Shown here in pieces: positions 1 to 64,000 of a stretch of 64,000 nt of DNA. A model generated the notes under the pieces. That model was not told the origin of the DNA, did not search any database, and saw only the letters and a list, made by a program, of their open reading frames with translations. Each line of letters begins with the position of its first letter. The first letter of the stretch is position 1. The position numbers were made by a program, and so were the translations under genes. Source of the DNA: Modicisalibacter xianhensis (GTDB lineage: Bacteria; Pseudomonadota; Gammaproteobacteria; Pseudomonadales; Halomonadaceae); assembly GCF_900113605.1 (NCBI RefSeq), contig NZ_FOPY01000004.1, forward strand, positions 1-64,000. The letters are read 5' to 3'.

Positions 1-276
1 GAGAGCAGTAGCCTTTTTTAATATTGCTTTTTCCCGCTCCAGACGATGGACCTGGGCTTCCAGTTCCTGTATCCGCTGCTGCTCCGGCGTCAGTGCCTTG
101 GACTTGGGCGTGACACCATCACGCTCCTCCGCGAGCTGCCTTACCCATCGTCGCAGCGCGCTTTCCACAACGCCGAGCGAACGGCTGGCTTCGGTGATGG
201 AATATCCCTCATCCAGTACCAGACAAGCAGCCTCCTGCTTGAACTCCGGCGTGAAAGATCGTCGTTTTCTGGTCAT
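1..276 (-). CDS. IS3-family transposase OrfA, cut by window edge
   Basis: This is the N-terminal 92 residues of an IS3-family OrfA, the DNA-binding protein of the element; the rest lies outside the window. It starts MTRKRRSFTPEFKQEA and carries the HTH_Tnp_1 helix-turn-helix (SITEASRSLGVVESALRRW, residues 26-44). A leucine-zipper-like coiled coil follows (about 67-90), ending in the ILKKATAL typical of these proteins. At 13-19 the minus strand reads A6G, the usual slippery site for the -1 frameshift that makes the OrfAB transposase. The start ATG (274-276) is about 65 bases inside the element end. Family assignment is by motif and is firm. Confidence 0.9.
   Translation of the reverse strand, partial: MTRKRRSFTPEFKQEAACLVLDEGYSITEASRSLGVVESALRRWVRQLAEERDGVTPKSKALTPEQQRIQELEAQVHRLEREKAILKKATAL
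13..19 (-). promoter_or_regulatory. A6G slippery heptamer for -1 frameshifting
   Basis: Read on the minus strand this is AAAAAAG within the ATATTAAAAAAGG context near the end of orfA. IS3-family elements use such a heptamer to fuse OrfA to OrfB by programmed -1 frameshifting. The position relative to the coiled coil is right; the downstream stimulatory structure is outside the window. Confidence 0.65.
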
Positions 277-345
277 CAGACACCTCGCTAGGGGTGGCAA
301 GCGTACCACCTACATAGGTGTCCAGTTTTATTGAACCACTACAAA

Positions 346-1051
346 TAACACGCTGAGCCTGGCCGTGGATGGTGCGTCACAGATGGTTCGGGTGCCTCAC
401 AGCACGGTGTTCGATCCACAGTGGTCAAGCGACAATTGGGGATCTCGGTCTCGCAGTGGGACGATTTCATGGTGCGCATGAAGGCCTTGGCCGAGCGTCG
501 CATCCATCCGACAGTGCCCATGCGTTCCCATCCATCTAGGTCTGATAATTCCAAGACGGCCAGCTAGCCCAGCCTTGGTCATTCCAGGATACTCTCGCCA
601 ACCGCACAGCAGTGGCACCTTGTCAGTCGGGTGACGACTGTCAATTTCATGGGTGGGGGCCAGGCCACTTACCTACTTGGACCGCTCTACCAGCTCGATA
701 AACTGTTTTAGGGATACCACGGCGAAGCGGCGGCCCGCCTCATCGCTGGTGCGGTGATTAGTAGTTACGCACCTCTTTCCTCCCCTATCAGATGTGCACA
801 CCACATCGAATAGCACATACTATCGACCCATGCAGAGCTCATAGTAATGCGCCTCAACGGTTTTATGTCCTTGCTCGTGATGCAAGTTCACCCAGAATAG
901 CGCCGGTTCTGTCCCAACCGAGCCTGGACGCCTTTCTGGCTTGATTGGCGGCCTTCAGTGCCCACTGCTCCTGAGCTTAGTTTCTATAAGCCGTAAATGT
1001 AGGTGAGGGTTGGTCATGCTGGTATCGCCAGCGATGATCAGCCATCCTCGG
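346..1051. pseudogene. Decayed island DNA, no intact gene
   Basis: These 700 bases hold no credible intact gene. The plus strand at about 418-540 reads VVKRQLGISVSQWDDFMVRMKAL in one frame, protein-like but with no start. The minus strand between stops at 673-675 and 820-822 is open for 48 codons (VTTNHRTSDEAGRRFAVV), and upstream of that stop the same frame continues with KTVEAHYYELCMGR. The latter loosely recalls a WGR-type domain, broken by stops. I read the stretch as eroded mobile-element cargo; the identity of the original genes is unknown. Confidence 0.4.
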
Positions 1052-2407
1052 TCACGCTTGTCTAACGTTGAACCCGGCCTCTTCGGCAGCAATCTCGCTG
1101 CCCTGCCCTGGCGCTAGCTTGGCGAACGCCTCGACGGCATCACGCTTATGGTCTGGCGCTAGGTGGGCATAGAACTTGATAGTTGTCTCGATGCTACTGT
1201 GTGCCATCAGCTTAGAGACGGTCAGAATGTCTGTGCCGGCCATTATCAATTGGCTAGCAAAGTTGTGACGCAAAGTGTAGAGCTGTAGATCTTCAGGTAA
1301 TCCGGCCAGCTTTCGTACGGTCGCCCACGGCTTTCGCATCGCCGTTCTGTCCAAGCGCTTGCCGCTTCTCGGGCTCGGGAAGACGAAGCTCGTCATCGGC
1401 TGGCCTTGCTGCTTGTGCCACGTCTTGAGCACTTCAACGGCCGCTCCGGAGATAGGGAATGTCTGGGGCTCAGGGCGCTTATGTGCAGTCTTCTCAATCG
1501 TTTTCCTGATAGTGGCGAACATCAAATTGACATGTTCCCAGCGCAAACCGAACAGGTCGCCAGGTCGTAAGCCCGTATAGAACATGGTTAATATCCATGG
1601 TGTTACGTGGTCGACGTAGGCCACATACTCCAAGTCTGGCAGGTACGCCTTGCCATGCTCACGGCTATTGCGACGTTGCTGCCGCTTTTCGTCTTGATAC
1701 GCCTCGAGGCCGGCGAATAGCGCTTCGACCTCATTGGTTTCTAGGTAACGGCGTTCGCTTCCCTGTTCGGCCAGCTCCTGCTCGGTCAGTGCCGGCTTCT
1801 GAAGCTTGATGCTTTTCAAGGGATGAGTAGGTATCACATTTCGGTCGGTGGCATGAGCCAGAAGCGCTTGCAAAGCATCATAGGAACGCTTGAGGGTCTG
1901 GAAGGCCCGCGGCTTGTCGGCTGCTTCTTCCTTGGCTTGCCACCGTTCCACGTCAGCCCGGGTTAGGCTCCCCATTGGCTTATCCAGCCAGTCGGGGAAG
2001 TCACGGGCGATGCGTGTGAGCGTCCCTTTCCCATCCTTGCGGCGATTCTGGAATGCGGTGTATGGGCCGGTGAGGTAGGCCCGCAGGGTCTGCTGGTTCT
2101 GTCGCTCGGCCTCGGCCCGGGCCTCCTCCAACACCGCACGGGGATCGCCGCCTTGAGCGACGATAGCCAGGGCCTCAGTAGCGTTGGCACGCGCCTGGGG
2201 GGCCGTCAAGATGCCGTACTGCCCAAGGGTCAGCACGCGCTGCTTGCCGGTCTTGGTTCGATAGTAGAGACGGAAGGCCAGGCCACGTTTCCCGGCGAGG
2301 ACATGATAGCCGGCCAGATCGGTATCCCACACCTTGCCACCAGAAGGTAGCTCGATTGCGAGCTGCTTCAGTGCCGCAGCGGTTAACTTCTGCTTGTTCT
2401 CAGCCAT
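1052..2407 (-). CDS. Tyrosine-type phage/island integrase
   Basis: A 451-residue site-specific recombinase of the P4-like integrase group. Residues about 10-95 form the DUF4102 arm-binding domain (VWDTDLAGYHVLAGKRG, then LTLGQYGILTAPQARANA). A SAM-like core-binding domain follows. The catalytic domain shows the first Arg in TGLRPGDLFGLRW, the HxxR-type box as TLRHNFASQL, and a late GHSS-like box (LMAHSSIETTIKFYAHL) containing the nucleophilic Tyr. It lies 166 bp from a partial tRNA-Pro and points away from it, the usual arrangement for an integrase next to its att site. It looks intact, so the element may still have excision capacity even though its cargo is decayed. Confidence 0.93.
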   Translation of the reverse strand: MAENKQKLTAAALKQLAIELPSGGKVWDTDLAGYHVLAGKRGLAFRLYYRTKTGKQRVLTLGQYGILTAPQARANATEALAIVAQGGDPRAVLEEARAEAERQNQQTLRAYLTGPYTAFQNRRKDGKGTLTRIARDFPDWLDKPMGSLTRADVERWQAKEEAADKPRAFQTLKRSYDALQALLAHATDRNVIPTHPLKSIKLQKPALTEQELAEQGSERRYLETNEVEALFAGLEAYQDEKRQQRRNSREHGKAYLPDLEYVAYVDHVTPWILTMFYTGLRPGDLFGLRWEHVNLMFATIRKTIEKTAHKRPEPQTFPISGAAVEVLKTWHKQQGQPMTSFVFPSPRSGKRLDRTAMRKPWATVRKLAGLPEDLQLYTLRHNFASQLIMAGTDILTVSKLMAHSSIETTIKFYAHLAPDHKRDAVEAFAKLAPGQGSEIAAEEAGFNVRQA

Positions 2408-2573
2408 ATACCGGCCCGTTTATTGGTAGCAAATTGGTAGCAAAGCTAGAATAAAACAGGGACAAAGCAGCAACAATAGGAAACAAAGGAAAAGCCCATA
2501 ACCGATTGTAGATAAAAGGTTTTTGTGCTTATTTGTTTCTTGCTGTTTACCCTGAGATATGCCAATTAAGGAA

Positions 2574-2617
2574 TGGGGTTGCAGAGGTCGCTGGTTCGAA
2601 TCCAGTCGCTCCGACCA
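2574..2617 (+). other. att site: 3' half of a tRNA-Pro(GGG) gene
   Basis: The bases match the 3' half of a tRNA: anticodon loop with GGG at 2575-2577, 3' anticodon stem TGCAG, T-arm GCTGG-TTCGAAT-CCAGT, acceptor strand CGCTCCG and encoded ACCA ending at 2617. The bases before 2574 do not pair with the anticodon stem and no 5' half exists, so this is not a functional gene. A 3' tRNA fragment next to a tyrosine integrase is the classical attachment-site footprint. The intact tRNA-Pro(GGG) is expected at the other end of the element, left of this window. The amino-acid assignment is inferred from the loop and the ACCA end. Confidence 0.82.
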
Positions 2618-2630
2618 AAAAGATCAAGAA

Positions 2631-2668
2631 AACCGCCACTTACGGATCATCCCGGGTGGCGGTTTTTT
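2631..2668 (+). terminator. Rho-independent terminator after the tRNA fragment
   Basis: AACCGCCAC (2631-2639) pairs with GTGGCGGTT (2656-2664), followed by a run of T. It sits 14 bases after the CCA end and is probably the native terminator of the tRNA-Pro locus, which would make this the chromosomal side of the junction. Confidence 0.85.
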
Positions 2669-2880
2669 GTTGCTCACAAAAAACTCCCAAAATATTTCCA
2701 AAACTCTGTAGCCAAGCTATCAGACCGCCCCTTCAAGCGAGCTCTTCGGCACAAATGTGTAGAGCCTTGCTTTGATGCCTTTTATGTGACGGCAATCAAG
2801 TTCCGAGATAAAAAGCTTTGCAGGCCCCTGAGTTGCTCTATAGCGTAAAAGACTCTACTTGCCGTGCCTCCAGACTCCTC

Positions 2881-3147
2881 ATGACTACTTACACCATTGC
2901 TTATGAACTGACCCTTACCGACGGATACAAAGGTTTTTACGAGCACCTTGAGTCCTACCCTCACTGTCGAATGATGAGTTCCTGCTGGCTGATTCAGTCG
3001 GATAGCGACGCAGGCGAAATCCGGGACAAACTCGTTCCCTTCATGAACCATGGTGATTCTCTGTTTGTCGCCGAGTTGAGTTATGAGTGGGCCGGCGCAG
3101 GTACGCACTGCGGTAACTGGCTCAGCGCTCCCGAAAGAGAGGCATAA
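2881..3147 (+). CDS. SinR-family small protein (Cas2-like fold type), copy 1
   Basis: An 88-residue protein starting MTTYTIAYELTLTDGYKGFY. It has the pattern of proteins annotated as SinR family: a first strand, then YKGFYEHLESYPHC, a central strand with WLIQSD, a helix AGEIRDKLVPF, a last strand SLFVAELSYEW and a terminal NWL. Such proteins resemble the ferredoxin-like Cas2/VapD fold, but their function is unknown. The ATG at 2881 is chosen because the family begins at this strand; a longer in-frame start at 2818 lacks similarity. A clear paralogue sits at 7123-7383 on the other strand. No cas genes or CRISPR repeats are nearby. Confidence 0.7.
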   Translation: MTTYTIAYELTLTDGYKGFYEHLESYPHCRMMSSCWLIQSDSDAGEIRDKLVPFMNHGDSLFVAELSYEWAGAGTHCGNWLSAPEREA

Positions 3148-3309
3148 GCCAAGCTTTCGCTCCCCACCTTGATTTCAGATAGCCTGTAAGTTGAAACAGA
3201 AAGATTCCCTTGAATGGCCTCGCGCTGCATCGTTCCATCAGCGGTTACCTAACTGCGCCTCCACCCCGCACCCTCTATGGGAGAATAGTATTTTCAGCAG
3301 GGAGGATCA

Positions 3310-3649
3310 TCATTGCAATACAGGCGAAGTCCGCGCCAGTTTCCCTAGTTCTGCGGACGATCATTAGGAGGGGGATCTCAAACTGGTCGGGCGCTTGATC
3401 CAGCCCCCTTCTACAACGTTTTACGTCAGGGCCAAGAGAGCCAGCATGGTTTCCTTCGGTATCTTTGATGACGACCTGCTTACTCGTAGACGCGCGCTTG
3501 ATCCGCGCCCAGGCGACATCCTGATAGACCTCGTAGATGGTGAACTCGCCTGCAAGCGCCTCGGCACGTCCGACAGTTGCACGGCACTCATGTCCGGTAA
3601 CTCCGACTATGCCTCGACCCTGCTGGACGGCTGCGTAGTTGCGGTCTGA
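3310..3649 (+). pseudogene. umuD: umuD-like gene, frameshifted remnant
   Basis: From 3346 one frame reads DH-stop-EGDLKLVGRLIQPPS and then runs open to 3649 with TFYVRAKRASMVSFGIFDDDLL and PGDILIDLVDGELACKRL. This is the peptidase S24 (LexA/UmuD) region around the catalytic Ser in the ASM-type motif and the Lys in CKRL. The N-terminal part lies in another frame (AKSAPVSLV at about 3328), there is an in-frame TAG after DDH, and no start fits. UmuD is the cleavable subunit of polymerase V. The gene is dead by a frameshift and a stop; the longest intact piece starts at 3395. Confidence 0.75.
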
Positions 3650-3684
3650 GGCGTGGTCACGCACAACATCCATGCACACCGTCA

Positions 3685-4060
3685 TGGGTAAGACAATGAT
3701 CGCGCTGGTGGATTGCAACACTTATACATCTCGTTCGAGCGGGTATTCAATCCGAAGCTGGAGCAGCTGTGCCAAGGCTCATTTAGCAGCACACCCCTGT
3801 CGCGGAATTATGTGACATTGCCCGGAGAACAGGTGTTCGTCTGGCTTGCATGGGGTACATTCCTTCTGGGAACTGTGCCAGGCCGATCCCCCGGCGCATT
3901 GCGCGAGCAGTTCAGTATGGTGATGGAGAGGACGGTGCGGGAGTGCGCGGCGTGGACTGTAGAGAGGCAGGCGTCATCACCAAGCCCAAGCAGACGCCCC
4001 GCTACACCGCCCGATGGGACGAGCTGCCCGTGGCTTGTGCGATGAGCCAACACGCAAAAG
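3685..4060 (+). pseudogene. umuC: umuC remnant with large internal deletion
   Basis: MGKTMIALVDCNTY at 3685 is the N-terminus of UmuC (polymerase V, Y family), continued after a frameshift as FERVFNPKLEQ. The next recognisable part is the C-terminal DUF4113 end, KPKQTPRYTARWDELPVA, at about 3980-4036. The roughly 1 kb of polymerase domain that should lie between is missing. A weak hairpin with AGCCC/GGGCT at 4059-4082 may be the old terminator. It directly follows the umuD remnant, so a whole umuDC operon has decayed here. Confidence 0.78.
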
Positions 4061-4471
4061 CCCAACCGCTTAAGGCCGGGCTGTTTATAACGCTGCTTTC
4101 CTTGCTGCCCTCATAGGCATCTTGCCCATACTCCACGGTGCTTGAACTATCCATGCGCCCGGCGTTTTTTGCTTGCCTTGTTTGAGCTTTCCTCAACTCG
4201 GCGGGCGCAGAGTGGCAGGTAGAGACGGATTACGGATTGAAAAATTAGCGATGCTTGCAGGAAATTACCGTCACACAGCGTAGTAGCTATCAAAACGTCA
4301 CTATCATGAGCTAATTGACAATTATGACTAACGCTATGCTTGAGAGGTATCGTGTTGGAAATCAATCCATGTTATACGAGAGAGAAAACAAGTAGTTTAC
4401 GATCCACAACTCACGTTACGAGGCGCGGCAGGCCCCGTAGTGTTCTCATCACTACCTGCATGGATACCTGC

Positions 4472-5272
4472 ATGAGCCTTCAAGCTAGTGTACTCATTAG
4501 GCAGTTCAGCCAGTACTGTACTTTATCGTTTGCCGACAAGGAGATATTGCTCTCTTTGGAGCAGCATCCGATCCGCGTCAGCGCAGCACAAGCCATCTGC
4601 CTGGAAGGTGACGAGCCCGAGCAGTTTTTTACTATCAGGGAAGGCTGGGCTTTCTCGTTTCGAACCCTGGACGATGGCAGCCGACAGATTCTTAAGATCT
4701 ATCTGCCGGGCGACATCATTGGGATGCGAGACTTCTCCTTCTCCCAGCGCTTGGCCGGGGTCGCCATGATCACTGATGGCGTTATCTGCGCTTTCAATCA
4801 CCCACAGCTACTCTCGGTATTTCATCGTTCAGGGAACCTGGCGGTTGGCTTCATCGCGATTGCCAGTCGTCAGCAGGCGATGCTGACCGAGCGCATGATT
4901 TACCTGGCGCAACGCCCCGCACAACAAAGGCTGGCACATTTCCTATACGAAATGTACCTGCGCCTAAAGCGAATCGGCGCCGTACAAGAGGGACAGTTTC
5001 TCCTGCCACTGTCACAGGAGCAGATTGGAGAAGCGCTGGGACTCAGCGCGGTTCATGTTAACCGCACCTTCAAAGCCTTCCGTGAAAGTGGAATAGTCTT
5101 GCGAGAGCGCCATCACGTCTCCATTCCCAACCTCAAAGACCTGGCCAACCTCGCTGAATTTGATGGCGGCTATCTCAACAACGAAGTTCCATCGGGTTTT
5201 TTTGTTCCACAGTGGGAGGAAGATATCCGTAAGGAATCACTGGATCACACGACCAATCTGGGCGGGCCGTAA
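4472..5272 (+). CDS. Crp/Fnr-family transcriptional regulator
   Basis: A 266-residue regulator with an N-terminal cNMP-binding-type beta roll (AICLEGDEPEQFFTIREGW, then GDIIGMRDF), a dimerisation helix (RMIYLAQRPAQQRLAHFLYEM) and a C-terminal winged helix (LSQEQIGEALGLSAVHVNRTFKAF). The recognition helix has VNR in place of the E-x2-SR of FNR, so it should bind a different site. No Fe-S cysteine cluster is present. The open frame extends upstream to 4340; the ATG at 4472 fits the usual family start, but no strong ribosome-binding site decides it. The C-terminal tail after residue 210 is longer than usual. The target genes are unknown; the lyase downstream is a candidate. Confidence 0.8.
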   Translation: MSLQASVLIRQFSQYCTLSFADKEILLSLEQHPIRVSAAQAICLEGDEPEQFFTIREGWAFSFRTLDDGSRQILKIYLPGDIIGMRDFSFSQRLAGVAMITDGVICAFNHPQLLSVFHRSGNLAVGFIAIASRQQAMLTERMIYLAQRPAQQRLAHFLYEMYLRLKRIGAVQEGQFLLPLSQEQIGEALGLSAVHVNRTFKAFRESGIVLRERHHVSIPNLKDLANLAEFDGGYLNNEVPSGFFVPQWEEDIRKESLDHTTNLGGP

Positions 5273-5621
5273 ACGAGGCGCACATTGGCCTCGAATATGC
5301 CTTGAGCCTGTCGGCGAGCGGAGATGGCTCAGTTGATGCTGTCCTGCCTGGCTGTGTGTGCTTACAGTATCGGGCCTGGCGATAGCTGCAAACTCGGGCG
5401 ATTTATTCTGGATGACGATCAGCTAAAGATTGCTCAGCAACCTGAACAGGCCGATACCTGAACTATGCACGGCCCTGCGCGGTCTCTAGATAAGGTGACG
5501 CGAAAGATTACCAGGCTCCGCTACCTAGGATAATGCCGACTCATAGCTGATAGATGCTCAGCTTTAGCCGCCCGCAAGGCGGCTTAGCCGTTTCAGGGGC
5601 CCATGACGAGAGGAGAACGAA
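5273..5621 (+). promoter_or_regulatory. Intergenic leader upstream of the lyase, with hairpin
   Basis: No gene is seen in these 349 bases. A strong hairpin, AGCCGCC-CGCAA-GGCGGCT, lies at 5567-5585 about 40 bases before the lyase start, without a T-run. At about 5506-5516 the sequence GGTGACGCGAAAG resembles one conserved half of class I c-di-GMP (GEMM) riboswitches, but the other conserved half (GGCAAAC) is not found. I list the region as a possible regulated leader only. Confidence 0.25.
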
Positions 5622-6920
5622 ATGGATAGCTTGGATCTGGACGATGTTCAGCATCCACAACACGAGCCGCTGGCTCGGATTGAGTTCAAGGGCCAGGCCC
5701 GCCGCCCGGAGAGCGCATTGAGCGAGATGTTTCCTGAACTGGCGATAGCTACACAGGCATTTACACCAAGGCCGGAACAGGCAGACACATCACTCCCCCT
5801 TCGCGTACACGAGAAGTCGGTATGGGATGACGGAATGGTTCTAAAAGTGCGGGTCAAGAACACGACAGGACGCAAACAGCCACTGAGCGTTCAGCTGTCG
5901 CTGGCGGCCACCATCGAAAATCTATGGGGCGGGACTTATAAGGCAGACGGCAGTCACTACGTCATCACGTCCGACAAGGCCATCGCTCCAGGCGAACAAT
6001 GGGACTATACGGTCAAAGTGTCGGGTAAAGATCACGGTTATGAGTTCAGAAGCATGGCCGACGGCCAGGAACCGGCATTGCAGGAAACAGCCTTCTCGCA
6101 CACAAATCGACTGAGGCCAGAGGGGCCAGCCAAGACGACAGCCAGACCTGCAACAGGGTCACTGGAAAGCATTACTCCTGACCAGTTGGCTTATGCACCA
6201 CGCCTCGACCCGGCCATGAGCGCCAAGCAAAACATCCTCGACAGTCTTGGCGGTGTCTACGCTGGGGGTTGGGGCTGGGAGAATATCGAGGTCAAGCACG
6301 GGCCCAGCGGTTCCTTCCTGCGAACGCATATGGAGGAAGGCGCTTATGTCCGAGAGAAAAAAGAGATCCGTGGCGCCGGCTTCGACACCCGCACGCTCTC
6401 AGTCACACATGCTGCCCTCACTTACGATCTGCGGTTCAAGCCGGGCTTCGATCCAGTGAAAGGCGGCAAGTTGCCCGGATTGATGGCAGGAGACTCTCCG
6501 AGTGGACACAAGAAAGCCAACAATGGCATTACTGCCCGCATGATGTGGCGTCGTGATGCTCAGGGAGAGCTTTACCTTTACTATCCCGACATGGAAAAAA
6601 GCCACGGTGATTCGATTGGGCGAGGCAACTTCTACTTTGACACATCCGGCGAATGGCACCGGATCAAGCAAGAAGTGAAGCTCAACGATATCGGTCAAAC
6701 AAATGGCTTCATCAAGGTCTGGTACGACGACGAGTTGGTGATCGAAGCAAACGACCTGCGTCTGCGCACAAAGGACAGCGTTTATATCGAAGGTATCATG
6801 CACACCATCTTCTTCGGCGGTGGCAACGATTCCTGGGCTGCGGCACGCGACGAATGGGTCGATACGCGAAACTTCAAAATCTTCACGCCATCAGTCACTC
6901 ATGCTAATAGGACGCCTTGA
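5622..6920 (+). CDS. CBM2-like module fused to PL14-type polysaccharide (alginate) lyase
   Basis: A 432-residue protein. Residues about 60-155 resemble a family 2 cellulose-binding module (VLKVRVKNTTGRKQPLSVQL, then IAPGEQWDYTVKVSG). A low-complexity linker follows. Residues about 200-432 match the polysaccharide lyase 14-type jelly roll: GGKLPGLMAG, ITARMMWRRDAQGELYLYYPD, GEWHRIKQEVKLN, NGFIKVWYDDELV and a terminal FFGGGNDSWA. This fold cleaves uronic-acid polymers such as alginate by beta-elimination. The start is well set by GAGGAGA before the ATG and an in-frame stop just upstream. Oddly there is no signal peptide, so the enzyme is either cytoplasmic or exported by a non-Sec route. Transcription ends at the terminator at 6964. 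Confidence 0.8.
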   Translation: MDSLDLDDVQHPQHEPLARIEFKGQARRPESALSEMFPELAIATQAFTPRPEQADTSLPLRVHEKSVWDDGMVLKVRVKNTTGRKQPLSVQLSLAATIENLWGGTYKADGSHYVITSDKAIAPGEQWDYTVKVSGKDHGYEFRSMADGQEPALQETAFSHTNRLRPEGPAKTTARPATGSLESITPDQLAYAPRLDPAMSAKQNILDSLGGVYAGGWGWENIEVKHGPSGSFLRTHMEEGAYVREKKEIRGAGFDTRTLSVTHAALTYDLRFKPGFDPVKGGKLPGLMAGDSPSGHKKANNGITARMMWRRDAQGELYLYYPDMEKSHGDSIGRGNFYFDTSGEWHRIKQEVKLNDIGQTNGFIKVWYDDELVIEANDLRLRTKDSVYIEGIMHTIFFGGGNDSWAAARDEWVDTRNFKIFTPSVTHANRTP

Positions 6921-6963
6921 GGTAAGTTTTTACTTACGGCATTTACGCAAAAGATATTACGGC

Positions 6964-6985
6964 ACCGCCCTTGAGGCGGTTTTTG
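6964..6985 (+). terminator. Terminator of the lyase gene
   Basis: ACCGCC-CTTGA-GGCGGT followed by TTTTT, 43 bases after the lyase stop codon. Confidence 0.85.
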
Positions 6986-7122
6986 CTTGTTCCATCGAAC
7001 CGAGATTATCCGAGGAACCATCATTTCAGTTGCAGACCGGCGATAATATCGACATTCTCAACCAATCATTAAAGTCTCATGTTTTTTAATGATGATTGCT
7101 CAACGTTATTATCAAAGACCAT

Positions 7123-7383
7123 TTAGCCACGATGGCTATCCAACCACCTTTCTGCTTCAGAGCTTATTCCAGACCAGTCTCCGGACAAGCTACAGACCAA
7201 GACACCGTCACTCCCTCCCACATGAGAGAGTAAATTAGCCCTGACTTTTTCAGCACTTTCATTAGCACTTATAAGACAGTGGTTATCCATGGCCCAGCAA
7301 TGATCATAATCCTCAAGCTTATCATAAAACTCTTTATATGAATCAACCGCCATGAGATCATAACAGACAAGCAGTATATTCAT
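7123..7383 (-). CDS. SinR-family small protein, copy 2
   Basis: An 86-residue protein starting MNILLVCYDLMAVDSYKEFY, clearly related to the one at 2881-3147. Shared positions include YKxFYxxLExYxHC, an LI strand, a helix with RxxL, an LSxxW strand and a terminal WL. In-frame GTG at 7392 is a poorer start than the ATG at 7383. The function is unknown; the fold is probably the ferredoxin-like one of VapD/Cas2, with no sign of the catalytic Asp context needed to call it a nuclease. It stands alone, surrounded by AT-richer spacers. Confidence 0.7.
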   Translation of the reverse strand: MNILLVCYDLMAVDSYKEFYDKLEDYDHCWAMDNHCLISANESAEKVRANLLSHVGGSDGVLVCSLSGDWSGISSEAERWLDSHRG

Positions 7384-7681
7384 TATATACACCCATGCGA
7401 ACCAATAACATTAAAACCCAAATGTTTTTATAGCCAAATTATAAGCAATATTTTTTTTAAATTTATGACTATGATCATGTTTTGAGAAAGAACAACCTGT
7501 CCTGCCTTTCCTTGAGCCTGGATCAACACGGCTGATCTGCGTCGCCAACCTATGGTAAGGCAACCTACCAACTTCACCTGTGATGTCTAGGCGTTGGCCT
7601 TCAAATTAATCCAGAAGGCTTCCTAGGTGACTCTGCACCTTCTCACCTGTACCCTGCTCTACTCGGCACAAGGAAGCGCTT
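7384..7681. other. AT-rich intergenic region
   Basis: About 300 bases with no recognisable gene. The left half is very AT-rich. Around 7508-7523, TTGAG and ATCAA half-sites are separated by five bases instead of the four of an FNR box, so I do not call a site. Confidence 0.4.
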
Positions 7682-7906
7682 ATGAAATGGTTATTCAAAT
7701 CCGCCGGCGTGGCTGGCGCCCTGTCGGCTGCGATACTGATACTCAGCTATACCACCGATGTTGTACCTGAACCTGCTACGACGGCAGACGTCGAGCCCGA
7801 GCAACTTGAGCATGAACTCAAGGAAGTGGGCGACGAAGCGAACGAAGCGGTGGACAAGCTCATGCCCGATGCTGTGGCGAAGAAGGACGGAATCAACCTG
7901 GAGTAA
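7682..7906 (+). CDS. Small single-span membrane protein, 74 aa
   Basis: An N-terminal hydrophobic segment (residues 3-24, MKWLFKSAGVAGALSAAILIL) is followed by a short, strongly acidic, helix-prone tail (EPEQLEHELKEVGDEANEAV). AAGGAAG lies before the ATG at a good distance. The segment could be a transmembrane anchor or an uncleaved signal. I do not recognise the family. It is the first of several tiny membrane proteins on either side of the hydrogenase operon. Confidence 0.6.
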   Translation: MKWLFKSAGVAGALSAAILILSYTTDVVPEPATTADVEPEQLEHELKEVGDEANEAVDKLMPDAVAKKDGINLE

Positions 7907-8069
7907 GACACGAACACGGCGGTGACAAACCACATCAGGCGCTGAGCCATGTTTTGGCTCGGTTGGACGGTAAGCGCCCTTTCTGCGATAGTTTGTCATT
8001 CATTAGAGACATGAATTCGCGTTCAGCCATGTAACCAACAAGCCTGACGAGGCTTGGAGGAGACACAGG

Positions 8070-8219
8070 ATGAAGCCCCTTTTCTTGCTGATGACATTGT
8101 TTGTTGGCGTAGGCTTTGGTATTTGGCACCTAAATGAGGATCGTGCGTCCGAAGCAGCTCAGGCCCAGGTGATGCAAGAAGCTTTCGAGGAGCGTTCAAT
8201 TCCCCGCGGAAAGAGCTGA
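8070..8219 (+). CDS. Small single-span membrane protein, 49 aa
   Basis: This short ORF reads MKPLFLLMTLFVGVGFGIWH, then a charged tail ending EERSIPRGKS. GGAGGA at 8057-8062 gives a strong ribosome-binding site, and a proper terminator follows at 8251, which supports a real gene. One N-terminal hydrophobic helix is expected, with the acidic tail outside the membrane core. It resembles the ORFs at 8445 and 18847 in layout. The function is unknown. Confidence 0.6.
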   Translation: MKPLFLLMTLFVGVGFGIWHLNEDRASEAAQAQVMQEAFEERSIPRGKS

Positions 8220-8250
8220 TCGACAGTCACAACGCCAGCCATTGCCAGGA

Positions 8251-8274
8251 AACCGCCCGAGAGGCGGTTTTTCT
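8251..8274 (+). terminator. Terminator after the 49-aa gene
   Basis: AACCGCC-CGAGA-GGCGGTT followed by TTTC and TTT, 31 bases after the stop codon at 8219. Confidence 0.85.
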
Positions 8275-8444
8275 TTATTGACAGAAAGTTAAGAAAAAAT
8301 CAAAGCGCCATTTTAGCAGTTGCACCTCACGCATTATTACTTTCTTGAAAACAACAAAACGCTTTTTAACCAAAAGAACGACTTGCTTTACATGGATAAG
8401 TTAAGTGAGGCTATGGCGAAAGAGGACCAATTGGGGAGAACACC

Positions 8445-8603
8445 ATGAACAGAATATTCCTGCTGCTTGCGCTTATCGTTGGCATCGCCTCGGCCTACGT
8501 AGTATTGAAGCCGTCAGAGGAGCAAGAACAAGCACAGGGAAGCTGGAACCTCTATGAAGAGCTGGATCGTGATGCTGCAGCGAACCGTCCCGGATGGCGC
8601 TGA
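8445..8603 (+). CDS. Small single-span membrane protein, 52 aa
   Basis: The ORF reads MNRIFLLLALIVGIASAYVV, then an acidic, glutamine-rich tail ending in RPGWR. GGGGAGAA at 8432-8439 is a strong ribosome-binding site. The layout is one hydrophobic helix plus about 28 polar residues, as in the 49-aa and 53-aa proteins at 8070 and 18847. The ORF ends 114 bases before the hydrogenase operon and lies ahead of the FNR box, so it is probably a separate transcript. No family is recognised. Confidence 0.6.
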   Translation: MNRIFLLLALIVGIASAYVVLKPSEEQEQAQGSWNLYEELDRDAAANRPGWR

Positions 8604-8645
8604 ACCGAGTGCTCATTTATCGATATGTCGCTTCCCTCAGCGAAT

Positions 8646-8659
8646 TTGATGCACATCAA
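8646..8659 (+). promoter_or_regulatory. Perfect FNR/ANR box before the hydrogenase operon
   Basis: TTGAT-GCAC-ATCAA matches the FNR/ANR consensus TTGAT-N4-ATCAA at all ten positions. With the box centred at -41.5, transcription would start near 8694, and TAGCCT at 8682-8687 is a plausible -10 element. This predicts activation of the hydrogenase operon when oxygen is low. Confidence 0.8.
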
Positions 8660-8717
8660 GGTCGTCTAACGCATCCCTAACTAGCCTTCATCGTAAGATG
8701 CTGAAGGATGTAGGTGG

Positions 8718-9842
8718 ATGCCAGAACAACAAAGCCTGACACCCAACGGGCTCCAGGCGCTACTCGATGCCCTGCAGGCACGGGGCTACCGCATCATCGG
8801 CCCAACGCTTCGCGACCAAGCGGTTGTCTACGATGACGTACAAAGCTTGACCGACCTACCCGTCGGCTGGACCGATGTGCAGGAAGCCGGTCATTATCGG
8901 CTAGCGAGACGCGACGACGATGCTCTGTTCGGCTACGCCGTTGGCCCCCACTCCTGGAAGCATTACCTGCACACACCCGTCCAGCGCCTCTGGCACGCCA
9001 AACACGAACGGGACGATATCATTGTTACTACCGAACCGCCTGAAGCGCCTCGCCTGGCCCTGTTTGGCGTACGTTCGTGTGAACTGCACGCCATCGCCAT
9101 ACAGGACCGCGTCCTGCTCGGTGGCCACTATCGCGACGTGCATTACGCAGCCCGTCGTCAGGATAACTTCATCGTTGCCGTCAACTGTGCCGTAGCTGGT
9201 GGGACATGCTTCTGCGCTTCCATGCACACCGGGCCGAAAGCCGTAGCCGGCTACGACCTGGCGCTGACCGAAATCATCGACGAAGGAGAGCACCGATTTC
9301 TGATCGAGGCGGGCACGCCAGAAGGTGTGGAGGTGCTGAGCGAACTGCCTGCAAGACAGGCAAGCAACGAGGACATTGCACTCGCCGATGCGATTCTCGC
9401 CAGCACTGCCGAATCGATGGGGCGCGAGATGCAGGCCGATGATGTGCGCGAGCTTCTGCTGGCGCACCTGGAACATCCTCGTTGGGACGATGTTGCAACG
9501 CGTTGCCTGACCTGCGGCAACTGCACCCTGGTCTGTCCGACCTGCTTCTGTACAAGCGAAGAAGACTCCAGCGATCTGACGGGGACCGAAATGGCACGCT
9601 CGCGGCGCTGGGATTCCTGCTTCACGATGGATTTTTCCTACCTGCACGGCGGCAGCGTACGTGCCAGCCACCGCGCCCGCTACCGGCAATGGATGACCCA
9701 CAAGCTGGCTACCTGGCACGACCAGTTCGACACGTCTGGCTGCGTCGGTTGCGGGCGCTGCATTACCTGGTGTCCGGTCGGAATCGACATCACCGAGGAA
9801 GTGAAGGCCATCCGGGAAACCAGCCAGGAGGCAGGAAGCTAG
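8718..9842 (+). CDS. hydB: Hydrogenase/sulfhydrogenase beta subunit, 4Fe-4S protein (HydB/AsrA-like)
   Basis: This 374-residue protein is the iron-sulfur electron-transfer subunit of a cytoplasmic group 3b-type NiFe hydrogenase, related to AsrA of anaerobic sulfite reductase. Two ferredoxin-type motifs lie near the C-terminus: [12 protein letters not shown] (about residue 258) and [14 protein letters not shown] (about 341). The N-terminal half contains [10 protein letters not shown], typical of the family. The start ATG has GGATGTAGGTGG before it. It is the first gene of an eleven-gene run in which most genes overlap or abut. It should pass electrons between the small subunit and the flavoprotein encoded two genes on. 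Confidence 0.9.
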
Positions 9843-9844
9843 CC

Positions 9845-10306
9845 ATGCGAGGCTTGGAGCGCATCATCCGGGACCATCCCTTCTTCGCAGGCCTTGACGA
9901 CGCGTTCTGTCAGCTCGTCTATGGATGCGCCAAGAACGTTCGCTTCGCGGAGGGAGACTATCTCTTTCGGGAAGGTGAGGCAGCCAACCGGCTCTACTTG
10001 CTGCGGCAAGGTCGCGTTGCCCTGGAAACGAAGACACCGGGACGCGGCACCCTGATATTCCGGACGCTCAATACGGGTGATCTTGTCGGGCTCTCCTGGC
10101 TCGTCCCGCCCTACCGCTGGGCCTATGACGCCAGAGCGCTGGAATCTGTACGCGCCATTGCCATGGACGCCGCCTGCCTGCGCCAGAAGTGCGAGGAAGA
10201 CCACGACCTGGGGTACGACGTCATGAAGCGCGTCGTGCCGATCCTGATCGAACGCCTGCACGGCACGCAAATCCAGTTGCTCGATGTTTATGGCGATCCA
10301 GTCTGA
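9845..10306 (+). CDS. Cyclic-nucleotide-binding-domain protein in the hydrogenase operon
   Basis: A 153-residue protein made almost only of a Crp-type cNMP-binding beta roll: FAEGDYLFREGEAANRLYLL, RVALETK, LNTGDLVGLSWL, followed by a helical end (KRVVPILIERL). There is no helix-turn-helix, so it is not a DNA-binding regulator by itself. The start follows the hydB stop by two bases and its end overlaps the next gene by 23 bases, so it is translated together with the hydrogenase subunits. Similar domain-only proteins occur in group 3b hydrogenase operons. A role in sensing or in complex regulation is inferred, not shown. Confidence 0.8.
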   Translation: MRGLERIIRDHPFFAGLDDAFCQLVYGCAKNVRFAEGDYLFREGEAANRLYLLRQGRVALETKTPGRGTLIFRTLNTGDLVGLSWLVPPYRWAYDARALESVRAIAMDAACLRQKCEEDHDLGYDVMKRVVPILIERLHGTQIQLLDVYGDPV

Positions 10307-11138
10307 CAAGCTTGCGCTGGCACACGACCCGATGACGCCACGTGTCATGCGGGTGCTGAAGCGATGCCACGATGGCCCACAGACGGTCACGCTGGATATC
10401 GAGCCAGGCGATAGCGCCCCATTCCAGCCCGGCCAATTCAACATGCTGTCCGTGTTCGGCGTCGGGGAGGTACCGATCAGCCTCAGCGGAGCCCCCACCG
10501 ACCATGATCGACTGCGGCATACGATCCGTGCCGTAGGCCCCGTCTCGACAGCATTGACACGGCTCTCCAAAGGAGAGTGTCTCGGTCTTCGCGGCCCGTT
10601 CGGAAACGGCTGGCCGATGCAGCAGGCCGAGGGGCACGACGTGGTGCTGGTCGCCGGCGGGCTCGGGCTGGCCCCACTACGACCGGCGATCTACCAACTG
10701 CTGAGCGAACGCGAGCGCTACGGCAGGATTACCCTTCTCCATGGCACGCGCAGTCCTGCAGACATCCTGTTTCACCGCGAAATTATGGCCTGGCGACGGC
10801 ACCGGAATATCGACATCGAAGTTACGGTCGACCACGCCCCTCCAGACTGGCGCGGCCATGTCGGAGTCGTGACCCGATTGATTTCATCCGTGCCATTCGA
10901 GACAGGTAATACCCTGGCCTTCGTCTGCGGCCCTGAAGTCATGATGCGTTTTGCCATTGCCGCGCTAAAGGATGCGGGGCTTGGCGACGAAACGATCTAT
11001 CTTTCCATGGAGCGCAACATGAAATGCGCCGTGGGGTTCTGCGGTCATTGCCAGTTCGGCCCGGTCTTCGTCTGCCGCGACGGACCGGTCTTCCGTCATG
11101 ATCGGCTTGGCGGCCTGCTCAACCTCAAGGAGATATGA
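10284..11138 (+). CDS. hydG: Hydrogenase gamma subunit, FAD/NAD(P)-binding (HydG/AsrB-like)
   Basis: A 284-residue flavoprotein of the ferredoxin-NADP reductase family that exchanges electrons with NAD(P)H. Visible parts are the FAD-binding barrel (HTIRAVGPVSTALT, LGLRGPFGNGW), the NAD(P) site VLVAGGLGLAPLRP at about residue 121, and a C-terminal 2Fe-2S site CAVGFCGHCQFGPVFVC. These match HydG of Pyrococcus sulfhydrogenase and AsrB. ATG codons at 10284 and 10290 are both possible; each overlaps the preceding gene. The small subunit starts three bases after its stop. Confidence 0.9.
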   Translation: MFMAIQSDKLALAHDPMTPRVMRVLKRCHDGPQTVTLDIEPGDSAPFQPGQFNMLSVFGVGEVPISLSGAPTDHDRLRHTIRAVGPVSTALTRLSKGECLGLRGPFGNGWPMQQAEGHDVVLVAGGLGLAPLRPAIYQLLSERERYGRITLLHGTRSPADILFHREIMAWRRHRNIDIEVTVDHAPPDWRGHVGVVTRLISSVPFETGNTLAFVCGPEVMMRFAIAALKDAGLGDETIYLSMERNMKCAVGFCGHCQFGPVFVCRDGPVFRHDRLGGLLNLKEI

Positions 11139-11141
11139 TTC

Positions 11142-11924
11142 ATGGCTGCTTCCGGTAGAACGCCGCGCCTTGCCGTATGGAAGTTCGCCTCTTGCGATGG
11201 CTGTCAGCTCACGCTGCTCGATTGTGAAGACGAACTGCTCGGCATCGCTGCCGCTGTGGAGATCGCCTATTTTCCCGAGGCCACACGCGGGACAATTCGC
11301 GGGCACTATGACCTGTCGCTGGTCGAAGGCTCCATCACCACGCCGCATGATGCCGAGCGCATCCACGAGGTGCGCCGACGCTCCACTCATCTGGTCACCA
11401 TCGGTGCCTGCGCCACGGCTGGCGGCATCCAGGGCCTGCGCAATTTTGCGGATGTCGCGGAATATATCTCCGTGGTTTATGCACGGCCGGATTACATCGA
11501 GACACTGGCAACTTCCACCCCGATTGCCGCCCACGTGCCGGTCGACTTCGAATTGCGCGGTTGCCCCATCGCCAAGTCACAGCTTGTCGAGGTCATCACG
11601 GCCTTTCTCGCCGGCCGTCGCCCGGTGACGCCTGCGCACAGCGTATGCATCGAGTGCAAGCTCAAGGGTAACGTCTGCGTGATGGTGGCTCACGGCACAC
11701 CATGCCTCGGCCCGGTGACCCATGCCGGCTGCGGGGCACTGTGTCCTTCTTATCATCGCGGCTGTTACGGCTGTTATGGGCCCATGGAAACACCGAATCC
11801 CGCCCCGCTCAGCCAGGCACTGACGGAGCTCGGCATGGGCAAACGTGACCTGCAGCGTATCTACCGCACCTTCAATGCCAATGCGCCAGCATTCCGCGAA
11901 GAGAGCGAACGCCATGACGCGTAA
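11142..11924 (+). CDS. hydD: NiFe hydrogenase small (delta) subunit
   Basis: A 260-residue small subunit carrying the Fe-S clusters next to the NiFe site. The proximal-cluster cysteines begin at C18 and C21 ([14 protein letters not shown]), continue in [11 protein letters not shown] and ELRGCPI. A C-terminal ferredoxin-like part follows: [11 protein letters not shown] and [19 protein letters not shown]. There is no Tat signal, so the enzyme is cytoplasmic, as expected for group 3. Its end overlaps the large subunit by 11 bases. Confidence 0.92.
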
Positions 11925-13209
11925 GACGATCAAGGTCAGTTACCTGGCTCGCGTCGAGGGCGAAGGCGCATTCAGCGTGGTGGTGCGCAACGGCAAGGTC
12001 ACGTCGGCCGAACTCAGCATTTTCGAGCCACCTCGCTTCTTCGAGTCGTTGTTGCGTGGCCGCGCCTTTTCCGAAGCGCCTGACATTACCGCCAGAATCT
12101 GCGGCATCTGCCCCGTCGCCTACCAGATGAGCACCGTGCAGGCGATGGAGAATGCCTTGGGGATTACCGTGACGGGCCCACTGCGAAATTTACGGCGCCT
12201 GCTCTATTGCGGGGAATGGATTGAAAGTCATGCCCTGCATATTTACTTGCTGCATGCCCCGGACTTTCTCGGCTACGCAGGCGCGATCGACATGGCACGC
12301 GATCATGGCGATGCCGTGCGACGGGGGCTGGCCCTCAAGAAAGCCGGCAACGACATCATGGCCTTGCTCGGCGGGCGCGAGATCCATCCGATCAACGTTC
12401 GCGTCGGTGGCTTCTATCGCGTACCGCATCGCCGTGAACTGGCAACACTGGCAGAGACCCTGAAACGAGCCAGGGAGCTGGCCGACGAGACGCTTCGCTG
12501 GGTGGCCGGCTTCGATTTCCCCGAGCGCGAACGCGACTACACTTTCGTCGCGCTGACCCATTCCGAGGACTACCCCCTGAGCGAGGGCCGCATCGCCTCC
12601 AGCCGCGGCCTGGACATCGGCGTCGATCAGTACGAAGACTATTTTCTGGAAACGCACGTGGCACGATCGACCGCACTGCAGTCACGCCTGAGCGACGGCG
12701 CGAGCTATCTCGTCGGGCCCCTTGCACGCTATGCCCTCAACTTCGACCGATTGCCGCCCAGTGTCCGGCAGGCCGCCCACGAGGCCGGGCTGGGGCCGGT
12801 CTGTCGCAACCCTTACCAGAGCATCCTGGTGCGTGCGGTAGAGGTGCTGTTTGCCTGCGAAGAGGCGCTACGCATCATCGAGGCCTATGAAGCCCCCGAG
12901 CAGGCCGCTATCGAGATCACGCCTTGTGCAGGCATCGGCCATGGCGCCACGGAAGCGCCACGCGGCCTGCTCTACCATCGTTACCGGCTCGAGCCTGATG
13001 GCACTATCATCGACGCCAAAATCGTACCACCTACCTCACAGAACCAGGCCTGCATCGAGGAGGACCTGGCCAACTTTGTGGAGAGTTTTCTCGATCTGCC
13101 GGATGAGGCATTGCGCCATCGCTGCGAGCAGACAGTGCGCAACTATGACCCCTGTATCTCGTGCGCTACGCACTTTCTGCGGCTCGACATGGACCGGGGT
13201 AGCCCATGA
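11914..13209 (+). CDS. hydA: NiFe hydrogenase large (alpha) subunit, group 3b type
   Basis: The 431-residue catalytic subunit. The N-terminal Ni ligands are C63 and C66 in [13 protein letters not shown]; the C-terminal ones are C414 and C417 in DPCISCATH. The position after the first motif is Tyr (VAY), as in other group 3b enzymes, instead of the His of many groups. A C-terminal peptide of 11 residues after His420 ([11 protein letters not shown]) should be cut off during maturation. The enzyme reversibly oxidises H2 with NADP(H). The start ATG lies inside the small-subunit gene. Group assignment rests on the partner subunits HydB and HydG and on this motif. Confidence 0.93.
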
Positions 13210-13685
13210 AGCGGACATTCGTCATCGGCATCGGAAACCGGCAGCGCGGCGATGACGCGGCCGGGCCCGACGTCGTCTCCCGGCTTTGCGGGACACTGCC
13301 AGCGCAGGTGGAGGTTGTCGAGCACGGAGGCGAAATGGCCTCACTGCTTGCCCTGTTCGAGCAGGCCGCCGCGGTCTATCTGGTCGATGCCTGCGTGTCC
13401 GGCGCCCCGCCGGGCACGCTGCGCCGTTTCGATGTTGCCGCCGCCCCCTTGCCAAGCGAAATGACCACTGTATCCACGCACGGCCTGGGCCTGTCGGAGG
13501 CGATAGAAATGGCGCGCACGCTGGGCCAACTGCCCGCAAGGAGCGTCGTCTATGTCATCGAGGGCCAGTCATTCGAGCCGGGCGCATCGTTGGCGCCCAC
13601 CGTTGCCAAGGCGGTAATCAATGCCAGTCGACAGCTGCGCCTCGAGATTCTCGACCTCGACAAGGAGAAAGTCACCGATGCATGA
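13206..13685 (+). CDS. Hydrogenase maturation protease
   Basis: A 159-residue endopeptidase of the HyaD/HycI/HoxW family, starting [15 protein letters not shown] with the Asp of the GDDxxG signature. VYLVDAC holds the second metal-binding Asp, and [13 protein letters not shown] the later His. It should remove the short C-terminal peptide of the large subunit after nickel insertion. ATGA overlap with hydA indicates coupled translation. Confidence 0.88.
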
Positions 13686-13941
13686 AGCCTCGTTGATCAG
13701 AAACCTGATGCATCGCATCGAGGAGATCGCCGAGACCGAAGGCGCGAAACGCGTCGTCAGCGTGTCGGTGTGGCTCGGCGCACTGAGCCACATGTCGGAA
13801 CGTCATTTCATTGAGCATTTCAATGACGCGGCAAAGGGCACCATTGCCGAAGACGCCGAACTGGCCATTACGTTATCCACCGACACCGACCACAAGGATG
13901 CGCAGGAACTGCTGCTCGACAGCATCGAGGTGGAGGTCTGA
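13678..13941 (+). CDS. hypA: HypA nickel chaperone lacking its zinc-binding loop
   Basis: An 87-residue HypA that starts [19 protein letters not shown], with the Ni-binding His at position 2. The usual HypA (about 113-118 residues) has a zinc domain with two CxxC motifs after the central strand. Here the chain runs from ELAITLSTDTDHKDAQ straight into the final helix and strand ELLLDSIEVEV and has no cysteine at all. The ends are intact, so this looks like a natural loop deletion and not a truncation. It overlaps the protease gene by eight bases and precedes hypF. Nickel delivery may differ from the standard HypA-HypB route, since hypB is also missing here. Confidence 0.82.
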   Translation: MHEASLIRNLMHRIEEIAETEGAKRVVSVSVWLGALSHMSERHFIEHFNDAAKGTIAEDAELAITLSTDTDHKDAQELLLDSIEVEV

Positions 13942-13947
13942 CATGCC

Positions 13948-16278
13948 ATGAAACACGCCTTTCCCTCATTCGGCGAGGAAGCCGGCATCGCAGCGGCACG
14001 CTGGCGTATCACCGTACGGGGTACCGTGCAGGGCGTCGGCTTCCGTCCCTTCGTCTATCATGAGGCGACGACACGGGGGCTTGCCGGCTGGGTGAAGAAC
14101 ACCTCGACCGGCGTGGTCATCGAAGTGGAAGGGAGCCCTGCTCTCTTGTCCGGCCTGGCCGATGTACTTCATCACACGCCCCCGAGCAATGCGCGGATCA
14201 CCGCGATCGACATTCGCGAGGTTACACCCTCAGACGAGGCTGGCTTCCGCATCGCCAAAAGTGAACAAGGCGGATGTCGCCGCGTAAACCTTCTCCCCGA
14301 TCTGGCTACCTGCGAAGCCTGCCTCGCAGAGATGCGAGACCCCAGCAATCGACGCTACCGATACCCCTTCATCAATTGTTCCGGGTGCGGACCGCGTTAC
14401 AGCATCATCCATGGCCTGCCCTACGATCGCGCGCAAACCTCGATGCAGCATTTTGCTCTATGCGCGGCGTGTCGGGCCGAGTATGACGATCCGGCGAACC
14501 GGCGCTTTCATGCCGAGCCTATCGCCTGCCCGGCCTGCGGGCCTCGACTGACACTTCACGATGCGTCGGGCGAACCGCTCGAGACGGGCGACATGGCCCT
14601 GCTCGCGGCGTCGCAGGCCATACGCGATGGCAGCATCGTCGCGGTCAAGGGGCTCGGAGGCTTTCACCTCGTCACGGACGCCCGCAACGAGGCGGCTGTC
14701 GCCCTGTTGCGTACCCGCAAGCGGCGCAACGAAAAGCCCTTTGCCGTGATGTTTCAGTCGCTAGCGGCCATCCGCTCGTGCTGCGACCTGACTCCCGCCG
14801 CGGAAGCCTTGTTGTCGTCGTCTGCTCGACCGGTCGTGCTCCTCCCCTATCTTGACGGCCCGATAACGCGCTCTGTCGCCCCCGATAACCCACGGTTGGG
14901 TGTACTGCTGCCTTATACGCCGTTGCATCATCGGCTCATGGACGAAGTGGGCTTTCCAATAGTCGCCACCAGCGGCAACCTCAGCGGCGAGCCCATCGTG
15001 ATCGACGACGCCGAAGCACAGGCCCGGCTTGCCGGTATCGCCGATCTCTTTCTGGTGCATGATCGACCCATCGTGCGTCCCATCGATGATTCGGTGGCCC
15101 AGGTCGTTTGCGGCGAGCCGCAACTCCTGCGCCGCGCTCGCGGCTATGCACCAGCTCCGATTCCCCTCGTTCATACCATGGCCGGCCTGCTGGCCGTCGG
15201 CGGGCAACTCAAGACGACCGTGGCACTGACACGCGAGACGGATGTGGTGGTCAGTCAGCACCTGGGCGACCTGGAAACCACCGCCACGCGCCAGGCCCAT
15301 GCCGATGCCATCGACGACCTCGTGCGTCTTCATGACCTAAAACCCCGGGTTGCCATTTGCGATGCTCATCCGGACTACGCCTCGCGTCAGACAGCCGAGC
15401 GCCTCGGCCTGCCGACAATCGCCGTGCAGCATCACCTGGCCCACGTCGCCGCGTGCCTGGCCGAGAATGACCTGACGCCGCCGGCACTCGGCGTAGCCTG
15501 GGATGGTACCGGCCATGGCCCTGACGGCACGATCTGGGGTGGGGAATTTTTGTTGTTGAAGAAACACGGCTGGTCGCGGGTGGCCCGCCTCCGTCCCTTC
15601 CGGCTGCCCGGCGGCGAGGCCGCCATTCGCGAGCCGCGCCGTGCCGCACTTGGCCTGCTTTACGCCGCTTACGGTGAGCGCAGTTTCGCCATGCGCAAGC
15701 TGCCACCGCTGGCGGCTTTTGCCTCGGAGGAACTGCCAATACTCAGGACGATGCTCGAACGGGGAGTGAATGCGCCGCTGACCTCCAGCATGGGGCGATT
15801 GTTCGATGCTTGTGCCGCGTTGGTCGGGCTACGCCAGCGCTCGAGTTTCGAGGGCCAGGCAGCCATGAGCCTGGAAGGGACTGCACGTGACGGTGTAGCG
15901 GCCCGTCCCTATGCCTTTCCCTTGAAAGCGCTGCCGGATGGGGACATGGCAGAGCTCGACTGGCAACCGGCCATCGATGCACTGCTGGCCGACCTGCACG
16001 CCGGTGTTGAAGCCGCCGCCATAGCGGATGCCTGGCACCGCGGCCTGGCCCACGCCATCCTGGATGTCGCCAGGCATGTGGGCGAGCAGCGCGTCGTTCT
16101 GGCTGGCGGCTGCTTTCAGAACGTTCGGCTGACCGAAGCTGCTATTGGAGCCCTGCGCAGTAGCGGCTTCGAACCGATCTGGCACCGCCAGGTTCCGCCC
16201 AACGACGGTGGACTCGCCCTGGGCCAGGTCGCCTGGACTGCCTGGATGGAAACTCGGGGAAAGCGATCATGTGCCTAG
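13948..16278 (+). CDS. hypF: HypF carbamoyltransferase
   Basis: A 776-residue HypF, of full family length, which makes the carbamoyl group for the cyanide ligands of the NiFe site. Domains in order: acylphosphatase (RGTVQGVGFRPFVYH, about residues 22-110), two zinc-finger halves (CEACLAEM, CSGCGPRY, CAACRAEY, CPACGPRL), a YrdC-like domain, and a Kae1-like part with VQHHLAHVAACLAEN and LAGGCFQNVRL. The start ATG at 13948 follows hypA by six bases, and the end overlaps hypC. Confidence 0.95.
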   Translation: MKHAFPSFGEEAGIAAARWRITVRGTVQGVGFRPFVYHEATTRGLAGWVKNTSTGVVIEVEGSPALLSGLADVLHHTPPSNARITAIDIREVTPSDEAGFRIAKSEQGGCRRVNLLPDLATCEACLAEMRDPSNRRYRYPFINCSGCGPRYSIIHGLPYDRAQTSMQHFALCAACRAEYDDPANRRFHAEPIACPACGPRLTLHDASGEPLETGDMALLAASQAIRDGSIVAVKGLGGFHLVTDARNEAAVALLRTRKRRNEKPFAVMFQSLAAIRSCCDLTPAAEALLSSSARPVVLLPYLDGPITRSVAPDNPRLGVLLPYTPLHHRLMDEVGFPIVATSGNLSGEPIVIDDAEAQARLAGIADLFLVHDRPIVRPIDDSVAQVVCGEPQLLRRARGYAPAPIPLVHTMAGLLAVGGQLKTTVALTRETDVVVSQHLGDLETTATRQAHADAIDDLVRLHDLKPRVAICDAHPDYASRQTAERLGLPTIAVQHHLAHVAACLAENDLTPPALGVAWDGTGHGPDGTIWGGEFLLLKKHGWSRVARLRPFRLPGGEAAIREPRRAALGLLYAAYGERSFAMRKLPPLAAFASEELPILRTMLERGVNAPLTSSMGRLFDACAALVGLRQRSSFEGQAAMSLEGTARDGVAARPYAFPLKALPDGDMAELDWQPAIDALLADLHAGVEAAAIADAWHRGLAHAILDVARHVGEQRVVLAGGCFQNVRLTEAAIGALRSSGFEPIWHRQVPPNDGGLALGQVAWTAWMETRGKRSCA

Positions 16279-16529
16279 CGATACCCGGACGCCTGCTGAG
16301 CCTGTCAGGCGAAGATCCTCTGATGCGTGTCGGCCGAGTCGACTTCGGCGGCATCGTCAAGCAGGTCCACCTCGCCTATGTACCCGGGGCCAAGCCCGGC
16401 GATCATGTCCTCGTCCATGTCGGCTTCGCCATCAGTGTTCTCGATGAAGCGGAGGCGATGCGCGTCTTCGCGCACCTGCGCGAGATCGGTGAACTTGAAG
16501 AGTGGGAGGCGCGGCGTGAAATTCCGTGA
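16269..16529 (+). CDS. hypC: HypC hydrogenase assembly chaperone
   Basis: An 86-residue HypC beginning [12 protein letters not shown]. The N-terminal Cys after Met binds the Fe(CN)2CO intermediate together with HypD. The beta-barrel core is normal ([32 protein letters not shown]). It overlaps hypF by 10 bases and hypD by 14. Confidence 0.95.
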
Positions 16530-17616
16530 CGAATACCGCGATAGCCGGGCCGCACAGGTGCTTGCCCGCGCGATTGCCCGCACCGTTACTCGGCCCTGGA
16601 CACTGATGGAAGTCTGCGGCGGCCAGACGCATGCCATCGTGCGCTTCGGCATCGACCGGCTGCTGCCACCGGAAATTACTCTCGTGCACGGCCCGGGCTG
16701 CCCGGTCTGCGTGACCCCGGTCGAGTATGTCGACAGGGCGATTACCATTGCGGAATACCCGGACGTCATCCTGTGCTCGTATGGCGATATGCTGCGCGTG
16801 CCCGGCAGCCATGGCGACTTGCTGGCGGCCAAGTCGCGCGGTGCCGATGTGCGTGCCGTGTATTCTCCCCTGGACGCGCTATCCTTGGCCCGCGCCAACC
16901 CGCAACGCGAGGTCGTGTTCTTTGCTGTCGGGTTCGAGACGACCGCGCCCGCTAATGCCATGGCGGCCTACCAGGCCAGGCAGGACGGCCTCGCCAACTT
17001 TTCCATGCTGGTCTCGCACGTCCTCGTGCCGCCGGCCATGCGCTCGATTCTCGACGCGCCGGATAGCCGCATCCAGGCCTTCCTTGCGGCGGGCCACGTC
17101 TGCACGGTGATGGGGTACGAGGAATACCTGCCCATTGCCGCGCACTACCGGGTCCCCATCGTGGTGACCGGCTTCGAGCCGCTCGACATACTCGAGGGCG
17201 TCTATCGCTGCGTGCGCCAGCTCGAGAATGGCCAGGCCGAGGTCGAAAACCCGTACAGTCGCGTCGTCCGCCGCTCCGGCAATCCAACGGCACTGCGGAT
17301 CATGAAAGAGGTGTTTCGTGTCATCCCGCGACGCTGGCGAGGCATCGGCGACATTGCTGACAGCGGCCTGGGCCTTGCACCGGCCTATGCGGCGTTCGAC
17401 GCCGAGCGTCGCTTCGGTGCGGTGACCGTCGATACCGAACCCACGGGGGAATGCATCAGCGGGCTCGTGCTCAAGGGGCTCTGCAAGCCTACCGACTGCC
17501 CCGCCTTCGGTACACGCTGCACACCGGATCGTCCGCTCGGGGTGACCATGGTGTCATCCGAAGGCGCTTGTGCTGCCTACTACCGCTATCGCGGCAAGCC
17601 AGCGAGACCCTCATGA
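16516..17616 (+). CDS. hypD: HypD Fe-S protein for Fe(CN)2CO assembly
   Basis: A 366-residue HypD read from GTG at 16516 ([14 protein letters not shown]), the normal family start, with GGGAGG upstream. Conserved parts are [21 protein letters not shown] with two cysteines, FETTAP, and the C-terminal cluster cysteines in [15 protein letters not shown]. It provides the scaffold on which the iron centre receives CN and CO ligands. The next start codon, ATGA, overlaps its stop. Confidence 0.95.
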
Positions 17617-18668
17617 CCAGCAAGAACAGCCACTTCCCAAACGCATGCCCCCTACCTGCGACGTCTGGCGACACGATACAACTCGCTCACGGCGGCGGTG
17701 GGCGCGCCATGGCACGCCTGATCAATTCGATCATCCGTCCGGCGTTCGACGACACGGAGCTCGACCGCCAACACGACGGCGCAACACTGATACTTGATGG
17801 CCCCCTGGCCTTCACCACCGATTCCTATGTAGTGCAGCCCTTCGTCTTCCCGGGTGGCGATATCGGCACGCTGGCCATCAACGGCACCGTAAACGACCTC
17901 GCCATGTGCGGCGCCCACCCGCTGTACTTGAGTGTTGGCCTGATTCTCGAAGAGGGCCTGTCCATCGAGTTGCTCCAACGCATCGTTGGCTCCATGCGCG
18001 CTGCAGCGACAGCAGCCGGCGTGCGTCTGGTGACTGGCGATACCAAGGTGGTCGACCGGGGCAAGGCGGACGGCATGTTCATCAACACGTCCGGTATCGG
18101 TCGACTCGTTTCACCGACACCGATTGGCCCGGCAAGTATCGCCCCAGGTGATGTCGTGATCCTGAGCGGCGATATTGGCCGTCACGGCATGGCGGTCATG
18201 GCCGCCCGCGAGGGTTTCGGTTTCGAGACGGTCATCGAGAGCGACTGCGCGCCCGTCGCTGATGCCGTGCTGGCACTGTTCGAGGCGGGTGTCGAGGTGC
18301 ACTGTCTGCGGGACCTCACCCGCGGAGGGCTCGCCAGTGCCCTGGTAGAGATCGCCGAAACCGCCAGACTCGCCATCAGTATTGACGAAGCCGCCGTTCC
18401 CGTCGCCGATCACGTCCTCGCAGCCTGCGAACTCCTCGGTCTCGACCCGTTCCACGTTGCAAATGAGGGCCGGTTCATAGCCATCGTACCAGCCGACCAA
18501 GTCGAACAGGCACGGGATATCTTGACGCAATATTCGTCGTCAAGCGGTGCTGTCGTCATTGGCAGGGTGTATGCAGGTAACGGCGGCGAAGTCACCTGCC
18601 GGGGCATCCTCGGCGTCGAACGTGCCATCGACATGCTGAGTGGTGAGCAATTGCCACGCATCTGCTGA
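17613..18668 (+). CDS. hypE: HypE carbamoyl-dehydratase
   Basis: A 351-residue HypE of the PurM/AIRS fold that dehydrates the carbamoyl group to cyanide on its C-terminal Cys. The chain ends in LPRIC, the required thiol. Other family marks are [10 protein letters not shown] near the N-terminus and [18 protein letters not shown]. It is the last gene of the operon, which therefore contains hypA, F, C, D and E but not hypB. About 180 bases of spacer follow before the next gene. Confidence 0.95.
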
Positions 18669-18846
18669 TGGCAGGCTCTGGTCCTAGTCCTGGTCAATTC
18701 AAAACGAAAAATGTAATCGGGATGAAATGAAGCGTAACAGCTTCTATAGTGATGTTGGCCAGCGTGGAGTAACCGCCTGGCAACTCGTTGTTACGAGTGA
18801 TAGAGCCGAAAAAGGCCACAAGGATGGAACTGAAGGGAGACCATGG

Positions 18847-19008
18847 ATGAAATCGATAACATTGCTTTTCATACTTTTTGCCGGTACTGCATTCGGGATT
18901 CTTTCCCTGAATACGCAGGAATCGTTTGACCCCAAGGAGTGGAGCCTGCAATCCCAGTTGCGTCACGAATCCAGCCAAGAGCGTGAAGGCTGGGGCGGAC
19001 CAGGCTGA
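18847..19008 (+). CDS. Small single-span membrane protein, 53 aa
   Basis: The protein reads MKSITLLFILFAGTAFGILS, then a polar tail of about 33 residues rich in Glu, Gln and Ser and ending EGWGGPG. GAAGGGAGA at 18832-18840 is a strong ribosome-binding site for the ATG at 18847; an ATG at 18843 is out of frame. The layout repeats that of the 49- and 52-aa proteins on the other side of the hydrogenase operon. The family is not recognised. A GC-rich hairpin follows at 19039. Confidence 0.6.
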   Translation: MKSITLLFILFAGTAFGILSLNTQESFDPKEWSLQSQLRHESSQEREGWGGPG

Positions 19009-19038
19009 ATCGGCAGTATTATAATCCATAACCTGTAA

Positions 19039-19062
19039 GAAGCCGCCCTTCCTGGCGGCTTC
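19039..19062 (+). terminator. Hairpin after the 53-aa gene
   Basis: GAAGCCGCC-CTTCCT-GGCGGCTTC, followed by TGTCATT. The stem is strong but the T-run is weak; a terminator is likely from its place 30 bases after the stop codon. Confidence 0.65.
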
Positions 19063-19109
19063 TGTCATTACCAGGAAGCAGTAGACAGACAATCGCTGTG
19101 GGCAGTAAT

Positions 19110-19123
19110 TTAACCTAGATCAA
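19110..19123 (+). promoter_or_regulatory. FNR-like site upstream of small RNA 1
   Basis: TTAAC-CTAG-ATCAA matches eight of ten positions of TTGAT-N4-ATCAA. It lies centred about 73 bases before the predicted start of the small RNA at 19190. The half-site ATCAA is perfect. Binding is uncertain. Confidence 0.35.
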
Positions 19124-19153
19124 ACCCTGTTTCTTTTCTACACATTTTCCTTT

Positions 19154-19182
19154 TTGCAATCACCAGGCCCTCTCACTAGTCT
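19154..19182 (+). promoter_or_regulatory. Promoter of small RNA 1
   Basis: TTGCAA at 19154-19159 and TAGTCT at 19177-19182, spaced by 17 bases, form a good sigma-70 type promoter. Transcription should start near 19189-19190. Confidence 0.55.
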
Positions 19183-19189
19183 TAGGGGC

Positions 19190-19376
19190 ACGGTAAGCAG
19201 CGGCCAAGGAGAGGTCGCCAGTTCATGGAAGAGCGCGGTCAGGATGACCGAGACTTGGGAAAGAAGGCAACGACGGCAGGACGCCACTGATGCCAAGGAT
19301 CCCGAATAGCTTACCCTTTCGCAGAGCGTGATTCTGCTCCAGCCCGGTCCTCTCCCATTGAGGCCGGGCTTAGTTT
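19190..19376 (+). ncRNA. Csr/Rsm-type small RNA candidate 1 (CsrA-titrating)
   Basis: Between the promoter at 19154 and a strong terminator lies an untranslated stretch with six GGA motifs (19208, 19227, 19242, 19258, 19279, 19297). Some sit in hairpin loops: CGGTCA-GGA-TGACCG is a perfect stem with GGA in the loop, and GGC-AGGAC-GCC is another. This is the layout of the RsmY/RsmZ/CsrB/CsrC RNAs, which bind and sequester CsrA (RsmA). The terminator is AGCCCGG (19341-19347) paired with CCGGGCT (19364-19370), then TAGTTT. A possible 21-codon ORF from 19225 has no family features. No classical GacA palindrome is evident upstream. The identification is by motif layout. Confidence 0.75.
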
Positions 19377-19393
19377 ATGTGCATTGGGTGCAC

Positions 19394-20071
19394 TCACCCT
19401 CTTGATGTCGAATCCTTCCAGGCAAGAGCCTCACCAGCGTCCATGAGCGTCAATTGCCGGGTATGAAAGGCTCCGGTATCGATGTACAGCACATTTCCCA
19501 GGCGCACGGGGTACAAAACGATGGTATGGCCGACGATCACGAGATCGATACCCGATACCGGCGTCTCGTCGTGACACTGTATTCGTGTTCGTCCCCAGAG
19601 TATATCGTGCCGATGTCTTGTGCCTTGCGTCTCTATCATTGACCAAGCGGCTGGGGGCTCGGCGTGGACCATACCGATACGGTAGCCGTTCACTTCGACC
19701 TCACGTGCATAAGGCAAACGCTCCAGCGCCTGGATCAGGCGATGCCTGACATCGTCCCGATCGTAGCATTCGATCCACTCCCCACCATTCATCAGCCACA
19801 GACGCCAGTCCCTGCCGCCTTCTACCAAGGCCTGATACGCCAGCATTTCGTGATTGCCACGCACCCCGTGAAACCAGGGTTCGAATGCCAGCGACAAACA
19901 GGCCAGGCTATCAGGACCTCGATCGATCAAATCACCGACACAGAACAGCCGGTCCTTGTCACGATCGAATCCCACGCGCGCCAACGCGGCCTGAAGTAGC
20001 GCCAGTTGGCCATGAAGATCACCCACGAAAAAATCGCGTCCCTGCCTGTTGGCATCGTGCTTCCAGATCAT
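19394..20071 (-). CDS. PP2A-like metallophosphoesterase (serine/threonine phosphatase type)
   Basis: A 225-residue calcineurin-like phosphoesterase with the family signatures in order: GDLHGQ (residue 17 on), VGDLIDRGPDS, and RGNHE, plus late GHT and a histidine in MVHAEPP. It resembles the bacterial PrpA/PrpB and bis(5'-nucleosyl)-tetraphosphatase-type enzymes. The start at 20071 has AGGAGGG at the right distance; an ATG 18 bases upstream does not. It is cytoplasmic by sequence and is transcribed alone, convergent with small RNA 1. The natural substrate cannot be told. Confidence 0.85.
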   Translation of the reverse strand: MIWKHDANRQGRDFFVGDLHGQLALLQAALARVGFDRDKDRLFCVGDLIDRGPDSLACLSLAFEPWFHGVRGNHEMLAYQALVEGGRDWRLWLMNGGEWIECYDRDDVRHRLIQALERLPYAREVEVNGYRIGMVHAEPPAAWSMIETQGTRHRHDILWGRTRIQCHDETPVSGIDLVIVGHTIVLYPVRLGNVLYIDTGAFHTRQLTLMDAGEALAWKDSTSRG

Positions 20072-20309
20072 GCGCCCTCCTTGAAACAAGGTCTGCAGAA
20101 GGCAGTTGACTGTTACCGATCGCCTGAGGCACCGCTTTCAGCCACCGTTACAGGACAAGGCTAGGCCAAGCGTTATACACGGACCTACCCTTGATCAAGG
20201 CTCTGTTAGCCAAGTGACGATTTTCCTTTGCGGTATCACTGCCTGACCAAGTGCTGCTCATTCTCCCTCATGAATCTCGGTATGAAATGGACAAACCTGT
20301 GCGGCAAGT

Positions 20310-20323
20310 TTGATGCCGATCAA
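20310..20323 (+). promoter_or_regulatory. Perfect FNR/ANR box before the alcohol dehydrogenase
   Basis: TTGAT-GCCG-ATCAA matches the consensus at all ten positions. With the box at -41.5 the start would be near 20358, and TACATA at 20343-20348 or CATACT at 20345-20350 is a fitting -10. It lies in the 326-base spacer between the divergent phosphoesterase and the dehydrogenase; nothing else is seen there. Confidence 0.8.
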
Positions 20324-20397
20324 TCCCTGTATGGGCCGGTCCTACATACTTAAGGAAACATCCCCCAATGCCGCTGCGCGGCAGGAGAGTCCGGATC

Positions 20398-21426
20398 ATG
20401 AAAGCACTTGTCTACGAAGGGGTGGGGAAAAAGCACTGGAAGGACAAGTCCCGTCCCGGTATCGAAAAACCCACGGATGCCATCGTACGGATAACGCACA
20501 CCACCATTTGCGGGACCGATCTGCACATTCTCAAGGGCGATGTCCCCGCGGTCGAAGCTGGGCGTACATTGGGTCACGAAGGCATTGGCATCGTCGAGGA
20601 AACAGGCGATAGCGTCAGCAGCCTGAAGCCAGGCGATCAGGTGCTGATCTCCTGTATCACCTCCTGTGGCCACTGCGACTACTGCAAGCAGGGCATGTAT
20701 GCGCATTGCCGCGATGGCGGCTGGATTCTGGGTCACAGGATCGACGGCACTCAGGCCGAGTTCGTGCGTATCCCTCACGCCGACAATAGCCTGTACCGCT
20801 TGCCTCCGGGGCTTGACCCCGCCGCCGCGTTGATGCTGAGCGACATCCTGCCGACCGGGCACGAGATCGGTGCGCTCAATGGCGAGGTCAAGCTCGGCGA
20901 CACTATAGCCATCGTCGGCGCCGGCCCCATCGGCCTGGCAGCCTTGCTCACGTCTCGATTCTATTCACCGGCCCGCATCATCATGGTCGACCCCGACGAG
21001 AACCGACTGGCCGTGGCGCGCCAGTTAGGCGCGACCGATACTGTCAGTACCGATCCGGTCGATACGATAATGAAGCTCACCGATGGCGAAGGTGTCGATG
21101 TGGCCATGGAGGCAGTAGGTATCCCCGAGTCGTTCGATACCTGCCAGCGCATCCTGCGTCCCGGCGGCAGGCTCGCCAACATCGGAGTGCACGGCCGTAG
21201 CGTCGAGTTCCGGATCGAGGATCTATGGATCAAGAATGTCACGCTACGTACCGGACTGGTGAACACCAATACCATTCCCGTGTTGATGCGTTTTCTCCAA
21301 GCCGGAGGCATCGAGGCGGAAAGTTTGATCACGCACCGCTTCGCCCTGGGCGACATCGAGCAAGCCTATGATGTGTTCGCGCGCGCCGCTTCGGAAAAAG
21401 CCATCAAGATGCTGCTGACGGCCTGA
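20398..21426 (+). CDS. Zinc-dependent alcohol dehydrogenase
   Basis: A 342-residue medium-chain dehydrogenase. Catalytic zinc ligands are seen in TICGTDLH and LGHEGIG; the structural zinc loop is CGHCDYCKQGMYAHC; the NAD(P) fold has IVGAGPIGLAALL. It is close to the secondary-alcohol or threonine-dehydrogenase-like group (GTDLHILKGD). CAGGAGA lies before the ATG at 20398. The FNR box predicts expression at low oxygen, suiting a role in fermentative redox balance; the actual alcohol is not known. A hairpin follows at 21433. Confidence 0.88.
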   Translation: MKALVYEGVGKKHWKDKSRPGIEKPTDAIVRITHTTICGTDLHILKGDVPAVEAGRTLGHEGIGIVEETGDSVSSLKPGDQVLISCITSCGHCDYCKQGMYAHCRDGGWILGHRIDGTQAEFVRIPHADNSLYRLPPGLDPAAALMLSDILPTGHEIGALNGEVKLGDTIAIVGAGPIGLAALLTSRFYSPARIIMVDPDENRLAVARQLGATDTVSTDPVDTIMKLTDGEGVDVAMEAVGIPESFDTCQRILRPGGRLANIGVHGRSVEFRIEDLWIKNVTLRTGLVNTNTIPVLMRFLQAGGIEAESLITHRFALGDIEQAYDVFARAASEKAIKMLLTA

Positions 21427-21432
21427 AGGTGA

Positions 21433-21466
21433 ATCGGCCTGAACTCAGCGATTGGTTCAGGCCGAT
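21433..21466 (+). terminator. Hairpin after the alcohol dehydrogenase
   Basis: ATCGGCCTGAA (21433-21443) pairs perfectly with TTCAGGCCGAT (21456-21466). No clear T-run follows, so it may act as a weak terminator or an mRNA-stabilising hairpin. Confidence 0.6.
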
Positions 21467-21491
21467 GCTTCAAACACAAAACGGAACTGGG

Positions 21492-21524
21492 CTAATCGAT
21501 TAGCGGATAACGTTTAACGTTATC
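21492..21524. promoter_or_regulatory. Two adjacent palindromes upstream of the PHA/N-ATPase run
   Basis: CTAATCGATTAG (21492-21503) and GATAACGTT-T-AACGTTATC (21506-21524) are both perfect inverted repeats, two bases apart, about 100 bases before the phasin gene. They look like operator sites for a dimeric regulator. No known binding consensus was recognised. Confidence 0.6.
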
Positions 21525-21625
21525 TCACTAAACGAAAAATGATGCTCGTCAAATACCCGATCGGTAAACAATGCAGGGAAACAGAAGAGTCCTATACTTC
21601 TTTTCTTCACTGGGAGGATGAAACG

Positions 21626-21985
21626 ATGACAACGTTAGAATTGCCCATGACCGCCTTGAAAACAACCAATACCGATAACCTTTTTACATGGTGGTACCAG
21701 CCCTGGATGGAGTCCACCAATTCGGCAGTCAAGCTACAACGCATCTGGCTGGAAACGCTCAACGATGCACTACGCCATGAATTCGAATTCTTTTCGACGA
21801 TGGCGACATCGTATAGCAAGCTCACCCATTGCATGATGGGGCTTGGAGGGCCTCAGACCCCGGAGTCGATGGCGTCCTGCTACCATGAAATCGCTGGCGA
21901 CATGACCGAAGCCACATTGAAGCGCATGCGCAAGGTCTCGGAACTCAGCGATGATTTCAGGGAGCGTATCTGGTGCGAGATCTGA
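21626..21985 (+). CDS. Phasin-like PHA granule protein
   Basis: A 119-residue, mostly helical protein starting MTTLELPMTALKTTNTDNLF, with WWYQPWMESTNSAVKLQRIW and EFEFFSTMATSYSKLTHCM. This fits phasin-like proteins that coat polyhydroxyalkanoate granules. TGGGAGG at 21611-21617 fixes the start at 21626; the open frame upstream to 21539 is not used. It is the first gene of a co-directional run that includes PhaC two genes on. The family call rests on helical layout and context and not on a catalytic motif. Confidence 0.65.
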   Translation: MTTLELPMTALKTTNTDNLFTWWYQPWMESTNSAVKLQRIWLETLNDALRHEFEFFSTMATSYSKLTHCMMGLGGPQTPESMASCYHEIAGDMTEATLKRMRKVSELSDDFRERIWCEI

Positions 21986-22035
21986 AAGCTCGATTTGTTT
22001 AGCGCAGCCTCGCCAACCAAGGGATGGAACGGGCC

Positions 22036-22494
22036 ATGGCAGTTGAGACCATTCAGGACGTGCTGGAACTGACCCGACAACTGCATGCCAACCTGGCCAA
22101 TATGCTTGGGCGCGCCTCCAGGGAGGCACAGCAGGAAAGGCTGCGCATGCTGCTTGACTACCTATCCCTGCATGAACGGGAACTCAGCCGCGTCGTGGCA
22201 TTGAGCGAGGACGATGCCCAGGCAGCCAGCATTCATACCTGGTGCACCGACTATTTCGACAAGCACCCCTTTGACCCAGAAGCTCTCGAGCGGATCGATT
22301 ATGCCAATATGAGCACGGTCGGCGTCATGCGCTCATTATTGGCGATACATGACCGTATTATTGATCTGTATCGCTACTTGGCAACGCACGCTGAAGTACC
22401 GTCTGTCGAGGAACTACTGAACAGCCTCCTCGCTCTGGAGCAGCATGAAGCCATGCGAATGGTACGTGACGCAGAAGAGTTGGAGGATCTTTAA
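22036..22494 (+). CDS. Helical protein of unknown function in the PHA cluster
   Basis: About 152 residues, predicted nearly all alpha-helical (MAVETIQDVLELTRQLHANL, then QERLRMLLDYLSLHERELSRVV, and LLALEQHEAMRMVRDAEELEDL). The pattern of E and H in paired helices (LHERE, EQHEAM) recalls ferritin-like or hemerythrin-like four-helix bundles, but a full metal site cannot be assigned. The ATG at 22024 is an alternative start; neither has an ideal ribosome-binding site. It lies between the phasin and PhaC genes. I do not recognise the family. Confidence 0.6.
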   Translation: MAVETIQDVLELTRQLHANLANMLGRASREAQQERLRMLLDYLSLHERELSRVVALSEDDAQAASIHTWCTDYFDKHPFDPEALERIDYANMSTVGVMRSLLAIHDRIIDLYRYLATHAEVPSVEELLNSLLALEQHEAMRMVRDAEELEDL

Positions 22495-22515
22495 CTGGCT
22501 TCGAGGGCATCCTCC

Positions 22516-24243
22516 ATGCTTTTTGACGATACCCAGCACGCTAGCCTGGACAAGTTCGTACGTGCCTCGTTGGCAAAGCTGACCCTGGGCATTTCGCCTT
22601 CCTCTGTCATGCTGACATATATGGACTGGCTATCCAGCATGGCCCTGTCACCCGGCACCCAGGCACATCTGGTTCAAAAAGCTCTCAAGAAACAACTGCG
22701 CTTGGCGCACTGGGCCAGCCATTCGGCCTTCGATCCCGATGCTACGCCCTGCATCGAGCCCTTGCCTCAGGACCGCCGTTTCCGCGATCCGGCCTGGCGA
22801 CGCTTTCCCTACAATGTCATTTATCAGGGATTCCTACTGCAGCAGCAGTGGTGGCACAACGCCACCACCGGCCTGCGCGGGCTTTCGCCTCACCATGAGC
22901 AGGCCATCGAATTCGGGGCCCGCCAATGGCTCGACGTGCTATCGCCGTCCAACTACCTGCCCACCAACCCTGTAGTGATCGAGCGAACGTTGACCAGTGG
23001 CGGACTCAACCTGCTCCATGGCATGCAGCACTGGTGGGAAGACGTGCAAAGCCAGTGCATCGGCAAGAAACCGGCCGGTGCCGACGATTACGTCGTGGGC
23101 CGCGATGTCGCGGTGACGTCCGGCAAGGTCATCTATCGCAACCACCTGATCGAGCTGATCCAGTACGCGCCGACGACCGAGAGCGTCCGCGCGATGCCTT
23201 TATTGATCGTGCCGGCGTGGATCATGAAGTACTACATTCTCGACCTGTCGCCGCACAACTCGCTGGTCAGGTATCTGGTCGAGCAAGGGCATAGCGTGTT
23301 CATGATCTCCTGGCGCAACCCGACGGAAGACGACCGCGATCTCGGCATGGACGATTACCGACGCCAAGGGATCTTGGACAGCATCGAGGTCATCAGTCGC
23401 CTCATACCCGATCAGAAGATCCATACTGTCGGCTATTGCCTGGGCGGCACGCTATTGTCCATCACCGCCTCGGCCATGGCCCGCGATAGGGACGACCGAC
23501 TCGCATCGATCACCCTGTTCGCGGCCCAGACGGATTTTCGCGAGGCCGGCGAACTGATGCTGTTTGTCGATGACAAGCAGCTTGCTTTCCTCGAGGATCT
23601 CATGTGGGCTCAGGGGATGCTCGATACCAAGCAGATGGCAGGCGCTTTCCAGATCCTGCGCTCCAACGATCTTATCTGGTCGCGGGTCGTCAACGAGTAC
23701 CTGTTGGCCACGCGTCAGCCAATGAACGATCTGATGGCCTGGAATGCCGATGCGACGCGCATGCCCTACCGCATGCATTCCGAATACCTGCGCCAGCTCT
23801 TTCTTAACAACGATTTTGCAGAAGGCCGTTTCCGGGTGGACGATCGTCCCGTGACCTTCAGCGATATACAGATGCCGATTTTCTGTGTCGGTACCGAGTG
23901 GGATCATGTCGCTCCCTGGCGCTCAACCTACAAGTTGCACCTGCTCTCCGATGCTCCCGAGGTCACTTTTCTGTTGACCAATGGCGGACACAATGCAGGC
24001 ATCGTCAGCCCGCCGGATCATCCGCGTCGCCACTACCGCATGGCCACCGCTCGAGATGGCGATGTCTATATCGATCCTGATGCCTGGCTGGAACGCACAC
24101 CAACCCACCCCGGTTCCTGGTGGCCTGCCTGGCAGTCTTGGCTGGCAGAGAAATCGGGGCCACATGTCGCTGCACCGACAGTCGGCTCTGTTGACTATCC
24201 GCCGCTCGACGACGCACCAGGCAGCTATGTACGGCAAGCATGA
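22516..24243 (+). CDS. phaC: Poly(3-hydroxyalkanoate) synthase
   Basis: A 575-residue PHA polymerase that joins hydroxyacyl-CoA units at the granule surface. The lipase-like box is GYCLGG with the catalytic Cys at about residue 311. The catalytic Asp is in TEWDHVAPW and the His in NGGHNAGIVSPP. The N-terminal domain (RRFPYNVIYQGFLLQQQWWHNATT) is that of class I/II enzymes, and the length suits class I. GAGGG precedes the ATG. It is followed by an unusual partner set: a DksA-like protein, FtsH and the N-ATPase. Confidence 0.93.
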   Translation: MLFDDTQHASLDKFVRASLAKLTLGISPSSVMLTYMDWLSSMALSPGTQAHLVQKALKKQLRLAHWASHSAFDPDATPCIEPLPQDRRFRDPAWRRFPYNVIYQGFLLQQQWWHNATTGLRGLSPHHEQAIEFGARQWLDVLSPSNYLPTNPVVIERTLTSGGLNLLHGMQHWWEDVQSQCIGKKPAGADDYVVGRDVAVTSGKVIYRNHLIELIQYAPTTESVRAMPLLIVPAWIMKYYILDLSPHNSLVRYLVEQGHSVFMISWRNPTEDDRDLGMDDYRRQGILDSIEVISRLIPDQKIHTVGYCLGGTLLSITASAMARDRDDRLASITLFAAQTDFREAGELMLFVDDKQLAFLEDLMWAQGMLDTKQMAGAFQILRSNDLIWSRVVNEYLLATRQPMNDLMAWNADATRMPYRMHSEYLRQLFLNNDFAEGRFRVDDRPVTFSDIQMPIFCVGTEWDHVAPWRSTYKLHLLSDAPEVTFLLTNGGHNAGIVSPPDHPRRHYRMATARDGDVYIDPDAWLERTPTHPGSWWPAWQSWLAEKSGPHVAAPTVGSVDYPPLDDAPGSYVRQA

Positions 24244-24325
24244 GTCGACGTGACCTGCGTCAAGAACATTGTGTCTTATATGCCGTTAAATGGTATCGAT
24301 CCTGAACCGACATGTCGGGTGAATC

Positions 24326-24652
24326 ATGGCAACACAAGCGCGAAAGGCCAAACTGGAAGAGCTGCGTGCCGACCTTCTGGCACGCATTGACCGTTACCAG
24401 GACCACCAGCACCGTGCCAGTGGTGCCCTGGACAAGGATCTCGAAGAACAAGCGCTGGAAACTCAGAACGACGAAGTGGTCGACCGGCTCGAGCAGGAAG
24501 CCAAGGAAGAGTTGGCCCAGGTCGACCGTGCCTTGGCGCGTATCGATGCTCAGGTGGGTGATCGCTGCGAGGAATGTGGCGACCCGATTGCCGCCGAGCG
24601 ACTGGCTGCCCTTCCCTACACGACCCGCTGCAAGGATTGCGCCGATCATTAG
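24326..24652 (+). CDS. DksA/TraR-family zinc-finger protein
   Basis: A 108-residue protein with an N-terminal helical part (residues 5-75, no long DksA-type Asp-Asp tip evident) and a C-terminal C4 zinc finger, CEEC-x17-CKDC. It is shorter than DksA (about 150) and resembles the short TraR/YbiI/DksA2-type proteins that bind the RNA polymerase secondary channel. The context, between PhaC and FtsH, suggests a stress-linked regulator. The exact effect on transcription is unknown. Confidence 0.8.
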   Translation: MATQARKAKLEELRADLLARIDRYQDHQHRASGALDKDLEEQALETQNDEVVDRLEQEAKEELAQVDRALARIDAQVGDRCEECGDPIAAERLAALPYTTRCKDCADH

Positions 24653-24705
24653 GGCAAACGGTCTATCCTCCGCTTTCGCCTTGCGACAACGTCAGGGAGG
24701 TCAGC

Positions 24706-28459
<3,754 letters not shown>

Positions 28460-28470
<11 letters not shown>

Positions 28471-28741
28471 GCCTGAGCGCAATCATGTTCACGATGCGGC
28501 TCGCCGTGCCGCGGAGCGTGCCCGTAAAGGCAGAGACGATCCCGAACCTTCGTTGGCCAGGCGCCTGGGCCAGATCGGCGTGCTGGGATGGGCCATCGTC
28601 ATTCCGCTGCTACTGGGCCTGTTGTTGGGACGCTGGCTGGATCGCCTGCTGGAAACGGGCGTGCTGTTTGCTGCGGCCCTGTTATGTGTCGGTGCCGTAA
28701 TCGGCCTGTGGTCGGCCTGGCGCTGGATGCACCGTCAATGA
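28460..28741 (+). CDS. atpQ: N-type ATPase AtpQ membrane protein
   Basis: A 93-residue protein with a charged N-terminus (residues 1-36, RRAAERARKGRDDPE) and two membrane helices (WAIVIPLLLGLLLGRWL and LFAAALLCVGAVIGLW). It corresponds to AtpQ, the AtpI-like small protein unique to N-ATPase operons, and lies in the expected slot after atpC. Its job is probably in assembly of the membrane rotor. The start overlaps atpC by 11 bases. Confidence 0.85.
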
Positions 28742-28778
28742 GATGCATCAAGGACATCGGTACGAGGAGGCTTGTGGC

Positions 28779-29048
28779 ATGAACCTGATCGGACAAGGTG
28801 CAGCGGGTTTGGTCCTGGGTCTGGCAGGCGGGTTCGTTCACTTCCTGTCGCTGGCCTGGAACCTGGAGTTGTTTCTGGGCGGCAGGACATGGCAAGCCCT
28901 GGGGCTACAGGGACTGCGTCTGGCATTGACAGTCGCCCTGCTGGCCGGCTTGGCCCATTGGGGCCTGTTTGCCGTCCTGGCCGGCCTGGCCGGCTTGCTG
29001 GCATCACGCCACTTGGCGCTACGCACCCGCAAGGCGGTCGCATCATGA
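28779..29048 (+). CDS. atpR: N-type ATPase AtpR membrane protein
   Basis: An 89-residue hydrophobic protein (MNLIGQGAAGLVLGLAGGFV) with about three membrane helices. It is AtpR by position and by its LALTVALLAGLAHWG-type helices. GAGGAGG at 28764-28770 sets the start at 28779. AtpR is specific to N-ATPases and thought to help the c-ring or the a subunit. Confidence 0.85.
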   Translation: MNLIGQGAAGLVLGLAGGFVHFLSLAWNLELFLGGRTWQALGLQGLRLALTVALLAGLAHWGLFAVLAGLAGLLASRHLALRTRKAVAS

Positions 29049-29740
29049 ACGAATCTCCACTGCTTACGCCTACCCTGTTTCATGCCGGCCCGGTCCCCAT
29101 CAGTGGCGCAGTCGTGGTGACATGGCTGCTGGTTGCGGTGATCACCACGGCCAGTTGGGCGCTGACCCGACATCTCTCGCTGCGTCCCGGTAAAGCCCAG
29201 TGCGTACTCGAATTGTTCGTCGAGACACTCGACAATCAGATTCGCGACACCATGCAGGTGCAGCCCGAACCCTATCGGGCCCTGATCGGCACCCTGTTTC
29301 TCTATATTCTTGCCGCCAACTGGTCGTCGCTGGTTCCCGGCATAGAACCACCAACGGCACGTCTGGAAACCGATATCGTGCTGGCCATGATCGTGCTGCT
29401 GGCCAGTATCGGTTACGGCGTGGCAACTCGTGGCGTCAGGGGCTACCTGCGCACCTTCGCCGAGCCGAGCTGGGTAATGATTCCCTTGAATCTCGTCGAA
29501 CAGCTCACGCGCACGTTCTCGTTGATCGTGAGGTTGTTCGGCAATGTCATGAGCGGTGTATTCGTGCTGGGCATCACCTTGTCACTGGCCGGACTGCTGG
29601 TGCCGATCCCATTCATGGCGCTGGACTTGCTGACCGGTGCCATCCAGGCCTACATCTTCAGCGTCCTCGCCATGGTGTTTCTGGGTGCCGCCGTAGAGGC
29701 CCACCCAACACCCAAAACATTGGAAAACAAGGAGCCTTGA
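29045..29740 (+). CDS. atpB: N-type ATPase a subunit
   Basis: A 231-residue integral membrane a subunit. The essential arginine is in SLIVRLFGNVMSG, and the last helix region is QAYIFSVLAMVFLGAA. Five or more membrane helices are visible. It forms the ion half-channels against the c-ring. ATGA overlap with atpR. Confidence 0.92.
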   Translation: MNESPLLTPTLFHAGPVPISGAVVVTWLLVAVITTASWALTRHLSLRPGKAQCVLELFVETLDNQIRDTMQVQPEPYRALIGTLFLYILAANWSSLVPGIEPPTARLETDIVLAMIVLLASIGYGVATRGVRGYLRTFAEPSWVMIPLNLVEQLTRTFSLIVRLFGNVMSGVFVLGITLSLAGLLVPIPFMALDLLTGAIQAYIFSVLAMVFLGAAVEAHPTPKTLENKEP

Positions 29741-29741
29741 G

Positions 29742-29990
29742 TTGGATAACCTGATCCAGATCGTCAGCATCCTCGCGGCGGCGATTGCCGTTTCCTTCGG
29801 CGCCATTGGCCCGGCGCTCGCCGAGGGGCGGGCCGTTGCCGCCGCCATGGATGCCATCGCCCGTCAGCCCGAATCGGCCGGCACGCTGTCACGAACGCTT
29901 TTCGTGGGGTTGGCGATGATCGAGACAATGGCCATCTACTGTCTGGTCATTGCCGTGCTGGTGCTATTCGCCAACCCTTTCGTCGGGTAA
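29742..29990 (+). CDS. atpE: N-type ATPase c subunit (rotor ring)
   Basis: An 82-residue hairpin of two membrane helices read from a TTG start, with AAGGAG upstream. The ion-binding carboxylate is E61, followed by T62 and Y66 (AMIETMAIYC). Helix 1 has a second carboxylate, E28 (ALAEGRA), where Na+-binding F-type rings have Gln. The loop is the standard ARQPE. N-ATPase rings with this double-carboxylate pattern are known; whether H+ or Na+ is pumped cannot be read from the sequence with certainty. Confidence 0.92.
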   Translation: MDNLIQIVSILAAAIAVSFGAIGPALAEGRAVAAAMDAIARQPESAGTLSRTLFVGLAMIETMAIYCLVIAVLVLFANPFVG

Positions 29991-29994
29991 CCCG

Positions 29995-30744
29995 ATGGCA
30001 CTCGATTGGTGGACCCTGGGGCTGCAGACCCTCAATGTCCTGGTCCTGATCTGGTTGCTGTCACGCTTTCTGCTGAAGCCAATAGCAGCCATCATTGCCG
30101 AGCGTCAGCAGGCGGCCAGCCGTCTGCTTGATGACGCTGCAACAGCGAAGGACGAGGCCCGGCAGATTCGCGATGCCGCCGAACAGGCCCGTGCCGAAGC
30201 CGACCGTCAACGTGCTGCTGCCTTGCACAAGGCCGAACACGACGCCGATCTGGCCCGACGTCAGCGGCTTCAGGAAGCCGGTGCCGAGATCGAGCGCCGC
30301 CATCAGCAAGCGCAGGAAGCCCTTGATGCCGAACAGCAAATGCTCCAGACAGCTATCGAGGCGCGTGCCGGCCAACTGGCCCTCGCCATTGCCGACAAGC
30401 TCATGCAGCGTCTGCCGGCCAGCGCTCGGGTCGAGGGATTCATCGATGGTCTCGTCGAAGGGCTCGAGACGTTACCGGCCGAGACACGCCAAACCCTCTC
30501 CCATCCGGGAGTTTCCCTCCTTCTCAAGGTGCCCAGATCACTGACCGACGCCGAACATGGCGCCTGCAGTGCCGCCCTGCAGCGGGCTCTAGGACACCCG
30601 CTGAAGCTTGAGGTCAGTGTCGACAGTGGATTGATTGCTGGTCTGGAACTGGAAACCGAGCATGCCGCAGTACGCAATAGCCTGCGTGCCGACCTGGCTC
30701 GCCTGGAGACGGAGATGACCCTGAATGACCTCCAACGGCCCTGA
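29995..30744 (+). CDS. atpF: N-type ATPase b subunit, long form
   Basis: A 249-residue b subunit: one N-terminal membrane helix ([18 protein letters not shown]), then a long, charged coiled coil (about residues 40-130). The C-terminal part (about 160-249) appears to take over the delta-subunit role, since N-ATPase operons have no separate atpH and none is present here. The end overlaps atpA by 20 bases. Confidence 0.88.
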
Positions 30745-32263
30745 TGCTACTGCCGATGCCTGGCTGGCGCGAAGCCAGGCCGCGCTTGAACGCACCCCTT
30801 TCCGGGTCGAGGTCGGGGAGATCGGACGTGTCAACCAGATCGCCGACGGGATCGCTCGAGTTTCGGGCCTGCCACATGTGAAGCTCAACGAATTGCTGCG
30901 CTTTGCCGATGGCAGTGTGGGCTTTGCCTTGTCGCTCGACGCTGCGTATATCAGTGTTGTGTTACTGGACGATACCGGCGACATCGCAGCCGGCAGCGAG
31001 GTACATGCGACTGGAGAAGTACTGCAAGTCCCGGTCGGCGAGGCCCTGCTCGGGCGTGTCGTGGATCCGCTGGGCCGTCCCCTGGACCGCGATGAACCGA
31101 TCGAACCCGATGGCATGCTGCCGATCGAGCGCCTAGCCCCCGCCATCATCGAACGCGCCTTGGTCAACGAGCCGCTCGATACCGGCATACTTGTCATCGA
31201 CAGCCTGTTTCCGATCGGTCGCGGTCAACGCGAACTGATCATTGGCGACCGCGCCACGGGCAAGACCTCACTGGCTGTCGATACCATCATCAACCAGAAG
31301 CACAGCGATGTGATCTGCGTCTATGTGGCCGTCGGACAACGTGCCCGGGCAGTACAGCAGGTCATCGAGTCGGTGCAACGGCATGGCGATCCGAGCCACT
31401 GTATCTTTGTTGTTGCTGCTGCATCGGCAACCGCCGGGCTCCAGTGGACTGCTCCCTTCGCGGGATTCAGCGTCGCCGAGTACTTCCGGGATCGTGGCCA
31501 GCATGCCTTGGTGGTCATTGATGACCTTAGCCAACATGCCGCCACGCACCGCGAACTCGCCCTGCTGACCCACGAGCCACCGGGCCGCGAAGCCTATCCT
31601 GGTGATATCTTCTATCTGCATGCCCGGCTTCTCGAGCGCGCCGCCAAGCTCAGTACCGAGCGCGGAAGCGGCTCGCTGACAGCGCTACCGATTGCGCAAA
31701 CTGATGCCGGCAATCTTTCTGCCTACATTCCGACCAACCTGATCTCGATTACTGACGGCCAGATCGTGCTCGATGCCCACCTGGCTGCGGCCAATCAACG
31801 GCCTTCCGTGGATGTGGGCCTGTCGGTAAGCCGTGTCGGTGGCAAGGCCCAGCCCCGTGCCTTGCGCGATGTATCAGGACGACTGCGCCTGGAGTATTCA
31901 CAATTTCAGGAACTCGAAATGTTCACGCGTTTCGGGGGGCTGAGTGACGATCACGTCAAACAGCAGATCCTGCGCGGACGTGTCATACGCACCCTGCTTA
32001 CCCAACCACGATTCGACGCCCTGCGCCGCATAGACCAGATTGCCCTGTTGGTCGCCCTGGCCGAGAGTCGCTTCGACACTTATCCGTTGCCCCGCATCGC
32101 CCGGCTACGGGCTCGCCTACCGACCTGGCTGGACGCACGCCTGGGGAATGACATGCCCGAAGCCTCCCGTCTGGCTAACGAACCACTGGATGATTCGTTA
32201 CGCCGTCGGTTGGTCGATGAAGTGCAGGCCTTGGTTGACGATATGGCGAGTCAGGCGACATGA
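30725..32263 (+). CDS. atpA: N-type ATPase alpha subunit
   Basis: A 512-residue alpha subunit with Walker [10 protein letters not shown], the alpha-type [15 protein letters not shown] stretch and [12 protein letters not shown] (Walker B region). It forms the hexameric head with the beta subunit. The start overlaps atpF, and the end overlaps atpG by four bases. Confidence 0.93.
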
Positions 32264-33105
32264 GCGGTCGCCTGAACGACGTTACCACGCATCTCGGCAC
32301 AACCCACGAGCTCGGCCTGGTTATCGCCGCCATGCGCGGTATCGCTGTCGCACGCACCCGTGAAGCCCATCAATACCTGCAGGGCATCCGCACCTATGCC
32401 GACACCATTGGCACGGCTATCGGCGAGGCCTTGACGCTACTCGACGTTGCGGAGCGACCGACTGCTTCCTCGGCAGGCACTCAACGACACCTGCGCATCG
32501 TGCTTTGTGCCGAGCAGGGCTTTGCCGGCAGCTTCAGCGAGCGCATTCTGAACATGGCGCTCGAATCGGAACCCGACGCAGAAGATCTATTGTTTGTGGT
32601 GGGTGAGCGCGGCCTGACGCTGACAGCGGAACAAGCAATGACCCCCGCATGGTCAGCGGCCATGGCCATCCACCCCGACGCGATGCCCGCACTGGCCGGA
32701 AGCATTGCCAACGCCCTCTATGCGGCACTCGACGATGCTATTCCCACCCGTGTGACACTCGTTCATGGACTTCCCGGTGGCACCGAGATCCAGCCCATCG
32801 TTAGCCGCCTGCTGTTGCCATTCGACTATTCGCGCTTCCCCATTGCAAGCCAGGCTCGATCACCGTATGTCACGCTGCCCCCTCCCCAACTGATTACCAG
32901 TTTGGCGGAAGAATATATCTATGCGGAACTGCACGAAGCCTTGATGTTGTCCTTTGCCGCAGAAAATGAAGCTCGCATGCAATCCATGGTGGCTGCGCAA
33001 GGCAATATCGAGCAACGACGCGATACCCTGCTGGCCGAATTTCGGCGCTTACGGCAGGAAGAGATTACAGAGGAGATCATTGAACTATCCGCCATAAGAT
33101 TTTGA
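32260..33105 (+). CDS. atpG: N-type ATPase gamma subunit
   Basis: A 281-residue central-stalk gamma subunit, somewhat divergent. The N-terminal helix has the [20 protein letters not shown] pattern, and the C-terminal helix ends [31 protein letters not shown]. It is the last gene of the run that began at 21626. About 170 bases of spacer with no clear terminator separate it from the convergent glgX. Confidence 0.88.
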
Positions 33106-33277
33106 AATTCTTACTATGTTCTGTTTGAAAAATTCCTGCGCTCAACCATATAGTTTTAAAAAACGACTCAAGGTACTCATTTACTCATGTAAGCGCGAGC
33201 CCAGTCCGTCTTTCGTCAATTTTGCCTTTTCTGGCTACCGCTCGCCGGCTTTTTAGACAGAATTCCAAAGAACATGC

Positions 33278-35347
33278 TTATTTTGCTATCAGTATTGCGC
33301 TGGATCGCATGCTGAGTTGATAACTGGACGTAATTTCCAGCATATCGTCTGCCCCCACTATCAACGGGACCTGCTGGGCTTCGTGACCGGTATCCACTAC
33401 GAGACGCCACTGCATACCAGATGCTACGGGGGGCAAGTGGAAATCCACGGCATCCATACCGGCGTTGAACATCAGGAGTAGCGCATGCTCTGCCTCCTCT
33501 CGAATGAAGCAGGCGCATTGCTTTGCGTGGGGGTGATGCCACTCGGGGGGGCCACCCTGCGGTCCAAGCCAGAGGATCTCCTCGCTTGTGTAGAAGCTTT
33601 CCCTGCTCAAGACCGGGTGGGCATGCCGGAAAGCAATCAGGCGCTGTACAAAGCGGAAAAGCTCCGCATGTGTTTCCAGACGATGCCAGTCATACCAACT
33701 CGTCTCGTTATCCTGGCAGTAGGCATTGTTATTTCCCTGCTGCGTGCGGCGAAACTCGTCGCCGCCAAGCAGCATCGGCACGCCGCGTGAAATGAACAGA
33801 GTCAGCAGGAAGTTCTTTATCTGTCGCTCCCGCATCATCTCGATAATGGCATCGGTGGTTTCCCCCTCCGTACCGTAGTTCGCACTATAGTTATCATCGG
33901 TGCCGTCATAATTGTGTTCACCGTTGGCTTCATTGTGCTTCCTGCTGTAACTCACCAAATCATTGAGCGTGAAGCCATCGTGGCAAGTCACGTAGTTGAT
34001 GCTGTTATCGGGCTCCTTTCCCGATGCCGCATAAATATCGGCGCTTCCACAAATACGGCTCGCAAACGCTCCAAGCATGCCCTCGTCGCCTCGCCAGAAA
34101 CGCCTGATATCATCCCGGTACCGGCTGTTCCATTCTGACCAACGCTGCTCGGAAAAGTTACCCAGCTCATAGGCCCCGGCGATATCCCACGCTTCGGCGA
34201 TGAGTTTGACGTCTCGTAGCACGGGGTCTTCGGCGATCTGTGCGGGAAGTGGCGCGTGGGCCAACAGCTTGCCATCGCAGCCTCGGCCAAGGATCGATGC
34301 CAGGTCAAACCGGAACCCATCCACATGCATTTCCACGACCCAATAACGCAAGACATCGAGTATATAGTTACGCACGACCGGGTGATTGGCGTTGAACGTA
34401 TTGCCGGTTCCCGCATAATTTTTGTAGTGACGCTTGTCATCGGCCAGCATGTAGTAAATGGCGTTGTCGATTCCGCGAAAGTTCAGGGTGGGACCCAACT
34501 CATTGCCTTCCGCCGTATGGTTAAGTACCACGTCCAGTATCACTTCGATACCCGCCTGATGCAGTGCTCTCACCAAGGCTTTAAATTCCAACACCTGTTG
34601 CCGCTGGCTCCCGGCACTACTGTAGGAAGCTTTTGGGGCAAAGTAACCCACCGAGTTGTATCCCCAATAATTGTGGGCGGTAAACGGCTGTCCTGTCACT
34701 GGATGGATCTCGGGGAGTTGGCGCTCGTTGAACTCGTGCACCGGCAACAATTCCAGTGCCGTCACGCCCAATTCCTTCAGGTAGGGGATCTTTTCCATCA
34801 GGCCGCGATAGGTGCCGGGATGTGCCGTCTTAGCGCTCGGATGCCGAGTGAAGCCACGCACATGGACTTCGTAGATGACTGTCTTCGACCAAGAGTGGCG
34901 GAGCGGTAGGTCATGCTGCCAGTCAAAGCTACTGTCCGTGACGATACATTTCGGCATGGAGCCTGCGTTGTCGAGTTTGGAGGGCGACAGATCCCCTTCC
35001 GAAGGATCGTATCCCCGCGCCGGCCCGTAATCCCAGTCGGAATGTAGCGTCATTGCCCGCGCGTAGGGATCCAAGAGCAGTTTATGGAAGTTGAACCGGT
35101 GCCCCTTCTCAGGCTGGTAAGGGCCATCAAGCCGATAGGCATACAATTGGCCCGGCCGAATGTCGTTCACCCAGACATGCCACACATCGCCAGTACGGTT
35201 GCGGCCCGGATCGAGACTGACCACTCTGGCAGGCTCGGCATCTTCGGGAAGTTCGAAAAGTTCCAGATGAACGCGACTGGCATGACGACTGAAAAGCGCA
35301 AAATTGACTCCACCCCCATGGAAGTGGGCCCCCATAGGCAGCGGCAC
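33278..35347 (-). CDS. glgX: Glycogen debranching enzyme (GH13, isoamylase type)
   Basis: A 689-residue GlgX. The N-terminal CBM48-like domain (GAHFHGGGVNFALFSRHA) is followed by the GH13 barrel: DVVLNHTAEGN (region I), DGFRFDLASILG with the nucleophile Asp, LIAEAWDIAG with the acid Glu, and TCHDGFTLNDL. It removes alpha-1,6 branches from glycogen limit dextrin. The frame continues upstream (RSVPLPMG), and a GTG at 35359 is an alternative start. The outer-membrane protein gene ends 54 bases upstream and may share the transcript. A glucan phosphorylase is encoded at 48468. Confidence 0.92.
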   Translation of the reverse strand: MPLPMGAHFHGGGVNFALFSRHASRVHLELFELPEDAEPARVVSLDPGRNRTGDVWHVWVNDIRPGQLYAYRLDGPYQPEKGHRFNFHKLLLDPYARAMTLHSDWDYGPARGYDPSEGDLSPSKLDNAGSMPKCIVTDSSFDWQHDLPLRHSWSKTVIYEVHVRGFTRHPSAKTAHPGTYRGLMEKIPYLKELGVTALELLPVHEFNERQLPEIHPVTGQPFTAHNYWGYNSVGYFAPKASYSSAGSQRQQVLEFKALVRALHQAGIEVILDVVLNHTAEGNELGPTLNFRGIDNAIYYMLADDKRHYKNYAGTGNTFNANHPVVRNYILDVLRYWVVEMHVDGFRFDLASILGRGCDGKLLAHAPLPAQIAEDPVLRDVKLIAEAWDIAGAYELGNFSEQRWSEWNSRYRDDIRRFWRGDEGMLGAFASRICGSADIYAASGKEPDNSINYVTCHDGFTLNDLVSYSRKHNEANGEHNYDGTDDNYSANYGTEGETTDAIIEMMRERQIKNFLLTLFISRGVPMLLGGDEFRRTQQGNNNAYCQDNETSWYDWHRLETHAELFRFVQRLIAFRHAHPVLSRESFYTSEEILWLGPQGGPPEWHHPHAKQCACFIREEAEHALLLMFNAGMDAVDFHLPPVASGMQWRLVVDTGHEAQQVPLIVGADDMLEITSSYQLSMRSSAILIAK

Positions 35348-35401
35348 ACTTCTTGCACTTCGGTCAAATCCGCAACAGGCTCGGCAGCCTTCGTAAGTCG
35401 A

Positions 35402-35926
35402 TCAACGAAAATGATAGACGACGCCTATACTGATTGCATCGAATATAGCGTCTGACGTATCCGTGTAACGCATGTAGTCGGCATTGATTGCCAGGTTTGG
35501 GGCAACACCCAACTCTGCCCCGAACCCACCCGATAGGTCGACAACATTGTCATCGCCGGGGGAAAAATCACCGTCGAGCATACTAACCCCAAGCAAGCCA
35601 TAAAGATGCAGGGCACGATCGATGGGTAGTATCAGCTTTCCATAGGCACCTGCCAGATAGTCCAGGTCCCCTTTCGTACGCCCTTCATCATCAGCGCCGC
35701 CCACCGCAAGGTGGCCTTCCACGCCAATAAAGTCGTTGAACAACCCCCCGGCACGCAGCCGTAACCCAAGATCGTAGACGGCAGGAGCCCCTTCGGGGTC
35801 GTACTCCCAGAAAAAGGCATCGGCAGCAGCATACTTTTCTTTGTGGCTCCCATGGTAGGCATGCGCAGTTGTCGCAAATAACCCAAAGCACAGCAAGGCA
35901 CCACCGAACATCATGATTTTTTTCAT
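35402..35926 (-). CDS. Outer-membrane beta-barrel protein with signal peptide
   Basis: 174 residues starting MKKIMMFGGALLCFGLFATT, with a probable signal-peptidase cut after THA (AHA-Y). The mature part alternates in the way of an eight-stranded barrel (VYDLGLRLRAGGLF, LAGAYGKLILP, LHLYGLLGVSML, FGAELGVAPNLAINADYM) and ends in YHFR, with the aromatic/polar end of outer-membrane proteins. It resembles YfaZ or the OmpA-like transmembrane family. AAGGA precedes the ATG at 35926. The substrate or role is unknown. Confidence 0.78.
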   Translation of the reverse strand: MKKIMMFGGALLCFGLFATTAHAYHGSHKEKYAAADAFFWEYDPEGAPAVYDLGLRLRAGGLFNDFIGVEGHLAVGGADDEGRTKGDLDYLAGAYGKLILPIDRALHLYGLLGVSMLDGDFSPGDDNVVDLSGGFGAELGVAPNLAINADYMRYTDTSDAIFDAISIGVVYHFR

Positions 35927-36119
35927 GGTCCTTATCACCTCATGGCAGTTCCCGTATACCCTATGCACTCTTGCTTTACCTACTAGTTAATATATAACCA
36001 AGACAAACTACCCAACACACAGAAACACACAATCCTTGCTTAGCATCAAACTATTAAAAAGCTATGGCTAATTTAAATAAATCCAATTAAATGCATGCAG
36101 TGACAACCGCAGATAGTTC

Positions 36120-36133
36120 ATGATGAGCATCAA
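36120..36133 (+). promoter_or_regulatory. FNR-like box between divergent genes
   Basis: ATGAT-GAGC-ATCAA matches nine of ten FNR consensus positions. It lies in the 297-base AT-rich spacer between the outer-membrane gene (minus) and the ferritin-like gene (plus). For the plus direction TATAAA at 36151-36156 is a plausible -10. Confidence 0.5.
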
Positions 36134-36223
36134 GAAAAGGGCAATTTAATTATAAACCACACCAATCAACCGCTAACCTTTACTTCATGAAGTATGTGCA
36201 AAAGGATACTTTAGGTTCTTATC

Positions 36224-36748
36224 ATGCAAAGCAAAGTTTCGGCCATGAGGGATCCTGTTTCCGATACGCTCAACCAGGCGATCGAACACGAATTTAGCGA
36301 AATGAAGCGCTATCATTTACTGGCGTTGCGCTATGTCACGTTTCGACCCAGCTTGTCCAGACAAATGAATAGTTTGGCCATCGAGTGCCAAGGTCGCCTG
36401 GATAGGCTCGTGGACGCGGACATCACTCATACAGATGCCGTTTATTGCGATAGCTTCTTGTCATTGCCCCTGATGTCCACTGTCACGTTGAAAGGCAAGC
36501 ATTTCTTCGTTTTCACCGAAGCAATGGCGTTTCAACTGCTGGACGAGGCGCATTTCCTGGCTCACCGCTCTTTACATCAGTATCAGGCATGGGCTAACCG
36601 CCTCAGCCAAGGGGATCTAGGCGCCTTGCTCAGTGACATTCTTGCCCAAAAGGGTGCCGAGTGCAGAGTTCTGCATGTCTACCAGACTCAATGGCCCGAG
36701 GCTTCTCCTTGTCTCGCGGCTTGGCCACATGCCTGCGATGGAAGGTAA
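36224..36748 (+). CDS. Ferritin-like helical protein, function unknown
   Basis: A 174-residue protein (MQSKVSAMRDPVSDTLNQAI). Features of a four-helix ferritin-like bundle are EHEFSEMKRYHLLAL near the N-terminus and MAFQLLDEAHFLAHRSLHQYQ later, each with E-x-x-H-like spacing that could bind a metal. No full diiron motif can be proven. An ATG at 36245 is an alternative start. It stands alone between the FNR-like box and a terminator. I do not recognise a named family. Confidence 0.6.
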   Translation: MQSKVSAMRDPVSDTLNQAIEHEFSEMKRYHLLALRYVTFRPSLSRQMNSLAIECQGRLDRLVDADITHTDAVYCDSFLSLPLMSTVTLKGKHFFVFTEAMAFQLLDEAHFLAHRSLHQYQAWANRLSQGDLGALLSDILAQKGAECRVLHVYQTQWPEASPCLAAWPHACDGR

Positions 36749-36763
36749 TGATACACAGCAAGG

Positions 36764-36788
36764 ACAAGGGGGCTAGTCGCCCCCTTGT
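36764..36788. terminator. Bidirectional terminator
   Basis: ACAAGGGGG (36764-36772) pairs with CCCCCTTGT (36780-36788); T-rich sequence follows on the plus strand. It separates the convergent ferritin-like and phasin genes. Confidence 0.8.
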
Positions 36789-36813
36789 TGTGACTCGTTA
36801 TCCCGCCAGTGTC

Positions 36814-37362
36814 TCATGCCCGGCTTTTGCCTTGCCTGGAAGACGAACTCTCGGCACTGCTTCGAGACGTTGCGGACCTGCCGGACTCAGCCGATTTGGA
36901 AGCAGCAGATGCAGTGGCTTCCTTGGTAGCCTCCGCCTCGTTCTCGGCAGCTTCCGACGCCTTATCTATCGCCTTATCGACTACCTGCTTGCTGGCTTCG
37001 TTGATATGATTGGACAAATCCTCGACCTGATGGGCAACCTGGCTCCCCGCTTCGGAGAACGCCTGGTTCAATTCATCCCGAAACTCCGTGCTCAGATCGG
37101 CCATGGTTCGAAAGTCACTCATCATCTGGTCGACCCATGTACTGAATAGATCGCCGTAATGCTGGGCATCGCCAATGTCCCGCGAGCCATTGGCCAACTT
37201 CAGCTGCTCGGTACCCAAATGACTGTAACGTTGCATGGCCTCCAACTGAAAATTAATGGTCTTTTGCATATTGTCGATCATGACATTGTTGACCCTGGCC
37301 CACGGTTCGAAGGCATTGAGGGCCTGATCGAAATAGCTGCCGATATTTTGTTCGCGTTGCAT
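36814..37362 (-). CDS. Phasin-family PHA granule protein with Ala/Ser-rich tail
   Basis: A 182-residue protein. Residues about 1-115 are amphipathic helices typical of phasins (FDQALNAFEPWARVNNVMID, FQLEAMQRYSHLGTEQL, MADLSTEFRDELNQAFSE). From about residue 125 the chain becomes a low-complexity stretch of A, S, E, K and T ending RQGKSRA, like the DNA-binding or unfolded tails of PhaF/PhaM-type proteins. It probably coats PHA granules made by the PhaC at 22516. An imperfect FNR-like palindrome lies upstream at 37505. Confidence 0.75.
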   Translation of the reverse strand: MQREQNIGSYFDQALNAFEPWARVNNVMIDNMQKTINFQLEAMQRYSHLGTEQLKLANGSRDIGDAQHYGDLFSTWVDQMMSDFRTMADLSTEFRDELNQAFSEAGSQVAHQVEDLSNHINEASKQVVDKAIDKASEAAENEAEATKEATASAASKSAESGRSATSRSSAESSSSRQGKSRA

Positions 37363-37504
37363 GTCAACCTCCTGTAGAAAAATTACAATACTGTTGCAAG
37401 AGTTATATTATAGACAAATAGACAAAGGTAACTTAGCGTTATTTAAACCACACCCCTCAGTCGTGCCACGCACCTATTGTGTGGCAAAAAAGGGAGTAGT
37501 CTCC

Positions 37505-37518
37505 TTGACGCAAGTCAT
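37505..37518 (-). promoter_or_regulatory. FNR/DNR-like palindrome before the phasin gene
   Basis: TTGAC-GCAA-GTCAT is near the variant TTGAC-N4-GTCAA. At -41.5 for the minus-strand phasin gene, CACAAT at 37476-37481 (read on the minus strand) would be the -10. Only part of the consensus is kept, so the call is tentative. Confidence 0.3.
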
Positions 37519-37588
37519 GAAAACCAACTGCAATTACTTTTCTTAAATAACAAGATATGCTTATAGACAGAAAAATTAGATAGCTTTT

Positions 37589-38290
37589 TTATTTTTCAGG
37601 CTCAGCAATATTGATTAAAGCGTCGTAATCCTTGATACAGTAGTCATGACCATGTGCTGTTAGAACCCCAGATTGTTGAAATCGGCTAATCAGACGGCTG
37701 GTGGTTTCAAATGCCATGCATAGATAATTGGCAATATCACACCGGGTCATCGGTAGCCTGAACTGATAGGGAGAAAATCCCTGGGCCTTGAAACTATTGG
37801 ACATGGTCAGAAAGAATCGCGCTAATCGAACATCCGAGGCCTGGCTCATCATGTGCCGCATACGTGTACGTTCCCGCTGCATAGCTCGGCTTAGATAACA
37901 TAGCAATTGCAAATGATTCTCCTGCGCGCCAGGAAACTCCTCGAGCCGTGCAAACGGGATCTGGATCAGGCCGACAGTCTCCAATGCCGTGACTTTTCCT
38001 AAGTATCGCTTGTCTTCAATGGCATCGAGACCAATGACATCATCAGGTAGGAAAAAGTGTGTGATTTGTTCATCGCCGCTCTTGTCTCGATGACTTTGCT
38101 TTAACATGCCACAGCGGACAATATACAAGCCATGGAAGTTTTCATCTTGCTTGACAAGCACTTGCTTTCTTCTGAGTGCAGGCAGCGAACGGCAGGCGTC
38201 TCGGAGGGCATCAGTTTCAGTAAAACCAGCAGTTTTCCCCGTCGAGAGCTGATTGAACAGGCTGGCTGTTCTTGGCTGCGCCATCTTCAT
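37589..38290 (-). CDS. FNR-type regulator without the N-terminal Fe-S cysteines
   Basis: A 233-residue Crp/Fnr regulator. The C-terminal helix-turn-helix (MTRCDIANYLCMAFETTSRLISRF) keeps the E-x2-SR recognition residues of FNR (ETTSR), so it should bind TTGAT-N4-ATCAA sites. FNR itself needs a cluster of four cysteines; here only C33 lies in the N-terminal part and C60 in the beta roll (YIVRCGML), so an oxygen-labile 4Fe-4S cluster of the usual kind is not expected. It may sense something else or act as a constitutive or antagonist reader. AAGGAG before the ATG supports 38290. The zinc-ribbon gene lies 39 bases upstream in the same direction. Confidence 0.85.
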   Translation of the reverse strand: MKMAQPRTASLFNQLSTGKTAGFTETDALRDACRSLPALRRKQVLVKQDENFHGLYIVRCGMLKQSHRDKSGDEQITHFFLPDDVIGLDAIEDKRYLGKVTALETVGLIQIPFARLEEFPGAQENHLQLLCYLSRAMQRERTRMRHMMSQASDVRLARFFLTMSNSFKAQGFSPYQFRLPMTRCDIANYLCMAFETTSRLISRFQQSGVLTAHGHDYCIKDYDALINIAEPEK

Positions 38291-38329
38291 GCTCGGCAGC
38301 TCCTTCTATATCCGCTCAAGCATTGCGCC

Positions 38330-38572
38330 TTAGTGATCACTAGCGCTCGTATAATGTGACCCGATGAAACTTAATTCTTTCATCCATTTGACTGCTAACA
38401 CCGTGGATACGACGGGCTCAGCCAGAATTTGAAACTCGCTATGCTGGCAATGCGGGCAGGCAGGCAAGGGGAACCCTACCGAGGCGTAGACCATACCTTG
38501 ACAGCGTCGACACTCAAAAAGACGCCGACTCTGCTCAACACCACCAGCCTTGTTGTACACACCCTGTATCAT
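38330..38572 (-). CDS. Small zinc-ribbon protein
   Basis: An 80-residue protein read from 38572, where AAGGGGGGGAGAGA gives a very strong ribosome-binding site; a longer frame to 38602 lacks one. It has a CxxC-x14-CxxC ribbon: FECRRCQGMVYASVG and ACPHCQHSEF. It resembles the C-terminal ribbon of DUF1451-type proteins. The role is unknown. It probably forms an operon with the FNR-type regulator gene 39 bases downstream. Confidence 0.7.
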   Translation of the reverse strand: MIQGVYNKAGGVEQSRRLFECRRCQGMVYASVGFPLPACPHCQHSEFQILAEPVVSTVLAVKWMKELSFIGSHYTSASDH

Positions 38573-38963
38573 TCTCTCCCCCCTTGCACAACTAACATAC
38601 AAACCAACAACTAATCATTTTCGTCATGACAGCGGAGCTTATCCGCGCCTGACTCAACAAATGTTAACTACGCATCTAACTAATTAACTACACTTCTAAC
38701 TAAAAAGCATGTTTTCCCAGCTGCTACTAGTTAATCAAAGCCTCTCTTGCACCTACTTTTAGTGCAAACTTAAATTAATCTCAACCCTTGGCGCAAAAAG
38801 TTACAAAACAAAATCACCTACAAGAAACGGCAATGAAAATATAATGTTTATCGTCTCCTTTAAGTGACAAAAAAGCCGAACTGTCGCCACACACAATCTA
38901 AGCAAATTCGAATAATTAAATTCAAACCAAAGTTTGCTGTCGCATTTTAAAGACGACCACATA
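38573..38963. other. AT-rich intergenic region with a 19-base direct repeat
   Basis: No gene is seen in these 391 bases. TTAACTACGCATCTAACTA (38665-38683) is followed at a 20-base period by TTAACTACACTTCTAACTA (38685-38703), with two mismatches. The repeat lies upstream of the zinc-ribbon gene and could be a regulator site. The rest is AT-rich. Confidence 0.5.
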
Positions 38964-40865
38964 TCAGTGCTTGTTTATTAGATCGGAAAGCGGATGAGGT
39001 GTGAGTGCAGCTCGTAAGGCATTGAGTATCGCCATGACATCGATGACTTCCTGAAGAATCGCCCCTTGGACGGGAGACAAGTGCCCCATGGCAGCAATAC
39101 CGACTGCCGCCAGGCTCAGGCCCATACCCCCGAGGGCGCTTTGCAGGGCTATTACTCGCATGCGTCGCCCGATATGTAGCAATTCATCGACGCGAGCCAG
39201 ACTGCTATCCAGCACAACGGCGTCAGCAGCTTCCGAGGCGACTTCGCTGCCCTGCCCAAAGGCAACGCCGACGGTTGCTGCAGTGAGCGCAGGCGCATCA
39301 TTGGTGCCATCGCCCATGAACAGAGTCGGCGCTTCCCGAGTCGCCTTGCGTACGAGGGCGAGTTTCTGCTCGGGGCTCTGACCGGCGTGGACCTCAAGGA
39401 TACCGATCTTGTCGGCTAGGTAGCGAACCTCGCTCTCGCGATCTCCCGAAACGATCATCACCCGCTCGAAACCATGCAAGGGCGATAGATGATGAACGAA
39501 GTCACGTCCTTCCAGTCGCGGTTCGTCATGCAGCCGGAACAAGCCCGCATAAGTCTCATCGACCAGAACGACACACTCCAGTCCACCAGCCGGCGCTGGC
39601 AAGTGTGAGAGCAATTCGGGGTGGCTAGCTTGGAGCTTGCTACGCCCGGTAATAACGAGGCGCTTGCCCGCGACCCTGCCCTTTAACCCTTCGCCTGGGC
39701 GTTCGCTGACTTCTTCAGCATCGCTCAGCGTCAGGCTTTCCTTTCGAGCCGCTGCCAGAATAGCGACTGCAAGCGGGTGCCGGGAGTAGCGCTCAAGGCT
39801 GGCAACCCAAGCCAGCACGTCTTCTCGCAGCATGCCGGGCGCCACAAGGATGTCCGTGACTGTTGGATGCCCATAAGTCAATGTACCGGTCTTGTCGAAG
39901 ATCGCGACACGGCAGGTAGCAATCTGTTCGAGTACGCCAGGGTTACGAATAACGATCCCGCGCCGTGCGGCCAGCGAGACCGAGCCAATCACCGCCACGG
40001 GGATGGCGAGCAGCAGCGGACAAGGCGTTGCCACGACAAGCACGCTCAAAAAACGCACTGGATCGCCGCTTATCCCCCAGGCCAGCAAGGCAATGCCCAG
40101 CGCCAGCGGCGTATACAAGGCACCAATACGATCACCGAGCCGGCGAAGCCGCGGCCGACGCTGCTCCGACTCGCGCATGACCTGCATGATCTTGGCATAG
40201 CGTGAATCGACAGCACGAGACGTTGCCTGGACCGTCAGCCTACCTTCGCCATTGATGGCCCCCGAGATGACGTTGGCGCCGACGGCCTTGGGCAACAGGA
40301 AAGGTTCTCCCGTCAGATAGGCTTCATTCATGGTGCTTTGGCCATCAAGCACAATGCCATCGACCGGGCACGTCTCATGCGGGTAGACCGAGATCACGTC
40401 ACCGACGGCCAGGTCATCAAGCGCGACATCCTCAAGTTGTCCATTGTGGTAGCGATGTACCACGCTGGGCATACGATTCGCCAACGCCTCGAGCGCGAAC
40501 GAGGCACGGCGAACCGCCCACCCTTCAAGCGCGTGCCCTCCCGACAGCATCAATACAATTAGCGCCCCTGCCAGATATTCATCCAGCAACAGCGCGGTAA
40601 GAATGGACAAGCCCGCCAGCAAGTCGGCGCCAAACTCGAGCTGAGCCAGCGACTTCATCAGGTTGAATAACAGTGGAACACCAGCAGCCAGGGCCAGCAG
40701 CAGAGGCACATCGACCACGCCGATGCCAGGCTGATCGACCCGATACTCAAGCCCGAAGCGCAATATCAGATGGATGACGATGCCCAGCAAGGCCATCAGG
40801 GCAATCAAAGCTTCCCAGTGACTAACAAGCCGGCCAAGCAAAGGGGGAATTTGCTTCATCGTCAT
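38964..40865 (-). CDS. Heavy-metal-type P1B ATPase
   Basis: A 633-residue cation-transporting ATPase. The ion-binding helix has [15 protein letters not shown] (TPCP instead of the CPC or SPC seen in many). The phosphorylated Asp is in DKTGTLTYG, the His-Pro locus in SRHPLA, and the hinge in [11 protein letters not shown]. There is no N-terminal metal-binding domain; the first membrane helices follow almost at once. The transported metal cannot be named; TPC motifs occur in several P1B subtypes. It lies alone on the minus strand, downstream of a hairpin. Confidence 0.85.
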
Positions 40866-40928
40866 CTCGCAGCGCTAACGAAACCGCTATCTGGAGCTTC
40901 CGGTCATCTTTTCCCGTCATTTAATAAT

Positions 40929-40952
40929 ATGCCCGGCCTTGAAGCCGGGCAT
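40929..40952 (-). terminator. Terminator of the cytochrome b561 operon
   Basis: ATGCCCGGC (40929-40937) pairs perfectly with GCCGGGCAT (40944-40952). On the minus strand it follows the cytochrome b561 gene and is trailed by TATTATT. Confidence 0.7.
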
Positions 40953-40968
40953 CTATCGCAGAGTCAGT

Positions 40969-41520
40969 TCAAGCGACATCGTCAGCGTCTGGCCCCCGCT
41001 TCTTGCCCGTCCACATGGCGCGAATCAGGTTTTCATGATGTACCCAACTGGCCACCAGCACCCCAGCGATATGTAGCCCCACAAGCAAAAGGAGCAGATT
41101 GGCAAGAAACTCATGAGTCTCTTCGACCCATTCGACACCCCAGTAGGCTTCTGTCGTGTACATCCAACCAGTCAGGGCAGTGCCTGCCAGCATAGCCAGC
41201 AAGACCACGATCATCGCTCCCCCTGCCGGATTATGACCGAGATAACGTGGCTCACGCCTTTTCAGCATATCCGACAGGTACCGGGCAATCACCCGCGGGG
41301 ATCGAATGAATTGCCCGAACCTTGCATAACGTGGCCCCACCAGCCCCCACACCAACCTGAATACGACCAGCGCCGCCACGACGTAGCCTGCCCATTCATG
41401 CACTATCCGGCTATCCTCTCCGGTCAGCCATGCAGTCACGAATGCAGTCACCAGGCTCCAGTGAAATAGCCTTACTCCCGGGTCCCAGATGCGGACCGGT
41501 GCCATCGCGTTGGTTTGCAT
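40969..41520 (-). CDS. Cytochrome b561-type membrane diheme protein
   Basis: A 183-residue four-helix protein of the cytochrome b561/Ni-hydrogenase cytochrome b group. Heme-ligating His candidates are in GVRLFHWSLV, IVHEWAGYV, THEFLANL and GLHIAGV. Segments such as FVTAWLTG and AMIVVLLAMLAGTALTGWMY are membrane-spanning. It likely passes electrons in the inner membrane. It follows the PepSY gene by three bases, forming a two-gene operon of a common type in proteobacteria, often under two-component control. Confidence 0.85.
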   Translation of the reverse strand: MQTNAMAPVRIWDPGVRLFHWSLVTAFVTAWLTGEDSRIVHEWAGYVVAALVVFRLVWGLVGPRYARFGQFIRSPRVIARYLSDMLKRREPRYLGHNPAGGAMIVVLLAMLAGTALTGWMYTTEAYWGVEWVEETHEFLANLLLLLVGLHIAGVLVASWVHHENLIRAMWTGKKRGPDADDVA

Positions 41521-41523
41521 GAC

Positions 41524-41796
41524 TCATTCATCCTCGCCGACCGGCTCCTGCGTCTTGGGATCGAAATAAACTTCCTTGCGCTCCCCCTTGGCATCAGTGG
41601 CATAAACCTCATAACACCCGTCATCCTCCTTGATGCGCTTGATTGTCCAGCCTTGCTCGACGAGCTTCGCTTCCAGCGCGGACTGAGGCTGCCATTGGTC
41701 TTTCGGTACCTGGCACCGATCTTCGGCCAGAACCTGCCCTATGCTGATCAAGCTCAACGTGAGCAGTACGGCTGGCATAAGTAGTCTGGTTTTCAT
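41524..41796 (-). CDS. PepSY-domain periplasmic protein
   Basis: A 90-residue secreted protein. The signal peptide MKTRLLMPAVLLTLSLISIG ends near VLA-E (residue 24). The mature part is a single PepSY_2-type domain (LVEQGWTIKRIKEDDGCYEVYATDAKGE). TCAGGAGAA precedes the ATG at 41796; a longer frame upstream is not supported. It is encoded directly before the cytochrome b561 gene. Confidence 0.85.
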   Translation of the reverse strand: MKTRLLMPAVLLTLSLISIGQVLAEDRCQVPKDQWQPQSALEAKLVEQGWTIKRIKEDDGCYEVYATDAKGERKEVYFDPKTQEPVGEDE

Positions 41797-41817
41797 GGCT
41801 GTTCTCCTGAATGGTTG

Positions 41818-41883
41818 CGTCACGGTCCGTGACGGCTTCAACCTAGCCATGAAATCTGAACATCGTCTTAAGAGTCGCCTTAG
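41818..41883. promoter_or_regulatory. Palindrome and direct-repeat site upstream of PepSY/cytochrome b561
   Basis: CGTCAC-GGTCC-GTGACG (41818-41834) is a perfect inverted repeat. CTTAAG-AGTCG-CCTTAG (41867-41883) resembles the PmrA/QseB-type direct repeat CTTAAG-N5-CTTAAG with 2 of 6 positions off in the second half. Since a QseB/PmrA-like regulator is encoded at 46302, a link is possible but not shown. Confidence 0.35.
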
Positions 41884-42060
41884 TTCAAAACAACCCGTTA
41901 TCCCTCCGCTTTCGATCGTTCAGGTCCTCGTCTAGCACTATCGATCAGAACCCATGAGATCCTGCTTTCTCACCGACCTGCAACTCTGCCACTCCTGACA
42001 CATAAGCCTTCGTTAAGTTGGGCAAGCCACAGTGTCAGCGAACGTCATGGAGATGTGCCG

Positions 42061-42699
42061 ATGCAGGATCTCGTTTATCCCCTCTCCCAGGTTCGATGGC
42101 TAGAGGCTCGCCACGAAGCAAAGAGGCAGCAACTGGAACGATTGATAAAGGAACGTTTCGCGAAAGATCACGGCGCCACGATCCGCTCTTTCCTGCCGCG
42201 CCTGTTCGGGCTCTGGCAGGGCGAGCGTCCTCTCGCTGCACTGGGGTTGCGCGTGGGGCATACGGGACGCCTGTTTCAGGAACGTTACCTGGATCAAAGT
42301 GTGGAAATCCTGCTCGCTACTCGCATCGGGCACCTACCCGCCCGGCAGGAAATCGCCGAGATCGGCAATCTGGCTAGTCAACGCCCCGGACTCCAGAGAT
42401 ACATGTTTCTACATCTGGTGGAACAGATGGCCGACGAAGGCGTTGCCTGGCTGATATTCACCGCGACCCCTGAGGTAGCCAATGGAATACATCGGCTGGG
42501 GCTGACACTCGAGCGCTTGATGCCCGCCGACCCTGCCCGGCTGGGGGCGGAGAGGGTCGACTGGGGCAGTTATTATGACCGCCACCCCTGGGTCATGCTC
42601 GGTGACTTGAAGCGTGCTCATCAGGCACTGTCGAGCCGAGGCCTGCTGCCCGGTAGACCCACCCCTGTCCGGGAGCCCCTCGATGCCCAGCCCATCTAG
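42061..42699 (+). CDS. Thermostable-hemolysin-family protein
   Basis: A 212-residue protein of the family named after the Vibrio thermostable hemolysin (PF12261), with an acyltransferase-like look: LFGLWQGERPLAALGLRVGHTGRLFQE, then ERYLDQSVEILLA and a late HPWVMLGDL. No signal peptide is seen, so a true haemolysin is unlikely. GGAG eight bases ahead selects the ATG at 42061 over the GTG at 42055. Its end overlaps the next gene by 17 bases, the first of several overlaps that tie together a set up to the sensor kinase. Confidence 0.8.
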   Translation: MQDLVYPLSQVRWLEARHEAKRQQLERLIKERFAKDHGATIRSFLPRLFGLWQGERPLAALGLRVGHTGRLFQERYLDQSVEILLATRIGHLPARQEIAEIGNLASQRPGLQRYMFLHLVEQMADEGVAWLIFTATPEVANGIHRLGLTLERLMPADPARLGAERVDWGSYYDRHPWVMLGDLKRAHQALSSRGLLPGRPTPVREPLDAQPI

Positions 42700-44830
42700 T
42701 CTTTTCATTGAACGGCTGACACAACATGCCCGCGAAACCCCACATCGCGTCGCCCTTCACGACGGTTCTCGACAGCTTCGTTATGGCGATCTGATAAACA
42801 CACTGGTCGAACGCCGCCATCGTCTTGCCAGGCTCGATGCCCGACGGGTCGCTCTGGCGCTGGATAATGGCGTGGAGTGGGCGCTATGGGATCTGGCCCT
42901 GCTGCTGGATGGCAGGGTTGCGGTGCCTGTTCCCGGCTTCTTCAGCCATGCCCAGCGTCAACACCTAGTGACGCAGGCGGGCCTGGACGCATGGATCGGC
43001 CCGGGCGGCGACGCGCTTGGTTTCGCCACCAGCGACGACGCGGCGATCGCCATTCGCCCGGTGGAAACCCCACCCTATCTGCATGCCGGTACGACTCGAA
43101 TCACGTTCACTTCCGGTACCAGCGGTACGCCCAAGGGCGTCTGTCTCGATGCGAAAGCTCCCTTGCAGGTGACTGCCAGCCTGTCCGACATCGTGGGACC
43201 GCTGGGCATCGAGCGTCATCTGGCGATGCTCCCGCTGGCCACGCTACTGGAAAACATCGGAGGCATTTACGTGCCGTTGTGGCTGGGGGCCACTGCCTGC
43301 CTGCCAAGCCTGGCGACAACCGGCTTGCAAGGCGCCAGCGCGTTTTCCCCCGATATCGCACTGACAGCCATCGACACTTTCCGTCCAAATAGCCTGATAC
43401 TCGTGCCCCAGTTGCTCCAGGCCTTGATCGAGGCCAGTCCTCAAGCACCGGAGAGCTTGCGATTCGTCGCTGTAGGTGGCGCACGCGTCAGCGAGTCCTT
43501 GCTCTCCCGGGCCCATGAGGGCGGCTGGCCGGTATATCAGGGCTATGGGCTGTCGGAATGCGCCTCGGTGGTCTGTCTCAATCGACCCGGTGAACAGGCC
43601 CAAGGCGTCGGACGCCTGCTGCCACATGCGCAAGCCAGGATCACCACGTCGGGCGAGGTTTTGATCAACGGCGCCACCATGCTCGGCTACCTCGGGGAGC
43701 CGGCTGCCAGCGACTGGCACCCCAGCGGTGACCTGGGCCATTGGCATGGCGACTCCCTGGTACTCGATGGGCGTCGACGCGAGATGTTCATTACCGCCTT
43801 CGGACGCAATGTCGATCCCCAGTGGGTCGAGGGCGAGTTGCTTCTCCAACGGGACATTGCCCAAGCACTGGTCCATGGCGAAGCCCTGCCGAGCAATCGC
43901 GCGCTGATCGTCCCGGCGACCCCCGAGACAACCGACGTCCAGCTGGCCTGCGCCATTGCTACAGTCAACCGCACCCTTCCCGACTACGCACGTATCGGCA
44001 CCTGGCGACGCTGCGCCCCATTCACGCCACATAACCAACAGCTAACGGCCAATGGTCGCTTGCGCCGAGACACCCTATTGGCGGGTTACGGCGAATGGCT
44101 TCTGGCCCCCCACATCCCCACCGAGAAGGTAACTGCCATGTCTGCTTATCAAATGCTTCAGGATGCCACGCATGAAGAGCGTAACTGGTTACTGAGCGCT
44201 CCCTTGCTGACCCGCGCCCAGGCCGGAAAAGTGAGCCTTGCCGAGTACCTGGGCTTTCTGACCCAGGCCTACCATCATGTCCGTTTCACGGTGCCGTTGA
44301 TGATGGATTGCGGAGCGCACCTGCCCGACCGGCTCAACTGGTTACGTGCAGCGCTGGTGGAATACATCGAGGAAGAGCACGGACACGAGCAGTGGATTCT
44401 CGATGACATACGTGCCGCTGGTGGTGATGCTGAGGCTGCCGCCCGGTCCAACCCGCACCCTGCCACCCAGTTGATGGTTTCCTATGTACGAGACGTCATC
44501 AACCACGGCAACCCCGTGGGCTTTTTCGGCATGGTCCAGGTGCTGGAAGGCACCAGCACGGCGCTGGCGACCCAAGCCGCAGAGCAAATGCAAGCGAGCC
44601 TGGCATTACCGAACGATGCGGTACGTTACCTGACCTCGCACGGCGATCTGGATATCGGTCACATCGCTTTCTTCGAGGGATTGGTGAACCGACTCGAAAA
44701 CGACGACCTCCAGGCGGTGATTGAAACGGCACGGATGGTTTATCGCCTTTATGGGGCCATGTTCCGCGGTATCGAAGCCAACAGCAACGGCGGCAGTGCT
44801 GTCAGGGAGCTTACCAATGCCCTGGTTTAA
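42683..44830 (+). CDS. AMP-dependent ligase fused to a heme-oxygenase-like diiron oxidase domain
   Basis: A 715-residue two-domain protein. Residues 1 to about 470 are an AMP-binding acyl ligase: TFTSGTSGTPKGV (P loop), YQGYGLSECASV, and LDGRRREMFITAFGRNVDP. Residues 486-715, from MSAYQMLQDATHEERNWLL, resemble heme-oxygenase-like diiron oxidases (HDO/TENA-like), with ligand patterns EYIEEEHGHEQ, VLEGTSTAL and DLDIGHIAFFE. At the junction GAGAAGG lies eight bases before the ATG at 44138, so the second domain might also be made alone. The ligase would activate a carboxylate that the oxidase could then modify; the substrate is unknown. The gene overlaps both neighbours. Confidence 0.82.
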   Translation: MPSPSSLFIERLTQHARETPHRVALHDGSRQLRYGDLINTLVERRHRLARLDARRVALALDNGVEWALWDLALLLDGRVAVPVPGFFSHAQRQHLVTQAGLDAWIGPGGDALGFATSDDAAIAIRPVETPPYLHAGTTRITFTSGTSGTPKGVCLDAKAPLQVTASLSDIVGPLGIERHLAMLPLATLLENIGGIYVPLWLGATACLPSLATTGLQGASAFSPDIALTAIDTFRPNSLILVPQLLQALIEASPQAPESLRFVAVGGARVSESLLSRAHEGGWPVYQGYGLSECASVVCLNRPGEQAQGVGRLLPHAQARITTSGEVLINGATMLGYLGEPAASDWHPSGDLGHWHGDSLVLDGRRREMFITAFGRNVDPQWVEGELLLQRDIAQALVHGEALPSNRALIVPATPETTDVQLACAIATVNRTLPDYARIGTWRRCAPFTPHNQQLTANGRLRRDTLLAGYGEWLLAPHIPTEKVTAMSAYQMLQDATHEERNWLLSAPLLTRAQAGKVSLAEYLGFLTQAYHHVRFTVPLMMDCGAHLPDRLNWLRAALVEYIEEEHGHEQWILDDIRAAGGDAEAAARSNPHPATQLMVSYVRDVINHGNPVGFFGMVQVLEGTSTALATQAAEQMQASLALPNDAVRYLTSHGDLDIGHIAFFEGLVNRLENDDLQAVIETARMVYRLYGAMFRGIEANSNGGSAVRELTNALV

Positions 44831-45644
44831 GGCACAGCTACCGGTAGGAGGTTGGGCCGCACAACGTATCCTGATTACCGGGGCCAGCGGCGGTATTGGC
44901 CAAGCCCTGGTGAACGAACTCGCGACTGCCGGTGCCCAGCTATTGATCACGGGGCGACGCACCGAGGCACTCCAGCGTCTCAACGACCGTTATCCGAATC
45001 AGGTCAGAAGCCTGGCCGCCGATCTGACCCGGGCGGAGGAACGGGCGCAACTGGTTGAAGCGAGTCGAGATGCCGGTATCAACATGCTGATCAACGCGGC
45101 TGGGATGAATCGCATGGGCCTGTTCGAGACCTGGAGCGACGACGAAATCCAGCACCTGCTGACGCTTAACCTCACCTCGACGCTACAACTGACTCGAGAA
45201 CTACTGCCGCAGCTGCTTGGTGCCCAGCACGGCTGGGTCGTCAACCTTGGCTCGACCTTTGGCACCTTGGGCTACCCTGGCCAGGCCTGTTATTGCGCTT
45301 CCAAGTTCGGGTTACGCGGATTTAGCCAAGCTCTACGCCGTGAATTGTCTGCTACTAGAGTCCATGTGCTTCATGTCTCTCCCAGGGCGACCTGCACAGA
45401 CATGAATGCGCCCGAAATAGAAAGGATGAACCGCGAACTGGGTAACGCCATGGACAGCCCGGAATACGTGGCCAGTGAGGTACGCCGGGCCATCGAACGC
45501 GGCCGCAGCGAAGTCCAGCTGGGTTTGCCCGAACGCTTTTATTCCCTGGTCAATGCGCTGGTGCCGAGCTTGGTAGATCGAGCGCTGGCTCGCCAGTTAC
45601 CCGTTATCCGTCGATTTATCGACGAGCCGGAGCAAGCATCATGA
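44817..45644 (+). CDS. Short-chain dehydrogenase/reductase
   Basis: A 275-residue SDR. The cofactor motif is ITGASGGIGQA near residue 18, the structural NxxG-type motif is LINAAGMN, and the catalytic YxxxK is in CYCASKFGLRGF. The C-terminal segment FYSLVNALVPSLVDRALARQL is hydrophobic and may touch the membrane, as in SDRs acting on lipid substrates. It overlaps the ligase gene by 14 bases and the next gene by four, so it belongs to the same pathway. Confidence 0.88.
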   Translation: MPWFKAQLPVGGWAAQRILITGASGGIGQALVNELATAGAQLLITGRRTEALQRLNDRYPNQVRSLAADLTRAEERAQLVEASRDAGINMLINAAGMNRMGLFETWSDDEIQHLLTLNLTSTLQLTRELLPQLLGAQHGWVVNLGSTFGTLGYPGQACYCASKFGLRGFSQALRRELSATRVHVLHVSPRATCTDMNAPEIERMNRELGNAMDSPEYVASEVRRAIERGRSEVQLGLPERFYSLVNALVPSLVDRALARQLPVIRRFIDEPEQAS

Positions 45645-46294
45645 AACGCAGACTTGCCACCTTGGCCCTGTGCCTGAGTCTTATCGGCCTGTTTTCGCTG
45701 CCTCTAATGGCCATGGATCAGGATATCGCCTCGGCGTTGTCCTCTATACAAGCCCGCTGGGCAGAAATTCACTACAAGATGCCCCAAGCGCAGCAGGAAA
45801 AAGCCCTGGCAGCCCTCGGCTCTGAAGTGGACACGCTGATTGCCGGATACCCCAACGCTGCTGAATTGCAAGTATGGGCAGGCATCGTTCGCTCCACACA
45901 GGCTGGAGTCCATGGCGGCCTGGGCGCGCTCAAGCTCGTCAAGCAGGCCCGACGCCATCTGGAGACCTCGCTAAAGCTGGACCCGAGAGCACTGGACGGC
46001 TCGGCCTATACCAGTCTCGGCGCATTGTATTATCAGGTTCCCGGCTGGCCGCTAGGCTTCGGTGACGACGACAAGGCAGAGAGGTACCTGAAGCGCGCAC
46101 TCAACATCAACCCTGATGGCCTTGATGCGCTGTATTTCTGGGGAGACTATCTCCATGAACAAGGCCACGATGCACAAGCACGTCAAGCCTTGGAAAAAGC
46201 ATTACAGGCTCCGCCCCGAGAGGGACGCGAACTCGCCGACGCCGGGCGTCGCGAGGAGATTCGGCGCCTGCTTGGCCGTCTGCAAAGTGAATAG
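45641..46294 (+). CDS. Secreted TPR-repeat protein
   Basis: 217 residues. An N-terminal hydrophobic segment (MKRRLATLALCLSLIGLFSL) with a likely cut after LMA (residue 24) points to the periplasm. The rest contains TPR-like helix pairs (SAYTSLGALYYQVPGWPLGF, KAERYLKRALNINPDGLDALYFWGDYLHEQGHDAQARQALEKAL in parts). It is probably a scaffold or partner of the ligase-oxidase-SDR set; ATGA overlap with the SDR gene supports this. Confidence 0.75.
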   Translation: MKRRLATLALCLSLIGLFSLPLMAMDQDIASALSSIQARWAEIHYKMPQAQQEKALAALGSEVDTLIAGYPNAAELQVWAGIVRSTQAGVHGGLGALKLVKQARRHLETSLKLDPRALDGSAYTSLGALYYQVPGWPLGFGDDDKAERYLKRALNINPDGLDALYFWGDYLHEQGHDAQARQALEKALQAPPREGRELADAGRREEIRRLLGRLQSE

Positions 46295-46301
46295 GCAAGT
46301 C

Positions 46302-46982
46302 ATGCGTATATTGCTGGTAGAAGATGATCATAGTTTGGCATCAGGTATTCGGCTCGCCCTGAAGCCCGAGCATTACACGATTGACTGGTTGAGTGACGGC
46401 GCGCTCGCCTTGGCCGCCCTGAAAGGAAAGGAGCCTTTCGATGCCGTGATCCTCGATCTGGGTCTCCCCGGGCTCGATGGCATGCGAATACTGGAAAGCG
46501 TCAGGCGTCTCGGCAACAGGGTTCCCGTGCTGGTGCTCACTGCCCGGGATGGCCTCGAAGATCGCATCGCCGGCCTGGACGCCGGTGCCGACGATTATCT
46601 GGTCAAGCCTTTCGAGGTAACTGAACTCAAGGCCCGGCTGCGCGCCCTGCTGAGACGCAGCCAGGGCCAGGCCAGCAGCATACTGGAGTGTCGCGGCATT
46701 CGCCTCGATCCGGCGACCCACAGCGTCAGCTACCTGGGCAAGCCGATCATCCTGTCACGGCGCGAGTTCACGCTATTGGGCGAATTTCTTAGCCATCCGG
46801 GGCGGGTCTTCACTCGTGAAACCCTGGCGCAGTTGATCTATGGCTGGGAAGAGGATGTGGAAAGCAACGCCATCGAAGTGCACGTGCATCATCTGCGGCG
46901 CAAGTTCTTCCCTGAACTCATCAGAACGCTGCGCGGCATTGGCTATGTTCTGGACAAGGAGCCTCGGGAGAAGGCCGGATGA
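46302..46982 (+). CDS. OmpR-family response regulator, QseB/PmrA-like
   Basis: A 226-residue regulator. The receiver has the acidic pair in LLVEDD, the phosphorylated Asp in DAVILDLGLPGLDG, the switch residue in VLTARD and the Lys in LVKPF. The C-terminal winged helix is LSRREFTLLGEFLSHPGRVFTRETL. It is closest in layout to QseB/PmrA/TctD. It follows the TPR gene by seven bases and overlaps the kinase gene. Confidence 0.9.
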   Translation: MRILLVEDDHSLASGIRLALKPEHYTIDWLSDGALALAALKGKEPFDAVILDLGLPGLDGMRILESVRRLGNRVPVLVLTARDGLEDRIAGLDAGADDYLVKPFEVTELKARLRALLRRSQGQASSILECRGIRLDPATHSVSYLGKPIILSRREFTLLGEFLSHPGRVFTRETLAQLIYGWEEDVESNAIEVHVHHLRRKFFPELIRTLRGIGYVLDKEPREKAG

Positions 46983-48349
46983 TCTCGATCCGCCGGCGTA
47001 CCCTGGGGGTGGTGCTGCTGGTCTTTGGAATCAGCATGTCAGTGATCGGCGTGACCAGCTACCACGATGCTGCCCACGAAGTCGAGGAACTCTACGATGC
47101 GAACCTGGCCCAGAATGCTCGGCTGTTGGAAGGCTTGACTCATGCGCCCCTGGCCAACGAGCAACGCAACGCCTTGCTGGCCAGCCTGAACAACACCTTT
47201 CAGCGAGCCGACCTTGCCGACAAGCGTATCGCCGGCCATCGCTACGAAAGCAAACTCGCCTTTCAGCTCTGGGAGGGCGACCGACTGTTGTTGCGTTCGA
47301 GCAATGCCCCCACGGAACCTTTCACCGAGCGCCTTGAAGGGTATACCTATAGCAGCGTGGCAGGGCACGAATGGCGGATCTATGCGCTGAACACCCCGCA
47401 GCAGGGACAGCGGGTGATCGTGGGAGAACGCGAGGACGTACGGGGCGAACTCGTGACGCTGATCGCGCTTCGCACACTGATACCCGATCTGCTCGGATTA
47501 CCTGTACTGGCACTGCTGCTGTGGTGGGCTATCGGCTGGGGGCTCAGGCCCCTCTCGCAGGTCGCCAATGCCATTCGAAAACGCGATCCACACAACCTGC
47601 AACCGTTGGCAGTGGCTCAACTCCCCGGCGAGATCATGCCAATTGCAGAAGCCCTGAACCGATTGCTGGAACGTATCCGCCAGCTCCGGGTGCGTGAAAA
47701 GCGCTTCATTGCCGATGCCGCCCACGAATTGCGCACGCCCCTCGCCGTCCTCGACCTGCATGCACAGAATGCCTTGACCACGGAAAGTGCCGAGGATCGA
47801 CGCGATGCGCTCGACCAATTGCGTGATGGCGTGATGCGGGCGACACGCCTTGTTTCTCAACTGCTCACGTTGGCACGCCTGGACCCGGAGGCGGATGCGC
47901 TGCCATACCGCCATGCCGTCAACGTGCTGCATGAAGTGCGCGAGGCCCTTGCCAAGCTGTCGCCTCTGGCCTCGGAGCGGGGCCAATTGCTTCAGCTGGA
48001 GGCTGATGAAAAGACACACTGGCAGTTATCACTGGAGCCAGGCGCAATCGATACCTTGATACAGAATCTGGTTGGCAATGCCCTCCAGCATTCCCCGAAG
48101 GGTAGCACGATCCGCATCACCCTCGAACGGCAAGACGCTGGCATTCGCCTGATCGTCGATGATCAAGGGCCAGGTATCCCCGCCGATGAGCGAGCGCGAG
48201 CCACCGAGCGTTTCTACCGGGCTGGCCCTGGTGCAGGTGCGGGTTTGGGGCTTTCCATCGTCGAGAGATTACTCGAACGACACGGCGGTTGGCTGGCCCT
48301 GGAGGATGCTCCCGCCGGCGGCCTGCGAGTGGTCGCCACCTTGCCTTGA
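46979..48349 (+). CDS. Sensor histidine kinase, QseC-like
   Basis: A 456-residue membrane kinase with an N-terminal helix (RTLGVVLLVFGISMSVIG), a periplasmic domain (about 35-155), and a second helix (GLPVLALLLWWAIGWGLRP). A HAMP-like linker and the H box FIADAAHELRTPLAVL follow. The ATP part has NLVGNALQHS, DDQGPGIP and GAGAGLGLSIVERL. It phosphorylates the regulator encoded just before it. The signal is unknown. Confidence 0.9.
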   Translation: MISIRRRTLGVVLLVFGISMSVIGVTSYHDAAHEVEELYDANLAQNARLLEGLTHAPLANEQRNALLASLNNTFQRADLADKRIAGHRYESKLAFQLWEGDRLLLRSSNAPTEPFTERLEGYTYSSVAGHEWRIYALNTPQQGQRVIVGEREDVRGELVTLIALRTLIPDLLGLPVLALLLWWAIGWGLRPLSQVANAIRKRDPHNLQPLAVAQLPGEIMPIAEALNRLLERIRQLRVREKRFIADAAHELRTPLAVLDLHAQNALTTESAEDRRDALDQLRDGVMRATRLVSQLLTLARLDPEADALPYRHAVNVLHEVREALAKLSPLASERGQLLQLEADEKTHWQLSLEPGAIDTLIQNLVGNALQHSPKGSTIRITLERQDAGIRLIVDDQGPGIPADERARATERFYRAGPGAGAGLGLSIVERLLERHGGWLALEDAPAGGLRVVATLP

Positions 48350-48467
48350 AGCCACTGCTGACCCGGTAACTGAAGCCGATTAGTGGCTATGCTGACATGC
48401 AGGGAAGCCAACGGCAGCCTGATGATCCGTTGAGATATTCCTGAGCCCCACATGGAACGACACGGGA

Positions 48468-51026
48468 ATGGCGGCCTTGCCCATCTCACGCTTTACCAAG
48501 ATCACTGCCAACATTTGCGCAGATGTGGAAGGCTTCGACGCCCTGGCCGAGCTTGCGCTGGATCTGCGCTCGTCGTGGAATCACACCACCGACCGACTTT
48601 GGCGCACGTTGGACCCGGAGCTCTGGGAACTGACCCATAACCCGTGGGTCGTGCTGCAGACGGTTTCCCGGCAAACGTTGGAGCGGCTGCTTGCTTCACC
48701 TGACTTTCGCCAGGAAATGGAAGCGCTTCTCCAGGCTCGAAGGCATGCCAACGAAGTACCGTCCTGGTTCCAGACTACCTATGCTAGCGATTCGCTGGGT
48801 ACGGTCGCCTATTTCTGCATGGAGTTCATGCTCAGCGAAGCCCTGCCGATCTACTCCGGCGGCCTGGGTAACGTCGCCGGCGATCAGTTGAAAGCCGCCA
48901 GTGACCTGGGCCTGCCAGTCGTGGGCGTGGGCCTGCTGTACCAGCAAGGCTACTTTCGCCAGATCTTCGACCTGCATGGGAGACAACAGGCGCTCTTTCC
49001 GTATAACGATCCAGGGCAGTTGCCGATCGTCCCCTTGCGATCCCCCGACGGCGAATGGCTGCGGATCAAGCTCGAGTTGCCGGCGCATGCAGTCTGGCTA
49101 CGTGCGTGGGAGGCCCAGGTCGGTCGCGTGAAGCTGTACCTGCTGGATAGCAACGATGCCGCCAATATCCCCGCCCATCGCGGCATTACCAGTGACTTGT
49201 ACGGTGGAGGACCTGAGTTGCGGCTGTTGCAGGAGCTAGTGCTCGGTATCGGAGGCTGGCGCCTATTGACGATGCTGGGTAGCGAGCCGGAAGTCTGCCA
49301 CCTGAACGAAGGCCACGCTGCATTCGCCGTGCTTGAGCGGGCGGCACATTTCATGCGCACACACGCCTTGCCTTTCGAGGCTGCCCTGGACATTACCCGC
49401 GCGGGTAATATCTTTACGACCCATACCGCAGTAGCGGCAGGTTTCGATCGGTTCGAACCCAACCTGATCCGACAGTACCTGACGACCTATGCCGAGAAGA
49501 CGCTGGGCATATCCGTGGAGTCATTGCTGGCCCTGGGCCGGCAAAATCCTGAAGATGCGCATGAACCGTTGACTACCGCTTACCTTGCGATCCGTGGCAG
49601 CGGTGCGGTCAATGGCGTGAGTCGCTTGCACGCGCGCGTCAGCCGTCACTTGTTCGCCCCGCTCTTTCCCCGCTGGCCTATCCACGAGGTTCCGATTGGC
49701 CATGTCACCAACGGCGTCCATGTACCAAGCTGGGACTCGGTAGCAGCCGATGAATTATGGACCGAGGCCTGCGGACACGATCGCTGGCTTGGCACAGTGG
49801 CGGATGTCGCCGAGCCAATCCGCCATCTCCCCACCGCGCAACTCTGGCAGTTCCGATTAGCGGCAAGCACCGAGCTGGTCGACTACATTCGCGAACGGCT
49901 GTCTCGTCAATTGGCGGCGTCTGGCGTTTCCCAGGAGGATATCGAAGCAGCAAGACACATCTTCGATCCCGGTATATTGACCTTGGGTTTTGCCCGCCGC
50001 TTTGCCGAATACAAGCGCCCCAACCTGCTCTTGCATGATCCGGAGCGCCTGCTCAGGTTACTGAACGATCCTCAACGACCGGTACAGCTCGTCATTGCGG
50101 GCAAGGCTCATCCGGCTGACATGACCGGCCAGGCGATGGTCCAGGCCTGGCTGCGTTTCATTCACCGCCCGGAAGCCCGGGGGCGTGTCGTGTTCCTGAG
50201 CGACTATGACATGCAGGTGGCCGAACAGCTGATCCAGGGCGTCGACGTCTGGCTCAACACACCACGCCGGCCCTGGGAAGCGAGTGGCACCAGTGGCATG
50301 AAAGTGCTGGTGAATGGCGGCCTGAACCTGTCGGTCCTGGATGGCTGGTGGGCGGAAGCCTACTCTCCTGGCGTCGGCTGGTCGATAGGTGACGGTCTCG
50401 AGCACGCGGACATTGCGGCCTGGGATGCTGCCGAAGCGAAGGAGCTCTACACACGACTCGAACAGGACATCGTTCCGACATTCTACGATCGCGATGAATC
50501 GGGTATTCCCTATGCCTGGGTCAACCGCATGCGGGAAAGCATGGCCACATTGACGCCGAAATTTTCCACCAACCGATCGCTACACGACTACCTGGAGCGG
50601 TACTACCTACCTGCCGCCGATGCCTTTCGTCATCGAGTGGCCGATTGCCAATGCGGAACCTACCTGCATCGAATGCGACCCGGCCGGCAGCTCTTCGATG
50701 CACGGCGTTGGGCCGGTGTGCATTTCGGTGCGTCATCGGTTGCCAGCCATGACGGCCAACGCCACGTTGAAGTCGAGGTCTACCTGGGCGATATCTCGCC
50801 CGATAGTGTGCAGGTCCAACTCTATGCCAATGGAACGGCAGGTGGGGAGCCCGAGATCATACCCATGGAGCGTGTTCGACAATTGGCCAACGCAGCCAAT
50901 GGCTATATCTACGAGGCGGTAGGTTCGTCATGTCGTCCTGAATCCGACTATACGGCACGAGTCATTCCCTGTTTTCATGACAGAGCGATTCCCTTGGAGA
51001 TTCAACATATTGTCTGGCAGAGATGA
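48468..51026 (+). CDS. Alpha-glucan (glycogen) phosphorylase
   Basis: An 852-residue phosphorylase of the GT35 type found in many bacteria and archaea, shorter at the N-terminus than classic GlgP (LALDLRSSWNHTTDRLWRTL). It frees glucose-1-phosphate from alpha-1,4 glucan. The pyridoxal-phosphate lysine lies in EASGTSGMKVLVNGGLNLS, and the N-terminal half has YFCMEFMLSEALPIYSGGLG. A C-terminal extra domain (about 770-852) is present. It starts 118 bases after the sensor kinase. It would work with the debranching enzyme at 33278. Confidence 0.9.
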   Translation: MAALPISRFTKITANICADVEGFDALAELALDLRSSWNHTTDRLWRTLDPELWELTHNPWVVLQTVSRQTLERLLASPDFRQEMEALLQARRHANEVPSWFQTTYASDSLGTVAYFCMEFMLSEALPIYSGGLGNVAGDQLKAASDLGLPVVGVGLLYQQGYFRQIFDLHGRQQALFPYNDPGQLPIVPLRSPDGEWLRIKLELPAHAVWLRAWEAQVGRVKLYLLDSNDAANIPAHRGITSDLYGGGPELRLLQELVLGIGGWRLLTMLGSEPEVCHLNEGHAAFAVLERAAHFMRTHALPFEAALDITRAGNIFTTHTAVAAGFDRFEPNLIRQYLTTYAEKTLGISVESLLALGRQNPEDAHEPLTTAYLAIRGSGAVNGVSRLHARVSRHLFAPLFPRWPIHEVPIGHVTNGVHVPSWDSVAADELWTEACGHDRWLGTVADVAEPIRHLPTAQLWQFRLAASTELVDYIRERLSRQLAASGVSQEDIEAARHIFDPGILTLGFARRFAEYKRPNLLLHDPERLLRLLNDPQRPVQLVIAGKAHPADMTGQAMVQAWLRFIHRPEARGRVVFLSDYDMQVAEQLIQGVDVWLNTPRRPWEASGTSGMKVLVNGGLNLSVLDGWWAEAYSPGVGWSIGDGLEHADIAAWDAAEAKELYTRLEQDIVPTFYDRDESGIPYAWVNRMRESMATLTPKFSTNRSLHDYLERYYLPAADAFRHRVADCQCGTYLHRMRPGRQLFDARRWAGVHFGASSVASHDGQRHVEVEVYLGDISPDSVQVQLYANGTAGGEPEIIPMERVRQLANAANGYIYEAVGSSCRPESDYTARVIPCFHDRAIPLEIQHIVWQR

Positions 51027-51053
51027 GACTGACTGACCACCCTACTCAGGTAT

Positions 51054-51518
51054 TTACATAGGCGACATTGATGCGGGCGATACCACGTCGAAAGTGACTG
51101 GAAGATGCCTTTCCCCAGCGAACTTCAGAACGACTGCGACCTCGTCCCCCATCGCCAGCGAGTGCGAACGCTTCATGAACATGAGGTGATAGCCGCCGGG
51201 AGCGAACTCGAGCGTTTCGCCAGGCGCGATGCCAAGCTTGGAAACCGGTTTCATCCTGGCGATCCCGTCGTTGCGCATGCTCATGTGCATCTCGAGGCTT
51301 TGGAAGGCATCGCTGTCGGCACCTACCAGTGTCACGGGCTTGTCACCGGCATTATGCAAGCGAAAATACCCGGCACCTGGCGTACCGCCTGGCAGCAGGC
51401 TCAAACGGGCATTGGTCACTACCAGGTCGTTGCCGTGAGCGACGCCTGCCATTAACGTGAACACGAGAACCGACCACACCTGTCGATATGAGACTCGCCG
51501 AGTGCTTTGTCTTGCCAT
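51054..51518 (-). CDS. PCu(A)C-type periplasmic copper chaperone
   Basis: 154 residues. The start at 51518 gives a signal peptide (MARQSTRRVSYRQVWSVLVF) cut near AHG-N. The mature DUF461 domain has the copper-binding Met/His set: MHMSMRN-region, then HLMFMKRSH. Proteins of this family deliver copper to the CuA site of cytochrome oxidase or store it in the periplasm. GAGAAGAAG precedes the start. It is encoded in the minus direction next to two other minus genes. Confidence 0.85.
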   Translation of the reverse strand: MARQSTRRVSYRQVWSVLVFTLMAGVAHGNDLVVTNARLSLLPGGTPGAGYFRLHNAGDKPVTLVGADSDAFQSLEMHMSMRNDGIARMKPVSKLGIAPGETLEFAPGGYHLMFMKRSHSLAMGDEVAVVLKFAGERHLPVTFDVVSPASMSPM

Positions 51519-51569
51519 GATATGTCTTCTTCTCTCAGCCCGTGCTACCCAACCCACTGACACTGACGC

Positions 51570-52043
51570 TTATGCGGCTGGCGACCTCCCGGGCTGGATG
51601 ATGGTAGGCAGTTCTTTCGCCAAGTGGTCTCGAAGGTCCTGATCTTTCAAATGAATGAAATCCTTGCCCAGTTCCATGAATACGCATTCAGCCACCGGCT
51701 CGGACAAGGCCTCGCGGAGAAAGCCGAGCAGTTTGGGCGGCGCGCACAGCACGAGGCGTTGGAAATCGCCCCGATGCAGATGGTCAGCCAGCACGTCACC
51801 GACCAGGCCGGCAAAGCGAATTTCCTGCTGTGTCGTCGCGGAATGCTGCTTACTCATGGCATGCCGGGCCATACCCATGGTATCGAAGGCCCGTCCGGGG
51901 CGATCGGAGTCGATGTCACGGTCATGCAAACGCCCCTTTGCATTGTTCAGATCCGCAATTTCCTCGAGTGGATCTTTCGGATGGCGAATGGTGAACAGAC
52001 GAGCCAAGGTCTGGTCCGCAACCATGATTCCAGTAGTTTTCAT
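51570..52043 (-). CDS. Host-attachment-protein family protein (PF10116)
   Basis: A 157-residue protein with the start MKTTGIMVADQTLARLF, then DRPGRAFDTMGMARHAM, and the late VLCAPPKLLGFLREALSEPV. This is the pattern of the small protein family named after a plant-host attachment factor of Agrobacterium; most members seem to be general stress proteins related to the eRF1/Baf-like fold. No signal peptide is present. The actual function is unknown. Confidence 0.8.
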   Translation of the reverse strand: MKTTGIMVADQTLARLFTIRHPKDPLEEIADLNNAKGRLHDRDIDSDRPGRAFDTMGMARHAMSKQHSATTQQEIRFAGLVGDVLADHLHRGDFQRLVLCAPPKLLGFLREALSEPVAECVFMELGKDFIHLKDQDLRDHLAKELPTIIQPGRSPAA

Positions 52044-52094
52044 ATTTTAACCTCGTATCGACGCGGCCAGTCGACAATGAGTGATCCGCGTATG

Positions 52095-53417
52095 TCAGGT
52101 GCCAAACGGATAGGTTTCTGGAATGTCTTCTCGCTGCCAGGGCTCACGTTTGTCGAACGGCTCCACGGCAGTCGTTTCATCCAGATGGAAAAGTGCATCG
52201 AACTGCTGAGGCAAGGAGGCGCGAAAATAATGACTGCCCCGCTCTGTCTCGGGGCGATAGATCACCCCAATGGCCCGTTCCAGCAACCTGGCACGCAAAG
52301 GGTCGGCATACATACCCTCAAGCGGCAGATAGAAACGATCCAGTCCGCTGCGGTAAAATAGACGTTCGTAACTGTCTTCGTGTGAAGGCCGGACCCAGCG
52401 GTGTTCGACCGGGGCATCCCAGTCTCGGGCTGCCGAGACATAGCCCGTATGCGTGGTGAAGCCGACCAGCAATACACGACGGCGACCGAAGCGCTGCCGA
52501 GCCAGCTGGCCAATATTATGCTGGCGTCGCCCCCACCCCATTTCCGTTCCACGCGCGTCGCCAAGGTGGGAATTGTGCGCCCAGACAACGACTCGCCCTC
52601 GCCCGCCCTGGCTGCGAAGGTAGTAATGCAGTTCGGTCAAGGTATCAGTCATATGTTTGTCGCGCAGGTTCCAGGTATCGACTCGCGCCTGGAACATGGC
52701 GCGGTAATACTCTTCGGCATTGACCACGACACGCGCGTTCTGCTCGGCAAAGAATTGTTCATCCGAGGCCAGCCGCCCGTCATGAGCGAGGTAATCCCCA
52801 GCCTTGTTGATCAACTCGCACAATAGCTGCACCGAGGCTTCTTCACAGGAATGGCTCAGCCCAAAGGCGACATTACGGCCATACTGGAAAGGGTCGCCAT
52901 GATGGTCGAGACAGGCGTAACCATGTCGCGCCAGTTCGGCCTGCTCGGGATTGATCCGCGATAAATAGGCAATCACGGCCTCAGCAGAACGATGCAGGCT
53001 ATAGAGGTCGAGACCATAGAAACCAACCTGCTCCGCCAACGGCTTATCGGCGTTATGCTCATGCAGGTCAGCAATGAAGTCGCGAACATCCTCGTTGCGC
53101 CACATCCACTGGGGAAAACGCTGAAAATCGCCAAAGGCTTCCATCAAGGAATCCTGGCTGATGCCCCTCACGTAGCGGTTGAGACGCAGTGCATCGGGCC
53201 AATCGGCTTCGACCAGAACCGCTTCGAAACCCTTTTCCTCGATCAGGCGCTGGGTAATCTCCGCGCGCATGAGATAGAACTCGGCCGTGCCATGCGACGC
53301 CTCGCCGAGTAACACGAAATCGCGTTCCCCGACTTGTTCAAGCAACGCATCGTAATCGCTGGAGCGTTCGTTGAGCCGGGTGGCAAGCTGACGAACACAC
53401 GTGAGTGGAGTAACCAT
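52095..53417 (-). CDS. Erythromycin-esterase-family protein
   Basis: A 440-residue member of the EreA/ChaN-like family with the signature GEASHGTAEFY near residue 35. Other family marks are VEADWPDALRLNRYVRG, FYGLDLYSLHRSAEAV and VVWAHNSHLGDA, which hold the catalytic-type Glu and His residues. Most homologues in environmental bacteria do not degrade macrolides and are of unknown role. The gene stands alone on the minus strand. Confidence 0.85.
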   Translation of the reverse strand: MVTPLTCVRQLATRLNERSSDYDALLEQVGERDFVLLGEASHGTAEFYLMRAEITQRLIEEKGFEAVLVEADWPDALRLNRYVRGISQDSLMEAFGDFQRFPQWMWRNEDVRDFIADLHEHNADKPLAEQVGFYGLDLYSLHRSAEAVIAYLSRINPEQAELARHGYACLDHHGDPFQYGRNVAFGLSHSCEEASVQLLCELINKAGDYLAHDGRLASDEQFFAEQNARVVVNAEEYYRAMFQARVDTWNLRDKHMTDTLTELHYYLRSQGGRGRVVVWAHNSHLGDARGTEMGWGRRQHNIGQLARQRFGRRRVLLVGFTTHTGYVSAARDWDAPVEHRWVRPSHEDSYERLFYRSGLDRFYLPLEGMYADPLRARLLERAIGVIYRPETERGSHYFRASLPQQFDALFHLDETTAVEPFDKREPWQREDIPETYPFGT

Positions 53418-53488
53418 GGCTGCGACCTCTCGCCAAGCTCAACCAGAGTCTAGAAGACAAGAAGAAGGCGTGAGGAACTAGTCATCAA

Positions 53489-53600
53489 AAGCTTGTCGCT
53501 AAGCAAGCTTGGTTAATTTAAGCCTACTTATTCAAAGGGTTAGCCAGGCGAGCCATTTCGAAATGTGAACTGCCATGCACTGTTGCCAATAGCCTGGCTA
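53489..53600. repeat. Two inverted repeats upstream of the isochorismatase-family gene
   Basis: AAGCTTG (53489-53495) pairs with CAAGCTT (53504-53510). A second pair, TAGCCAGGC (53541-53549) and GCCTGGCTA (53592-53600), is perfect over nine bases and brackets 42 bases. They lie in the spacer between divergent genes and could be regulatory. No known site was recognised. Confidence 0.45.
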
Positions 53601-53651
53601 CAATGTGTAGTCATCCTGTACCCCGTTGCTCGATAGCAAATGGAGCCAATC

Positions 53652-54206
53652 ATGGCGTATCAGGTCGGTGATGCCTTGTTGATCGTCGATATGCAACGCG
53701 ACTTCTGCGAAGGCGGGACCTTGCCCGTCCATGGCGGCGCGGCGCTAGTTGCAGGTATCAATGCCGAGGCGAATGACGCCCAGGCGGCCGGCGCCCTCAT
53801 CATTGCTACCCGGGACTGGCACCCTGTCGGGCATTGCAGTTTCTCCAGTCAGGGCGGGCCGTGGCCTGAGCACTGCATTCAGGACACCCCGGGCGCTGCC
53901 TTTCATCCGCGCCTGCAGCTGCCCGAAGGCACCATCATCGTCAGCAAGGGGGGCGCTTTCGACCGCGACGCTTACTCCGCTTTCGAGGGTACGGGCCTGG
54001 CCATGTATCTCCGTAAGCACGGCATCGTTCGTGTCATCGTCTGCGGCCTTGCCCTGGACGTCTGCGTCAGGGCAACCGTGCTGGATTCACTCAAGGCAGG
54101 ATTTCAGACCCGCTTGCTGAGCCGGCTCACGGCGCCGGTAACCCCCTCGAAGCGTGAGGCCTGTGAACAGGAATTGCACCGGACCGGATGCGAGATCGCA
54201 GCATGA
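53652..54206 (+). CDS. pncA: Nicotinamidase-like isochorismatase-family hydrolase
   Basis: A 184-residue cysteine hydrolase. The catalytic triad appears as D in LIVDMQRDF, K in VSKGGAF and C in CGLALDVCVRAT; the metal-binding DxH pattern is in TRDWHPVGH. These are the features of PncA, which turns nicotinamide into nicotinate in NAD salvage. The Tyr of the typical GLATDYCV box is Val here, so a related amide could be the substrate. The ATG at 53652 has GGAG ahead; one at 53640 is possible. Confidence 0.82.
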   Translation: MAYQVGDALLIVDMQRDFCEGGTLPVHGGAALVAGINAEANDAQAAGALIIATRDWHPVGHCSFSSQGGPWPEHCIQDTPGAAFHPRLQLPEGTIIVSKGGAFDRDAYSAFEGTGLAMYLRKHGIVRVIVCGLALDVCVRATVLDSLKAGFQTRLLSRLTAPVTPSKREACEQELHRTGCEIAA

Positions 54207-54267
54207 ACACGCCCATCGACGCATTCAGCACACGCAACGCATACCGATGCCGATAAGTCCGGGATTG

Positions 54268-54281
54268 TTGACGTTCGTCAA
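54268..54281 (+). promoter_or_regulatory. FNR/DNR-like box before cbpA
   Basis: TTGAC-GTTC-GTCAA is a perfect palindrome and a known variant form of the FNR/DNR site (eight of ten against TTGAT-N4-ATCAA). At -41.5, transcription would begin near 54316, and TAAAAC at 54304-54309 is a plausible -10. Confidence 0.5.
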
Positions 54282-54349
54282 GCGTGTCTACGGAAAGCCG
54301 GAGTAAAACGGAAATAGCTTCCTTAGGTCATGAGGAATGGAGCGATTCC

Positions 54350-55288
54350 GTGGAGTTCAAGGACTATTACCAGATATTGGGCGTCGACAAGGCTGCGAGC
54401 ATACCCGACATCAAGAAGGCCTATCGCAAGCTGGCGCGCAAGTATCACCCGGATATCAGCAAGGAGCCCGACGCGGCTCTACGCATGCAGGAAATCAACG
54501 AGGCCAAGACGGTGCTTACCGACCCCGAGAAACGGGCGGCCTATGACCAGCTTGGCGAGCGCTACCATGCCGGACAGGACTTCCGGCCACCGCCGGATTG
54601 GGATGCCGGCTTCGAGTACTCGGGCGGCGGTTTCGAGGAGTTCGATCTGGGCGAGTTCAGCGATTTCTTTGCCAATCTGTTCGGTCACGGCGGGCGAACT
54701 CGTTCGCGTGCCCATCACGCCTACCAGATGCGCGGCGGCGACCGCCACGCCCGGATCTTCGTCGACCTGAGCGATGCCTTTCACGGCGCGACGCGCAGCG
54801 TGACGCTGCATGTCCCGCAGACCGATGCGCAGGGGTATGTCTCGTTGCAGGAGCACAACCTCAAGGTACGCATACCCAAGGGTATCAAGGAGGGGCAGCA
54901 CATTCGTCTGGCGGGCCAGGGGCACCCCGGGATCGGCGGAGGTGAGCCCGGGGATCTCTACCTGGAAGTGCATTTTACGCCGAGTCCGGATTATCGCGTG
55001 GAGGGCAAGGATGTCTTTGCGACCTTGCGGGTCGCCCCCTGGGAGGCGGCTCTTGGCGCCGCCATCGACGTGCCCACGCCCTCGGGACAGGTGCATTTGA
55101 AGATTCCCAAGGGCTCGCAGGGCGGCCGCAAGCTGCGCCTGAAGGGACGCGGCATTCCCGGCGCTGAGCCCGGCGATTTGTACTTCGTGCTGGAAGTGGT
55201 ACTTCCACCGGCCAATACCGACAAGGCGCGTCAGCTTTATGAGGCCATGGCGCGTGACATGCCATTCAATCCACGTCAGACGAGGTAG
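54350..55288 (+). CDS. cbpA: CbpA-type DnaJ co-chaperone
   Basis: A 312-residue class II J protein, read from GTG (VEFKDYYQILGVDKAAS) with GAGGAATGGAG upstream. An earlier in-frame GTG at 54284 is less likely. The J domain has the HPD triad (KYHPDIS). It is followed by a Gly/Phe-rich part and two C-terminal substrate-binding domains (VRIPKGIKEGQHIRLAGQG, KIPKGSQGGRKLRLKGRG); there is no zinc domain. It stimulates DnaK and binds DNA. The cbpM gene starts five bases after its stop. Confidence 0.9.
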   Translation: MEFKDYYQILGVDKAASIPDIKKAYRKLARKYHPDISKEPDAALRMQEINEAKTVLTDPEKRAAYDQLGERYHAGQDFRPPPDWDAGFEYSGGGFEEFDLGEFSDFFANLFGHGGRTRSRAHHAYQMRGGDRHARIFVDLSDAFHGATRSVTLHVPQTDAQGYVSLQEHNLKVRIPKGIKEGQHIRLAGQGHPGIGGGEPGDLYLEVHFTPSPDYRVEGKDVFATLRVAPWEAALGAAIDVPTPSGQVHLKIPKGSQGGRKLRLKGRGIPGAEPGDLYFVLEVVLPPANTDKARQLYEAMARDMPFNPRQTR

Positions 55289-55292
55289 GAGC

Positions 55293-55607
55293 ATGGCTGA
55301 AAACAACGCAGTCAACGGCATCGTACTCGACGAGGCCAGCCTGACACTTGAGGAGTTCGCTCGTGCCTGTGCCGTCGAGCGACAATGGGTAGTGGAAAGG
55401 GTCGAGAGCGGCATGCTCGGCGACGGCTCGCACTATGTCTCGCAATGGCGTTTCACCAGTCGCGACCTGACCCGCGCACGACGCCTGCGCCAGATGGAAT
55501 ACGACTTCGACGCCGAGCCGGAATTGGCCGCTCTTGTCGCGGACCTGTTCGAAGAAGTGGATCACCTGAGAAAACGGCTCAGGGCCGCCGGAATCGACAC
55601 CAATTAA
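55293..55607 (+). CDS. cbpM: CbpM chaperone modulator
   Basis: A 104-residue MerR-like helical protein (LTLEEFARACAVERQWVVERVESG, then RARRLRQMEYDFDAEPELAALVADL). It is the regulator that binds the J domain of CbpA and blocks its activity. The order cbpA-cbpM with a five-base gap is the standard one, and AGGAG precedes the start. Confidence 0.85.
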   Translation: MAENNAVNGIVLDEASLTLEEFARACAVERQWVVERVESGMLGDGSHYVSQWRFTSRDLTRARRLRQMEYDFDAEPELAALVADLFEEVDHLRKRLRAAGIDTN

Positions 55608-55611
55608 GCCG

Positions 55612-56346
55612 TTACTGGCTAGCCAGTTGTGGGGCCGAGCTATCGCAATGCAGAAAGGAGGATGTTTTCAGCCACTCGTCATCCGGGTAATAGACGAAGA
55701 GATATTGCCCGTCCTTGAGGCTGTCGATCAGTGGCGAGGCGATATTCTCACGCACCGCCGGGCACCCGTGACTGCGCCCCAACCGCCCGGTTTGCGCAAT
55801 GAAGGCCTTGTCGACGTAATCGGCGCCGTGAATGACGATCGCCCGCTCGAAGGCGTTGTCGTTGACGCCCGGCTCCAGGCCTTCCAGACGCAATGAGTAA
55901 CCGTTACTGCCCTGGTAGCTGTTCAGGGTCCGGAACAGTCCCAGGCTTGACTGCCAACTATCGGGTACGTTGGAGAATGCCGTTGCACGGGCATTGCCGG
56001 AGCCCCGGCCATGCGCGACGAGTTCCTTGAACGTCAGCGTACGTTTCACGAGATCGAAGACCCAGAGCCGGGGCTGGGTGGACGGTAATGAGTAATCGAT
56101 GACGGCCAGCCGGTCGGCATCCTTCCCGGCACACGAGACGGCGCGTGCTGCCAGGCGCAAAACCCGACGATCCGCCTGGGGAGCCAGCGCAGACAACATG
56201 TGGGCCAGTGACTGCGTTTGCGGCGAGTGTGTCGGGACAGTGCTTGCTTGGGCAAGGAACTCCCCGGCTCGTGCTTGCTGCCCCAGCAATGGCAGGACAA
56301 GGACCAGCAAGGCGAACAATAGGCTAGGCAACGGGCGACGTAACAT
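55612..56346 (-). CDS. Murein L,D-transpeptidase catalytic-domain protein
   Basis: A 244-residue secreted protein of the short L,D-transpeptidase-like family (PF13645). The start at 56346 gives a signal peptide (MLRRPLPSLLFALLVLVLPL) with a cut near ARA-G. The catalytic Cys sits in GRSHGCPAV (about residue 204), with IHGADY before it. It probably acts on peptidoglycan cross-links or bound lipoprotein. It is divergent from a larger L,D-transpeptidase gene, with 98 bases between the two starts, and it converges on cbpM. Confidence 0.85.
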   Translation of the reverse strand: MLRRPLPSLLFALLVLVLPLLGQQARAGEFLAQASTVPTHSPQTQSLAHMLSALAPQADRRVLRLAARAVSCAGKDADRLAVIDYSLPSTQPRLWVFDLVKRTLTFKELVAHGRGSGNARATAFSNVPDSWQSSLGLFRTLNSYQGSNGYSLRLEGLEPGVNDNAFERAIVIHGADYVDKAFIAQTGRLGRSHGCPAVRENIASPLIDSLKDGQYLFVYYPDDEWLKTSSFLHCDSSAPQLASQ

Positions 56347-56444
56347 GAAAACGGTACCTGTCTGAGCATATGACACAGGATAGTCACCGGGATAGTACCC
56401 GAGACATCAAGAATAGGCATGTCCAAAACCAGCGAGACCTTGTA

Positions 56445-58070
56445 ATGCGCTTTCAACTGACGCCAAGAGGCTTTCTGCCCGGCCTGCTTCTATTGCTGAC
56501 CTGCCTGATGGTGATGGTCGCCGCCTCGGCCCAAGGCGACGACGCGCTCCCCATGGAAGGCATCGAGGCCCTTATCACCGGCCAGGAAGGCGACAGCGAC
56601 AGCCTGCTCCACCAGGTCTACGAACGGCGTGGTTTCGAGCCCGCCTGGAATGATGAGGCCACGCTTGCCGTGTTCATTGATGCATTGTCTTCCCTGGCTG
56701 ACGATGGCCTGGATCCGGCCGACTATGCTACGGGCATTCTGCAGGAGGAGTACCGGCAGGTACAGGCGACGGGAACAGCGCTTCAACGCGCGCGCTTCGA
56801 TGTCAATGCCACCCGTACGTTTCTGCTGGCGCTGCGTCATCTACAGCGTGGCAAGGTCGATCCCTTTGCCATCTATGAGCGCTGGGAAGTACCTATCGCC
56901 GAGGTGACGCTGGACCCCATGATGGTATCGAACGCCATCGATACCCGGCAATTTGCCCAGGCCTTTGCCGATGCCCGCCCAGCCTATCCCCCTTACGAAC
57001 GACTGCGCTCGGCGCTGGCCAAATATCGCCGCATTCAGGCCCTGGGGGGGTGGCCCACGCTGCCATCCCGCGACCAATCGCTGCGGCCGGGCGAGACACA
57101 TGAAGACATTCTGCTTCTGCGCCAACGGCTGGCCATGATTGGCGAGACCATGCTGTCACCCACCGACGCCCCCGATATGTTGCCTACCCGCTATGACGAG
57201 GCCTTGGCGGTGGCAGTTCGTCGGTTCCAGGAGCGCCACCTGTTGCAGGCCGATGGCATCGTTGGCCCGCGTACCCGGGCTGCGCTTAATGTTCCGGTAG
57301 AAGCCCGCATCGACCAGATTCGTGCCAATCTCGAGCGGGCCCGCTGGCTGTTGCATGACCTGCCCGACACGTTCGTGCTGGTCGATATCGCCGGTTACCG
57401 ACTCAGTTACTTTCGTCCCGATGGCCAAATCTGGCGCACCCGTATCGTGGTCGGCCAGCCCTATCGACAGACTCCGTCACTGCGCTCCGAGATAACTCAC
57501 GTCACGGTCAACCCGACCTGGACCATTCCGCCTACGATCCTGCGCCAGGATGTGCTGCCCCAGGTGCGTCGCGATCCGGGCTACCTGGCCCGGCACCGGA
57601 TCCAAGTGCTGGATGGTTCGGGGTATCGCCTGGATCCCTTTTCCATCGACTGGACACGTCCCGGCAACGTCATATTGCGCCAGGCGGCTGGCCCCGGTAA
57701 TGCGCTTGGCCAGGTCGTCATCCGCTTTCCCAACCAGCACCTGGTCTATCTTCACGATACGCCGGCGCAAGCCCTGTTCGCCCAGGAACAGCGCGCCTTC
57801 AGTTCGGGCTGCATCCGCGTCCAGCAGGTGCTCGAACTCGTCCAGCATCTGTTCGATGATACCGGTACCGACCAACACCTCGCCTCGCTCATCGCAACCG
57901 GAGAGACGCGTAACGTGCCTCTTTCCCGCACAGTCCCGCTTATCCTGAGCTACTGGACCGCCCAGGCGGATGAAGCCGGTTTCGTCACCTTCCGCCCGGA
58001 TATCTATCAGCGAGACGCTCCCCTGCTTGCGGCTCTGGACCGTCCCTTTTTCTTGCGCGACGAGAGGTAA
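56445..58070 (+). CDS. L,D-transpeptidase, YcbB/LdtD type
   Basis: A 541-residue periplasmic enzyme with an N-terminal membrane or signal segment (LLLLLTCLMVMVAASAQG). It has a scaffold helical domain, a peptidoglycan-binding domain (AVAVRRFQERHLLQADGIVGP, about residues 245-275), and a YkuD catalytic domain. The YkuD domain has the Cys in AFSSGCIRVQQ (about 462) and its His in YLHDTP. It makes 3-3 cross-links in murein. The frame opens at 56370; the start at 56445 is chosen to begin before the signal segment. Small RNA 2 follows. Confidence 0.88.
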   Translation: MRFQLTPRGFLPGLLLLLTCLMVMVAASAQGDDALPMEGIEALITGQEGDSDSLLHQVYERRGFEPAWNDEATLAVFIDALSSLADDGLDPADYATGILQEEYRQVQATGTALQRARFDVNATRTFLLALRHLQRGKVDPFAIYERWEVPIAEVTLDPMMVSNAIDTRQFAQAFADARPAYPPYERLRSALAKYRRIQALGGWPTLPSRDQSLRPGETHEDILLLRQRLAMIGETMLSPTDAPDMLPTRYDEALAVAVRRFQERHLLQADGIVGPRTRAALNVPVEARIDQIRANLERARWLLHDLPDTFVLVDIAGYRLSYFRPDGQIWRTRIVVGQPYRQTPSLRSEITHVTVNPTWTIPPTILRQDVLPQVRRDPGYLARHRIQVLDGSGYRLDPFSIDWTRPGNVILRQAAGPGNALGQVVIRFPNQHLVYLHDTPAQALFAQEQRAFSSGCIRVQQVLELVQHLFDDTGTDQHLASLIATGETRNVPLSRTVPLILSYWTAQADEAGFVTFRPDIYQRDAPLLAALDRPFFLRDER

Positions 58071-58124
58071 GGTCAGCATTGCACGCTAACGATCAAGCAG
58101 CGAATGACTAGCACAAAAAGCACT

Positions 58125-58139
58125 GTAACTTTTTGTTAC
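58125..58139 (+). promoter_or_regulatory. Inverted repeat upstream of small RNA 2
   Basis: GTAAC-TTTTT-GTTAC is a perfect inverted repeat centred about 60 bases before the predicted RNA start. GacA/UvrY sites upstream of rsm/csr RNAs have the form TGTAAG-N6-CTTACA at a similar distance; this repeat is related but not identical. TGAAAT at 58189-58194 or nearby sequence could serve as -10. Confidence 0.4.
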
Positions 58140-58189
58140 CATCTACTACGCTTTGTTGACAAGCATCATGGTTTTCCACCGCAGGGTTT

Positions 58190-58400
58190 GAAATGATGCT
58201 TTCACGACACAGGAAGCGTCGAAGGAAACGGTGCAGGAAGCATCAGGCCTCAAGGACGCAAGAGGCAGGACGCCTCGAGATGAGACAGGATGATCGGCAG
58301 GATGCCGTTTGGCCAGGAGGCCGCCGCAGGGAGCGATTTGGCTACGGCAGGATGCGGACAGATATAAGGGCCTCGACCAGGGACTGGCGAGGCCCTTTCC
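58190..58400 (+). ncRNA. Csr/Rsm-type small RNA candidate 2 (CsrA-titrating)
   Basis: About 210 bases without a plausible gene and with eleven GGA motifs before the terminator (58212, 58224, 58236, 58254, 58268, 58288, 58300, 58316, 58330, 58350, 58356). Four lie exactly in hairpin loops: GGTGC-AGGAA-GCATC, GAGGC-AGGAC-GCCTC, CGGCA-GGA-TGCCG and GGCC-AGGA-GGCC. That layout is diagnostic for CsrB/RsmZ-type RNAs that sequester several CsrA (RsmA) dimers. A strong terminator closes it: AGGGCCTCG pairs with CGAGGCCCT around 58367-58396, then TT. The 5' end is estimated. Its strand follows from the GGA motifs and the terminator. Confidence 0.88.
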
Positions 58401-58426
58401 TCATTTGCAAAAGGTCGTTCACTCGA

Positions 58427-60859
58427 TCATGGGCAGTCCCGATTCGGCTGCCAGCAGCGTTCTTCCTCGGAATAGTGCAGTTCCAGCCGCTGCCCGGCGC
58501 CGAACGGGTGTATCTCGTCGCGAAACATGACCCGTTCCGGCCCCACCCAGCTTTCCGGTGCCGTCAGCGTTAGACGATCGCCTTCCAAATCGAGTTCGAG
58601 CCAGCAACCACGATAGCGTAACCGCAGATGCAAGCCGCCCAATGCCTCGGGCAGGCAAGGATTGAGCCGCAGCATGCCATCGCGAATTTCCAGCCCGGTG
58701 TGGCCGCGCTGGATCAGGTCGACGCTTCCCGCCATGGCGCCCAGGTGGATACCTTCCGGGGTCGTGCCGCCCTGGCTGTCCTCGATATCGCTCTGTAGCA
58801 CCTGCTGGAACAGCTCCCAGGCTTGAAGACGGTCTGCACGCGCCAGCACCCAGGAAGTCACGACCCGACTGAGTGTCGACCCGTGCGAGGTGCGCTGCTG
58901 GTAGTAATCGATGGTGCGCGGAATCAGCTCACCGGAGAATGGATAACCGAGCTGGGCGAAGATGTCGCCCAGCTCCTCGGCGGAAAACAGGTAGAACAGC
59001 ATCAATACGTCGGCCTGCTTCGACGCCTTGTAGCGATTGACGGTATCGCCTTCCGCCTCGAGTAGCCGGTCCAGACGATGGATATCGCCGTAGCGTTCGC
59101 GATAACCGGCCCAGTCGAATTCCTGCAACCCTTCGTAGCCCTCGAACTGACTGGGAACGCCATCGGCATGGAACGGCACGAAGAGCTGCTGGCCAATGCT
59201 CATCCACTGGCTGACTTCACGGTCCGAAAGTGCCAGCGCGTCGTTCAGTTCCCCACGCCGCCGCTCGCCGATCAGGTCGTAGACATTCACCGCACGTCCC
59301 AGAACCCAGGCCGCCATGACATTGGTATAGGTGTTGTTGTCGAGCCCTGGCGCCTGGGCATCGGGGTAACGGTCGTGAAATTCGTCGGGCCCCATCACGC
59401 CACGAATGTCGTAACGCTTGCGCTGCGCATTCCAGCTTGCGGCGCTCGCCCAGAATCGAGCGATCTCGAAAAGCATCTCGGCGCCGTAATACGCCAGGAA
59501 CTCACGATCCTCGGTGACTTCGTAGTAACGCCAGACGTTGTAGGCCACGGCGGCATTGACGTGGCGCTGCAGCGAACTGTTGTCGGGAATCCAGCGACCC
59601 GACTTGGGATTGAGATGGACCTGCTGGCTTTCCTCGCGCCCGTCACTCCCGCTTTGCCAAGGATACATGGCGCCCCGGTAACCGGCCTGGCGGGCCAGAT
59701 GACGGGCCTCGTCCAGGCGCCGGTAGCGATAGCGCAGCAGCGCACGGGTAATCTCGGGAATGCGATAGTTCAGGAACGGAAAGATGAACAACTCGTCCCA
59801 GAAAATGTGGCCGCGATAGGCTTCGCCATGCAGCCCGCGGGCCGGCACGCCAACATCCAGGTCGACACTGTGCGGCGAGACCGTCTGCAGCAGATGGAAG
59901 ATATGCAGGCGCAAAATCATCTGTACTCGCCCACCGCCGTCGAGCCCGATGTCGCAGCGTTGCCAGAGATGCTGCCAGGCTCGCCGATGGCTATCCAGCA
60001 ACTCGTCGAACGCTCCTGCCCTGGCCACCGCCTGACAAGCGGCGAACCCGGGTTCGGCAATCGCGCGGTCGCGCGACGTATGCAACGCCACGATCTTCTC
60101 GACCACGGCTTCGCCGCCTGCCGCAAGTTCGAACGTCATCTCTTGGGCAATGTAGCCAGCCTCCTCGACGGGCTGTCGCTTGCCCTCGATCTCCTGGCCG
60201 GCAACGCGCAAGCGCGTGCGCGCCGCCTGAGCGATGCGCAGCTTGGATTGCCGGGTTTCGACCTGAAGACAAATCGTGTCGTCACCCGGTGCATCCGCCG
60301 ATAGTGGGGCCAGATGGGTGCTGGCCAGTTGCCGATAGCGCGCCACGCCGGCGTTGATCACCCGCCCATCCAGGGCCGACCGCACGGTGATGCGCCCCGC
60401 CCAGTTTTCGGGGCGAATGCGCCATTCGATGGCGCCCAGGTGAGGCTGGGCCATATGTACCAGACGCTGCGTGATCAGCGTGGTTTCACGGCCCTGATGG
60501 TCACGAAAGAAGAGCTGACGCTTGAGCACACCACTTTCGATATCCAGGCACTGGCGGTAATCGAGCAGTTCCACCGCCATGAGGTTGAACCAGTCGCCGC
60601 CTTCAGGCCGGAATGTCAGGCACAGCCAGTTGGGCAGGTTGACCAGGTCCTCGTTTTCGACCACTCGGCCGGCGATTTCCGTCGACAGGCGATTGTAGCC
60701 CCCCGCCAGGTAGGCCCCGGGATAGTGAAACTCCCCCGCTTCCGCCTCACCGGCAGCCCCGCGGGTCGCAAAGTAACCGTTGCCCAGCGTGCACAGGGCT
60801 TCACGCAACCCTTCCTGGGCTGGATCGAAGCCATGATATTCGAGCGTCCACTCGCTCAT
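58427..60859 (-). CDS. GH65 disaccharide phosphorylase
   Basis: An 810-residue glycoside hydrolase family 65 enzyme that cleaves an alpha-glucosyl disaccharide (trehalose, kojibiose or maltose type) with phosphate to give beta-glucose-1-phosphate and glucose. Visible are the N-terminal beta sandwich (TLGNGYFATRGAAGEAE), the (alpha/alpha)6 barrel with FWDELFIFPFL, and the catalytic Glu in GVMGPDEFHDRY with LDNNTYTN. The phosphate-binding loop is in TSHGSTLSRVV. The fused mutase/phosphatase gene overlaps its start by four bases, which points to trehalose as the likely sugar. Confidence 0.9.
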   Translation of the reverse strand: MSEWTLEYHGFDPAQEGLREALCTLGNGYFATRGAAGEAEAGEFHYPGAYLAGGYNRLSTEIAGRVVENEDLVNLPNWLCLTFRPEGGDWFNLMAVELLDYRQCLDIESGVLKRQLFFRDHQGRETTLITQRLVHMAQPHLGAIEWRIRPENWAGRITVRSALDGRVINAGVARYRQLASTHLAPLSADAPGDDTICLQVETRQSKLRIAQAARTRLRVAGQEIEGKRQPVEEAGYIAQEMTFELAAGGEAVVEKIVALHTSRDRAIAEPGFAACQAVARAGAFDELLDSHRRAWQHLWQRCDIGLDGGGRVQMILRLHIFHLLQTVSPHSVDLDVGVPARGLHGEAYRGHIFWDELFIFPFLNYRIPEITRALLRYRYRRLDEARHLARQAGYRGAMYPWQSGSDGREESQQVHLNPKSGRWIPDNSSLQRHVNAAVAYNVWRYYEVTEDREFLAYYGAEMLFEIARFWASAASWNAQRKRYDIRGVMGPDEFHDRYPDAQAPGLDNNTYTNVMAAWVLGRAVNVYDLIGERRRGELNDALALSDREVSQWMSIGQQLFVPFHADGVPSQFEGYEGLQEFDWAGYRERYGDIHRLDRLLEAEGDTVNRYKASKQADVLMLFYLFSAEELGDIFAQLGYPFSGELIPRTIDYYQQRTSHGSTLSRVVTSWVLARADRLQAWELFQQVLQSDIEDSQGGTTPEGIHLGAMAGSVDLIQRGHTGLEIRDGMLRLNPCLPEALGGLHLRLRYRGCWLELDLEGDRLTLTAPESWVGPERVMFRDEIHPFGAGQRLELHYSEEERCWQPNRDCP

Positions 60860-62430
60860 GACGTATTGCCCAGCGTAGCGGCAAGCCGGTCGAGAAAGCG
60901 CCCGACAGCCTCGGTGTCATCGAGTCGATAGCTGGCGGCCGTTGCCTGCGTGATATCGCCAACGAAAATGCCCAGGCCATTGTGCTCCCGCAACGCCACG
61001 AAGGCATCCTCGTCGGTTTCGTCATCGCCGATGTAAAGTGGTATGACGGCATCCTCGGCCACCCCGAGGGCATCAAGCAGCCATAACACGGCCTTGCCCT
61101 TGTCCCATGGCAATTGCGGACGCAGTTCGAAGACCTTCTTGCCGCCGGTGCGGCGTAGTTGCGGCTGATGGCCTGCCACGGCCGCGACCGCCGTCTCGAC
61201 ACGTTCCACATCGCCCTCGTCGACCAGCCGGTAATGAACAGCAATGGCGAAGCGCTTGCGCTCGACGAGCACGCCCGATACGTGGCTTAGACGAGTCCGC
61301 AGTTGGGTCTCGGCCTCATCGAGGGCCGACAGGAATTCCTCGGCGCGGTCGTGCTGCATGTGCAGGCCATCGGGCCCGGCAATATCGAAGCCGTGGCTGC
61401 CGGCATAAACAAGGGTGTCGATGCCGACCAGCTCGGCCACGTTGGCCCGGTCGCGTCCACTGACGATGGCCACGGTGCAGCGTTCGGCCAGCCGCTCGAG
61501 CGTGTGGCGCATGGCATCGTCGAGTACGGCCTGTTCCGGACGATCGACGATGGGCGTGAGCGTGCCGTCATAGTCCAGGAACACCATTGGACGCCGCTCT
61601 CCCAACTGCTCGGCGAGCCGCTCGAAACCGTCCAGCGCATTTGGTATGGCGCTTTCACTTGCCGCATCGTGCGACATCAGTTCGGCCAGGTCATCCACGA
61701 CGATGTCGGCGCCATGCGCCAGTAATTCATCGCGTTGCCGGGCCCTGTCGATACCGACCACCAACCCGAAGCCTGCCCTGTCGGCCGCCTCGACGCCCGA
61801 GAGTGCATCCTCGACCGCAAGGGCCTCGCCGGGCGGCACCGACAGCAGGCTGGCTGCATGACGGAAAATGTCGGGGTGTGGCTTGCCATGCAGTCCTAGC
61901 CGCTCGGCTTCGATACCATCGACCACGGCATCGAACAGATGATCCAAACCGGTCCTGACCAGGATGTCCTGGGCGTTTCTGCTCGACGAGACCAGTGCCG
62001 TCTGCAATCCAGACTTGCGTACCGACTCGATGAACGCCACCGACGAGGCGAAAACATCGACCCCCTCTGCCGTCAGAAACTGTTCAAAGTAACGCTGCTT
62101 GCGATTGCCCAGCCCGCAAATGGTCTCCTCGTCGGGCAGGTCCTTGGGCGAGCCGAACGGGATCTGGATGCCGCGGGCTTCCAGAAAGCTGCTGACACCG
62201 TCATAGCGCGGCTTGCCATCGACGTAACGGCGGTAATCGTTTTCGGGATCGAATGCCTGGAAGGGTTCGCCATGGCGCTCGGCACGCTCGGCCAGGTAAC
62301 CATCGAAAAGCTTTCGCCATGCCTGGCAATGAATGCGTGCCGTGTTGGTCACGACACCGTCCAGGTCGAACACGGCGGCACGATAATCGGTTGGCGTCAT
62401 GTCGTGTGGCGAGTGCACTGGTCGTTGCAT
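60856..62430 (-). CDS. Beta-phosphoglucomutase fused to trehalose-6-phosphate phosphatase (OtsB)
   Basis: A 524-residue fusion of two HAD enzymes. Residues about 15-245 form beta-phosphoglucomutase: nucleophile in AVFDLDGVVTN, the Ser in LVSSSRNAQ, Lys in GKPHPDIF and EDALSGVEAA. Residues about 265-520 form an OtsB-type phosphatase: FLDYDGTLTPI, VSGRDRANV, and late GDDETDEDAF. The mutase half would convert the beta-glucose-1-phosphate from the GH65 enzyme to glucose-6-phosphate, and the second half would dephosphorylate trehalose-6-phosphate. AAGGA supports the ATG at 62430. Confidence 0.9.
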   Translation of the reverse strand: MQRPVHSPHDMTPTDYRAAVFDLDGVVTNTARIHCQAWRKLFDGYLAERAERHGEPFQAFDPENDYRRYVDGKPRYDGVSSFLEARGIQIPFGSPKDLPDEETICGLGNRKQRYFEQFLTAEGVDVFASSVAFIESVRKSGLQTALVSSSRNAQDILVRTGLDHLFDAVVDGIEAERLGLHGKPHPDIFRHAASLLSVPPGEALAVEDALSGVEAADRAGFGLVVGIDRARQRDELLAHGADIVVDDLAELMSHDAASESAIPNALDGFERLAEQLGERRPMVFLDYDGTLTPIVDRPEQAVLDDAMRHTLERLAERCTVAIVSGRDRANVAELVGIDTLVYAGSHGFDIAGPDGLHMQHDRAEEFLSALDEAETQLRTRLSHVSGVLVERKRFAIAVHYRLVDEGDVERVETAVAAVAGHQPQLRRTGGKKVFELRPQLPWDKGKAVLWLLDALGVAEDAVIPLYIGDDETDEDAFVALREHNGLGIFVGDITQATAASYRLDDTEAVGRFLDRLAATLGNTS

Positions 62431-62487
62431 CGCAAGTCCTTGTGGCAGTCCGTTCGCGAAGTCGTGTCGATAGTGTAGCTGGCTGTC

Positions 62488-63603
62488 TCAATCCAGCGCC
62501 TTTCGAAGCCTCGCCAAGGCGCCGAAAAAAAACGCACAGCCGATGACGACCAGCGCCAGCAATTGTGGCCAGACGATCCCCAGACCGGCTCCGCGAAACA
62601 GAATGGCTTGGGCCAGTTCGACGAAGTGGGTGGTCGGCGCAACGAGCATGATGGTCTGCACCAGCTCGGGCATGCTCTCGCGCGGGGTCATACCACCCGA
62701 CAGGATCTGTAAAGGAATCAGCGCAAGGATGATCAACAGACCCAGTTGCGGCATCGAACGCGCCACCGTTCCCAGGAAGATCCCCATCGACGTAGTCGCA
62801 AACAGCAGCAGCGTGGCGCCGAACAAATACAGTGGAAGCGAGCCGTGAAGCGGTACCTTGAGCCAGCCTTCGACAATGACACGCAGCGCGAACACCGAGG
62901 CCAGCAGCACGACCAGCCCCATCGACCAGACCTTGGCCAGCATGATCTCGAGCGAGGTGACCGGCATGACCAGCAGATGCTCGATGGTGCCGTGTTCGCG
63001 TTCGCGGATCAGCGCTGCCCCGGTCAGGATGATCGACAGCATGGTGATCTGGTTGATGGCCTCATTGATGGCACCGAACCAGCTTCGGTTGAGATTGGGA
63101 TTGAACTCGGCGCGTACCACCGCCTCGATGGCGCCTTGCGCCGGCTTGCGATAGCCCTGCACAAACGCGGCCACCTCGTCGCCGATGATCCGTTGGATAT
63201 GCCCGGCGCCGGTGAATGCCTGGCTGATCTGGGTGGCGTCGACGTTCAACTGGATGGTCGGCTGGCCGCCGGCCAGCAGGTCGCGCTGGAAATCGGGGGG
63301 AATGTTCAGCGTAAACGTATAACGCCCAGCATCCATGCCACGGTCCATCTCGGCAATGTCGATGAACTCGGGCGGCAGGAAATAGGGTAACTGGAAAGCA
63401 TTGACGATACGCAACGATGCCTGCGATCGATCTTCGTCGACAATCGCCACACTGGCCCGAAATGGCGCTTCTGGCTCGCCGGTGGCGCTCAGGTAGATCC
63501 CCAGGGTAAACGAGTAGACGATCAGCAGCATCAGGGCAGGATCGCGGGAGAGGCTGCGCACTTCCTTGATGCCGAGTTGCAGTATATTGCTTAACCGGGC
63601 CAT
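62488..63603 (-). CDS. ABC-2 type permease, YhhJ-like
   Basis: A 371-residue membrane protein with an N-terminal helix (PALMLLIVYSFTLGIYLSAT), a large periplasmic domain (about 45-175, GRYTFTLNIPPDFQRDL), and five C-terminal helices (AINQITMLSIILTGAAL, VVLLASVFALRVIV, LYLFGATLLLFATTSMGIFL). This is the layout of ABC-2 exporters of the YhhJ/YbhR group. It follows another permease gene after two bases. The RbbA-YhhJ-YhiI set is the closest known arrangement; the substrate is not known. Confidence 0.85.
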   Translation of the reverse strand: MARLSNILQLGIKEVRSLSRDPALMLLIVYSFTLGIYLSATGEPEAPFRASVAIVDEDRSQASLRIVNAFQLPYFLPPEFIDIAEMDRGMDAGRYTFTLNIPPDFQRDLLAGGQPTIQLNVDATQISQAFTGAGHIQRIIGDEVAAFVQGYRKPAQGAIEAVVRAEFNPNLNRSWFGAINEAINQITMLSIILTGAALIREREHGTIEHLLVMPVTSLEIMLAKVWSMGLVVLLASVFALRVIVEGWLKVPLHGSLPLYLFGATLLLFATTSMGIFLGTVARSMPQLGLLIILALIPLQILSGGMTPRESMPELVQTIMLVAPTTHFVELAQAILFRGAGLGIVWPQLLALVVIGCAFFFGALARLRKALD

Positions 63604-63604
63604 G

Positions 63605-64000
63605 TCAGCGCTCCTGCTTTCTCAGCCCCGCAACGCTGAGCAGTGTCAGCACGGGAATGGTAACCAGCAGGGCCAGAAAATATGGCGTCAGATCCCCTAG
63701 ATCGAGCGCCTTGGAAAACACGCCGCGGCTGATGATCAGGAAATGGCTGGTGGGATAGATGTGCCCGATGACCGCCGCGCCCCCCTGCATGGCAGACACC
63801 GGGGTAAGCAATCCCGAAAACTGGATGGCAGGTACCAGCGTGGCGATGGCCGTGCCGAAGATGGCGGCAATCTGGCTTTTCAGCACCGAGGACATCAGCA
63901 GGCCCATCCCGGTGGAACAGATAACGTAAAGCAGCGCGCCGAGGCTCAATGTCAGCAGACTCCCCTTTACCGGCACGCCGAAGGCCAGCACGGCAAAGGC
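63605..64000 (-). CDS. C-terminal end of an ABC transporter permease (RbbA-like), partial
   Basis: The last 131 residues of a protein whose start lies beyond the window. They contain ABC-2 permease helices ([64 protein letters not shown]) and the family stretch [19 protein letters not shown]. In the RbbA/YhhJ type the corresponding part is the C-terminus of a fused ATPase-permease; the ATPase, if present, would be outside. The frame is open to the window edge, so no start codon is assigned. Confidence 0.8.

Follow-up and report, generated by a model that had tools for sequence, protein, structure and literature searches.

The region at 58190–58400 (+) of the window, by which we mean the whole 64,000-nucleotide stretch of Modicisalibacter xianhensis DNA that was analyzed, very probably holds a separate gene for a small RNA of CsrB/RsmZ-like function. 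This RNA would sequester CsrA in trans and seems to belong to an unusually large set of some 16 candidate sponges in this genome, divided among three sequence types. On its sequence features this focal RNA, hereafter type A, is a well supported new sponge candidate whose score keeps it out of the Rfam family and which has no canonical GacA box. The interesting part of the system is the multiplicity of the candidates, the presence of a third family among them, and the csrA and Crp/Fnr neighborhoods of several loci.

The locus lies between an L,D-transpeptidase gene with a YkuD domain (56370–58070, +), located upstream, and a convergent GH65 gene (58427–60859, −), as the preliminary description, made from the letters alone, had placed it and as Pfam bears out. 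Its count of eleven GGA motifs in about 150 bases also holds, with 11 in the richest 160-nt stretch of the RNA. Over the whole of 58190–58400 the plus strand carries 12 GGA, nine AGGA and seven CAGGA motifs, and the opposite strand a single GGA; among 160-nt stretches on both strands, the focal RNA ranks first in the window for all three motifs. Compared with dinucleotide shuffles of 58190–58400, the excess of plain GGA is mild (12 versus 9.0, matched in 208 of 2000 shuffles), and that of the longer motifs lies beyond all shuffles: neither nine AGGA (shuffle mean 2.7) nor seven CAGGA (shuffle mean 0.8) was reached in any of the 2000.

No match in the 64-kb window reaches an Rfam gathering score. 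With permissive settings on 801 bases, CsrB (RF00018) was by far the best family for the focal RNA (58169–58405, 29.0 bits, E = 4.3 × 10−6), the next lowest E among the six rows being 0.22, but its score stays below the cut-off of 71 bits. A whole-genome search gave RF00018 at the focal RNA with E = 5.6 × 10−6, together with a second match in the genome at C27:19512–19762 (35.2 bits), which likewise falls short of 71 bits. RsmY (RF00195, gathering score 57 bits) gave no row for the focal RNA. BLAST recovered the RNA in three of the 14 genomes of the genus, its own included; the orthologs, from Halomonas sp. McH1-25 and Modicisalibacter luteus DSM 23508, stand at 88% and 75% identity. Among 151 genomes of the bacterial family, BLAST returned these three and one further genome with weak hits, and a search of 58 relatives with RF00018 gave matches in three genomes. 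The orthologs adjoin the GH65 gene. BLAST alignment with M. luteus covers the RNA and the GH65 side but not the upstream side, which argues for a promoter of the RNA's own and is in keeping with a separate gene. The GH65 gene is also present in Halomonas korlensis (83%), but the 2.5 kb beside it hold no AGGA cluster (at most three AGGA per 220 bases, compared with 9 and 11 for the two orthologs).

The expected partners of such an RNA are encoded in the same genome. There are two csrA genes; the best UvrY match (50% identity over residues 1–211 of 218) is a UvrY/GacA homolog followed on the same strand by a uvrC match, a gacA–uvrC arrangement like the adjoining uvrY and uvrC of E. coli; and the best BarA match (35%, residues 104–889 of 918) has HisKA, HATPase, receiver and Hpt domains. 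With CsrB as the best Rfam family, orthologs that keep the RNA, and csrA, gacA–uvrC and a GacS-like kinase in the genome, the CsrB/RsmZ-type identity first proposed is well supported by sequence.

A further early observation was that four GGA motifs sit exactly in the loops of short perfect stems. The stems themselves exceed all shuffles: those of at least four pairs hold five GGA in their loops (shuffle mean 0.67) and those of at least three pairs hold nine (shuffle mean 2.5), values reached in none of 1000 shuffles, with the terminator loop and two overlapping, mutually exclusive stems included in both counts. The perfect hairpins, all on the plus strand, are CGAC-ACAGGAAGC-GTCG (58205–58221); TGC-AGGAA-GCA (58232–58242), in which one pair is changed on both sides among the three orthologs; GAGGC-AGGAC-GCCTC (58262–58276) and CGC-AGGGA-GCG (58325–58335), with stems unchanged across the three; CGGCA-GGA-TGCCG (58295–58307), unchanged across the three; GGCC-AGGA-GGCC (58311–58322), in which M. 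luteus breaks two pairs; and GCA-GGA-TGC (58347–58355). When the region was folded, as had been recommended, the predicted structure was stable (z of −5.2 in one computation and −4.0 in another), yet the hairpin loops of the minimum-energy fold hold only 2 of the 12 GGA, because longer-range pairing is predicted. The consensus fold of the three orthologs has 3 of its 52 pairs changed on both sides. One of the changed pairs belongs to the terminator-like hairpin at 58366–58398 (+), which had been described as a strong terminator closing the RNA. Its stem is indeed strong, but its U-tract is short and weak (UUUCC), and scans for terminators and for sigma-70 promoters listed nothing at the focal RNA.

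Upstream of the RNA, the palindrome TGTAACTTTTTGTTACCA (TGTAA-n7-TTAC; 58122–58139, +) is a possible activator site, its TGTAA and GTTAC being present in the three aligned orthologs. It is not a canonical GacA box, and its counterpart in the McH1-25 ortholog has a GacA-box score of only 8/12. No canonical GacA box was found upstream of the three type-A RNAs, the best scores being 9, 8 and 9 of 12 at differing places.

The second RF00018 match of the genome belongs to a different and far larger group, which we call family B. BLAST with C27:19512–19762 found 25 places in 8 of the 14 genus genomes, and 14 of these were used for a covariance model, R1 (85 positions, 14 sequences), leaving out L023 (a near-duplicate of L024), L032 (degenerate) and nine long, partial or odd places. 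R1 was built from the shorter alignment A2, a first alignment (A1) having misplaced the hairpins. The loop of the R1 hairpin carries AGGA or TGGA, and its stem is paired in 96.9% of the cells, whereas slid controls give 25–48%; both-side changes affect 10 cells versus 3.0 in shuffles. On three measures, namely paired cells, cells with both-side changes and the covariation score, 0 of 500 shuffles reached the observed value; there was no excess of pairs with a both-side change (3 versus 2.1; 134 of 500 shuffles reach 3) or of further pair types (7 versus 7.1; 403 of 500 reach 7).

Over the bacterial family, R1 matched 104 of 201 genomes (E ≤ 0.01, strict filters), with at least four matches in 26 of them, at least eight in 10, at least ten in six and a maximum of 19, all of these being matches rather than merged loci. 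With more permissive filters in the genus, matches were found in 8 of the 14 genomes and none in the other 6; the 75 matches were merged to 68 loci (same strand, ≤150 bases, a distance set by hand), of which 17 are in M. luteus, 13 each in the window's genome and McH1-25, and 7, 6, 5, 4 and 3 in the remaining five. Accepted matches in the window's genome extend down to E = 1.7 × 10−5; the focal RNA comes next with E = 0.06 and the following one has 0.58. The window itself contains one family-B locus at 4056–4205 (−) (R1 core 4088–4170; 49.8 bits, E = 1.0 × 10−9). This copy appears degenerate, having only four GGA, one of them in a stem of at least four pairs; its main loop has AAGA in place of the AGGA of its relatives. 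It is one of two degenerate-looking copies among the 13 of the genome, the other being on C23, as judged by eye and, for the copy at 4088 (−), by motif counts. Family-B copies carry terminator hairpins, and some loci share flanking DNA between species. No family-B locus reaches an Rfam gathering score; only that on C27 is named CsrB, below the cut-off, and weak RsmY rows appear at some loci (E ≥ 0.22, at most 22.1 bits versus a cut-off of 57).

Several family-B loci show individual peculiarities. At L016/L114 (G011:C35, about 29264–29619, −) the sponge is enlarged by tandem hairpin modules, with 20 AGGA/GGGA in 400 bases. In G002, G003 and G011 (L023, L024 and L016) an AGGA-hairpin stretch, perhaps another sponge type, lies directly 3' of the family-B RNA. 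L080 (G000:C30:1–16000) has four family-B loci within about 3 kb, among two SRAP-domain genes and a Crp/Fnr-type gene. The flanks of L021, L025, L074, L075 and L077 have similar GTGACG...CGTCAC stretches and terminator-like hairpins, possibly another dispersed element or RNA.

The upstream regions of family B are distinctive. Within 170 bases upstream of the R1 core, GacA-box scores of at least 10/12 occur at 27 of the 68 loci versus 19 of 1668 other stretches from the same loci, and scores of at least 9/12 at 39 of 68 versus 51 of 1668; 29 of the 42 GacA-box-like sites scoring at least 9 sit 80–94 bases upstream. Boxes of at least 10 are found in 0 of 12 family-C and 0 of 3 type-A upstream regions. 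Judged by these sites, family B has the best support for GacA control, and the case for it at the focal RNA is weaker. A second element, the palindrome TAACn4GTTA, is present upstream of 27 of the 68 family-B loci, with 25 of the 27 sites 55–69 bases upstream. The background is 64 in 624,899 bases of loci, or 0.017 per 170 bases, a figure that takes in the family-B sites themselves and some overlapping loci. Family C has the form TAACn3–5GTTA in 5 of 12 upstream regions. In its geometry the palindrome resembles the operators bound by Crp/Fnr-type factors, for example the PrfA box.

Such regulators are indeed encoded nearby: a Crp/Fnr-type gene is present in the fetched flank of 18 of the 68 family-B loci, but beside none of the 14 loci of family C and none of 12 further loci, the latter being those at hand and not a random draw. 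The 18 were set by hand, and hits of 43–45 residues (L069/L085, L227 and L231) were discarded because the start of the query was translated sRNA. In the window, the gene at 4340–5272 (+) beside the 4088 locus codes for such a regulator, with HTH_Crp_2 and cNMP_binding domains. The Crp/Fnr-adjoining loci are not significantly richer in TAACn3–5GTTA (11 of 18 versus 18 of 50, Fisher p = 0.095), nor do they differ significantly in GacA boxes of at least 9 (8 of 18 versus 31 of 50, Fisher p = 0.27); the Crp/Fnr link is an association by position only. Another neighborhood involves csrA itself. In the window's genome (C28; L081, 3510–4100), McH1-25 and M. luteus (L225 and L233), a family-B locus is divergent from csrA and shares its upstream region, and in the latter two genomes a second csrA match adjoins. 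Between csrA and the family-B RNA of the window's genome lies TGTAGTCTATTTCTTACA, a GacA-box-like site scoring 10/12.

The preliminary description had taken an element at 19190 for a second copy of the focal RNA. This view had to be abandoned: the element has no Csr/Rsm row in Rfam at E up to 10 and no R1 match at E ≤ 10, and both its GGA count (6 versus 5.8 expected) and its stems are at the shuffle level. Nor is the place empty, since BLAST against 38 relatives revealed a conserved multicopy family. This third, different family with GGA motifs, family C, is represented in the window at 19185–19375 (+) and was found at 14 places in six genomes, all within the genus: two in the genome of the window, three in McH1-25, six in M. 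luteus and one in each of three others. In an alignment of 12 of the 14 places (L204 and L205 omitted), five of the six GGA motifs are invariant and the second is absent from L208 alone. The consensus fold presents AAGGA, AGGA and AGGA in hairpin loops within a closing stem, with both-side changes in 5 of 34 pairs and a small covariation term. Family C may bind CsrA. In M. luteus (L240; G005:C5:252000–260000), the orthologs of the focal and 19190 RNAs lie about 2.7 kb apart, as against 39 kb in the window.

Taken together, the window's genome has 16 candidates (one of type A, 13 of family B and two of family C) with 113 GGA between them, McH1-25 has 17 and M. luteus has 24; the type-A and family-C counts each come from one BLAST query and may be underestimates, and degenerate family-B copies are included. 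Across the 16 candidates, fold z values range from −1.0 to −5.6, and the hairpin loops of the minimum-energy folds hold 1 to 7 GGA.

Three other explanations were weighed. The focal region might belong to the L,D-transpeptidase mRNA, either as a 3' untranslated part whose CsrA sites act on this same transcript or as a 3' fragment processed from it. Its position on the same strand, starting about 110 bases past the stop codon, and the empty promoter scan fit this account, but M. luteus retains the RNA next to an upstream side that BLAST leaves unaligned, and a conserved palindrome stands just upstream of the RNA; we therefore regard this origin as improbable. Improbable to a greater degree is that the dispersed family-B loci are mobile or palindromic repetitive DNA and no RNA genes, their likeness to sponges being due to chance. 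The many dispersed places per genome, a resolvase gene near one locus and the two degenerate-looking copies are what such DNA might display; against this, copies divergent in sequence retain the AGGA loop on a covarying stem, have terminator hairpins and GacA-box-like sites at a fixed distance, and in some cases lie in flanking DNA common to several species. A protein gene in the frame 58193–58573, which is open over 126 codons, can be practically dismissed, as ortholog indels near the start of the frame are not multiples of three and the frame crosses the terminator into the opposite-strand GH65 gene.

As a free-standing sponge gene, the focal RNA would act through its AGGA/AnGGA sites, several of which can occupy hairpin loops: these would bind CsrA dimers and so remove CsrA from its mRNA targets in trans. 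Transcription of the focal RNA, CsrA binding by all three families, control by GacS–GacA and any phenotype are what we infer. CsrB/RsmZ-type RNAs act in trans, and the sponge loci adjoin assorted genes. For both reasons, the earlier suggestion that the nearby carbon-storage genes (GH65, trehalose) are under Csr/Rsm control by virtue of position is unsupported and was set aside. More tentatively, and with somewhat more doubt than confidence, the clade may possess a hyper-expanded Csr system in which many signals are summed as the amount of free CsrA. It would comprise 16 to 24 sponges from the three families, each with a promoter of its own, and some would be tied to a particular Crp/Fnr-type regulator and one to csrA. 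Should the sponges be driven by the Crp/Fnr genes next to them, every copy would have an input of its own. Halomonads are used in PHA and ectoine production, so knowledge of what sets free CsrA in them could have practical use.

Among known systems, the CsrB/RsmB family (RF00018), with E. coli CsrB as an example, has a series of AGGA/GGA hairpins and an end terminator, to which the potential hairpins and the terminator-like stem of the focal RNA correspond, and no other Rfam family matches the focal RNA or C27 as well; these two are, however, shorter (237 and 251 bases versus 356 model positions) and score 29 and 35 bits versus 71. Family B is reminiscent of the RsmX/RsmY/RsmZ RNAs of Pseudomonas and Azotobacter, which are likewise described as short RNAs that form few GGA hairpins and are preceded by GacA-box-like sites, but differs from them in lacking a gathering-score match (RsmY at most 22.1 bits, cut-off 57) and in having 13 to 17 loci in three genomes. 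According to a 2020 review, one to seven homologs are known in its text and nine at most in its table, with RsmZ1–7 and RsmY1–2 in Azotobacter vinelandii (PMC7366521). The candidate sponge genes described here exceed both the "up to seven" of the text and the nine of the table, which makes the reason why many copies are kept a testable matter. The review also relates that GacS–GacA of Halomonas anticariensis controls quorum sensing, exopolysaccharide and biofilm, with the CsrA-antagonist RNA tabled as "Unknown" (PMC7366521); our analysis names candidates for it from the same bacterial family.

Comparable RNAs are described in other reports. Marinomonas mediterranea, of the same order by NCBI, has CsrB and CsrC with a GacA box, AGGA/ANGGA motifs and a terminator; RNA-seq shows loss in GacS/GacA-like mutants, and a GacA-like box lies upstream of csrA1 (PMC8523701). 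That box is similar to TGTAGTCTATTTCTTACA by csrA here; two RNAs are reported there, whereas the present set is large and has one family-B locus divergent from csrA. A GacA box and such RNAs are also recorded in Shewanella (PMC3171408). A study of Vibrio tasmaniensis gives four csrB (CsrB1–4), sibling sponges from duplication, some position-conserved between species, and four putative csrB in Photobacterium profundum (PMC6262261). The Vibrio tasmaniensis set is like the present one in comprising sibling sponges, some kept in place between species, but it has four copies, compared with the 16 to 24 candidates of the present genomes, which fall into three dissimilar families. For Halomonas hydrothermalis, CsrA targets have been modelled, with sponge RNAs deferred to future work (PMC12889724). 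The literature matches listed (titles and abstract starts, mostly without subscription papers) include no report of CsrA-sponge RNAs in Halomonadaceae. Another family of the order has a CsrB-like RNA (L003/L005, G043:C77) that is long and rich in AGGA hairpins and scores 55 bits to RF00018, below the cut-off.
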